From positions 1 to 35,053 of the forward strand of contig DFEB01000019.1 in NCBI GenBank assembly GCA_002368605.1: DNA of 35,053 nucleotides. Direction: 5' to 3'. Made by a program: the position numbers and the translations under genes. Below, piece after piece: positions 1 to 35,053 of the stretch. The stretch comes from Treponema sp. UBA3813 (lineage in GTDB: Bacteria; Spirochaetota; Spirochaetia; Treponematales; Treponemataceae). The number at the start of each line of letters is the position of its first letter. The stretch's first letter is position 1. Under the pieces are notes generated by a model. The model saw only the letters and a program-made list of their open reading frames with translations. It ran no database searches and was not told where the DNA came from.

Positions 1-1203
1 ACAAAAACATTTCTTTCATATATGGGTACAGATAAAAATGTGGTTATACCAGATGGAATAAAATACATAGACGGAAAGGAAGGTTGGGCATTTGAAAATG
101 CTGACATAAAATCAATAAAGATTCCAAAATCCGTAATATTTATTGGTCGATTCGCTTTTAACAGCCTTAAATTAAAAGAATTTCAGGCTCCTGGGCTAAA
201 ACGGTTAGGATTCCAGGCTTTTACTCATACTGTTATTTCTCATCTTATATTTCCTTCTACATTAAAGATTATTCCAAAATGTTCAGTCGGAGCAAAAATT
301 AACAAAGTTACAATTAAGGAAGGATGTGAAGTTATAGGGTTAGATGCTTTTGGTGGTGCAAAAATTAAAAGAATCAGTATTCCAAAAACAATAAAGCATA
401 TTGGTGACTTTGCAATTCCAAATTATACAAAAGTAATACTTGATAAAGAAATTTCTCGATATGAAATACGAAATGATTTTCTCTATGATAAGAAGAGGAA
501 TAGGTGTATAGCTTTTTGCGGAAAGAAAAATCAAATAGCCCATATTCCAGAAACCACAAAAAAGATTTGTATATTGAAGTTTCCGAAAAAGGTGTCAATT
601 CCGGCAAAATTGTCGTTCAGCAGCTTATTCAAATCGAATTATGGTACACCGACAGAAATTTATTTACAGGATGGCCGCATAACTTTACCGCCAGGAGCTT
701 TCAAATTATGTGAAAACCTGGAAAAGATTGTTTTGCCAAAAACTCTTAAATCAATTCCATTTCAATCATTTTTCTCTTTATCCTTAAAACAGATAAAGAT
801 TCCTGAGAATGTCACAAGTATTGCAGGGGAAGCATTTGCTTTTTGTGAAAATTTAGAATCGATTGTGCTTCCGCCAAGATTGAAGAAAATCTCGCACCAT
901 CTGTTTGCTGAATGTAAATCATTAAAATCCGTTGTGCTTTCGAAGTCCATAGAAGAAATAGAAATGGGGGCTTTTTATAATTGTGAATCCTTGAAATCAA
1001 TAAAGCTTCCTAAAAATCTAGAAAAGATTGGATATCGTGCATTTTACGGCTGCAAGAATTTAAGAAAAATCGGAATTCCTGCAAGTGTTAAAGAAATCGA
1101 TGTCGATGCTTTTAATTGTGATAATCTTATTTTGATTGTAAAACGAGATTCTTATGCTGCAAAATGGGCAAAAGAAAATGGAATGAAATACGAGGAAAAA
1201 TAA
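1..1203 (+). CDS. BspA-like leucine-rich repeat (LRR_5) protein, probably 5'-truncated by the window edge
   Basis: The translated product is made almost entirely of irregular 22-25 residue repeats of the type L..I.IP..V..I...AF..C..L, the hallmark of the BspA/Treponema LRR_5 family. Clear units such as IPENVTSIAGEAFAFCENL and LPKNLEKIGYRAFYGCKNL lie in the C-terminal half. The first ATG in the window is at 22, but the same frame is open back to base 1, and the residues before that ATG (TKTFLSYMG) continue directly into the usual BspA-type run NVVIPDGIK.I. The real start is therefore probably outside the window and no signal peptide can be judged. Proteins of this family are usually surface or secreted adhesins. 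The last repeat ends in the common cap 'Y A A K W A K E N G M K Y'. The stop at 1201-1203 is followed immediately by the ATG of the next gene. No catalytic domain was seen. Confidence 0.9.
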   Translation, partial: TKTFLSYMGTDKNVVIPDGIKYIDGKEGWAFENADIKSIKIPKSVIFIGRFAFNSLKLKEFQAPGLKRLGFQAFTHTVISHLIFPSTLKIIPKCSVGAKINKVTIKEGCEVIGLDAFGGAKIKRISIPKTIKHIGDFAIPNYTKVILDKEISRYEIRNDFLYDKKRNRCIAFCGKKNQIAHIPETTKKICILKFPKKVSIPAKLSFSSLFKSNYGTPTEIYLQDGRITLPPGAFKLCENLEKIVLPKTLKSIPFQSFFSLSLKQIKIPENVTSIAGEAFAFCENLESIVLPPRLKKISHHLFAECKSLKSVVLSKSIEEIEMGAFYNCESLKSIKLPKNLEKIGYRAFYGCKNLRKIGIPASVKEIDVDAFNCDNLILIVKRDSYAAKWAKENGMKYEEK

Positions 1204-1431
1204 ATGATTTGTAGATTCTGTGGTGATAACTTAAAAAGCGTAAATCAAAAATTATTCTCTTCGCTTGGTGAACGATGCAACGGAAATCCAAGTGGCAAAC
1301 ATATTGGTGTGACAGATTGTGTTTGCTGTGTCTATTGTGGTGACGAAGCAAGACCGCAGAATGGAAGGTTGATTACTAAACTTGGCTTGCAATGCAAAAA
1401 TTCCCCGACAGGCGGGCATTGCTTGCAGTAA
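1204..1431 (+). CDS. Small cysteine-rich protein with two identical-spaced CCCH modules
   Basis: This 75-residue protein was not assigned to a known family. It consists of two copies of one module, offset by exactly 39 residues: C3-x2-C6-x18-C25-x7-H33 and C42-x2-C45-x18-C64-x7-H72. Both copies share the pattern C-x-[FY]-C-G-D...LG-x-x-C-x-x-x-P-[ST]-G-x-H, so the spacing is clearly conserved by internal duplication. Three cysteines and a histidine at fixed spacing suggest one zinc ion per module (inference). There is no signal peptide or membrane segment, so it is probably cytoplasmic. The ATG abuts the stop codon of the LRR gene with no spacer, which implies translational coupling, and the next gene starts 16 bases downstream. 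It could be a nucleic-acid or protein-binding adaptor; nothing in the sequence settles this. Confidence 0.75.
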   Translation: MICRFCGDNLKSVNQKLFSSLGERCNGNPSGKHIGVTDCVCCVYCGDEARPQNGRLITKLGLQCKNSPTGGHCLQ

Positions 1432-1447
1432 AACAAGGAGGCGCAAT

Positions 1448-1699
1448 TTGAGCATGGATTACAGAATCCCAGATCCGAACAAAAAAATCACCGACAAACT
1501 CGTTCTGGACTTTGCCAGAAAATCATCTGATGAAGACAAGAATAATTCCCTCACTGTTCTTCGTGACAATGGCGATACCTACACGGTTCTTGTCACAGAC
1601 AAAGACGAAAAAACAGGTGAAGTCACGCAGAGGGAAGAAACTATTTCTCGTGAAGCATTTGAGGCCGCTGTGAAAAAAGGATATTTGGAGAAGCAATAA
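1448..1699 (+). CDS. Small acidic/charged hypothetical protein
   Basis: Protein of about 83 residues with no recognised family. The longest open frame begins at 1382 inside the preceding gene, but an AAGGAGG Shine-Dalgarno at 1435-1441 lies 6 bases before a TTG at 1448 (and 12 before an ATG at 1454), so TTG 1448 is the favoured start; ATG 1454 would remove only two residues. The product is strongly charged (D, E, K, R rich) with a compact beta-like middle (SLTVLRDNGDTYTVLVTDKD) and a C-terminal helix, and has no cysteines, signal peptide or membrane segment. It appears to be the last gene of the LRR / CCCH unit. Its role is unknown. Confidence 0.65.
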   Translation: MSMDYRIPDPNKKITDKLVLDFARKSSDEDKNNSLTVLRDNGDTYTVLVTDKDEKTGEVTQREETISREAFEAAVKKGYLEKQ

Positions 1700-1769
1700 A
1701 GAAGTCTCATGTTTGACAGGATAGAATTATTTTTTTGTTTAAAATTTTTGGGAAAAAACAATTCAAATC

Positions 1770-1800
1770 TTGATTTTCTGCCAGTTTAATGCGATATTAT
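1770..1800 (+). promoter_or_regulatory. Promoter of the structured RNA
   Basis: TTGATT at 1770-1775 can pair as a -35 box with GATATT (1793-1798, 17-base spacer) or the better -10 match TATTAT (1795-1800, 19-base spacer). Transcription would begin near 1805, just before the first helix of the structured RNA. The match is fair rather than strong. Confidence 0.5.
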
Positions 1801-1804
1801 AAGC

Positions 1805-1994
1805 GTAGGCAACTTGGGTGCCTTTCAAGTGATAATCCAAAGTTCTGTGACCAGGAAAGCAGTTCTTTGGGGAGCTTTATAAAGGTTTGAGCATTTACCA
1901 AGAGCTGGTCTCAGGTCGTCTTGAACGACTGAAAGAAAATGCTTTGCTCTTTATGAGCGACAGGCTCTGCTGATTCGTCGGCAGGGCTTTTTTT
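1805..1994 (+). ncRNA. Candidate structured RNA of unknown class, ending in an intrinsic terminator
   Basis: No protein fits this stretch, but it is rich in base-paired structure. By eye it contains an H-type pseudoknot (AGGC 1807-1810 with GCCT 1820-1823; ACTTG 1812-1816 with CAAGT 1826-1830). A hairpin follows (CCAAAG 1837-1842 with CTTTGG 1865-1870). Then comes a three-way junction closed by ATAAAG 1879-1884/CTTTAT 1949-1954 and GAGCATTT 1889-1896/AAATGCTT 1937-1944, with two inner hairpins (ACCA/TGGT at 1897-1909; TCAGGTCGT/ACGACTGA at 1911-1932). A terminator closes the unit. It does not match the conserved features of tmRNA, RNase P RNA, SRP RNA, 6S RNA or the common riboswitches known to me. 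It could be a stand-alone small RNA, a leader controlling the next gene, or the RNA antitoxin of a type III-like toxin system, although no tandem repeats were found. Confidence 0.55.
1964..1994 (+). terminator. Rho-independent terminator with UUCG tetraloop
   Basis: GCTCTGCTGA (1964-1973) pairs over 10 positions, with two G-U wobbles, with TCGGCAGGGC (1978-1987) around a TTCG loop, followed by seven T (1988-1994). This is a very strong intrinsic terminator. Its T-tract runs directly into the ATG at 1995 of the downstream open frame. Confidence 0.9.
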
Positions 1995-2006
1995 ATGGAG
2001 ATTTGG

Positions 2007-2573
2007 GTGAGTTCAATATACGATTGTGTCGATGCTTTTTCAAAACTACTGGATATCGAATATGTGATTATTCTCGGAAGGAAAAGTCAGAATGTAACTT
2101 TACAAATTGAATTCCGGAAAATTGATTTACATCACCTTTTGGGATTTCAACATCTTATTGACCGACCTGAACTTAACCACGACCGGGAAAAAGTCTTTAA
2201 CGATTTGAAGAAAAGAAAAATCTCCGCTACACATATTGAAAAATCACATCATTATACGAAAATCAAAGGAAGAGTAGATTTTCTGCCATATCTAGAAGAA
2301 ATCTTTGATGACAATAAAACAATCTTCAAATACAACGAAGCAATGAATAATTTTTCACTGATAAAATTCGAGTATCTTTTGAAAAATGAAATACTGTCGA
2401 AAAATGTGTTTACATTTTTGTCCAAAACTAAAAACGAAAAGTATTTTTGTCGCTCATTTTTTCCACAAGAAAAAACTGATTACAGCATAGGACAAACGCC
2501 ATGGACACTTTTGTATAAAAAGAAAATCAACAAGAAAAACGGAAACGAAATTATTCTGTATGATAGAAGATAG
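2007..2573 (+). CDS. PBECR4-like putative RNase (RelE/Barnase-EndoU-colicin fold) protein
   Basis: Protein of about 188 residues. It resembles, by memory and without a search, the PBECR4 family (phage Barnase-EndoU-ColicinE5/D-RelE-like nuclease 4): a short N-terminal helix, a beta-strand leading to LHHLLGFQHL (about residues 41-50), an IEKSHHYTKIKGR segment (about 77-89), an F.YL..IFD...IFKYNE stretch and a C-terminal SFFP...YS.GQ...LLYKKK motif. Members are predicted toxins or effectors; activity here is inference. An ATG at 1995 is in frame but touches the terminator T-tract and has no room for a ribosome site; GTG at 2007 has GGAG (1997-2000) 6 bases upstream and is preferred. The gene sits alone immediately behind a structured RNA and terminator, so its expression probably depends on read-through of that terminator. 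Base composition is AT-rich relative to the later metabolic genes, compatible with acquisition by transfer. Confidence 0.65.
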   Translation: MSSIYDCVDAFSKLLDIEYVIILGRKSQNVTLQIEFRKIDLHHLLGFQHLIDRPELNHDREKVFNDLKKRKISATHIEKSHHYTKIKGRVDFLPYLEEIFDDNKTIFKYNEAMNNFSLIKFEYLLKNEILSKNVFTFLSKTKNEKYFCRSFFPQEKTDYSIGQTPWTLLYKKKINKKNGNEIILYDRR

Positions 2574-2583
2574 ATTTAGCAAA

Positions 2584-2735
2584 AGCGTTAAGGATGCGTC
2601 ACACCCCCATCTCCTAAGGTAGGGAGCGACCCGTTAGGGGCAAAAACGCTTGCGAGGCAAGTTTTTAGTCGAGCCTCGGTGAAGGCTGTGCCTGAACCGC
2701 AAGCCCCTTAAAAACCTCGCCGTGAGTAATTTTGC
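2584..2735 (+). repeat. Structured intergenic element with nested inverted repeats
   Basis: No coding potential was recognised. The stretch is GC-richer than its surroundings and full of pairings: AGCGTT (2584-2589) with AACGCT (2645-2650), AAAAACgCTTGC (about 2642-2653) with GCAAG-TTTTT (about 2657-2666), TTAGGGGC (2634-2641) with GCCCCTTAA (2703-2711), and a final perfect stem ACCTCGCCG (about 2714-2722)/CGGCGAGGT (about 2739-2747). It may be a dispersed structured repeat or an RNA. No second copy was seen in this window. Confidence 0.4.
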
Positions 2736-2763
2736 TTGCGGCGAGGTGCTTTGTTTCATCAAA

Positions 2764-2806
2764 TAAAAAAATGCCCCGGCTATTCGCTAGGACATTTCGT
2801 TTCAGG
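2764..2806 (-). terminator. Rho-independent terminator of the GlsB/YeaQ-like gene
   Basis: Read on the minus strand, the sequence after the stop codon at 2809 forms AAATGTCC...GGGGCATT with a short AT-rich loop and ends in a run of T (the A-run 2764-2771 on the plus strand). Position and shape fit an intrinsic terminator for the minus-strand gene. Confidence 0.75.
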
Positions 2807-2808
2807 CC

Positions 2809-3048
2809 TTACATCACGGCCTTTAGGATTGCAATCAGAATACAAGCGCCCACGATGTCAAGGACAAATTGCAGGACAGTGTTCTTGATTTTGAGGGCTG
2901 AGCCCAAAAATCCGCCGATTACGGAACCGACGATACCGACCAAAACGCAGACCGCAAAACCTACCAATGTGCTTCCACCGAAGCTGACATTCATAAAGAA
3001 TCCGCCAAGCAGACCAATGATGAGACCCATAAGGATTGTAACAAGCAT
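2809..3048 (-). CDS. GlsB/YeaQ/YmgE (transglycosylase-associated) family small membrane protein
   Basis: A 79-residue, almost wholly hydrophobic protein with three glycine-rich membrane segments. The order ILMGLIIGLLGG..., GGSTLVGFAVCVLVGIVGSVIGGFLG and a final VLDIVGACILIAILKAV matches the pattern of the Transgly_assoc/YeaQ-YmgE family of inner-membrane proteins, which are often stress-induced; biochemical function is unknown. The open frame extends upstream to 3111, but ATG 3048 is preceded by GGAGG at 3054-3058 with 5-base spacing and gives the expected family length. It is divergent from the next lipoprotein gene and ends in its own terminator. Confidence 0.8.
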   Translation of the reverse strand: MLVTILMGLIIGLLGGFFMNVSFGGSTLVGFAVCVLVGIVGSVIGGFLGSALKIKNTVLQFVLDIVGACILIAILKAVM

Positions 3049-3166
3049 TTTTGCCTCCTGAACTTGTAAATAATCAATAAATATTTTAACTCTCGTTTTC
3101 CTATATATCAATCAAAAAAAATTTGCTATACTTCCAAAAAGAAATAGATTATTTAAGGAAATAATT

Positions 3167-4141
3167 ATGAAAAAATTACTTACACTTGCAGCTTCAGTTT
3201 TACTCACACTTTCGTTTATCTCATGCGGGAAAAAAATCGATTCATCTACATGGCTTTCAAATTTTGATGATGCGAAAAAGGCGGCTCAGGCTGAAAATAA
3301 AAAAATCTTCCTTTTCTTTAGTGGTGACGATTTTGACACTGTGAGCGCACAGTTAAAAACAAATGTTCTCACAACCGAAGAATTCGTCAAAGAGTATACC
3401 GAAAAATTCGTACTTGTAAATCTAGATTTTTCAAATAGCCGCTACACCGAAGATCAAGATTCCATCACCGAGGATATTAAGCTTTCTGAACTCTATAATG
3501 TAGAATCTTTTCCTTGTTTTTACATTCTTTCAAAAGAAGGATATCCCATCACACAACTTGCCTTTGATGCAAATGCTGATTTAGATCATGTTCATATCAC
3601 ATTTACTGAGACAGACGAATCTGTCGCAAAATTTGATGAACTGCTCGAAAAAACAAAAAGTGGTTCTAATCAAGAACGACTTGCCGCAATTAACGAAATT
3701 TTTGATTCTACGAGCACAGATTTGGTCTACCATCTTACACCGCTCAACAAACTCTACCTTTCTCTAGATAAAAAAAATGAGACAGGAGAATGTGCAAAAC
3801 ATCTTTTCGCACTTTCTTACGCAAAAGCACAAGACTTCTTCCTTAGCAATGAAATTGAAAAAGCTTGCGCCGAATTCGAAACGCTTGCGAAAAACAAAAT
3901 GCTTAAAGATTTTGAGAGACAGGTGGCATTCTATACTGCGGCCTTCGTACTTATTCAGAGTCAAAGTAACGATTACGAGAAAATTCGTGATTATCTTCAA
4001 AAATCCTATGATGCTGCCCCTGATACAGAAGAAGCACAAACAATAAAGGGTGCAATTACTCAAGTTCAGATGATGATTGACGGTGAAGGCGATATTCCAG
4101 AACAGGAGATGGGGCCGGCAGAAAAACCAGCCCAGAACTAA
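3167..4141 (+). CDS. Lipoprotein with a thioredoxin-like domain lacking the CxxC motif
   Basis: A 324-residue protein with a type II signal peptide ending in the lipobox S-F-I-S-C20. Residues about 25-145 look like a thioredoxin_7/DUF255-type fold: a W..NFDDA..AA..ENK.IFLFFSG start, a strand FVLVNLDF, and ESFPCFYIL with the expected cis-proline at P116. The place of the redox CxxC, after FLFFSG (residues 48-53), reads DDFDTVS, so no catalytic cysteine pair is present. The C-terminal half (about 150-310) is helical, with TPR-like character (YAKAQDFFLSNEIEKACAEFETLA). It may be a periplasmic binding or scaffold protein rather than an oxidoreductase (inference). A TATACT -10-like box is at 3127-3132 and AAGGAA precedes the start. 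The next gene begins 8 bases after the stop, so the two are probably cotranscribed. Confidence 0.8.
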   Translation: MKKLLTLAASVLLTLSFISCGKKIDSSTWLSNFDDAKKAAQAENKKIFLFFSGDDFDTVSAQLKTNVLTTEEFVKEYTEKFVLVNLDFSNSRYTEDQDSITEDIKLSELYNVESFPCFYILSKEGYPITQLAFDANADLDHVHITFTETDESVAKFDELLEKTKSGSNQERLAAINEIFDSTSTDLVYHLTPLNKLYLSLDKKNETGECAKHLFALSYAKAQDFFLSNEIEKACAEFETLAKNKMLKDFERQVAFYTAAFVLIQSQSNDYEKIRDYLQKSYDAAPDTEEAQTIKGAITQVQMMIDGEGDIPEQEMGPAEKPAQN

Positions 4142-4149
4142 GGACAACA

Positions 4150-5487
4150 ATGGACGACTATCCATCCAGTAAACTGATTATTCTTTTCCTACTCGCGGCT
4201 CTTTGTATCACGCTTTCCTCCCTCTTTTCGGCGAGTGAGAGTGCCTTTTTGGGTTTGAACAAGCTGCGGGTGCATTTTTTGCGCGAAAAGGGCGACAAGC
4301 GGGCAACACGGGCGGGCAAACTTCTCGAAAAAAAAGAAGAATTGCTCAATATGCTCCTTGTGGGCAACGAAATCGTAAATGTCGCCCTTTCTGTCATTCT
4401 CACTTCAATTTTCTTAAAATTATTCGGGGCGGCGGGCTTACCAATCGCAACTTTTATCGCCACAGTCCTCTTGCTCATCTTTGGCGAAATTACTCCCAAA
4501 AGCGTCACCACGACACATCCGGAAACATGCGCCTTTGCCCTGAGCGGATTCGTAAAATTCTTCTTTTATCTGCTGCGGCCTCTCGTAATTTTCTTTACAT
4601 TCCTTTCACGGGGAATTCTCCGTCTTTTTGGAATCAGCACGAAAAAGAAAGCCGTGTCTTTCACTGAAGATGAAATCAAGACGCTGATTGATGTGGGCGG
4701 CGAAGAAGGTGTCCTTGAAGCAGGCGAAAAAAACATGATGAGCCGCGTTTTTAAATTTACTGACCTGAATGCCACTGATATAATGATTCCCCGCCTCAAA
4801 GTTGTCTGCATCAACCCGGATATGTCTTACCGCGATGTAGTCCAACTTTCCGAGCGAACGAGAATCTCAAAATTCCCGGTCTACGAAAACGACGACATAG
4901 ACAACATAATCGGCGTGCTTTATGTAAAAGACATGCTCTTTTTTACCGAAGTGCGGGAAGATTTCTCAGTGCGCAAGGTTATGCGGCCTCCGCTTTTTAT
5001 CCCCGGAAGTACAAAAATGTCCTCGATTCAGGAACTTTTGCACGAAAACCACCAGAGTTTTGCAATCGTAATCGATGAATATTCTGGCACGGACGGAATC
5101 CTTACAATCGAAGACATTGAGCAGGAAATCTTCGGAGCCATTGCCGATGACATTTACCACGAAGTCGAAGAAGAGCATAAAGAAAAGAGTGAATTTGAGG
5201 AATTCATTTCGCTCTCGATTGACGGTTCTACCCGCCTGATTGATTTGGAAGACACTCTTAAAATCAAGCTTGAATCCAAAATGAACGAGACCATTGCGGG
5301 ATATATCTGCGAAAAACTTGAGAAAATCCCCATGATTGGGGAAAGCATCGAAGAAAATAATTTTGTCTTCACGGTAGAAAAGCTCGAAGGACACAGAATC
5401 GCAAAAGTCCATGTGGAGCAGGCTTTGGAAAAAGATGATGAAGAAAACGGCGTTCATCTTTCGGAATCTTCGGGAGGTGAAGAATGA
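4150..5487 (+). CDS. CNNM/CorC-HlyC family membrane protein with CBS pair (first copy)
   Basis: A 445-residue protein with the full family architecture: DUF21/CNNM membrane domain (about 8-190, several membrane helices, signature GEITPKS at 112-118), a CBS-domain pair (about 205-320, with DIMIPR and DEYSGTDGILTIEDIEQEIFG), and a C-terminal CorC_HlyC (PCMH-like) domain (about 345-425). Relatives are called TlyC or hemolysin C in spirochaetes and CorC elsewhere; the best-supported role for the superfamily is Mg2+ (or Co2+) transport, while haemolysis is doubtful. The acidic C-terminal tail after residue 425 is unconserved. Its stop overlaps the start of a second, similar gene by 4 bases (ATGA), so the pair is translationally coupled and may form a heteromer. 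Confidence 0.92.
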   Translation: MDDYPSSKLIILFLLAALCITLSSLFSASESAFLGLNKLRVHFLREKGDKRATRAGKLLEKKEELLNMLLVGNEIVNVALSVILTSIFLKLFGAAGLPIATFIATVLLLIFGEITPKSVTTTHPETCAFALSGFVKFFFYLLRPLVIFFTFLSRGILRLFGISTKKKAVSFTEDEIKTLIDVGGEEGVLEAGEKNMMSRVFKFTDLNATDIMIPRLKVVCINPDMSYRDVVQLSERTRISKFPVYENDDIDNIIGVLYVKDMLFFTEVREDFSVRKVMRPPLFIPGSTKMSSIQELLHENHQSFAIVIDEYSGTDGILTIEDIEQEIFGAIADDIYHEVEEEHKEKSEFEEFISLSIDGSTRLIDLEDTLKIKLESKMNETIAGYICEKLEKIPMIGESIEENNFVFTVEKLEGHRIAKVHVEQALEKDDEENGVHLSESSGGEE

Positions 5488-6806
5488 ATCTCCTCTCACA
5501 GATAATAATTCCTGCCTGTGCCGTAATTTTCCTCGTGCTTGTGGTCGCTTTTTTTGCCGGCAGCGAAACGGCTTATCTTTCGATTACCCGGCTCATGCTC
5601 CGCCACTTGCAGAAAAACGATTCTTCTGGCAAAAAAAATTCCCCGGCAAAGAAAATCACTTTCCTCAAAAAAGACACGAACCGACTTCTTTCCCTCATTC
5701 TGATTGGAATCAACTTCGTCACTTCTCTGGTCTCTGGCTTGGCGGCAACGCTGGCAATTTCTCTGCTGGGCGACAAGGGTGCTTCTATCGCCACTTTCGT
5801 CATGGCTTTCGTTTTGATTATTTTCGGCGAAATCGTTCCGAAAACAGTGGCAGCGGTCTATCCCGTAAAATTCGCCTCCCTTAGTGCAAGTCCCCTTATC
5901 TTCCTCGAAAAATTACTATTTCCTATCGTGTGGTTTTTCTCAAAAATCACCGACGGAATCACCTCAGTCTTGCAGAATTTCTTTAAGAATTCCAAAGAAC
6001 TGATTACCGAAGAAGAGCTCAAATCCCTGATTGAAATTGGTGCAAAAGAAGGAACCCTTGAATCCAGCGAAAAGAAAATGCTCTACAAGATTTTCGACTT
6101 CACTGACCTGCACATAAAAGACATCATGCGCCACCGAAGTTTAGTTCAGTTCATTCCGATTGATGCAGAATATGACGAAATCGTAAAGATTTTTGCCCTC
6201 TCAGGCTATTCCCGTCTTCCCGTTTGCGACGAGGATTTTTCAAAAGTTGAGGGAATGTTGTTTTATAAGAGCGTACTTTTAAACGCGCCCAAAAGCACAA
6301 GCTCAAAATCAACTTCAAAAAAATCATTTGCCCGGCGATACATGAAGCCAACTCTTTTCGTGCCAGAAACGCTTTACGCCACCGAGCTTTTGCAGAAATT
6401 CAAGAGCGAAAAACAGAGTTTTGCCATCGCGGTGGACGAAAACGGATCAAATTCGGGAATCGTCACGATGGACGACATTTTGCGGGCAGTCTTCGGACGA
6501 AGCATCAACTCAATCCACAACGAACTTCCCCCAGAAATGCGGATTCACCCGGTTTCAATAGTAGAATATCTCGTTCCAGGCGACATTAAAATCAATGATG
6601 CCAACGAATTGCTGGATTTGGACTTGGAAAGCGAGAATTACAATACTATCGGCGGCTGGCTTTTGGAGCAGTTCGGTGAGTTGCCGGAAATCGGCGCTAT
6701 TTTAAAGAAAGACGGAGTGATTTACAGAATTGAAGAGCAGAGTCAGCGGCGCATTCAGAGCGTGAGAATAACCCTGCCCCGTGCGCCAGTGCTGGGAAGA
6801 AAATGA
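5484..6806 (+). CDS. CNNM/CorC-HlyC family membrane protein with CBS pair (second copy)
   Basis: A 440-residue paralogue of the preceding gene with the same order of domains: N-terminal membrane domain (about 5-195, signature GEIVPKT at 115-121), CBS pair (about 205-325, DIMRHRS and DENGSNSGIVTMDDILRAVFG), and CorC_HlyC domain (about 345-435, NTIGGWLLEQFGELPEIG). A short basic and serine-rich insert (KSTSSKSTSKKS) interrupts the region between the two CBS repeats. The start overlaps the upstream stop by 4 bases and is preceded by GGAGGTGAAG, giving a good ribosome site. The two copies are clearly diverged rather than a recent duplication. Mg2+ or Co2+ transport or sensing is the expected role by family. 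Confidence 0.92.
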   Translation: MNLLSQIIIPACAVIFLVLVVAFFAGSETAYLSITRLMLRHLQKNDSSGKKNSPAKKITFLKKDTNRLLSLILIGINFVTSLVSGLAATLAISLLGDKGASIATFVMAFVLIIFGEIVPKTVAAVYPVKFASLSASPLIFLEKLLFPIVWFFSKITDGITSVLQNFFKNSKELITEEELKSLIEIGAKEGTLESSEKKMLYKIFDFTDLHIKDIMRHRSLVQFIPIDAEYDEIVKIFALSGYSRLPVCDEDFSKVEGMLFYKSVLLNAPKSTSSKSTSKKSFARRYMKPTLFVPETLYATELLQKFKSEKQSFAIAVDENGSNSGIVTMDDILRAVFGRSINSIHNELPPEMRIHPVSIVEYLVPGDIKINDANELLDLDLESENYNTIGGWLLEQFGELPEIGAILKKDGVIYRIEEQSQRRIQSVRITLPRAPVLGRK

Positions 6807-6814
6807 AAAATAAT

Positions 6815-6843
6815 TTGACAAAATATTTTTATGAAACTAAAAT
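6815..6843 (+). promoter_or_regulatory. Strong sigma-70-type promoter for the TRAP SBP / uronate operon
   Basis: A perfect -35 TTGACA (6815-6820), a 17-base spacer and -10 TAAAAT (6838-6843) lie directly downstream of the CorC pair. They would start transcription near 6850, about 36 bases before the ATG at 6886, which has GGGGAGG at 6871-6877. Confidence 0.8.
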
Positions 6844-6885
6844 ACTAGTATATCAGATAAATTTCTACATTTTGGGGAGGCCTTT

Positions 6886-7902
6886 ATGAAAAAAATACTC
6901 ATTACCTCGACTTGTGCACTTCTGGCTGTTGGATTAATTTTCACTAGCTGCAAACAAGAAAAAAAAGATTCTTCAGTTTCATCAGAAGCGCCGAAGCAAT
7001 TGGTTCTCCGATATGCAGAAAATCAATCGAGAGACTATCCAACTACTCAAGCCGCCTACAAATTCGCAGAACTTGTTGAGCAAAAAACAAAAGGGCGTAT
7101 TCACATCGATATTTATTACGGAGCTCAGTTAGGCACCGAAAAGACCGTTATTGAATACATCCAGCTTGGAACAATTGATTTTACCCGCGTATCTTTGTCT
7201 CCACTTTCTGAATTTGATAAATCCCTGAATATTCTCCAGTTGCCCTATCTATACAAAGATTCAAAGCAAATGTGGCGAGTTCTTGAAAGCGACATCGGTG
7301 AAAAATTCTTAAAAGGTGTAGAAAGAGCTGGAATCATTGGTCTGTCATGGTTTGACTCTGGAGTCAGAAATTTCTACAACGGCAAACGCCCCATTACAAA
7401 ATTTGATGATTTAAAAGGCCTGAAAATCGGAGTTCAGGAATCCAGACTTATGATGGAAATGGTCAGAAATTTAAACGCAAATCCTGTTCCCATAGCTTTT
7501 GACGAAGTCTACACAGGCCTTCGCTCAGGCATCATCGATGGCGCAGAAAACAGTTGGCCCGCATACGACACTGCTTCACATTATGAAATTGCAAAATATT
7601 GCGTTATTGATGAACATGCACGCGTTCCAGAAATGCAGATGATTTCAAAAATCACTTGGAATAAACTTTCCCCGGAAGATCAAAAAATCATTAAAGAATG
7701 TGCCCTTGAATCAGCAAAATTTGAACGAACTTTATGGACTGAGAAAGAAAATGCTGCCAAGGCAAAGATTCAAAAAACAGGAACTGTTATCACAGAACTT
7801 GCCCCAGGTGAAAGAGAAAAATTCAAAGAAGCGATGTCTCCTCTTTATGCAGAATTTGGCGCGGGATATGAGGATGTCATAGAATCCATTCAGAGAAAAT
7901 AA
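6886..7902 (+). CDS. TRAP transporter solute-binding lipoprotein (DctP family)
   Basis: A 338-residue DctP-type binding protein. It has a lipoprotein signal with lipobox I-F-T-S-C22, then the characteristic fold: LVLRYAENQSRDYPTT, AELVEQKTKGRI.IDIYYGAQLG, and the family signature region DLKGLKIGVQESRLMMEMV followed by GLRSGIIDGAENSW. The arginine in GVQESR (about residue 186) is at the position that binds the substrate carboxylate in DctP proteins. No DctQ/DctM membrane subunits are encoded nearby, so these must lie elsewhere in the genome. The ATG of the next gene overlaps the TAA stop (TAATGA), which ties it to a fructuronate-reductase-type enzyme and suggests a hexuronate (glucuronate, galacturonate or fructuronate) ligand. 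This is inference from context. Confidence 0.92.
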   Translation: MKKILITSTCALLAVGLIFTSCKQEKKDSSVSSEAPKQLVLRYAENQSRDYPTTQAAYKFAELVEQKTKGRIHIDIYYGAQLGTEKTVIEYIQLGTIDFTRVSLSPLSEFDKSLNILQLPYLYKDSKQMWRVLESDIGEKFLKGVERAGIIGLSWFDSGVRNFYNGKRPITKFDDLKGLKIGVQESRLMMEMVRNLNANPVPIAFDEVYTGLRSGIIDGAENSWPAYDTASHYEIAKYCVIDEHARVPEMQMISKITWNKLSPEDQKIIKECALESAKFERTLWTEKENAAKAKIQKTGTVITELAPGEREKFKEAMSPLYAEFGAGYEDVIESIQRK

Positions 7903-9515
7903 TGAAACTAAATCTATCTTCACTAAGTGACAAGTCTCTTTGGACAGGGTACTCTTTTTTTAATTTCGATCATGAAGCCATTTTGGAAAACACAAAAAAA
8001 AGACCTGAATGGCTTCATTTCGGTATGGGAAACCTTTTCAGGGTTTACCCTGCCGCCCTCTGCCAAAATCTTTTAAATAAAGGTGAAATGGATACGGGAC
8101 TTGTCTGTGGGGACTGCTATGATTTTGAACTTATCGACAAACTCTTTCGGCCACATGATAATCTCACGGTTGGAGTTACGCTGAAGGCAGACGGCTCAAT
8201 CTCTAAAGAAATTATCGGTTCGGTCATGCAGGCAGAAAAATGCTCGAATGAATTCCCTGAAGATTGGGCAATCCTCGTCAAAGCCTTTCGGAATCCTTCT
8301 CTTAAAATGGTTTCCTTTACAATTACAGAAAAAGGCTATGCGATTTACAACACCGACGGAACTTTGCTCGACTCAATTAGAGACGACCTCAAAAATCTTC
8401 CGATGAAGGCGCATACATTCTTGGGCCGACTTGTCATCCTGCTTTTAGAACGGTTCAACGCTGGAAAATTACCGATTGCGCTAGTCTCTTTTGATAACTG
8501 TCCCCACAATGGAGAAAAACTACAAAAAGCAGTTCTTAAAATCGCTCAAACCTGGCAAATCAAAAAACTGATTCCAAAAGAATTCATAGACTATCTAACG
8601 GATAGCAGCAAAGTTGCCTTCCCATGGACGATGATTGATAAAATCACACCCAGACCAAATGAAAAAATCGCAGGACTATTAAAAAAAGACGGTTACGAAG
8701 ATGCTGCTCTGATTATAACCCGAAAAGGAACTTACTGCTCAACCTTCGTTAATTCTGAAGAAGTTCAATACCTCGTAATTGAAGATCAATTTCCCAACGG
8801 TCGCCCTCCTTTGGAAAAGGCCGGTGTTTACTTCACAGACAGAGAAACTGTCAATAAAGTTGAAAAAATGAAAGGCTGTACTTGCTTAAATCCCCTGCAT
8901 ACAGCTCTTGCTATTTCAGGCTGTCTTCTAGGTTATAAGCTTATTTACGATGAGATGAAAGATAATGACTTACGAAAAATGATTGAAATTCTGGGCTATA
9001 AAGAAGGTTTACCTGTCGTAGTAGACCCAAAAATCATTAATCCTAAAAAATTTCTTGATGAAGTCCTTACAAAGCGTTTCACAAACCCCTTTATGCCGGA
9101 CACTCCTCAAAGAATCGCGACGGACACATCTCAAAAACTTTCAATTCGCTTCGGTGAAACCGTAAAAGCCTATCTTGCAAATCCAGAACTCGATGTAAAA
9201 TCCCTCGAAATCGTGCCTCTCGTTCTCGCCCTTTGGTGCAGGTATCTTCTCGCCATTGACGATGAAGGCAAATCTTTTGAACTCTCAAGCGACCCATTCT
9301 TAGGGGAAGTTTGTATGATTCTTGAAGGAATAAAATTTGGTTCCCCAAAAGAAGAATTTGAGCCAAAACTAGAAACCCTGCTCTCAAATGAAAAAATATT
9401 TGGTTTCAATGTGAGCGAATCCCCTATTGCCGAAAAGGTAAAATCATATTTTGAAATCATGATAAGCGGAAAGGGAAAAGTTCGGGAAGCTATTGCTCAA
9501 GCTTGCAGAAAGTAA
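7902..9515 (+). CDS. uxuB: Mannitol dehydrogenase / fructuronate reductase family protein
   Basis: A 537-residue protein of the polyol-specific long-chain dehydrogenase family. The N-terminus (RPEWLHFGMGNLFRVYPA, about 28-45) is the Rossmann entry, and the C-terminal domain carries the conserved active-site block K324...CLNPLHTALA, with the Asn-x-x-His pair (N330, H333). Family members reduce fructuronate to mannonate or tagaturonate to altronate, or oxidise mannitol, using NAD(H). The cotranscribed uronate-type TRAP binding protein favours a uronate reductase; exact substrate remains inference, and mannitol dehydrogenase or tagaturonate reductase are alternatives. Translation is coupled to the upstream gene through TAATGA. 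The last 26 bases overlap, on the opposite strand, the 3' end of the alpha/beta hydrolase gene, so the two transcripts converge and overlap. Confidence 0.82.
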   Translation: MKLNLSSLSDKSLWTGYSFFNFDHEAILENTKKRPEWLHFGMGNLFRVYPAALCQNLLNKGEMDTGLVCGDCYDFELIDKLFRPHDNLTVGVTLKADGSISKEIIGSVMQAEKCSNEFPEDWAILVKAFRNPSLKMVSFTITEKGYAIYNTDGTLLDSIRDDLKNLPMKAHTFLGRLVILLLERFNAGKLPIALVSFDNCPHNGEKLQKAVLKIAQTWQIKKLIPKEFIDYLTDSSKVAFPWTMIDKITPRPNEKIAGLLKKDGYEDAALIITRKGTYCSTFVNSEEVQYLVIEDQFPNGRPPLEKAGVYFTDRETVNKVEKMKGCTCLNPLHTALAISGCLLGYKLIYDEMKDNDLRKMIEILGYKEGLPVVVDPKIINPKKFLDEVLTKRFTNPFMPDTPQRIATDTSQKLSIRFGETVKAYLANPELDVKSLEIVPLVLALWCRYLLAIDDEGKSFELSSDPFLGEVCMILEGIKFGSPKEEFEPKLETLLSNEKIFGFNVSESPIAEKVKSYFEIMISGKGKVREAIAQACRK

Positions 9516-10455
9516 TCAGATTTTTATAATATCCGTCTTCGTCAACTAAATAAGAAATCGCGTGCGGAGCATTTTCCACTAAATATAAGAATTTGTCGCT
9601 CGTGCAATACTGATAATTCGCGATTCCCATTTCAACAGGAACATACGAATCTCCTGTTCCGTGAATAAAAAGCACTGGTATCTTGTTGTACCGCAAACCT
9701 TTGAATGTATCATATTCATCAAAGTCAAAATCAGCAAGCAAATTTGCCATAATATTCCCGATTCCCAAAAGTAATCTCGGAAGCGGGAAATTTTTATCTT
9801 TTCTCACTACTTTCCACATAATTTCGTAAGGAGATGTATAACCGCAATCAGCAACAACGGATTGCAAGTTAGTGGGCAAATCAAAACTTAGTGTCATCAA
9901 AACCGTGGCACATCCCATCGAAATTCCCTCAAGATAAAGGGGGAGCGTGTCTCCATAAATTTCGTTCACTTTAAACAGCCAGTCACGGACATCATAGCGT
10001 TCTTTTATGCCAAAAGTAATGTAAGTTCCTTCACTTTTACCATGTGCACGCTGATAAGGAAGTACGACATTATAACCAAGTTCATGAAAAAATTTCGCAA
10101 GCGTGGCGTATTCTCGAAGCGGAGCTGACTGATGACCATGAATCAAAAGCCATGTTCCCTTCGCATTTTCGACAGGAAGATTATAAGCGGTAAGTTGAAG
10201 CCCGTCAAAAGACTCTATTGAAATTTCCTCAGGATTCTGAGAATAGAACCATTCGGTGTCAGCTTTGTTTTTCTGCAAATTCTCTTCTGTTACAAAATGT
10301 TTTTCGTCAACTGAACTCGGATGCCCCTCACTCCGCATACAATTTGGCTTGAACAGTCCAAAATAAACTCCAACAAAGGCAAGCACGGTAATTCCAGCAA
10401 AAATTCCGACAGGAAGTGAAATTTGTTTGAGAAGAGTCTTTGTTTTTGAAGTCAT
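9490..10455 (-). CDS. Membrane-anchored alpha/beta hydrolase
   Basis: A 321-residue protein with one N-terminal membrane segment (about 12-34) and a serine-hydrolase domain (about 80-320). The nucleophile elbow is G-I-S179-M-G, the acid is probably D269 (HGTGDSYVP) and the histidine H298 (NAPHAIS), a complete triad in normal order; the oxyanion strand is TWLLIHGHQS. This resembles the YqkD/BAAT-like peptidase S9/S15-type membrane hydrolases often found in Firmicutes and spirochaetes. The substrate is unknown. The active domain would lie outside the cytoplasmic membrane if the anchor is an uncleaved signal. The start at 10455 has GGAAAAG upstream and lies 17 bases after the stop of the metallo-hydrolase gene, so the two form an operon. 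Confidence 0.85.
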   Translation of the reverse strand: MTSKTKTLLKQISLPVGIFAGITVLAFVGVYFGLFKPNCMRSEGHPSSVDEKHFVTEENLQKNKADTEWFYSQNPEEISIESFDGLQLTAYNLPVENAKGTWLLIHGHQSAPLREYATLAKFFHELGYNVVLPYQRAHGKSEGTYITFGIKERYDVRDWLFKVNEIYGDTLPLYLEGISMGCATVLMTLSFDLPTNLQSVVADCGYTSPYEIMWKVVRKDKNFPLPRLLLGIGNIMANLLADFDFDEYDTFKGLRYNKIPVLFIHGTGDSYVPVEMGIANYQYCTSDKFLYLVENAPHAISYLVDEDGYYKNLITFCKLEQ

Positions 10456-10472
10456 AATCTTTTCCAGTTTTT

Positions 10473-12068
10473 CTATTCGATTTCGTAAGATTCGCCGTAT
10501 TTTACGATTTGGACTTCCGGGAAGCCATGCTCTTCAAGATGTTTTTTGAAGAATTCCTGAGCATCCTTTTCACCGTGAACCATAAAAATCTTTTTGAGGC
10601 GGCTTGTGTCGATTGTTTTGAGCCATTTCGTACATTCCTCGTAATCGGCATGGGCAGAAAAGGCATTGATACACTCAACATTCGCCTTAACATCATACTC
10701 ATCTCCCATGATTTTTACAACTTTTGCACCGTCACGGATTCGCCGTCCCAGCGTGTTTTCTGCCATGTAGCCGACGATAAGAATCGTGTTCCGCGGATCA
10801 GAGATATTGTTGGCGATGTGGTGAACGATTCGACCGCTTTCACACATGCCGTCCGCAGAGATGATAATCATTGGGCCTTCTTTTTTATTGAGATTTTTTG
10901 ACTCTTCCAAACTGTTGACGAATGAAAGAGAGCCGAATCCGAATGGATTTTTGTGATGCTGTAAGAATGCCTCGTGGATATCATCGGAATAGCACTCCTG
11001 ATGAACCTGAAAAATCGAAGTGGCGTTAATTGCCATAGGTGAATCAACATAAATCGGAACAGACGGAATCTTTTTTTTGTCTACCAGCATGTGCAGGTAA
11101 TAAACGATTTCCTGAGTACGCTCAATGGCAAAAGACGGAATAATGACTTTGCCTTTTTTTTCGATAGCACGACGCACGATTTTACGAAGTTCGTCCATAG
11201 CGACAACTGTGTTCTCGTGCTTACGGTTACCGTAAGTGCTTTCAATGAAGATATAATCTGGCGGCGGTACATTCGTAGCCGGGTCGCGGATAATGGGCTT
11301 TTGCTTTCGGCCCAAGTCACCGGTGTAGAGAATACGGATTTCATCCTTGCCCTCGCGCCGGTCATGGCCGCTTCGCCGTTCAGGCCCTTTGTACTCAGCC
11401 TGTTCTTCTGGAGTTGCCTTGCGACGGTCAGATGTGGCCCGCTTGTCGTCCTTTTTCCAGCCGAAAAGCTTATTCCAGATTCTAAGGGCGTTACTGTCGC
11501 TTTCTTTGATTGGCTTTCCGTTTGCATCGCGCTGGCCTTTTATCGTGATATATGCAAAGGCTGAGCCCAAAATATGCCCGGCGTCAAAGAATTCAAGCTC
11601 CACTTCCGGAGAAATGTACATTTTACGGTTGTAAGAAAGAGTGATTATCTGATTGGCGGCCTTGAGACAGTCTTTTTCGGTAAACATGGGCGTCCAGTTG
11701 AATTTCTCGCCCTTTTTTTGAGCCTGTTTTCGCAAATACTCGGCATCTCTTGCCTGAATACGGGCGCTGTCCATCATTACCAGGTCAGTCAAATCGCGGG
11801 TTGCGGGAGTGGCATAAATGTTACCGTTGTAGCCTTTTTTTACGAGCAAAGGCAAAAGACCAACATGGTCATAATGGGCATGGGTGAGAATAACAGAATC
11901 AATTTTATCCACCGGAATCTCAAAATTTCGGTTTTTTTCGTCTGACTCGGCGCGCTTTCCTTGAAATGCGCCACAATCAATCATATAAGAGCGACCATTG
12001 ATTTCGATAATATGCTTTGAGCCAGTGACTTCCTGAGCCGCACCAAGCGAATAAACATGAACAGACAT
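10473..12068 (-). CDS. Beta-CASP metallo-beta-lactamase-fold RNA hydrolase
   Basis: A 531-residue protein. ATG 12068 is chosen because AAGGAGG sits 5 bases upstream (12074-12080); the frame extends upstream to 12113 without a better site. The zinc-binding motif HAHYDH is at 63-68 with VILT before it, followed by the DAGHILGSA motif (162-170), a TGDLGR motif (249-254), a beta-CASP region, ISADGMCESGR, FSAHAD and a terminal MVHGE. These are the signatures of CPSF/YsH1-like RNA endonucleases and exonucleases. Unlike the usual length of about 460, there is an insert of about 65 residues (about 178-242) between DAGHILGSA and TGDLGR. The insert is highly charged with DRR and PERR...HDRR patterns. 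A role in RNA processing is expected; the target is unknown. Confidence 0.88.
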   Translation of the reverse strand: MSVHVYSLGAAQEVTGSKHIIEINGRSYMIDCGAFQGKRAESDEKNRNFEIPVDKIDSVILTHAHYDHVGLLPLLVKKGYNGNIYATPATRDLTDLVMMDSARIQARDAEYLRKQAQKKGEKFNWTPMFTEKDCLKAANQIITLSYNRKMYISPEVELEFFDAGHILGSAFAYITIKGQRDANGKPIKESDSNALRIWNKLFGWKKDDKRATSDRRKATPEEQAEYKGPERRSGHDRREGKDEIRILYTGDLGRKQKPIIRDPATNVPPPDYIFIESTYGNRKHENTVVAMDELRKIVRRAIEKKGKVIIPSFAIERTQEIVYYLHMLVDKKKIPSVPIYVDSPMAINATSIFQVHQECYSDDIHEAFLQHHKNPFGFGSLSFVNSLEESKNLNKKEGPMIIISADGMCESGRIVHHIANNISDPRNTILIVGYMAENTLGRRIRDGAKVVKIMGDEYDVKANVECINAFSAHADYEECTKWLKTIDTSRLKKIFMVHGEKDAQEFFKKHLEEHGFPEVQIVKYGESYEIE

Positions 12069-12192
12069 AGGTGCCTCCTTTCTTTCATTTTCCCCCATAA
12101 ATTCGAATTTCACAAGGAATTTTTTCTCCCTAGACTTTTATTCTTTTTGCTTTTACAATTAGAAGATTAAAAAAATTGTTTTCGAGGATATT

Positions 12193-13263
12193 TTGTATAC
12201 ACGAGAAATAAAAACGCCACCGGAGAAGATTGTTCACAACGGTAAGATCGAATTCGGTACTTTCGGGGGGCTTTTACCGCAGCTCGACATTCGTGGCGTT
12301 CGCACTCCCTTTGCAGGATTCCCGCTTCCAAAGGTCATTACAAATTTTCGCATTCAAAGTTCACTCATGTTCTTCTTTAACATAGGATCATACATAGGAA
12401 CTGTAGATTTTTTTGACCACAAGGTTTTTGGCTTTGCAGATGTAGTCTTTTGGAACAAAGAGTCTGGGCGCAAATTCGCTTACCGCTCCTTCATGGGTCC
12501 TCGCCGCCGTTTTATCCCCCACAACATGAAAATAGGATTCTGTGCGAGTTTCAACAAAAAACGCTATATTCGCGTAAGTTGGGATCATCAGAGGGACAGG
12601 CTTTCCATGATTTTCAATCTCAAAGGCGATTCTTCAAGACCTTCAGCGCAGGCAGCTTTTGTAGCCCATTATTCAGATTCGTCTTTTTGTGAAACAGCAA
12701 GTGTTGTTCCTTTCCCGTCAAAAAGGCGGTGCTCGGCGACATACATGGCCGCCCCTCAAATCCACGGCACAATCACTATGGAAAAAACAAAACTTTCCGA
12801 GGAAGTCAGTCAGGAAGACTTAAATGGCTCAGCCGTGCTTAGCATTAACCGTGCCTATTACAACTTTCACTCAATTTCTGAATTCATAGTTGCTTCTGGA
12901 GAAATTAACGGAAAAAAATTCACTTTTCAGATGTTTACCACGCAAGAAAACGCCGTAGATTCCGACAATATAAACGGGAATATTCTCTGCATTGACGGAG
13001 AATGTACCCCTTTGCCCCCCGTTACAATCACGCATCCATTCGGGCTCTCAAAAAAATGGGTGATTCAAGATTTTGAGAATATGGTTGACCTGACATTCAC
13101 TCCGACATCCGAAAATCATCGGGATGTCACATTTTTTGTCATGAAAAGTCAGTTGCATACTATTTTCGGAACCTTCGAAGGGGTAATAAAAACAAAAAAC
13201 GGAGAGGACATCATTCTTCATAATTTTGAAGGAATCGCAAAAAATCAGCTTTTACGATTATAA
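12193..13263 (+). CDS. DUF2804-like protein
   Basis: A 356-residue protein that resembles the DUF2804 family in layout: an N-terminal lead (about 1-35), IGTVDFFDHKVFGFADVVFW, a central beta-rich region, INRAYYNFHSISEFIVASG, and a C-terminal IFGTFEGVIKTKNGEDI stretch. The assignment rests on recognition, not a search. These proteins look like beta-rich, lipocalin-like folds with no known activity. No signal peptide or membrane segment was seen. The start is a TTG at 12193 with GAGG (12184-12187) at good spacing. It is the first gene of an operon with the 674-aa protein (13 bases downstream) and slyX. Confidence 0.6.
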   Translation: MYTREIKTPPEKIVHNGKIEFGTFGGLLPQLDIRGVRTPFAGFPLPKVITNFRIQSSLMFFFNIGSYIGTVDFFDHKVFGFADVVFWNKESGRKFAYRSFMGPRRRFIPHNMKIGFCASFNKKRYIRVSWDHQRDRLSMIFNLKGDSSRPSAQAAFVAHYSDSSFCETASVVPFPSKRRCSATYMAAPQIHGTITMEKTKLSEEVSQEDLNGSAVLSINRAYYNFHSISEFIVASGEINGKKFTFQMFTTQENAVDSDNINGNILCIDGECTPLPPVTITHPFGLSKKWVIQDFENMVDLTFTPTSENHRDVTFFVMKSQLHTIFGTFEGVIKTKNGEDIILHNFEGIAKNQLLRL

Positions 13264-13275
13264 CAGAGGAAAACT

Positions 13276-15300
13276 ATGGCAGATAAACCAGAAGCAAAAT
13301 GGGAACCAGGAACACTCGACAACACACGAAGAAACATCGGTCCGATTGATGAAGCCGAAGCCAAACGAATGATGCAAAAACTCGGTGGCGAAGTTTTCAC
13401 AGAAAAATCCGCTCCCATAGACTACTCTGCTCTTCCGAAAGCACGAGAATACTCAAAACGCGTTGTCGGACGGTCTGCCTCAAGCGTTTCGTCTCAAACG
13501 GCAAAATCTTCGGCAAGCATTCCTGCCGGAGGAAAAGTCGGATTCGCCACAAAAGAAAAGCCTACAAGAATCGGCTCACTTCCTGAACTCACAGCAAAGG
13601 AACGCGCTCTCATGGACAGAATCATGATGAGCGAAGATTACAAAATTAAACCAAATTACGGAATTTTTAATTTTGTCCGTAGATTCAAAAAAAATGGCAA
13701 TGAAACTGTACGAAAAGCCTTTATCGAATACAATCTTCAAAAACACACTGAGCATTTTCAGGAATTTATCACAACTGTAAAATCTATAATCCAGATTTCC
13801 CCAGACACTTACAAGTCGAAAATCCTCTCTTCCAGTGAAGATAAATTCCGATTCCTCAAAACGGTCGGTTCCTGGACGATGAAAGATATAAAGAAACATC
13901 TCTTTGACTTGCAGGATGCAGAAGAAGTTACAGTCGCCATGATGATTCCCTTTGTAAAGGCGATGTACCAGGATTTAATAAAAATCTACTATCTTGGCGA
14001 AACAAGAATTTCAAATTTCTTTAAAGAGATTTACAACGATTTGGCAAAATATCCTAAATTTGACACAAAAAAAGCCCAGATTCTGTCAAAAACTGGTATT
14101 ACTGAATGGTTCTACTTGTACAGTCAGGTTATAAAAGGTTTGTACCCACTTTTAATGCGCATGTCTACGACTAAATTTGACTACTTTCAAGATTTTTTTC
14201 TTGTACAGACTTCAAACATTCTCTCCTTCCTTGAGCTGACTAAATTCGATCTTCTCCTTCCAAATAAAAAAGGCGATAAGCCAGCTGAAACCAAAACAGA
14301 AGAAAAATCTGCCGAAGAAAAGAAAGTCGAAGAAGAGGAACAAAAGAAAAAGAAAGAAGAAGAAAACAAAAAATCCGACATCGTTGAGGCAGGAATCAAA
14401 CTGCTCGACAATTTGTTCCCAGAGGCTGGATTCAACCACCTCGAAAAAATGCCGGATATGTTCCCCTATTTCCAGCCGCTCTACCAGTTCCGAGACGGCT
14501 ACAATCTTCTTGCCCCGGAAAATCCGCTCCAGATTACGGTTACGCTCTTGCGTATCACAGAGGATATCTTCCAAGGTCTTCGAAATGTGGTCTTCACAGA
14601 AGAAAACGAAGAGGATGTCTCTCAAAACACAGAAAAACTCTCTACGGTTTTGAGTGAATGGTCGGTCTACCGCGAAGTTCTTTTTGAACGACAATATGCT
14701 GATCAAATCAATGATTTCGTAAACAATGAATATTCTCAAGGCGATTACAAATCAACTCTTTTCGGTAAAAAAATGATTACTTCTATGCTCTGGCAGACAA
14801 AATACAATTTTCTTCCCTATTTTGAATTTGAGCAACTTCTTCTCGAAAAACCAAAGAACGATAGTCAGTACCGTCCAATGTGTATCCGAGTCGGCTTTTT
14901 GCTAAGATTCTTCACCACACTTTCACGCAACATAGATATGGCAAAAGGTCAGGGCAATGTCATGGGTATCCAAAATCCCTGGGAAAAATATAAATTTGAT
15001 ATTCCGAATGTCGTATCGAAACGAATGGATGTCCTTCTCGGTGCAAAAAAGGCAACGAATTCCGCCGCAACAAATGCAAATCTCATAAAATACTCCTTGA
15101 TGATTGTTTCCGTACTCGACTGGTGGGTAAACAATCCTACAAGTCCGGCTTATTCAACTGATCCAAGCAAAATTTACCGAATAAATCAGGAAGACGGCGC
15201 GCCAGCTTTCAGCGTTCCCACAAGAAACGATCAGAACAAGCTTTTTGCCGACAGAGTAAAGCAAACTATCGAAAAACAAAAAGCCGCCGCGGGAAAATAA
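13276..15300 (+). CDS. Large charged, helical protein of unknown function, possibly treponeme-specific
   Basis: A 674-residue protein not assigned to any family I can name. The N-terminal 100 residues look disordered and basic (serine, lysine and alanine rich, up to GGKVGFATKEKP). From about 105 it is mostly alpha-helical with many aromatic residues and probably globular. A low-complexity coil of Glu and Lys (about 334-372) is inserted in the middle. No signal peptide, membrane segment or catalytic motif was recognised. AGAGGA precedes the ATG. The stop codon is followed directly by the start of slyX, so the two are cotranslated. A spirochaete-specific cytoplasmic or cell-envelope-associated scaffold is possible, but this is only inference. 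Confidence 0.75.
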   Translation: MADKPEAKWEPGTLDNTRRNIGPIDEAEAKRMMQKLGGEVFTEKSAPIDYSALPKAREYSKRVVGRSASSVSSQTAKSSASIPAGGKVGFATKEKPTRIGSLPELTAKERALMDRIMMSEDYKIKPNYGIFNFVRRFKKNGNETVRKAFIEYNLQKHTEHFQEFITTVKSIIQISPDTYKSKILSSSEDKFRFLKTVGSWTMKDIKKHLFDLQDAEEVTVAMMIPFVKAMYQDLIKIYYLGETRISNFFKEIYNDLAKYPKFDTKKAQILSKTGITEWFYLYSQVIKGLYPLLMRMSTTKFDYFQDFFLVQTSNILSFLELTKFDLLLPNKKGDKPAETKTEEKSAEEKKVEEEEQKKKKEEENKKSDIVEAGIKLLDNLFPEAGFNHLEKMPDMFPYFQPLYQFRDGYNLLAPENPLQITVTLLRITEDIFQGLRNVVFTEENEEDVSQNTEKLSTVLSEWSVYREVLFERQYADQINDFVNNEYSQGDYKSTLFGKKMITSMLWQTKYNFLPYFEFEQLLLEKPKNDSQYRPMCIRVGFLLRFFTTLSRNIDMAKGQGNVMGIQNPWEKYKFDIPNVVSKRMDVLLGAKKATNSAATNANLIKYSLMIVSVLDWWVNNPTSPAYSTDPSKIYRINQEDGAPAFSVPTRNDQNKLFADRVKQTIEKQKAAAGK

Positions 15301-15507
15301 ATGGAAAAAGAAGTCGAAGAAAAATTTCTTGCGCTTGAGACAAAAATCGCTTATATGGACGATTTTATCAACAAGTTGCAAGAAGAAGTCGTTGAGAGCC
15401 AAAAAGAAATTCAAATTCTGAGAGAAGAAAACAGAATTCTTTCAGGAAGGATTCAAGATTTGTCAGAAAATTTGGAAATTCCGAACAGGAAGCCACCACA
15501 TTACTAG
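15301..15507 (+). CDS. slyX: SlyX-like coiled-coil protein
   Basis: A 68-residue coiled-coil protein with the family outline: a long heptad helix (L..KI.YMDDFINKLQEEVVE...ILREENRILSGRI) ending in the diagnostic C-terminus PPHY. SlyX proteins are widespread and their role is not defined. The ATG immediately follows the stop of the 674-aa gene (TAAATG), so it is translationally coupled. A hairpin with a GGGG/CCCC stem follows the stop. Confidence 0.8.
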   Translation: MEKEVEEKFLALETKIAYMDDFINKLQEEVVESQKEIQILREENRILSGRIQDLSENLEIPNRKPPHY

Positions 15508-15509
15508 AA

Positions 15510-15568
15510 ACAAAAAGGGGATGACCAATAAGTTCAAAAAGTGTCATTTTCGGCCAGCCCCTTTGTTC
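15510..15568. terminator. Probable bidirectional terminator between slyX and the four-helix membrane protein
   Basis: AAAAAGGGG (about 15511-15519) pairs with GCCCCTTTG (about 15557-15565) around a long loop, with T or A runs on both sides. It lies between two converging genes and probably stops transcription from both sides. The stem is interrupted and the loop is long, so this is moderate evidence. Confidence 0.55.
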
Positions 15569-15584
15569 ATTATTTAAGGTAAAA

Positions 15585-16010
15585 TTAGTCGCGAGACTGC
15601 GACCAGCCCACCAATGCGATGACCCATCCGAGGATAATTACGATGAGACCAATGCCGATATGATTTCCGACTGCCTTGTGAGCCATTTTTACAAGGCCTT
15701 TTGCCCATGGAGCAAGATTAAGGTAGTTGAGAAGTACATAAAGTCCGCCGATAATTGAAACAATGAGCGCAATGAGTTTGACCGGTAATTTTACTTTGAG
15801 AGAGACAAAGCAAAATACAATACCTGCGATAGCTCCGCCAAGAGCAAGGATTGAGCCGATTTTTAAATCGCCGCTTCCATCAACGATTGCATTAAAGGCG
15901 CTAGAGCCACCGCCAAAAAATTTACTTGCCGTAAGGGGGAGAAAACATCCAATAACAACAAGTGCCAAACCGATAAGATACAAACTAAGCATACCAGATT
16001 TTTTTGCCAT
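15585..16010 (-). CDS. Small four-helix membrane protein of unknown function
   Basis: A 141-residue protein with four strongly hydrophobic segments (about 8-26, 51-70, 74-95 and 119-137) separated by short glycine-rich or basic loops. No family was recognised. The start at 16010 has AGGAGG just upstream on the minus strand, so the gene is well translated. It is divergent from the chemotaxis receptor gene. Confidence 0.72.
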   Translation of the reverse strand: MAKKSGMLSLYLIGLALVVIGCFLPLTASKFFGGGSSAFNAIVDGSGDLKIGSILALGGAIAGIVFCFVSLKVKLPVKLIALIVSIIGGLYVLLNYLNLAPWAKGLVKMAHKAVGNHIGIGLIVIILGWVIALVGWSQSRD

Positions 16011-16093
16011 TTCTAAATCCTCCTATTTTCAAATGGTAATCTAATTATAACGCATTTTTCTAAAACAAGAAATAAATTCTTTTGTTTAGAATT

Positions 16094-16122
16094 TTGACTT
16101 TTTAGAGAATTCATCTGATAAT
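16094..16122 (+). promoter_or_regulatory. Sigma-70-type promoter of the chemotaxis receptor gene
   Basis: TTGACT at 16094-16099, a 17-base spacer and GATAAT at 16117-16122. The start would be near 16129, about 33 bases before the ATG at 16162. No sigma-28-type motility promoter was noticed. Confidence 0.7.
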
Positions 16123-16161
16123 ATACGAAGAGAGTAAAGCGATATATATAGGGATATTGTT

Positions 16162-18348
16162 ATGAAAGCAAAAAAAGAAAAAATCGCAAAACCACCAAAG
16201 GTAAAGCCTCCTAAACCTCCAAAGGTAAAAAAAGAGAAAATTAAATTCCAAAAAAGAAAATTCTCCGAATCCCTTGCTTTCAAATTTGAAGTTGCGGTCT
16301 TTATTCTTCTTATCTTGTTTTTCTCTCTTTTAGTAGTCATTCTGAATTTTACAACCAGTCGTGACAGCATAAAATCATATTCTAACTTATTCAGCACACT
16401 TTCTGAAAGAAGCTCAACTGCTCTCACTTACTGGCTCAACGGTTATTTCAAAGATCTTCGTGTTTTCACAAAAAACGAAATTTTCCTTGAAGGCGATGTT
16501 CAAAGCGTACACAAATACATCATAGATAACCCGACTCTTATCGGTAACGATTTTGAATATGTCGGTGTATGCGGCCTTGACGGAATGCTCTATACATCAA
16601 ACGACACTGCTTTCAATGTAAAGCAAACCGAGTATTTCAACGATATCATCGAAAAAGGACACGGAAGCAGCATAACGAATCCTGAACATTCCTCAGAAAC
16701 AAACAGTGATGTCTTTTATGTCGCGCTTCCTGCGGTCGATAAAAACGGAAAACTTTTCGGTCTCTTTATGGGAGCACTTTCAATCAGTAATATTCAGACA
16801 GAAATATTAAAAATCAATGTTGGCGAGCAAGGCTTCGCATTTGTTCTCGACGGAAACGGAGCAACAATTGCTTATCCAGACGAATCAGAAATAATGAAAA
16901 ACATTTCTAGTATGGATGATGAGGCAACGGGTCTTATCGGATTCAAAGATCTTGCTTATTCAATGGTCATGGGAAACAATGATATCGCAAAAATCATTAA
17001 CAAAAATTCCGGCCACATTGACTATGTTTTCTTTTATCCGATTTATGATACAAACTGGTCTCTTGGTCTTTCTCTTCCAGAACGAGAAGTGCTTGCATCT
17101 GCACGAAAAAGCGGATATAACATTGCGGCCTTTAGCTTTATTATTGCTATTCTTCTCATAATATTCATCGCAATTTACATGAAATTCATGCTTCGTCCGC
17201 TTCTTATGCTCAATCATTCCATCAAAGAGATTGCAAAAGGCGATGCAGACTTAACAAAACGAATCGAAATCAAATCAAAAGACGAAATTGGCGGTGTAGT
17301 TCAGGGGTTCAACACATTCATAGAGAATTTGCGTCAAATTATCACACAAGTTAAAAGCTCAAAGAACGCCCTCCAATCCGTAGATAATAATTTGCAACTC
17401 ACGACAAAGGCAACAGGGATTTCTATCGACCAAATTTCTGCTGACATGACAAATGTTTCATCACAAATTGACAGTCAGAGTGCCAGTGTAGAACAAACAG
17501 TCAGTTCGGTCACACAGATTGCAAAAAACATAGAAAATCTAAACCTGCTTATCGAAAGTCAGTCTAACGGCGTTAATCAGGCAAGCGCAGCGGTAGAACA
17601 AATGATTGGTAACATCGTTTCGGTCTCAAAAAGCACTGAAAAAATGGCTCAAGCATTCAGCCAGCTTGAACAATATGCGCGCAGCGGAATCGAAAAACAA
17701 AATATTCTGAATGAGCAGCTTGCGACTATTGAAGAGCAAAGCCAAACCTTGTTCCAAGCAAACAGAACTATAAGCAAAATCGCAAGCGAAACGAACATTC
17801 TCGCCATGAATGCGGCAATAGAAGCGGCTCATGCAGGCGAGGCTGGAGCAGGATTTAGCGTCGTTGCAGACGAAATCCGCAATCTTTCAGAAACATCGGC
17901 CAAACAGTCAAAGGTTATCGGTGCAGAACTTAAAAAGATTCAAGAGTCTATTACGACAGTCGTTGCATCTTCTGAAGAAGCAAAATCTGCTTTCAATGCA
18001 GTCAGTGCAAACATTCAGGAAACAGATCAACTTGTTCGACAGATTAGCGGTGCAATGGAAGAAAGTGAAACAGGAAGCCACCAAATCACTGACGCTCTCA
18101 AGATGATGAACGACTCGACCGTTGAAGTTCGTACTTCATCTCAGGAAATGTCAGCCGGAAACCAAACAATTCTTGAAGAAGTTAAGGTTTTACAGGAGGC
18201 TACTGCCACAATCAAAGAGAGCATTGAACGAATGTTCGATGGTGCTAATCAAATCGTAAAGAATGGCTCGACCCTTTCGGATATTTCAAACACAATGGAA
18301 GAGTCAATCCGGCAAATCGGAAGCCAAATCGATTTGTTTAAGGTTTAG
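16162..18348 (+). CDS. Methyl-accepting chemotaxis protein with dCache-type sensor
   Basis: A 728-residue chemoreceptor. The order is a basic, proline-rich cytoplasmic head (1-42, with the run [15 protein letters not shown] at 10-24), TM1 (about 44-63), a periplasmic sensor of about 250 residues of dCache type ([16 protein letters not shown] and [16 protein letters not shown] are typical of the distal lobe), TM2 (about 318-340), HAMP (about 340-392), and a long signalling coil. The coil carries the hairpin tip [32 protein letters not shown]. It should pass ligand signals to CheW and CheA in flagellar taxis. The proline-lysine head is unusual for this family. The ribosome site is weak (GGGAT). 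The downstream hairpin pair has no U-tract. Confidence 0.92.
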
Positions 18349-18372
18349 CGAGCAATCACTTGATACATTCTT

Positions 18373-18413
18373 CGACATCCATGTCGTGACGAGAATTCCT
18401 GACGGAATTCTCG
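18373..18413. repeat. Double palindrome (two adjacent hairpins)
   Basis: Two perfect inverted repeats lie side by side: CGACAT (18373-18378)/ATGTCG (18381-18386), and CGAGAATTCC (18390-18399)/GGAATTCTCG (18404-18413) with loop TGAC. There is no T-tract, so this is not a standard terminator. A similarly built pair occurs at 30625-30682. Confidence 0.6.
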
Positions 18414-18426
18414 CGGTCAACCGTCT

Positions 18427-20040
18427 TTAGCTCGCCTCCGTGCGAGCAATTATCTCATACATGGGAGATTTTCCGGGTTCTAACTCCAAAATATGCTTTT
18501 CGCAGGGGAGGGCTTCGCTGGGGTCGTGGGTCACATGCAACAGCGTCGTGGTTCCGGTCTCGGCCACGGTTTCGATTAAGTCCAGGATTTTCTGCCTGTA
18601 GCTCTCGTCGAGGCCGTGGCAGGGCTCGTCCAGAATCAGGATTTTTGGGGCTTTTACCGCCGCCCGCAGAATCAAAATCGCCCTCTGCTCGCCGTAGCTC
18701 AAATTGCCGAAGCTTTCATGCTCCCGGCCTTCAAATCCGCCAAGTTTGAGCCAGAGTCGGGCCGCCGCAATCTCAACATCAGTTTTCTGCTCATACAAAC
18801 CGATTGAATCCTTGAATCCTGAGATAATCACGCTCTCCAAGTCCGTGCCGCCAACCATGCGGTATTCCACATGCCAGCGGTAGCTTACGATACCGAGATT
18901 CTTTTTAATGTCCCAGATTGTCTCGCCGGTGCCCCGTTTGCGGCCAAAAAGCCAGACATCGTTGCAGAAAACCTGATGATTGTCGCCGGTAATCAGCTCA
19001 AGGAGAGTGGTTTTTCCGCTTCCGTTGGGGCCTCGGATAAGCCAGTGCTGGCCCCGCTTCACTTCCCAGGTAAAATCAACCAGAACGCGGTGGTCATCCC
19101 AGCCCACATTAACCTTGTTCATTTTAACCAGAGATTCATCCGCCTGAGTAGCAGAGTCTTTTCCGCCGTCATTCTGCAAAATCTCCGTGTCTTTTTGAAT
19201 CGCCTTCAATTCGCTGACAAATTCGTTTTTTTCAGCCTCGCGGGATTTCGCCTTTTCTTCCTCCCGCTCAGAAATCAATTTTTCGTAATCCGATTTTGTG
19301 CCGCAGAAAGAGACTTTTCCCTCCGCGAATTCAAGGACATTTGTAATAGTGTCGGGAATCTCGTGGTATCGCTCCATTCCCAGGATTATCGTTGTGCGCG
19401 GGTCTTTTGAAGGAGAATTTTTCTGCTTTCCCACGATTGTCTTAAAGAATTCAAGGAGAATCGAACGGCTCTGAGCATCAAGGCCTGCAAAAGGATCGCT
19501 TAAAATAAGAAGTTTTTTCCCTGAAAGAAGGGCTCGGCAAAGCAAAGTCCGCCTGATTTCGCCAGTGGACATGAATTTAAGCCCCCGGTCAAGGATTTTC
19601 TCAACGCCGCAGAGCTTGACTTCAGGCAGAGTCTCAAGGCGCTGGGCAATGGCCGGCAAGGGAAGATTGCGGTGCTTTGCGTCAGGTCCGCCCAAAACCT
19701 CGCAGATAAACCGCCGGCCGGTTCGCCCCTCGTCAATCTTGTTCATGTACTCGCTTTCGTCCAAATCCCGCTCTTGTTGAATCAGGCTGGCTGCCCGCTC
19801 CAAAGAAACGATTTCCACAGAATCCGAGAATTTTGAGGAATAGCTGCCCGTGGAATCATTTGGCAAAATCTGCTTTTCTCCGGCCAGGGCTCGCAAAAAA
19901 TCAGCCTTTCCGCCACCGTTCGGCCCGATTACAAGCCAAGCCTCGCCCGCGTTCATCTTCCAGTCCAGCGAAGCGATATTCGTTCCATGCAAATCCTGCA
20001 CGCGGCAGTTGTTTATGTAAATGAGTGAATTTTCTTTCAT
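18427..20040 (-). CDS. ModF/PhrA-like double ABC ATPase with a degenerate first site
   Basis: A 537-residue protein with two ABC nucleotide-binding domains and no membrane segment, like the ModF/PhrA-type soluble ABC proteins. Domain 2 is intact: Walker A GPNGSGKT (337-344), signature LSYGEQ (447-452), Walker B ILILDEP (467-473) and H505. Domain 1 is altered at several key points: Walker A GPNGGGKA (39-46, Ala for Ser/Thr), LLILSDPFAGLD at the Walker B (Ser181-Asp182 where Asp-Glu is usual), and no histidine at the switch (LGMERYHEIP). Its signature is MSTGE (157-161). It may bind ATP without hydrolysing it in site 1. The substrate or partner is unknown; the molybdate link in the name is only by resemblance. 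Confidence 0.85.
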   Translation of the reverse strand: MKENSLIYINNCRVQDLHGTNIASLDWKMNAGEAWLVIGPNGGGKADFLRALAGEKQILPNDSTGSYSSKFSDSVEIVSLERAASLIQQERDLDESEYMNKIDEGRTGRRFICEVLGGPDAKHRNLPLPAIAQRLETLPEVKLCGVEKILDRGLKFMSTGEIRRTLLCRALLSGKKLLILSDPFAGLDAQSRSILLEFFKTIVGKQKNSPSKDPRTTIILGMERYHEIPDTITNVLEFAEGKVSFCGTKSDYEKLISEREEEKAKSREAEKNEFVSELKAIQKDTEILQNDGGKDSATQADESLVKMNKVNVGWDDHRVLVDFTWEVKRGQHWLIRGPNGSGKTTLLELITGDNHQVFCNDVWLFGRKRGTGETIWDIKKNLGIVSYRWHVEYRMVGGTDLESVIISGFKDSIGLYEQKTDVEIAAARLWLKLGGFEGREHESFGNLSYGEQRAILILRAAVKAPKILILDEPCHGLDESYRQKILDLIETVAETGTTTLLHVTHDPSEALPCEKHILELEPGKSPMYEIIARTEAS

Positions 20041-20059
20041 AATGAGGAAATTATAGCAA

Positions 20060-20103
20060 AAAAGTTATGAATGAGGAATTAGGAATGAGAAATTAGGAAT
20101 TAG
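20060..20103. repeat. Short AT-rich near-tandem repeat
   Basis: A short low-complexity run built of near-copies of GAATTAGGAATGAG / AAATTAGGAATTAG. It lies in the gap between the divergent ABC ATPase and hydrolase genes, just before the palindromic element. No function is evident. Confidence 0.45.
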
Positions 20104-20128
20104 GGCGCCCCCTTCGGGCTGAGCTATC

Positions 20129-20188
20129 CGCCGTTCCGCTATCGCTTCATTCCTTCGCTTCGCTACGGAACGGCTAAAGCCGCGGCTA
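20129..20188 (+). repeat. Dispersed palindromic element, copy A
   Basis: Terminal inverted repeats CCGTTCCG (20131-20138) and CGGAACGG (20166-20173) flank a CTTCG-rich centre. The same element appears reverse-complemented at 27314-27372, with both the inverted repeats and the following CGCGGCTAC conserved. The two copies differ at only a few positions across the core. Confidence 0.75.
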
Positions 20189-20212
20189 CTATCTCTGGCG
20201 CATCGGCTTTTT

Positions 20213-20241
20213 ATGACATTTTCTCTTCTTTTTGATATGAT
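20213..20241 (+). promoter_or_regulatory. Promoter giving a possible leaderless transcript
   Basis: ATGACA at 20213-20218 (fair -35), 17 bases, TATGAT at 20236-20241. Transcription would start at about 20248-20249, on the ATG of the next gene. No Shine-Dalgarno sequence lies before that ATG. Confidence 0.6.
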
Positions 20242-20248
20242 GTCTTTC

Positions 20249-21292
20249 ATGAAATTTTCCTCGAAATCTTTCTTTCTCACGATTTTTCTCTTTTCTTCTA
20301 TAAATAATTTTCTTTCAGCAAAAGACTACGAGAAAAAGATTTATCTCTGGGACGGCGTTCCCAAAATGGAAACGCAAAAAAGGGACACGATTTTGTACTA
20401 TTGCCCGGCGAAGATTAGCGGGGCAAGCCCGGTAATGACAGAGGGGGACGACAGCAATGACCGTAATGCCGAACTCGACCGCATTAATCATCACGGTCTT
20501 TCTGATTCGATAGCTCCTACAGCAGCCGTTATCATCTGTCCGGGTGGAAGCTATCATCACTTGGGAATGAGCCACGAAGGCTTTGCCTCTGCCCGCTGGT
20601 TTTCTTCTCACGGAATCGCGGCTTTTGTTTTGCGCTACCGTGTGGCCTACAACTGCCACCACTACCCCGACCAGCTTGAAGACATTCAGATGGCTATCGT
20701 CTATATCCGCGAACATGCCGAAGAATTCAATATCGACAAGAGTAAAATCGGGGCAATCGGCTACAGTGCCGGCGGTCACTTGGTCACGATGGCGGGCGAA
20801 TTCGCCACAAGTCACAACGAACTTACAAAACTTGGAATCGAAACTGAGGAAAGTCTGCGCCCTGACTTTGTGATGCCGATTTACCCGGTCGTCACTATGC
20901 AGGACGACATAGCTCACAAATGGAGCCGAAGAAGCTTGCTGGGGCATCAGTGGAGCGCACCGAATGCAACAAAGGGCTGGAGTCCGCTAAATTTCTGGGG
21001 ACACGCCTACTCACAAAGCCTCAAAGACGAATTCTCAATGGAAATGAATGTTCCAGACGATATGCCGCCAGTCTTTCTACTGGCCTGCGAAGACGACCCG
21101 GTGGTAATTTACGAAAATTCCCTGCGACTGGAAGCTGCCCTCACCGAAAAAAATATTCCGCATATTTTCGTAAGCTACCCAAAAGGCGGCCACGGCTTCG
21201 GCATGAAAGAAAATTCGTATATAATGAAGGAAAGTCACTGGAACAACGAAAAATTGCTTCCATGGCTTAAAGAAATCGGTATAATTCAATAA
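20249..21292 (+). CDS. Secreted alpha/beta hydrolase, acetyl-esterase/lipase-like
   Basis: A 347-residue protein with a Sec signal peptide (about 1-24, MKFSSKSFFLTIF...FLSAKD). It has an alpha/beta hydrolase core with the oxyanion motif CPGGSY, nucleophile G-Y-S173-A-G, probable acid D283 and His315 (GGHGFG). It resembles the BD-FAE/acetyl-xylan-esterase or lipase-esterase group, often used for acyl groups on plant polysaccharides; the precise substrate is inference. A longer reading from ATG 20213 is rejected because that ATG is part of the -35 box. The true start fits a leaderless promoter. It is followed closely by the pseudouridine synthase gene, 18 bases apart. Confidence 0.85.
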   Translation: MKFSSKSFFLTIFLFSSINNFLSAKDYEKKIYLWDGVPKMETQKRDTILYYCPAKISGASPVMTEGDDSNDRNAELDRINHHGLSDSIAPTAAVIICPGGSYHHLGMSHEGFASARWFSSHGIAAFVLRYRVAYNCHHYPDQLEDIQMAIVYIREHAEEFNIDKSKIGAIGYSAGGHLVTMAGEFATSHNELTKLGIETEESLRPDFVMPIYPVVTMQDDIAHKWSRRSLLGHQWSAPNATKGWSPLNFWGHAYSQSLKDEFSMEMNVPDDMPPVFLLACEDDPVVIYENSLRLEAALTEKNIPHIFVSYPKGGHGFGMKENSYIMKESHWNNEKLLPWLKEIGIIQ

Positions 21293-21310
21293 AATAAACT
21301 AGGAACTAAA

Positions 21311-22057
21311 ATGAAAATAACACCAGACTACACAGTAATTTATAATGATGATGATATCGTTGTTCTCAACAAGCGAAGCGGGCTTTTGATTGCAGCTGAC
21401 CGCTACGATGAGGACGCGCCCCGCCTCGACCTTGAGGCCTCAAAAGAATTCGGCAAATTGTTCGCAGTCCACCGAATCGACAAGGATACTTCAGGCTGCG
21501 TCATTTACGCGAAAAACGCCGAGGCTCACAAAAATCTTTCAATGCAGTTTGAAAACCGAGAAGTCACGAAAATCTATCACGCCCTCGTTTTAGGGCATCC
21601 AATGTGGGAAAGCAAAAAAGTGGATTCAAAGCTTTTGGTTGACGGAGACGCCCGCCACCGCACGGTGCTCAATCAAAAATACGGAAAAGTCGCCATCACA
21701 GACTTCAAAAATCTGGGGAATTGCGGCCCTTACTCGTGGATTGAAGCCCGCCCCCACACAGGCCGCACTCACCAAATCCGCGCCCACTTGCAGTCTTTGG
21801 GGATTTCCATCGTCTGCGACCCTCTTTACTCAGGCAACCAGCACCCGGTTCTTCTTTCTGAAATCAAAAAACGCTGGAACGGCGACGAAAGCCAGGAACG
21901 CCCTCTTTTGAGCCGCCTCGCCCTTCACGCCTACAAGCTCACTCTCACCCATCCAAAAAGCGGCGAAAAAATCACCTTCACCGCGCCCTATCCCAAGGAC
22001 ATGGAAGCGACCCGCAAGCAGCTGAGCAACATTTTCGGCGTTGACCCCCTCGCATAA
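21311..22057 (+). CDS. RluA-family RNA pseudouridine synthase
   Basis: A 248-residue enzyme without an S4 domain, close to the RluA/YlyB subfamily. The catalytic motif H-R-I-D57-K-D-T-S-G is intact, with Asp57 the expected nucleophile, and the C-terminal motif GRTHQIRAHLQSLG is present. It should convert uridine to pseudouridine in rRNA or tRNA; the target cannot be told from sequence. AGGA precedes the ATG. It is probably in one transcript with the upstream esterase. Confidence 0.92.
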   Translation: MKITPDYTVIYNDDDIVVLNKRSGLLIAADRYDEDAPRLDLEASKEFGKLFAVHRIDKDTSGCVIYAKNAEAHKNLSMQFENREVTKIYHALVLGHPMWESKKVDSKLLVDGDARHRTVLNQKYGKVAITDFKNLGNCGPYSWIEARPHTGRTHQIRAHLQSLGISIVCDPLYSGNQHPVLLSEIKKRWNGDESQERPLLSRLALHAYKLTLTHPKSGEKITFTAPYPKDMEATRKQLSNIFGVDPLA

Positions 22058-22155
22058 AAGTAAGTGACAAGGCGGCGGGCGATGTAATAAACGCGCTGGC
22101 AAAGGCTTTGTACTGTGATTTTTATGAGGTTATGGAAATCAATCTGAATGAGTGA
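22054..22155 (+). pseudogene. Possible remnant of a Xre-type regulator (no start codon)
   Basis: The gap after the pseudouridine synthase is open in one frame for 33 codons and reads VSDKAAGDVINALAKALYC, then DFYEVMEINLNE and a stop (TGA 22153-22155). This looks like the last helices of a Cro/C1-type (Xre) regulator, but no ATG, GTG or TTG precedes it in frame. It is likely a decayed fragment or a chance frame. The match is by eye. Confidence 0.35.
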
Positions 22156-22168
22156 TAGAATTAGGTTA

Positions 22169-23197
22169 ATGAAAAAATGCCTTTCCGTCCTGATTTTCGC
22201 ATTTCTCTCTTTTTCAACATTTGCAGTCTCCTTGGATGATTTTTCCCTTTCCGTGGAGCCCCTTTTCGGCATGAAATACGGTCAGATTGACGAGTATGTG
22301 TTCCTTAAAAAATCAAACTTTTCCAATGACAAACTAAGCGAGCTGAACTGGGAAATCCAGCCGGAGTGGTATTATGGCTTTAATATCCATGGCGGCTTGA
22401 AGCAATTTTTTGTCGAAACGGGCTTAAAATTCGGAGTTTCCGGTAAGACCGGGCAGATGATGGATTCAGACTGGTTTAATGCACAAACGTCGTCTATGCC
22501 ACATGGCGTATCTTCAAAAAAAGCAGCCGGACATGATTACAAGACCCATTATTCCGAGCATGACAATAATCTCGATTATGACATAAACTTCAATATCAAG
22601 GGCGGATACGAGTTTCGTATTTTTGAGATTTTCGGAATAAAGCCTTCACTTTCCTATGATTACCAGAACATAAAATTCACTGGCAGAAACGGCAAGGGGT
22701 GGTATGGACTCGGCCGGAATAGGAAATTTTATGACCTTTATGAATACTATGCGGCCTATGATGACACGGCCAATCAGTATAGCCAAGAATTTTCCGGAAG
22801 GGTTATCACTTACCAGCGGGAACTTTCTTTGTTTTGGCTTGGAAGTGATTTTTCCGTTGATTTACCCTTGCATTTTTCTGTGACGGCAGGTTTTTTCTTT
22901 GCTCCTTATGTTTATGCAGTTTCTTATGATTGCCATCTTACAACAAACATAGACTACGCTGACTTAACAAAAGGAAGTTTTTCGGCTTTCAAATGGAATC
23001 TTGGCGCGACATACAACATCACTCCCAAACACTCAGTATCACTGAATGCTGAATATCTCTATATGCGCGTGCTTCGAGGCAAAGACTACTTTAAGCAAGC
23101 CTCATCAAACACCTACAAAGAATCATCTGAGGCTGATGGCGGTGCCGGAGCAAAATACTTCAACCTTACGCTTTCCTATAAATTTAAAATCCTATAG
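22169..23197 (+). CDS. Omptin-family outer-membrane protease
   Basis: A 342-residue protein with a signal peptide (about 1-20). The body has alternating beta-strands and reads like an omptin barrel: a TGQMMDSDWF block carries the D99-x-D101 catalytic pair (OmpT D83/D85), SEHDNNLDYDINFNIKGGY matches the OmpT LNYANEFDLNIKG segment, GRVITYQRELS matches GRGISYQQ, and D254-C-H256 corresponds to OmpT D210-x-H212. All four catalytic residues are therefore present. It should be an outer-membrane protease of the omptin type; substrate and cleavage site are inference. Omptins are mostly known from Gammaproteobacteria, so its place in a spirochaete is notable. The upstream ATG at 22148 is less likely, since the signal peptide begins at 22169. 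Confidence 0.8.
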   Translation: MKKCLSVLIFAFLSFSTFAVSLDDFSLSVEPLFGMKYGQIDEYVFLKKSNFSNDKLSELNWEIQPEWYYGFNIHGGLKQFFVETGLKFGVSGKTGQMMDSDWFNAQTSSMPHGVSSKKAAGHDYKTHYSEHDNNLDYDINFNIKGGYEFRIFEIFGIKPSLSYDYQNIKFTGRNGKGWYGLGRNRKFYDLYEYYAAYDDTANQYSQEFSGRVITYQRELSLFWLGSDFSVDLPLHFSVTAGFFFAPYVYAVSYDCHLTTNIDYADLTKGSFSAFKWNLGATYNITPKHSVSLNAEYLYMRVLRGKDYFKQASSNTYKESSEADGGAGAKYFNLTLSYKFKIL

Positions 23198-23227
23198 CCG
23201 GATGGACTTTTGTTTTGAATGACACTT

Positions 23228-23256
23228 TTGACAAAAATGTCATTTTAGTGTAGACT
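23228..23256 (+). promoter_or_regulatory. Consensus promoter giving a possible leaderless transcript
   Basis: Perfect TTGACA at 23228-23233, 17-base spacer and TAGACT at 23251-23256. The expected start is at about 23263, exactly the ATG of the methyltransferase gene. There is no Shine-Dalgarno. Confidence 0.75.
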
Positions 23257-23262
23257 GTTGGC

Positions 23263-24507
23263 ATGAATAATCTTGTCGCATTGTGCGCAGTTGGCGCAGA
23301 AAAAACTCTGGGAAACGAAATCAAATTTCTCGGCTACAAACTCAACGGAAACGCCCCTGGCCGAGTTTTCTTCATTGGCGATGACGATGCCCTTTTCCGC
23401 GCAAATCTCTGTTTGCGAACGGCTGACCGGGTTTACTTGGAGCTTGCCCGCTACCATGCCGAAGACTTTGACCAGCTCTTTGACGGCGTTTATTCAGTCG
23501 CCTGGCAGGATTTTCTCAAAAAAGACTCAAAAGTCACTGTTGATAAAGTCAGGACTTACAAATCAAAATTGAATTCAGAACACGCCGTTCAGGGAATCGT
23601 GCAAAAAGCGATTTACAAAAAACTGGGCGATGTATGGAGAATGTCTTCTCTTCCAGAATCAGGCGAAGAAAGCGATGTCCGCGTATTCATCACCGAAGAT
23701 GAGGCTCAGATTTGCCTTGATTTAAGCGGCTTACCCCTTCACAAGCGAGGCTACCGCACAGACGGCGGAGTAGCCCCAATCCGCGAGACAACGGCTTCCG
23801 TCATGCTGCAGCTCATGCTCTGGCGGCGAAAAACTCCCCTTCACGACCCTTTCTGCGGTTCTGGCACACTTCCAATCGAAGCCTGTCTTTACGCCCACAA
23901 TGTGGCTCCGGGATTTGGCCGCCGCTTCGCTCTGGAAAATCTTCCTATTTTTAACGCAAACCGCGCCCGCGAAATCAAATGTGCCGAGGCCGAAAAAATC
24001 CGCACCGATGTGGAATGCCGCATCACGGGAACCGACATCGACCCGTCTGCAATCCAGAGGGCAAGAACAAACGCCGAGCACGCCTGTGTCATGGCTGGCC
24101 GCGCCCTTCAGATGATTGGAAGCGACGCGCGAATCGAGCGACCTGATTTTGAAGTCTCTGATTTCAAGGATTTGCACGCTCCCTATGAAAGCGGTCTCAT
24201 TATCTGCAATCCTCCTTACGGTGAGCGGCTTGGCGAAGAAGAGCAGGCAAAAGAACTTTACCGCAGCATGGCTTCTCTCTTCACGGACTTTCCGAATTGG
24301 GAAATCGGCGTAATCACGGCCAACACGCATTTTCAGGAATGTATCGCCCGTTACGCAAGCACCCTTAAAGACCTCAAAGCCGGAAATCTGGACACAACTT
24401 TCTACATCTACAACGGCAGCGAAAAGGCAAAAAATCACGCAGGCTCACAGCGAAAACCAGCCCGAAATAAATTCTCTTCAAATCGAGGCAAAAAAGAATG
24501 GCGATAG
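23263..24507 (+). CDS. THUMP-domain class I SAM RNA methyltransferase (RlmL/YpsC type)
   Basis: A 414-residue enzyme. The N-terminus (about 1-155) is a ferredoxin-like plus THUMP RNA-binding region; the C-terminal domain has the SAM motif DPFCGSGTLPIEA (from D195) and the catalytic motif NPPYGERL (from N316), typical for N2-guanine methylation of 23S rRNA (RlmL-like). The basic tail (RKPARNKFSSNRGKKE) may help bind RNA. Target guanine is inference. It has its own strong promoter with no leader and overlaps the following TetR gene by 10 bases. Confidence 0.92.
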   Translation: MNNLVALCAVGAEKTLGNEIKFLGYKLNGNAPGRVFFIGDDDALFRANLCLRTADRVYLELARYHAEDFDQLFDGVYSVAWQDFLKKDSKVTVDKVRTYKSKLNSEHAVQGIVQKAIYKKLGDVWRMSSLPESGEESDVRVFITEDEAQICLDLSGLPLHKRGYRTDGGVAPIRETTASVMLQLMLWRRKTPLHDPFCGSGTLPIEACLYAHNVAPGFGRRFALENLPIFNANRAREIKCAEAEKIRTDVECRITGTDIDPSAIQRARTNAEHACVMAGRALQMIGSDARIERPDFEVSDFKDLHAPYESGLIICNPPYGERLGEEEQAKELYRSMASLFTDFPNWEIGVITANTHFQECIARYASTLKDLKAGNLDTTFYIYNGSEKAKNHAGSQRKPARNKFSSNRGKKEWR

Positions 24508-25091
24508 TCGTCGAACATGACAAGCGAAAGCACGAGATTCTTGAAAAATCGCTGGAACTCTTTACCCGCGAAGGCTACGATGATGTAACTTTCCAAAAAA
24601 TCGCCGACGCATGCGGAATCACCCGCACCACGCTCTACATCTACTTCAAAAACAAGCGGGAAATCTTCACATGGAGCATTAAGCAGATGACAGGCGAGCT
24701 TGAAACCCGCCTCATGGAAATCCTCGGTGACAAAAATCTTTCTGCCCAGGAGTGTCTGCGGCAGCTTATGTACTGGGTCATCGACACCTGCGAGCAGAAC
24801 CGCCCGCTTTTCAATGTCCTTCTAATCTACCTCATCAATTTGCAGAAAACCGGAGTCAGTGCCGAAGACAGGGTCAACCGCCGCGTAATCCGAATCAAGC
24901 ATCTCCTCAGCATGATTATCATCGAGGGGCAAAAGCGGGGCGAATTCCAGAAAATGCCGGTCAAAACCATAAACAATATGCTTTATTCTCTGGTGGAGTC
25001 AGCAATCTTTGAAATCGCCGTTCTTAACAAAAAAGATGTGAGCGAAGTCAAAGCCAGCATCGATTTAGTAATCAAAGGCATTTTAAAATAA
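24498..25091 (+). CDS. TetR/AcrR-family transcriptional regulator
   Basis: A 197-residue regulator with an N-terminal DNA-binding domain (about 10-57: ILEKSLELFTREGYDDVTFQKIADACGITRTTLYIYFKNKREIF) and an all-helical C-terminal ligand region. It starts inside the end of the methyltransferase gene, so translation is coupled. The gene it controls cannot be told from context. Confidence 0.92.
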   Translation: MAIVVEHDKRKHEILEKSLELFTREGYDDVTFQKIADACGITRTTLYIYFKNKREIFTWSIKQMTGELETRLMEILGDKNLSAQECLRQLMYWVIDTCEQNRPLFNVLLIYLINLQKTGVSAEDRVNRRVIRIKHLLSMIIIEGQKRGEFQKMPVKTINNMLYSLVESAIFEIAVLNKKDVSEVKASIDLVIKGILK

Positions 25092-25139
25092 GGCTTTTTC
25101 CTTTCCTTTTCTCAAAATTTCGGTTATCTTTATAAAGAG

Positions 25140-25160
25140 ATTCTGAGCCGAACTCAGAAT
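25140..25160. repeat. 8-bp palindrome upstream of the NifU-like gene
   Basis: ATTCTGAG (25140-25147)/CTCAGAAT (25153-25160) with loop CCGAA is a perfect inverted repeat, 24 bases before the nifU-like ATG. It may be a regulator's operator, a leader hairpin or one more intergenic palindrome. Confidence 0.45.
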
Positions 25161-25183
25161 GACGGAAATTTTAGGAGAAATCT

Positions 25184-25420
25184 ATGACAAAAGAACAAGA
25201 AGCAACCGTTTTGGAAGCCCTCGATATGTTCCGCCCCCAGCTTCAGGCAGACGGCGGCGATATGGAATTCGTCTCAATCGACGAGCAGAACCGCGTCCAC
25301 TTGCGTCTCACTGGAGCTTGTGGCTCTTGCCCAATGGCACTTATGACTCTCAAAATGGGCGTTGAGCGATACTTAAAAGACGCTTGCCCGGAAGTCACAG
25401 AAGTCGTTCAGGAACAGTAA
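25184..25420 (+). CDS. NifU-like Fe-S scaffold C-terminal domain protein
   Basis: A 78-residue protein equal to the C-terminal NifU domain alone. The motif G-A-C46-G-S-C49-P (CxxC) binds an Fe-S cluster, and LQADGGDMEFV is the typical start of the domain. It probably helps assemble or deliver clusters. AGGAG is well placed before the ATG. The next gene, a radical SAM enzyme that needs a 4Fe-4S cluster, overlaps or abuts its end, which makes a functional link plausible. Confidence 0.92.
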   Translation: MTKEQEATVLEALDMFRPQLQADGGDMEFVSIDEQNRVHLRLTGACGSCPMALMTLKMGVERYLKDACPEVTEVVQEQ

Positions 25421-25421
25421 A

Positions 25422-27308
25422 ACGAATTCCTTTCTTCCAGTTTCACAAGAAGACCTTCTCCACCGTGGCATAAGCGAAGTTGATTTTGTTTTTGTCTCAG
25501 GGGACGCTTATGTTGACCACGCATCTTTTGCCTCTGCCCTGCTTGGCCGCCTTTTGGAAGCCAACGGCTACACTGTGGCGATTTTGCCCCAGCCAGACTG
25601 GAAGAATGTGGAAGAATTCCGCAAATTTGGCCGTCCTCGCCTAGGATTTCTGGTGAGTGCGGGGGCAATGGATTCCATGGTCTCCAATTACACCGCCAAC
25701 AACAAGCCTCGGAGCGAAGATGTTTACGCTCACGGAGGAGTGGCAGGTCACAGGCCGGACAGGGCCTTAATCACCTACATTTCAAAAATCCGCGAAGCCT
25801 ACAAGGGCGTGAATATCCTTATCGGCGGAATTGAGGCAAGTTTGCGCCGGACAAGCCATTACGATTACTGGTCAAACACAGTGCGCCGCTCAATCTTGCT
25901 TGACTCAAAGGCAGATTTGCTCATGTACGGCATGGGCGAGCACTCGATTTTGGAAATTGCGGCCAAACTCCGAGAGGGAATTCCCGCCAAAGCCATTCGA
26001 GGCGTGAGGGGAACGGTCTGGTATACGAGTAAACAGGATGAATTGCCGAATTACCGGCGATGGGATGAAAAGATTGTCGGACAAAAGATGTCATTCCCGT
26101 GTTCGACACGGGAATCCGTTGCCATAATGCTTCCTTCCTATGCTGAAATCTCAAAAAACACACCTGAAAGCAAGCAACTATTCGCCGAAAGCTATCTCGT
26201 GCAGGAGCAGAACACCGACGCCATTAACGGCCATCGTCTGATTGAGCCGGTTGATGCCCGCTTTATCGTGCAGGAGCCGGCCTCCCTCCCCCTCACCACT
26301 CAGGAATTCGACGCCATTTATGAGCTTCCCTTTACAAGGCGATGGCATCCCATGTACGACGCGCCCGCCGAAAACGGCAAGACTGGAATTCCCGCCCTTT
26401 CGGAAGTCCAGTTCAGCCTTGTAAGCTCCAGGGGTTGTTTCGGAGCATGCTCTTTCTGCGCCATAACTTTTCATCAGGGAAGGCGCATTCAGGCTCGGAG
26501 CCACGAAAGCCTTATAAAAGAAGCGAAAGTCATCACCGAAAATCCCGACTTCAAGGGCTACATTCATGATGTGGGCGGTCCCACGGCGAATTTCCGACAC
26601 GATGCCTGTAAGTTCCAGAAAGAGCGGGGAGCCTGCCCAAACAAGGATTGCATGGGAACAAACCCCTGTAAAAATGTGAATGTCACTCACACCGAATATG
26701 TGGAATTGCTGCGGAAACTCCGCGCCCTTCCAAAAGTCAAAAAAGTCTTTATCCGCTCTGGAATCCGATTTGATTACCTGATGATGGACAAGGACAAATC
26801 ATTCTTTAAGGAACTGGTCGAGCATCACATTTCAGGCCAGCTGAAAGTCGCGCCGGAGCATGTGAGCAACAAAGTCCTTCGCCTCATGCGGAAAAGCAAT
26901 CACGAGCTTTACGAAAAATTCGCCGCCGAGTATGCCGAATGGAACAAAAAGTTGGGCAAAAAACAATATCTCGTGCCCTATTACATCTGCTCCCATCCTG
27001 GGGCAGGACTTTCAGAGGCAATCGAAGTCGCCCTTTACCTCAAAAAAACAGGCTTCGTGCCAGACCAGGTGCAGGATTTTTACCCCACGCCGGGAAGCCT
27101 TTCCACCTGCATGTACTGGACTGGCTTAAATCCGCGGAACCGCCTTGAAAACGGTGAATTTGAGAAAGTCTATGTTGCCAGGGGAGCACACGAACGCCGC
27201 TTGCAGCGCGCACTCCTCCAATTCAACCGGCGGGAAAACTGGCCTTTGGTAAAAGAAGCCCTTGAAAAAGCCGGAAGAAGAGATTTGATAAAAGTGCTTT
27301 TGCGGTAG
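25422..27308 (+). CDS. YgiQ-type radical SAM protein with a non-canonical (ACG) start
   Basis: The conserved YgiQ N-terminus is present in frame as NSFLPVSQEDLLHRGISEV followed by DFVFVSGDAYVDHASFASAL, encoded from 25425. The frame has no ATG, GTG or TTG between the stop at 25374 and TTG 25554. AGGA (25410-25413) lies 8 bases before ACG at 25422, which aligns exactly with the expected start, so ACG 25422 is taken; a start at TTG 25554 would delete 44 conserved residues. The protein then has about 628 residues, with the radical SAM cluster motif C339-x3-C343-x2-C346 (CFGACSFC), YgiQ motifs GIEASLRR and VAPEHVSN, and a C-terminal domain. Function of YgiQ is not known. It begins 2 bases after the stop of the nifU-like gene. 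Confidence 0.85.
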   Translation, partial: TNSFLPVSQEDLLHRGISEVDFVFVSGDAYVDHASFASALLGRLLEANGYTVAILPQPDWKNVEEFRKFGRPRLGFLVSAGAMDSMVSNYTANNKPRSEDVYAHGGVAGHRPDRALITYISKIREAYKGVNILIGGIEASLRRTSHYDYWSNTVRRSILLDSKADLLMYGMGEHSILEIAAKLREGIPAKAIRGVRGTVWYTSKQDELPNYRRWDEKIVGQKMSFPCSTRESVAIMLPSYAEISKNTPESKQLFAESYLVQEQNTDAINGHRLIEPVDARFIVQEPASLPLTTQEFDAIYELPFTRRWHPMYDAPAENGKTGIPALSEVQFSLVSSRGCFGACSFCAITFHQGRRIQARSHESLIKEAKVITENPDFKGYIHDVGGPTANFRHDACKFQKERGACPNKDCMGTNPCKNVNVTHTEYVELLRKLRALPKVKKVFIRSGIRFDYLMMDKDKSFFKELVEHHISGQLKVAPEHVSNKVLRLMRKSNHELYEKFAAEYAEWNKKLGKKQYLVPYYICSHPGAGLSEAIEVALYLKKTGFVPDQVQDFYPTPGSLSTCMYWTGLNPRNRLENGEFEKVYVARGAHERRLQRALLQFNRRENWPLVKEALEKAGRRDLIKVLLR

Positions 27309-27313
27309 GGATT

Positions 27314-27372
27314 GTAGCCGCGCCCCAGCGTTCCGAAGCAAAGCGAAGGAATGGAGCGGTAGCGGAACGGCG
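27314..27372 (-). repeat. Dispersed palindromic element, copy B (inverted relative to copy A)
   Basis: CGTTCCG (27329-27335) and CGGAACG (27363-27369) flank a CGAAG-rich centre. Reverse-complemented, it aligns with 20129-20188 over its length, including the flanking CGCGGCTAC. It lies between ygiQ and the GGDEF gene. Confidence 0.75.
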
Positions 27373-27402
27373 AAAAGCCCGCTCGACCGCCCCAAAATTC
27401 TC

Positions 27403-27431
27403 TTTAAAAAAATTCTAATTTCGTATATAAT
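27403..27431 (+). promoter_or_regulatory. Promoter of the GGDEF gene
   Basis: TTTAAA at 27403-27408 (weak -35), 17-base spacer, perfect TATAAT at 27426-27431. GTGGAG (27451-27456) is the ribosome site for the ATG at 27467. Confidence 0.6.
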
Positions 27432-27466
27432 AATAAAATATTTCACTACGGTGGAGCCAAGCTTTT

Positions 27467-29245
27467 ATGAAAAGCCTTGAAGTTAAAATCGCATATATAA
27501 ACAACGACTTAAAAATACTCGACCGCAACACAGAATTCTACAGCTATTTTGAAAAAGTCGGATTTCTCTACGAAAATATTGCCGACATTGTCGTTCCAGA
27601 GCAACAAGAAAAATTTACCAAATTCATAAGAACCAGCAACTCACAGGCTGAATTCCGAGTCTTTAAGTTCAAAAAAATCAATGGCGAAATTCTGCACAAT
27701 CTGGTCTCTGCCAAAGAAGACTTTTACAACAACAAACCATGCCTTGTAGTGCGCATAATTGACCCAACTGTTGCCCTTCTTTTCATAAAAGATGCGATTT
27801 TTTACGAAAAAAAGATTTCCACGGCTCTTTCCCTTACAAACGAATATCTCTTCTTGTATGAGCAGAGCACGAATATCATAAAAATCGACAACTTCATTCA
27901 AAACAAAAAAACAACCGTCTATGAGCAGGACTTGGACTCTTGGTGCGAGGATGTCATTTCAAATTCTTTGATTGCCGAAAATGACATTCACCTCTTTAAC
28001 GAAAAAATGTCCGAGCTAAAACAATGCAAGGATTCATTCTCACTAACGATTAACTGCTCATTGCGCGCAGGTCACTCAGTTTTTGAGAGAATGTGTTTTA
28101 AGGCCGAACGCTTAGAAAACAACGGCTCTGTTTACATGGTTGGTCGAATTCTTCCTGAAGTAATGATTGAACAGGCCGAAAAGTCAAATGAAATTCTTCA
28201 GGAACTCAAACTCGATGCCCTAACCGGAGTCTACAACAAAAAAGCCATCACAAATTATGCCGAAAAACGATTCGTTCCTGGCACAAAAGAAAATGCCGTC
28301 CTTGCAATCGTTGACCTTGACCACTTCAAGCCTGTAAACGACGCTTACGGTCACTTGGCAGGCGATAAAGTCCTCGAAAAAGCAGGCCTCATTCTCAAGG
28401 AACTTATCGGTGATAATGGTGTGGTCGGTCGCTATGGTGGAGACGAATTCCTTATTATTCTCGAAGACATGGACGAATCCAAATTCCGTAGCATTTTCCG
28501 CACTATAAACAACGACATTCGCTCTACTTTTGAAGACATGTTCACAGACATAAAAGTTACGGCTTCCATAGGCTCTGCCTTCTATCCAAAAGACGGTCCT
28601 TCTTTCGATGAGCTTTTCAAGAAAGCCGATTTCTGCCTATATCGTGCCAAAGACAAAGGACGCGACCGTTATGTTTTCTTCCGTGATGATTTGCACGGCG
28701 AACTTTACAAAAAGGCAAGCGAATCAAAAACTGAAGGAATCAAATATGATGTGCGCGAAGTAAAAGAACTCAAAAGCATGTCAGACTTCCTGCTCAATCT
28801 CGGTGCACAGTCAAAACCGGCAATTATCACCGTTCTCGAACACATGCTCAAAACATACAATCTTGATTCAATCAACATATATTACGGTGAAGCTATGGCA
28901 AGAATGCACGCTTTCGGCCAGCGCCCCGATAATCTCTCTGATGCGCGTTATGTCTATTCAGAAGAATTCACACGCGCGCTTGAAGGAAAATCTTTCGTTA
29001 AAGTTGATTTCACAACAGAACTTAAAGAATCTGCAAAAGATTTCGGAAAGATTCTCGACAATCGTGGCGTAAAATCCTCGATTCAGTGCATTCTCGGCAC
29101 CCCGGAGCGCATTCTCGGTCTCATCACATTTGACCGACTCAAAGAAGGCGCAATGTGGGCAGAATACGAAACGAATTGCTGTATCATGGTGGGTGCGGCT
29201 CTCAATCTGCTTCCAGAGTCAAAACTCCGTGTCCTTTTTATGTAA
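27467..29245 (+). CDS. Diguanylate cyclase (GGDEF) with PAS-like N-terminus and C-terminal GAF-like domain
   Basis: A 592-residue cytoplasmic protein. The first 240 residues look like one or two PAS-type sensors (FEKVGFLYENIADIVVP...). A GGDEF domain follows (about 250-410) with LDALTGVYNKKA, DLDHFKPVNDAYGHLAGD and the intact active-site motif GGDEF at 324-328, so it should make cyclic di-GMP. The usual inhibitory RxxD five residues before the motif is not present (GDNGVVGR instead). The C-terminal 160 residues resemble a GAF domain (SINIYYGEA...ILGLITFDR), an unusual position for one. It may be a sensor at either end. It overlaps the converging MATE gene by 8 bases. Confidence 0.88.
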   Translation: MKSLEVKIAYINNDLKILDRNTEFYSYFEKVGFLYENIADIVVPEQQEKFTKFIRTSNSQAEFRVFKFKKINGEILHNLVSAKEDFYNNKPCLVVRIIDPTVALLFIKDAIFYEKKISTALSLTNEYLFLYEQSTNIIKIDNFIQNKKTTVYEQDLDSWCEDVISNSLIAENDIHLFNEKMSELKQCKDSFSLTINCSLRAGHSVFERMCFKAERLENNGSVYMVGRILPEVMIEQAEKSNEILQELKLDALTGVYNKKAITNYAEKRFVPGTKENAVLAIVDLDHFKPVNDAYGHLAGDKVLEKAGLILKELIGDNGVVGRYGGDEFLIILEDMDESKFRSIFRTINNDIRSTFEDMFTDIKVTASIGSAFYPKDGPSFDELFKKADFCLYRAKDKGRDRYVFFRDDLHGELYKKASESKTEGIKYDVREVKELKSMSDFLLNLGAQSKPAIITVLEHMLKTYNLDSINIYYGEAMARMHAFGQRPDNLSDARYVYSEEFTRALEGKSFVKVDFTTELKESAKDFGKILDNRGVKSSIQCILGTPERILGLITFDRLKEGAMWAEYETNCCIMVGAALNLLPESKLRVLFM

Positions 29246-30590
29246 TATTATGAAGCCATTTTCCGCTTTTTACGCGCCAGACTCCGCAAATCGTTTTAAG
29301 AACCTGCTCGCTTTCAAGGCAAAATAAAATCACCCAGGCAGGCTGGCGCCACACAAAAGTCGCAAGGCAGCCCAGAGGAATCGCAATCAGCCACATCCAG
29401 CCGTTATCGATAATCGAAGCGAAAATCGTGTCGCCACCAGAACGGCAAACGCCCACGATAATCAGCATGTTAAAGGCACGGAAAGGATACATTCCCATAA
29501 GTACAAAGAGCATTGACTGAGTAATGGCGATAATATGCGGCTCAACATTAAAAATCGATGGCAAAATACGAGAAATAGGGAAAAGCAACAAGCCAATAAT
29601 CGCTCCCATCAAGGGGAAGAACCAGCAAAAACGGTGAGTGTAAGCCCGCGCGCCCTCTTCCTCGCCAGCGCCGATTTTCTTTCCCAAAATAACGGAAGCT
29701 GCGTTTCCCATGCCGATAAAAAAGACCCAGGTCAACTGACTCACCGTATTCATAATGCTGAATGCGGCAAAAGAATCTGTGCCTGCGTGAGCAAAAATAG
29801 AATTCTGCGTGGTAATACCGAAGCCCCAGAGAGTTTCTGAAAGCAAAACCGGGATTCCGACAAAAGCGAGCTTTTTAATAAAGGCAAGGTCAAAGCCAAG
29901 CAATTCCCGGATTTTTCCCATTGCCTCAAATTTTCTAGTGATTCCTACGGCTAGGGTGATAATCATCTCCACGGCACGGGAAATTACGGTGGCCAAAGCA
30001 GCACCGAGAATGCCCATGCGGGGGATTCCCAAAGGTTGACAGCCAAAAATAAAAATCGCATTCAGGCTCACATTCATCACAAATGAAATAGCCGTCGTGA
30101 CCATAGGAAGAACTACATGCTCCGTGCTTCGGAAAGCCATCTGACAGGAAAAAGAAATCGCCAGCATGGGATAGCAGAAAGCGACAAGCCTGAGATAACG
30201 GGCGCCTTCTTTTAGAACCGCCTTATCTTCTGTGTAAAATCGCAGGAGCTTTTCTGGAATTAGCGCGCCGCCAGCCAGAAAGACAATGGAAACGAAAAAG
30301 CAGACTAGAAGCATAAAGCCGAATGTCTTTCGGATGCCGGAAATATTTTGCGCTCCCCAAAACTGAGCTATAAAAATCGAGCAGCCCGAAGAGACTCCGA
30401 AGACGACCATGTTCAGCATGAAGAAAATCTGATTGCCAAGCCCCACTGCCGCAATAGGCACAGAACCCAACCGGCCAACCATAATCGTGTCCATCATGTT
30501 CACGAAAGTCTGCAAAAGATTTTGCAAAATTATCGGAATCGCAATAGAGAAAAGCGTTTTGTAAAAACCATTCAACAAATGTTTGTTCAT
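29238..30590 (-). CDS. MATE family efflux transporter
   Basis: A 450-residue protein with about 12 membrane helices. The N-terminal lobe starts IAIPIILQNLLQTFVNMMDTIMVGRLG, with the usual MATE pattern, and the second lobe restarts around FVGIPVLLSETLWGFG. It exports drugs or metabolites in exchange for Na+ or H+; the substrate is unknown. The gene ends in an overlap with the GGDEF gene from the other strand. A double hairpin lies upstream, between it and the UPF0210 gene. Confidence 0.92.
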   Translation of the reverse strand: MNKHLLNGFYKTLFSIAIPIILQNLLQTFVNMMDTIMVGRLGSVPIAAVGLGNQIFFMLNMVVFGVSSGCSIFIAQFWGAQNISGIRKTFGFMLLVCFFVSIVFLAGGALIPEKLLRFYTEDKAVLKEGARYLRLVAFCYPMLAISFSCQMAFRSTEHVVLPMVTTAISFVMNVSLNAIFIFGCQPLGIPRMGILGAALATVISRAVEMIITLAVGITRKFEAMGKIRELLGFDLAFIKKLAFVGIPVLLSETLWGFGITTQNSIFAHAGTDSFAAFSIMNTVSQLTWVFFIGMGNAASVILGKKIGAGEEEGARAYTHRFCWFFPLMGAIIGLLLFPISRILPSIFNVEPHIIAITQSMLFVLMGMYPFRAFNMLIIVGVCRSGGDTIFASIIDNGWMWLIAIPLGCLATFVWRQPAWVILFCLESEQVLKTICGVWRVKSGKWLHNIT

Positions 30591-30624
30591 AAAAGCCCTA
30601 CAGGATGTAGGGTAAGAGTAAAGA

Positions 30625-30682
30625 GAGAATTTTCGTTAGAAAATTCTCGTACGAATCCGAAAATCCACGGATGGATTTTCGG
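30625..30682. repeat. Double palindrome (two adjacent hairpins)
   Basis: GAGAATTTTC (30625-30634)/GAAAATTCTC (30639-30648) with loop GTTA, and CCGAAAATCCA (30657-30667)/TGGATTTTCGG (30672-30682) with loop CGGA, the second extended by CGAA/TTCG after one bulged base. No T-tract follows on either strand. Built like the pair at 18373-18413. Confidence 0.65.
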
Positions 30683-30686
30683 TTCG

Positions 30687-32048
30687 CTAATTCCTGAAAG
30701 AATGAATCGGAGCCGGAATGCGTCCGCCACGGTTGATGAAGTCCGCGCAACTGAATTTACTTACCGGCATGACAGGACAACCGCCCAAAAGTCCGCCAAA
30801 CTCAATCCAGTCGCCGGCTTTTTTGCCTGGAGCCGGAATCAAACGCACCGCCGTCGTTTTATTGTTCACCATACCGATGGCAAATTCATCGGCCATAATG
30901 CCCGAAATCGTAGTTGCAGGCGTGTCTCCCGGAATCGCAATCATATCAAGACCAACAGAACAAACCGTAGTCATAGCCTCAAGTTTTTCAAGGCAGATTG
31001 AGCCCTGCTTGACTGCGTTAATCATGCCCTCGTCTTCTGAAACAGGAATAAATGCACCAGAAAGACCGCCGACGCTCGTTGAGGCCATTACGCCGCCTTT
31101 TTTGACCATATCAGTGAGCATTGCCAGAGCCGCCGTGGTTCCAGGACAGCCCGCTCCCTCCAAACCGATTTCCTCAAGGATTCGGGCAACACTGTCACCA
31201 ACGGCAGGAGTCGGGGCCAGAGACAAATCCAAAATACCAAAATCAACGCCAAGCCGGGAAGCCGCCTCTGCTCCGACCAGCTGACCCAAGCGGGTGATTT
31301 TAAATGCCATCTTTTTGATACCTTCTGCAAGCTCGTTAATGGGCTTTCCCTTGTAATCCCTTGCCGCCGCCAAAATTACCCCAGGTCCTGATACTCCAAC
31401 ATTGATTACGCTGTCAGCCTCACCCGGTCCGTGGAAGGCACCGGCCATAAAGGGATTATCCTCCGGCGCGTTGCAGAAAACGACCAGCTTTGAGCAGCCG
31501 TTTACCGCGCAGTCCTTGCTGGCCTCACTGGTCTTTTTAATAGTCTCACCCATGAGCTTTACCGCGTCCATGTTGATTCCGCTTTTTGTGCTTCCCACAT
31601 TGACGCTGGAACAGACAAAATCCGTCGTTGCCAAAGCCTCTGGAATGGAGTCAATCAAAATGCGGTCTGCGGGCGTGATTCCCTTTTGCACGAGAGCCGA
31701 AAATCCGCCGATAAAGTTGATTCCCAGCTCCTGAGCGCATTTATCAAGGGTTTTGCAATATTCGACATAAGATTTAGCCTCGCTGGCTCCCGCAACAAGA
31801 GCAATAGGCGTAACAGAAACGCGCTTATTGATAATGGGAACGCCAAGCTCCTTTTCGATATCCTGCCCGACTTTGACGAGATTTCCCGCCTTTTTCATGA
31901 TTTTATCGTAAATCTTCCGGTTGGCTTTTTTTGAATCCGAATCCGCGCAATCCAAAAGAGAAATCCCCATAGTGATACAGCGCACATCCAATTTGTGGCG
32001 CAAAAACATATTTACCGTTTCTTGAATCTCAACAGGTGTAAAGAGCAT
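30687..32048 (-). CDS. UPF0210 / DUF711 family (PFL family) protein
   Basis: A 453-residue protein recognised as UPF0210 (DUF711), with the hallmark segments [13 protein letters not shown] near the N-terminus, [28 protein letters not shown], and a long glycine-rich C-terminal half ([44 protein letters not shown]). The family is related in fold to glycyl-radical/PFL proteins but lacks a known reaction. ATG 32048 is chosen because GGAGGAT precedes it (32051-32057 on the minus strand) and it gives the usual family N-terminus; the frame is open further up to 32099. In some bacteria a small ACT-domain protein is cotranscribed; none is seen here. Confidence 0.88.
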
Positions 32049-32129
32049 AAATCCTCCAAAAACTTTAAATATCCTACTATAAAATAGCTTAATGTTCAAA
32101 TAAAGGTCGGTTTTAGACGATTTTTTCAG

Positions 32130-32161
32130 TTGACGGCAAACAATTTTCCCTTTAATATAAT
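32130..32161 (+). promoter_or_regulatory. Promoter of the 64-residue membrane protein gene
   Basis: TTGACG at 32130-32135 with TAATAT at 32153-32158 (17-base spacer) overlapping a TATAAT at 32156-32161. It lies some 35 bases before the ATG at 32195, where AGAGG is the ribosome site. Confidence 0.6.
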
Positions 32162-32194
32162 AGAGGTTGATTTTATTTTTTACAGAGGTATATT

Positions 32195-32389
32195 ATGGCT
32201 TCAAATACAGTTGCAAAAAAAGGTGAATCAAAATTCGATTCTCTCCCAATCGCAGTTCAAATGCTTGTCGGAATCGGTGTTCTTTTGCTCATCGCGGTAG
32301 TCGGTTTCGCAGTTTTCATTGCAGTTGATTTGCTCCTTCTTGATTTTGACCCAATCGGAAAGCTCGTATCTTTGATTTTCGGAAAATAA
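32195..32389 (+). CDS. Small single-pass membrane protein of unknown function
   Basis: A 64-residue protein with a charged N-terminus (residues 1-16), one hydrophobic stretch (about 22-48, MLVGIGVLLLIAVVGFAVFIAVDLLLL) and a short tail LIFGK. No family was recognised. It has its own promoter and a strong terminator after it, so it is a single-gene unit. It could be a membrane-protein partner or stress peptide; there is nothing to decide. Confidence 0.65.
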   Translation: MASNTVAKKGESKFDSLPIAVQMLVGIGVLLLIAVVGFAVFIAVDLLLLDFDPIGKLVSLIFGK

Positions 32390-32456
32390 CATAAAGGGGG
32401 GAAGTCTCCCCCTCGGCTACAATGTAACGCAGCATAGCTGCTTATCCATTTTCGCC

Positions 32457-32481
32457 TACCCCCTCTGCGGGGTATTTTTTT
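32457..32481 (+). terminator. Rho-independent terminator after the small membrane protein gene
   Basis: TACCCC (32457-32462)/GGGGTA (32469-32474) with loop CTCTGC, followed by seven T (32475-32481). Another GGGGGGA/TCTCCCCC hairpin lies at about 32395-32414. Confidence 0.75.
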
Positions 32482-32541
32482 GTCTTCTGCCCCGCAACGC
32501 CCCGATAACCCATGCTCCTTTTTTATTTTCTTCAAAAGTGT

Positions 32542-32547
32542 TATAGT
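32542..32547 (+). promoter_or_regulatory. -10 box placed for a leaderless transcript
   Basis: TATAGT at 32542-32547 would start transcription at about 32554-32555, on the ATG of the protease gene. The -35 region is only T-rich (32519-32524), so this is weaker than at 23228. Confidence 0.4.
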
Positions 32548-32554
32548 CTTTCCC

Positions 32555-33820
32555 ATGGTTTTTTCTAATATTTTCGTTCTTATTTTTCTTGCTGGCACTG
32601 CTTTTTCTTTCATTTTAGACATGATTCTTGAGCGAATCGATTTTTCTTTCCGCAAAAAGCACGGACGCGAAGTTCCAGAAATCCTTTCAGCCCAAGTTGA
32701 TTTGCAAACACTTGACAAAACATGCCGTTACGAAGACGCAAAATATAATCTCTGGATTCCTAGCATTATTCTCGAAGTCATGCTTTCTCTATACCTTGTT
32801 TTTTGCGGATTCTACCCTGCGCTTTTTGAGTGGATTATGTCATGGACAAGCAATTCATTTTTCGTGGCAATGCTCTTCTTGATTCTTGGCGGAATTCCCG
32901 GCGCCTTTCTTTCTATGCCCTTTGCGCTTTATTCAGAATTCGGAATCGAAAAACACTTCGGTTTCAGCAACATGACATTCAGCATGTGGGTTGCAGACGA
33001 AATCAAGGGCTTTTTTATAAATTTAATCATCCTGACTCCGCTTTTGCTCGCTATGATTGGTCTCTTCAAATATGCCTCTGACTGGTGGTGGATTTTGCTG
33101 GGCTGCGTCTATTTTGTTTTCTCTCTTGGAATTTCCATCATCTATCCTATTTTCATCGCACCGATTTTCAATAAATTCACTCCCCTTGAAGACGGCGAAC
33201 TCAAAACGCGATTAGAAGAACTCCTCAAAAAATGCGGCTTTAAGGCCAGCGGACTTTTCGTAATGGACGCTTCCCGCCGCTCCGGACACTCAAACGCCTA
33301 CTTCACTGGCTTCGGAAAATCAAAACGAGTCGTTCTTTATGACACTCTCATCAAACAGCTTACATCCGAAGAAATTGAAGCCGTGCTTGGCCATGAGCTG
33401 GGACACTACAAACATCACCATATTCTCAAAAAAATGCTCTTTATGATTCCGGCTGTCTTCATCGTCCTTTTTATCATTTCCCATTTGGTGAAAATGCCCG
33501 CTCTCTATGCGGGATTCGGATTTTTTGCAGAAGAACCAGTGCCTTATCAAATTATGTTCATCGGAGTTTTTTTGCTGAGCCTCGTATTTGGTGAATGGGG
33601 AATTTTACTCAGCCCGATTATGAATTTTTTCAGTCGCCGCGATGAATTTCAGGCGGATGCCTTTGCAAAAAAAATCTGCGGAACTGGCGAGCCTCTTTGT
33701 ACGGCTCTCATTAAACTCAACAAAGAAAACCTGAGCGAAATTCAAGTTCCGAAAATCTACAGTCTCTTCAATTATAACCACCCGCCACTGCTCGAACGCA
33801 TTGCCGCGCTCAGAAAGTAA
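32555..33820 (+). CDS. M48 family (Ste24/CAAX-type) membrane metalloprotease
   Basis: A 421-residue integral membrane protease. Hydrophobic helices fill the N-terminal half; the zinc motif H280-E281-x-x-H284 (LGHELGHYKHH) and the third ligand E364 (DEFQADAFA) are in place, as in yeast Ste24 and bacterial HtpX relatives. The long 'YNNHPPLLERIA'-like C-terminal block (NYNHPPLLERIAALRK) closes it. It probably removes damaged or specific membrane proteins; bacterial homologues have no prenylated substrates, so the CAAX name is by homology. The open frame extends upstream to 32480, but ATG 32555 gives the hydrophobic family start. No Shine-Dalgarno precedes it; see the -10 box just upstream. Confidence 0.9.
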   Translation: MVFSNIFVLIFLAGTAFSFILDMILERIDFSFRKKHGREVPEILSAQVDLQTLDKTCRYEDAKYNLWIPSIILEVMLSLYLVFCGFYPALFEWIMSWTSNSFFVAMLFLILGGIPGAFLSMPFALYSEFGIEKHFGFSNMTFSMWVADEIKGFFINLIILTPLLLAMIGLFKYASDWWWILLGCVYFVFSLGISIIYPIFIAPIFNKFTPLEDGELKTRLEELLKKCGFKASGLFVMDASRRSGHSNAYFTGFGKSKRVVLYDTLIKQLTSEEIEAVLGHELGHYKHHHILKKMLFMIPAVFIVLFIISHLVKMPALYAGFGFFAEEPVPYQIMFIGVFLLSLVFGEWGILLSPIMNFFSRRDEFQADAFAKKICGTGEPLCTALIKLNKENLSEIQVPKIYSLFNYNHPPLLERIAALRK

Positions 33821-33835
33821 AATCAGGATTTAAAA

Positions 33836-33938
33836 TAAAAAAAGGTCAGGGAGACCATGCACAATTCTAATCTTCATAGAGCTGCTGCTTCCGCCCTGAC
33901 TCGGTTTTGAAGAAAGAATTTGCTGGCGCCTGACCAAT
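33836..33938 (-). ncRNA. ffs: Signal recognition particle RNA, small bacterial type
   Basis: On the minus strand the sequence has the conserved domain IV core GAGTCAGG-GC-GGAA-GC-AGCAGCTC, including the GGAA tetraloop and the Ffh-binding AGCAGC strand. The closing helix is GGTCAGG (33935-33929 on the minus strand)/CCTGACC (33850-33844), with inner helices between (AAATTCT/AGAATTGT, TCTTC/GAAGA). The RNA ends at a T-tract (33837-33843). Total length is about 100, the usual small SRP RNA that binds Ffh for membrane-protein targeting. A promoter is seen just upstream. Confidence 0.87.
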
Positions 33939-33944
33939 GCGTCT

Positions 33945-33973
33945 ACTCTATCATTATTTCACGCGCTTTTCAA
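33945..33973 (-). promoter_or_regulatory. Promoter of the SRP RNA gene, inside the 3' end of the upstream gene
   Basis: Read on the minus strand: TTGAAA (33973-33968), 17-base spacer, TAGAGT (33950-33945), start near 33938. The -35 and spacer overlap the last codons of the nuclease-like gene that ends at 33954. Confidence 0.65.
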
Positions 33974-34706
33974 GATATTTCATTTTATCTTGTCGGAAAT
34001 TTGAATCGACATCACGATCAAAGAAATCAATATTTGTGTCGGCCTCAAGCTGATAGAGATTATACGCAAACTCCTCGATGTCACAGTTGCGCTCATAGTC
34101 AGTAGGAATTCGATTTGCAATTCGGTAGCACTTATAAACAGGCTTTCCATTATCAAAGTAAAGAATCATTCGGTAAAAATAGGTAGGAATAGCGATGCGA
34201 TTATTAAAAGCATATTTCAGTTTAAGTGCGTCTTTTTCAAAAATTGCACCAGAATACAGATAAACAGTGCCGTATTTTTTTGCAAGCAGCTCAAAAGAAT
34301 ATGTAATTTTTTCCCAAATTGTGTCTTTAAGCGGTTTGTTCATGAACACAAGGTTAGATGTGTAGAATGATGTTTCTTGAACCGAAGCATCGTGCATTGC
34401 ATGCGTTTTTGGAAAAAGCTGAACAGGCTCCAGTTTTTGCCCTTCGATATCCTTTTGTGCAATACGAAAACCTTTTACACGAGAATCTACCTTCCATTCA
34501 GGCTTCACCGTTGAACCTTCTCCAGAAAGCATTTGCGGTTGCAGTGCGTGCATTTCCCAAATCGGAATTCCGTAATTTTCAGCAAAACCTAATTTGTATG
34601 CAGTATTTTCGATTGTATACAAATTTTTTCCTTCGTAAATTGGAGCTCCAATATTCTGCGCAAAAATCGGTGTTGCCAATAACAACAGAAAAATAAACTT
34701 TCTCAT
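33954..34706 (-). CDS. Secreted DNA/RNA non-specific endonuclease-like protein without the DRGH active site
   Basis: A 250-residue protein with a Sec signal peptide (about 1-16, MRKFIFLLLLATPIFAQ). The remainder recalls the NUC1/Endonuclease_NS fold: YTIENTAYKLGFAENYGIPIWEMHAL near the start, a central TSFYTSNLVF (SN of the SNxxPQ motif at 117-118), a YGTVYLYSGAIF strand (compare V.TGP) and an IAIPTYFYRMILYF strand. The DRGH box, which holds the catalytic histidine, is replaced by LEPVQLFP (about 92-99), and the Mg-binding N..W region reads LKDTIW (126-131). It is therefore probably not an active nuclease of this type, or the resemblance is remote. GAGGGG precedes the ATG. The SRP RNA promoter lies in its 3' end. 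Confidence 0.7.
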   Translation of the reverse strand: MRKFIFLLLLATPIFAQNIGAPIYEGKNLYTIENTAYKLGFAENYGIPIWEMHALQPQMLSGEGSTVKPEWKVDSRVKGFRIAQKDIEGQKLEPVQLFPKTHAMHDASVQETSFYTSNLVFMNKPLKDTIWEKITYSFELLAKKYGTVYLYSGAIFEKDALKLKYAFNNRIAIPTYFYRMILYFDNGKPVYKCYRIANRIPTDYERNCDIEEFAYNLYQLEADTNIDFFDRDVDSNFRQDKMKYLEKRVK

Positions 34707-34833
34707 TTTTTACCCCTCTTTTTTTTGAATTTTACAGCTATTTTTGAAATTTTCCAATAAAAAACAACGGAATTTTATAATTATTTTTTTTGTTTGGATT
34801 ATTACGGCATTTTGCAGGAAAGAAACATGATAT

Positions 34834-34860
34834 AAAAAAAGGCCAGCTAGAACTGACCTT
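34834..34860 (-). terminator. Terminator of the tRNA operon
   Basis: On the minus strand, AAAGGtCAG and CTGgCCTTT form a hairpin with loop TTCTAG, then a run of T (34834-34840 on the plus strand are A). It closes the tRNA-Ser / tRNA-Arg unit. Confidence 0.8.
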
Positions 34861-34867
34861 TATCGTG

Positions 34868-34940
34868 AGACTGACACGATTCGAACGTGCGACCTCCACC
34901 TCCGCAGGGTGGCGCTCTAATCCAACTGAGCTACAATCTC
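34868..34940 (-). tRNA. tRNA-Arg, anticodon GCG
   Basis: All four arms fold: acceptor GAGATTG/CAGTCTC (one T-G wobble), D stem GCTC/GAGC, anticodon stem CCACC/GGTGG with loop CTGCGGA (anticodon GCG, reading CGC/CGU), and T stem GCACG/CGTGT with TTCGAAT loop. The discriminator is A and no CCA is encoded. Bacteria usually read these codons with an ACG (inosine) tRNA, so a GCG anticodon is notable. Confidence 0.85.
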
Positions 34941-34973
34941 ATAAACAAGACTTGGAAGAGTGCTTGTTCTTTA

Positions 34974-35053
34974 CGGAGGCGACAGGAGTTGAACCTGCCC
35001 AGCCCGATAAGGAACTGACGGATTAGCAATCCGTTGTATTACCGCTCTACCAC
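34974..35053 (-). tRNA. tRNA-Ser, anticodon GCU, truncated at the 5' end by the window edge
   Basis: On the minus strand the anticodon stem ACGGA/TCCGT encloses TTGCTAA (anticodon GCT), and a long variable arm, typical of serine tRNAs, follows, then T stem GGCAGG/CCTGTC with TTCAACT loop, and acceptor 3' strand CGCCTCC with G discriminator. The first few bases lie outside the window. CCA is not encoded. Confidence 0.85.

What the first reader, a model, noticed from the sequence alone, without database searches (positions are those of the whole stretch)
1770..2573. Structured RNA, terminator and putative toxin gene in tight order: a type III toxin-antitoxin-like layout
A promoter, a roughly 190-nt RNA with a pseudoknot and a three-way junction, and a strong UUCG-capped terminator end exactly where a PBECR4-like nuclease gene begins. 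Known type III systems (ToxIN, CptIN, TenpIN) have this order: RNA antitoxin, intrinsic terminator that sets the RNA/toxin ratio, toxin gene. Against it, the RNA lacks the tandem repeats seen in known systems, and the protein is not recognisably ToxN. It could thus be a new RNA-toxin pair, or an unknown riboswitch or small RNA next to an unrelated gene.
Basis: partly seen in the sequence, partly recalled or inferred. Interest (0 to 1): 0.78.

Follow-up and report, generated by a model that had tools for sequence, protein, structure and literature searches.

The report
Drum RNA paired with PBECR4 toxin
A known but unexplained bacterial RNA called drum sits directly in front of a predicted RNA-cutting toxin gene and has evolved together with it, so the two most likely form a self-contained poison-and-RNA-antidote module of a new variety.

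Summary
The RNA is real and named: Rfam drum (RF02958), an sRNA family for which I found no published function. The gene is PBECR4 (PF18813). The link is general. In 59 genomes of the window's genus and order, drum and PBECR4 occur in the same 9, and 11 of 11 drums lie 45-68 nt before a PBECR4 match. The association also holds in drawn samples of 291 class and 397 family relatives of a Clostridium (p 3e-15, 4e-21), though there 11 of 23 and 13 of 45 drums lack an adjacent PBECR4. Drum has two covarying pseudoknots and a 5' hairpin that Rfam omits. RNA and protein distances correlate (Mantel r 0.80-0.89). A terminator-like hairpin separates RNA from gene; no anti-terminator or antisense pairing was seen. 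Of 32 drumless PBECR4 upstreams examined, 23 carry another RNA: two tandem H-type pseudoknots about 53 nt apart, reminiscent of CptI/TenpI antitoxins. An 835-bp promoter-RNA-terminator-gene block is shared at 98.4% with another Treponema at an unrelated site. Toxicity, RNase activity and binding are untested; no structure could be predicted.

The parts
1769..2603 (+). Whole block: promoter, drum RNA, terminator, PBECR4 gene
   Evidence: 835 bp shared at 98.4% with locus L034 (another Treponema sp. assembly); blastn finds no match between the two outside it
1770..1800 (+). Promoter: -35 TTGATT 1770-1775, -10 TATTAT 1795-1800, 19-nt spacer
   Evidence: Read from sequence; not found by the 16-18-nt consensus scan; promoter-like at this place in relatives
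1807..1823 (+). P0, 5' hairpin upstream of the Rfam model (AGGCA/TGCCT)
   Evidence: 7 of 8 P0 pairs show changes on both sides in 38 drums; cognate arms exceed swapped arms, z 8.9; 2 of 40 non-redundant drums that lacked it were left out of the alignment
1827..1947 (+). Drum RNA (RF02958): P1 1827-1830/1874-1877, P2 core 1837-1842/1865-1870, P3 1884-1886/1897-1899
   Evidence: cmscan 67.7 bits, E 2.9e-12; covariation for P1 and P2; P3 was tested on one pair only
1849..1910 (+). Pseudoknot 1: P2 loop GACCAG 1849-1854 with CTGGTC 1905-1910
   Evidence: Cognate versus swapped partners z 13.8; 4 of 4 pairs with changes on both sides, 95% of cells paired
1889..1944 (+). Pseudoknot 2 (H-type): P3 loop 1889-1896 with 1937-1944, at the end of GAAAGAAAA 1931-1939
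   Evidence: z 7.6; 5 of 5 pairs with changes on both sides, 83% of cells paired, one pair unpaired in 23 of 38
1962..1994 (+). Intrinsic terminator, 12 bp, TTCG loop, then T run
   Evidence: terminator-like hairpin in 78 of 78 drum loci at this place by a loose scan that also finds one in 115 of 390 shuffles
1997..2000 (+). Shine-Dalgarno GGAG
   Evidence: Read from sequence; before GTG 2007
2007..2573 (+). PBECR4 gene (188 aa from GTG 2007; 192 aa from ATG 1995), predicted endoribonuclease toxin
   Evidence: Pfam PF18813 E 1.3e-39; start by alignment; H43, S80, R89, S117, D158, Y159 invariant in 70 proteins

Best explanation
Drum plus PBECR4 is a two-part RNA-protein toxin-antitoxin module that works like a type III system. 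One promoter drives drum. The terminator releases most transcripts as the free, doubly pseudoknotted RNA and lets a minority read through into PBECR4. The protein is an endoribonuclease of the BECR kind that would stop growth, and drum binds and blocks it. When the RNA is no longer replenished, for example when a phage shuts off host transcription or a plasmid is lost, the toxin is freed. Shown here: the parts, their order, conservation of the pair, covariation of the RNA, co-evolution, and sharing of the whole block between two unrelated sites. Inferred: read-through ratio, RNase activity, toxicity, direct binding, RNA lifetime, and phage defence or addiction as the benefit.
For: Association: same 9 of 59 genomes, 11 of 11 drums followed by PBECR4. 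Class sample of 291: drum in 16, PBECR4 in 20, both in 13, p 3e-15. Family sample of 397: 36, 72, both 31, p 3.5e-21. Of 80 loci found with a PBECR4 protein alignment, 78 have drum directly upstream; both the query proteins and the RNA model came largely from drum-bearing loci, and the independent check is Rfam's own model, which finds drum in 49 of 50 of those genomes (48 over cut-off). Plasmids: 4 of 4 fetched of 20 matched, three distinct versions. Layout: terminator-like hairpin in 78 of 78, median 19 nt before the start codon. RNA: two pseudoknots covary. RNA and protein distances correlate, r 0.80 (64 loci), 0.89 (26 Spirochaetota), 0.82 (35 Clostridia and others), 0 of 2000 permutations each. 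Asymmetric decay: 6 of 80 protein-found loci have a broken PBECR4 match, all six with drum upstream; 8 of 26 drums examined keep only PBECR4 remnants. In L034 the RNA stretch is identical while the gene differs and is broken. Drumless PBECR4 genes mostly carry tandem H-type pseudoknots in the same place (23 of 32 examined). Drum shows no cognate pairing with the terminator 5' arm (z -2.6) or the ribosome-binding region (z -0.6) in 39 of the 78 loci. No Pfam family occurs in more than 5 of 127 neighbour ORFs.
Against: No experiment: no toxicity, RNase, binding or RNA-seq data, and no predicted structure. Adjacency is not universal: 15 of 77 drums in the 50 picked genomes, 11 of 23 in the class sample and 13 of 45 in the family sample have no PBECR4 hit beside them; 11 solo drums have neither gene nor remnant. 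PBECR4 occurs without drum in 7 of 20 and 41 of 72 positive genomes of those two samples. The protein shows no sequence kinship to ToxN (hhalign probability 0.2%). A single drum is not a repeat array, the usual type III mark. PBECR4 as a nuclease is itself a prediction (PMC5512222 passages). Swap and shuffle controls ignore relatedness, and the structure was drawn from the same sequences it was counted on.
Confidence: 0.77

Rival explanations
1. Drum is a cis-acting riboswitch or attenuator that senses a signal and lets transcription run into PBECR4; the RNA never binds the protein.
For: RNA, terminator and gene are in riboswitch order; drum is highly structured.
Against: No complementarity of drum to either terminator arm beyond swapped controls in 39 loci (z -2.6 and 0.9; positive control z 16.4). 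Drums with a hairpin of their own stand alone near prophage-like genes, and others sit beside remnants. RNA distance follows protein distance. A different pseudoknot RNA takes its place in a sister part of the protein tree.
Confidence: 0.1
2. Drum is a trans-acting sRNA or RNA cofactor that activates or directs PBECR4, rather than an antitoxin.
For: RNA and protein co-evolve, as expected for any ribonucleoprotein; drum is large.
Against: The RNA is kept while the protein decays; a terminator that favours RNA over protein fits an inhibitor better. By eye, no variable guide region in the 38-sequence alignment.
Confidence: 0.08
3. Type I toxin-antitoxin or antisense control: drum pairs with PBECR4 mRNA.
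For: RNA next to a toxin-like gene.
Against: Drum is on the same strand upstream; no cognate pairing to the ribosome-binding region (z -0.6).
Confidence: 0.02
4. Chance or hitch-hiking: two unrelated elements that share a mobile island.
For: Both are patchy and mobile; a sizeable share of drums in Clostridia has no PBECR4 beside it.
Against: Adjacency in 11 of 11, 12 of 23 and 32 of 45 drums in three genome samples, matched distances, and a shared block that begins at the promoter and ends 30 nt after the gene.
Confidence: 0.02

Closest known systems
Type III toxin-antitoxin systems ToxIN, CptIN, TenpIN, AbiQ (review PMC5086642: outline, its sections 2, 4.3, 5 and 7, and passages of 6.1)
   Same: Promoter, pseudoknotted RNA, Rho-independent terminator, toxin gene in that order; chromosome, plasmid and prophage homes; A-rich strand inside the pseudoknot; in the PBECR4 sister class two tandem repeats about 53 nt apart (CptI 45 nt and TenpI 50 nt, 2.1 repeats, as quoted in PMC12373285).
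   Different: Toxin is PBECR4, no detectable sequence kinship to ToxN; drum is one large, doubly pseudoknotted RNA of about 140 nt, not a repeat array.
AbiF-RCd22 of Clostridioides difficile (PMC12373285, passages read)
   Same: A conserved orphan RNA motif (abiF, RF03085) lies with its own promoter and terminator upstream of a toxin gene, and was shown to neutralise the toxin by direct binding, in cis and in trans.
   Different: Toxin of the Abi_2/AbiD/F family and an RNA with two hairpin motifs; no link to PBECR4 or drum was seen in the passages or in my searches.
Drum RNA, Rfam RF02958
   Same: The window RNA is a member.
   Different: Rfam calls it Gene; sRNA. Three papers seen by passage mention it only for structure (PMC7657543, PMC11974997) or as an example of families taken over from the Weinberg and Breaker collection (PMC7779021). 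Here it gains a 5' hairpin and a protein partner.
PBECR domains of phage polyvalent proteins (PMC5512222, passages read)
   Same: Predicted BECR-fold endoRNases, five of six families with a histidine and a C-terminal threonine or serine.
   Different: Here a free-standing gene with an RNA partner; the passages read mention none, and the term PBECR4 does not occur in that text.

Membership tests
Drum RNA RF02958 | Covariance-model score above gathering threshold | tested here: met
   67.7 bits against 43
PBECR4 PF18813 | Profile score above curated cut-off over nearly the full profile | tested here: met
   136.9 bits against 27, profile positions 2-187 of 188
[quoted passage not shown]
   Window; relatives: terminator-like hairpin in 78 of 78, shuffles 115 of 390
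Type III toxin-antitoxin system | Antitoxin RNA is a tandem array of short repeats | tested here: not met
   Single drum in the window; in the sister PBECR4 class 23 of 32 drumless upstreams have exactly two hairpins
Type III toxin-antitoxin system | RNA antitoxin forms a pseudoknot | tested here: met
   Two covarying pseudoknots; comparative evidence, not a solved structure
Type III toxin-antitoxin system | Toxin is a structural homologue of ToxN | tested here: not met
   By sequence profile only: Pfam gives PBECR4 and no ToxN_toxin, PDB profile search lists only two ribosomal proteins at E about 0.5, hhalign to 11 ToxN proteins probability 0.2%; fold comparison could not be run
Type III toxin-antitoxin system | RNA neutralises the toxin by direct binding; toxin is an endoribonuclease | not testable with these tools
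   Needs bench work
Riboswitch or attenuator | Aptamer competes with the terminator through an anti-terminator | tested here: not met
   No cognate complementarity in 39 loci, z -2.6, positive control z 16.4
Type I toxin-antitoxin system | RNA antisense to toxin mRNA | tested here: not met
   Same strand; ribosome-binding region pairing z -0.6
Known anti-phage defence genes (PADLOC 2.0.0) | Match to a catalogued defence protein | tested here: not met
   No match for the window protein at E up to 0.1

The most novel reading that the evidence does not exclude
PBECR4 founds a branch of RNA-antitoxin systems that evolved apart from ToxN: a different nuclease paired with two RNA classes (drum, and tandem H-type pseudoknots) that share one pseudoknot topology with an A-rich strand. 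Prophages carry stand-alone drums as decoy antitoxins that disarm the host's module.
Probability: 0.4. Interest if true: 0.88.

Novelty: new variant of a known kind. Interest (0 to 1): 0.8.

Why it matters
It gives a likely job to an orphan Rfam RNA and to a Pfam family of predicted toxins at one stroke, and makes both directly testable in E. coli. If right, inhibition of a toxic nuclease by a folded RNA arose outside the ToxN lineage too, as AbiF also indicates, so other orphan RNAs that sit in front of toxin-like genes deserve the same check. The second, repeat-type RNA gave no Rfam match and would be a new RNA family.

Tried and rejected
Housekeeping RNA or riboswitch family: within 1600-2800 Rfam gives drum; the four other hits are far below their thresholds. 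Known family names for the window protein: no PADLOC match, one NCBIfam match far below its cut-off (13.7 against 100 bits), PHROG 3446 of unknown function at E 5.6e-09. Phage relatives by protein: none by tblastn against 50,697 phage records and none by two protein scans of viral contigs. A drum DNA pattern hit 66 viral stretches; 2 (L216, L210) score 97-100 bits and have a PBECR4-like reading frame beside the drum (by eye), a third scores 23.5 bits and was not counted. My note says the L210 frame runs to the contig end; one search shows a 119-aa frame that stops before it. Pairing of the P0 loop with other parts: none (z -0.1, -0.6, 0.8). In the repeat RNA my first choice of the wrap-round strand was wrong and gave a null; with another anchor it pairs, but this strand barely varies (4.0 against 3.83 swapped), so that contact is weakly supported. 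Small protein antitoxin inside the RNA: three plus-strand frames of 22, 28 and 33 aa overlap it; not tested across relatives. Unassigned drumless PBECR4: L181, L184, L189 and L191 have neither RNA class by the tests used (R1 gives L189 18.9 bits); L288 is at a contig edge; L187, L190 and L192 have drum at 33.8-43 bits; L188 looks drum-like by eye only; of four drumless Treponema places (L022, L023, L026, L027) L026 is cut by a contig end and none was assigned. L056 (no drum upstream) and L091 (contig start) are the 2 misses. L172 and L173 (37 bits, below cut-off) are doubtful drums. Defence-island signal: Cas1, AbiEi, ToxN and SoFic occur once each in the listed top families of 127 neighbour ORFs (25 of 104 and 25 of 82 families shown) and AbiH beside one plasmid copy; no background was run. 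PMC9403866 was seen as a search listing only.

Full report
WHAT IS THERE. Window 1827-1947(+) is a member of Rfam family RF02958, drum (67.7 bits, gathering score 43). It is followed by a 12-pair terminator hairpin with a TTCG loop at 1962-1989 and a T run, then by a PBECR4 gene (PF18813, 136.9 bits). Alignment with relatives puts the start codon at GTG 2007 behind GGAG rather than ATG 1995. The same genome carries a second drum-PBECR4 pair on contig C53.

THE PAIR IS CONSERVED. In 59 genomes of the same genus and order, drum was found in 9 and PBECR4 in 9, the same 9; all 11 drums lie 45-68 nt before a PBECR4 match on the same strand. Four of 15 PBECR4 places there have no drum; one of them is cut by a contig end. 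In 291 genomes drawn from the class of a [Clostridium] clostridioforme genome (G083) drum occurs in 16, PBECR4 in 20, both in 13 (Fisher p 3e-15); 12 of 23 drums are directly followed by PBECR4, and 5 of the 11 others are copies in one genome. In 397 genomes drawn from its family the numbers are 36, 72 and 31 (p 3.5e-21), with 32 of 45 drums adjacent. A few genomes are shared between these samples, and both large drum searches used stricter filters that lose weak matches.

FROM THE PROTEIN SIDE. A scan of named genomes with 12 PBECR4 proteins, all from drum-bearing loci, gave 132 relatives, of which the best 80 were kept. Of these, 78 have drum directly upstream by a model that includes the 5' hairpin; the misses are a contig start (L091) and L056. 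Query and model were both built largely from drum-bearing loci, so this set favours the drum clade. As an independent check, Rfam's own model finds drum in 49 (48 over cut-off) of 50 of these genomes, 50 of the 72 that I had listed, the exception being the contig-start case; 62 of their 77 drums have PBECR4 directly downstream. PBECR4 was found on 20 plasmids, 19 of Enterococcus and 1 of Streptococcus; 4 were fetched (three distinct versions) and all have drum above threshold in the gap before the gene.

DRUMS WITHOUT AN INTACT GENE. I examined 26: the 25 non-adjacent drums of the picked and class sets, and L157, whose PBECR4 hit is short. The 11 further non-adjacent drums of the family sample were not examined. 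PBECR4 remnants within 700 nt were found in 8 (L157, L152, L130, L165, L167, L117, L168, L169; E 6e-18 to 0.022 in a small search), and L125 has a remnant of about 15 residues by eye. One (L171) is a weak second drum upstream of a drum-PBECR4 pair and two (L174) lie downstream of such a pair. Two (L172, L173) are doubtful and one (L164) is at a contig edge. The other 11 are solo; five of them (L156, L159, L160, L162, L163) follow the same kind of ORF end in phage-like surroundings (a Mu F-like protein in L160, a sub-threshold CHAP match in L156). Two viral contigs carry drum with a PBECR4-like frame; in L216 it lies between portal and terminase genes on the other strand and the gene is broken; in L210 the frame is 119 aa. 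Broken PBECR4 matches also occur in 6 of the 80 protein-found loci, all six with drum upstream. Retention of the RNA while the protein decays is what an antidote and a costly poison would show.

THE RNA. A sequence-only alignment of 38 of 40 non-redundant drums (A3; two without P0 left out) supports P0, P1, P2, P4 and two pseudoknots: 87.7% of cells pair against 70.6% in shuffles and 31-43% when partners are slid. Pseudoknot 1 joins the P2 loop to the stretch before P4 (z 13.8 against swapped partners). Pseudoknot 2 joins the P3 loop to the bases at the end of the conserved GAAAGAAAA (z 7.6); one of its five pairs is open in 23 of 38. P0, outside the Rfam model, scores z 8.9; three control pairings give z near 0. 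I see no three-way junction. The structure was drawn from these same sequences and the swap controls ignore their relatedness, so the z values overstate.

LAYOUT. Between drum and gene a terminator-like hairpin is present in 78 of 78 loci; the scan is loose and also succeeds in 115 of 390 shuffles. The median distance to the start codon is 19 nt. A sigma-70-like promoter scores at least 9 of 12 in 70 of 76 upstream regions (77 of 760 shuffles), and none of 76 gaps between RNA and gene reaches 9, though these gaps are short and had no control of their own. The gene therefore probably depends on read-through. In 39 of the 78 loci drum shows no cognate pairing with the terminator 5' arm (z -2.6), the 3' arm (z 0.9) or the ribosome-binding region (z -0.6), against z 16.4 for the terminator arms with each other. 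That speaks against an attenuator and against antisense control.

CO-EVOLUTION AND MOVEMENT. Drum and PBECR4 distances correlate, r 0.80 over 64 loci, 0.89 within 26 Spirochaetota and 0.82 within 35 Clostridia and others, with 0 of 2000 permutations as high in each. In a protein tree of 99 rows the window's PBECR4 groups with L033 (100/100) and then, with modest support (84/75), with Clostridia sequences; the genome's second copy lies among Clostridia. Window 1769-2603 is 98.4% identical to L034, another Treponema assembly, and the homology ends at the promoter and 30 nt after the gene; of 13 differing columns none is in 1806-1994 and 9 are in the gene, which is broken in L034. Among 127 neighbour ORFs no Pfam family occurs more than 5 times, so RNA plus gene appears to be the whole unit.

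A SECOND RNA CLASS. I read the upstream regions of 32 drumless PBECR4 matches: 19 of the 36 drumless rows of the picked and class sets, fragments mostly left out, and 13 of the 17 stronger ones of the family sample. Some are near-copies. Of the 32, 23 contain exactly two hairpins GTTG-5 nt-CAAC (or GTCG/CGAC) followed by an A run, spaced 49-65 nt (median 53), with a terminator-like hairpin by eye before the gene; only 1 of 80 upstream regions of the protein-found set has such a hairpin. The pattern was written after seeing the sequences. The hairpin-1 loop pairs 4 of 4 with the bases after its A run in 22 of 23 (mean 3.96 against 3.15 swapped; 0 of 1000 as high); a pattern that demands this pairing fits 22 of 32 upstreams and 12 of 6400 shuffles. 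The 5' strand pairs with the 3' end (4.83 against 4.02). In the 11 such loci given to Rfam no family matched this RNA. In the tree the RNA classes fall apart cleanly (6 label changes against 27.4 shuffled), with long-branch warnings for several rows, and with L056 and L091 labelled drum although none was seen there. The topology, an H-type pseudoknot with an adenine-rich strand, resembles CptI as described in PMC5086642 section 4.3, and drum's pseudoknot 2 has the same order of parts. That shared topology is my reading and was not tested as homology.

COMPARISON AND NOVELTY. Type III systems are described by a pseudoknotted RNA of tandem repeats, a terminator, and a ToxN-like endoRNase (PMC5086642, its sections 2, 4.3, 5, 7). 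Terminator and pseudoknot are met; tandem repeats are not met here but are met in the sister class; ToxN kinship is not met by sequence. So it most likely works like a type III system without being a ToxN-family member. The best precedent is AbiF-RCd22, where an orphan RNA motif upstream of a toxin proved to be an antitoxin (PMC12373285 passages). Library searches for drum RNA, RF02958, PBECR, PBECR4 and PF18813 found no paper linking the two or giving drum a function. Weinberg et al. 2017, where I recall that drum was first described, is not held, and most subscription papers and bioRxiv preprints are outside the library, so a remark there cannot be excluded.

LIMITS. Nothing here measures RNA, toxicity, RNase activity or binding. 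Many loci come from metagenome assemblies. Taxon names for the class and family samples (Clostridia, Lachnospiraceae) rest on the name of the centre genome.

Noticed in passing
L175-L180, L182, L183, L185, L186, L193, L262, L263, L265-L267, L269, L272, L275, L276, L278, L285, L286 (upstream of PBECR4): A second RNA class with no Rfam match in the loci searched: two tandem H-type pseudoknot units about 53 nt apart before a terminator-like hairpin and PBECR4.
   Followed up: partly
L156:1501-1608, L159, L160, L162, L163: Solo drum RNAs directly after the same kind of ORF end in phage-like surroundings, no PBECR4; four copies in one genome (G347). Possible decoy antitoxins.
   Followed up: partly
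L174 (G084 C15:20500-25200): One PBECR4 with a drum upstream and two more drums downstream: a small drum array around a single gene.
   Followed up: no
L171 (G082 C3): Two drums in tandem upstream of one PBECR4, the outer one weak (40.8 bits).
   Followed up: no
L031 (Enterococcus faecalis plasmid pEFM9-2): Drum-PBECR4 lies directly upstream of an AbiH family abortive-infection gene.
   Followed up: no
window 2575-2603: The right edge of the shared block falls in AAGCGTTAAGGATGCGTC, which looks like part of a repeat element (no second copy in the window); how the block moves is unknown.
   Followed up: partly
L187, L188, L192, L190: Divergent drum-like RNAs below or at the Rfam threshold (33.8-43 bits for three of them, L188 by eye) upstream of divergent PBECR4: the family is wider than the Rfam model.
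   Followed up: partly
Treponema drum loci, e.g. L039, L040, L042 upstream of P0: An extra conserved stretch TAAGTCCTTGCCATTCAAGGCG (hairpin CCTTG/CAAGG) precedes P0 in many Treponema drums but not in the window.
   Followed up: no
window 1204-1431: Small cysteine-rich ORF of 75 aa with no Pfam or NCBIfam match.
   Followed up: no
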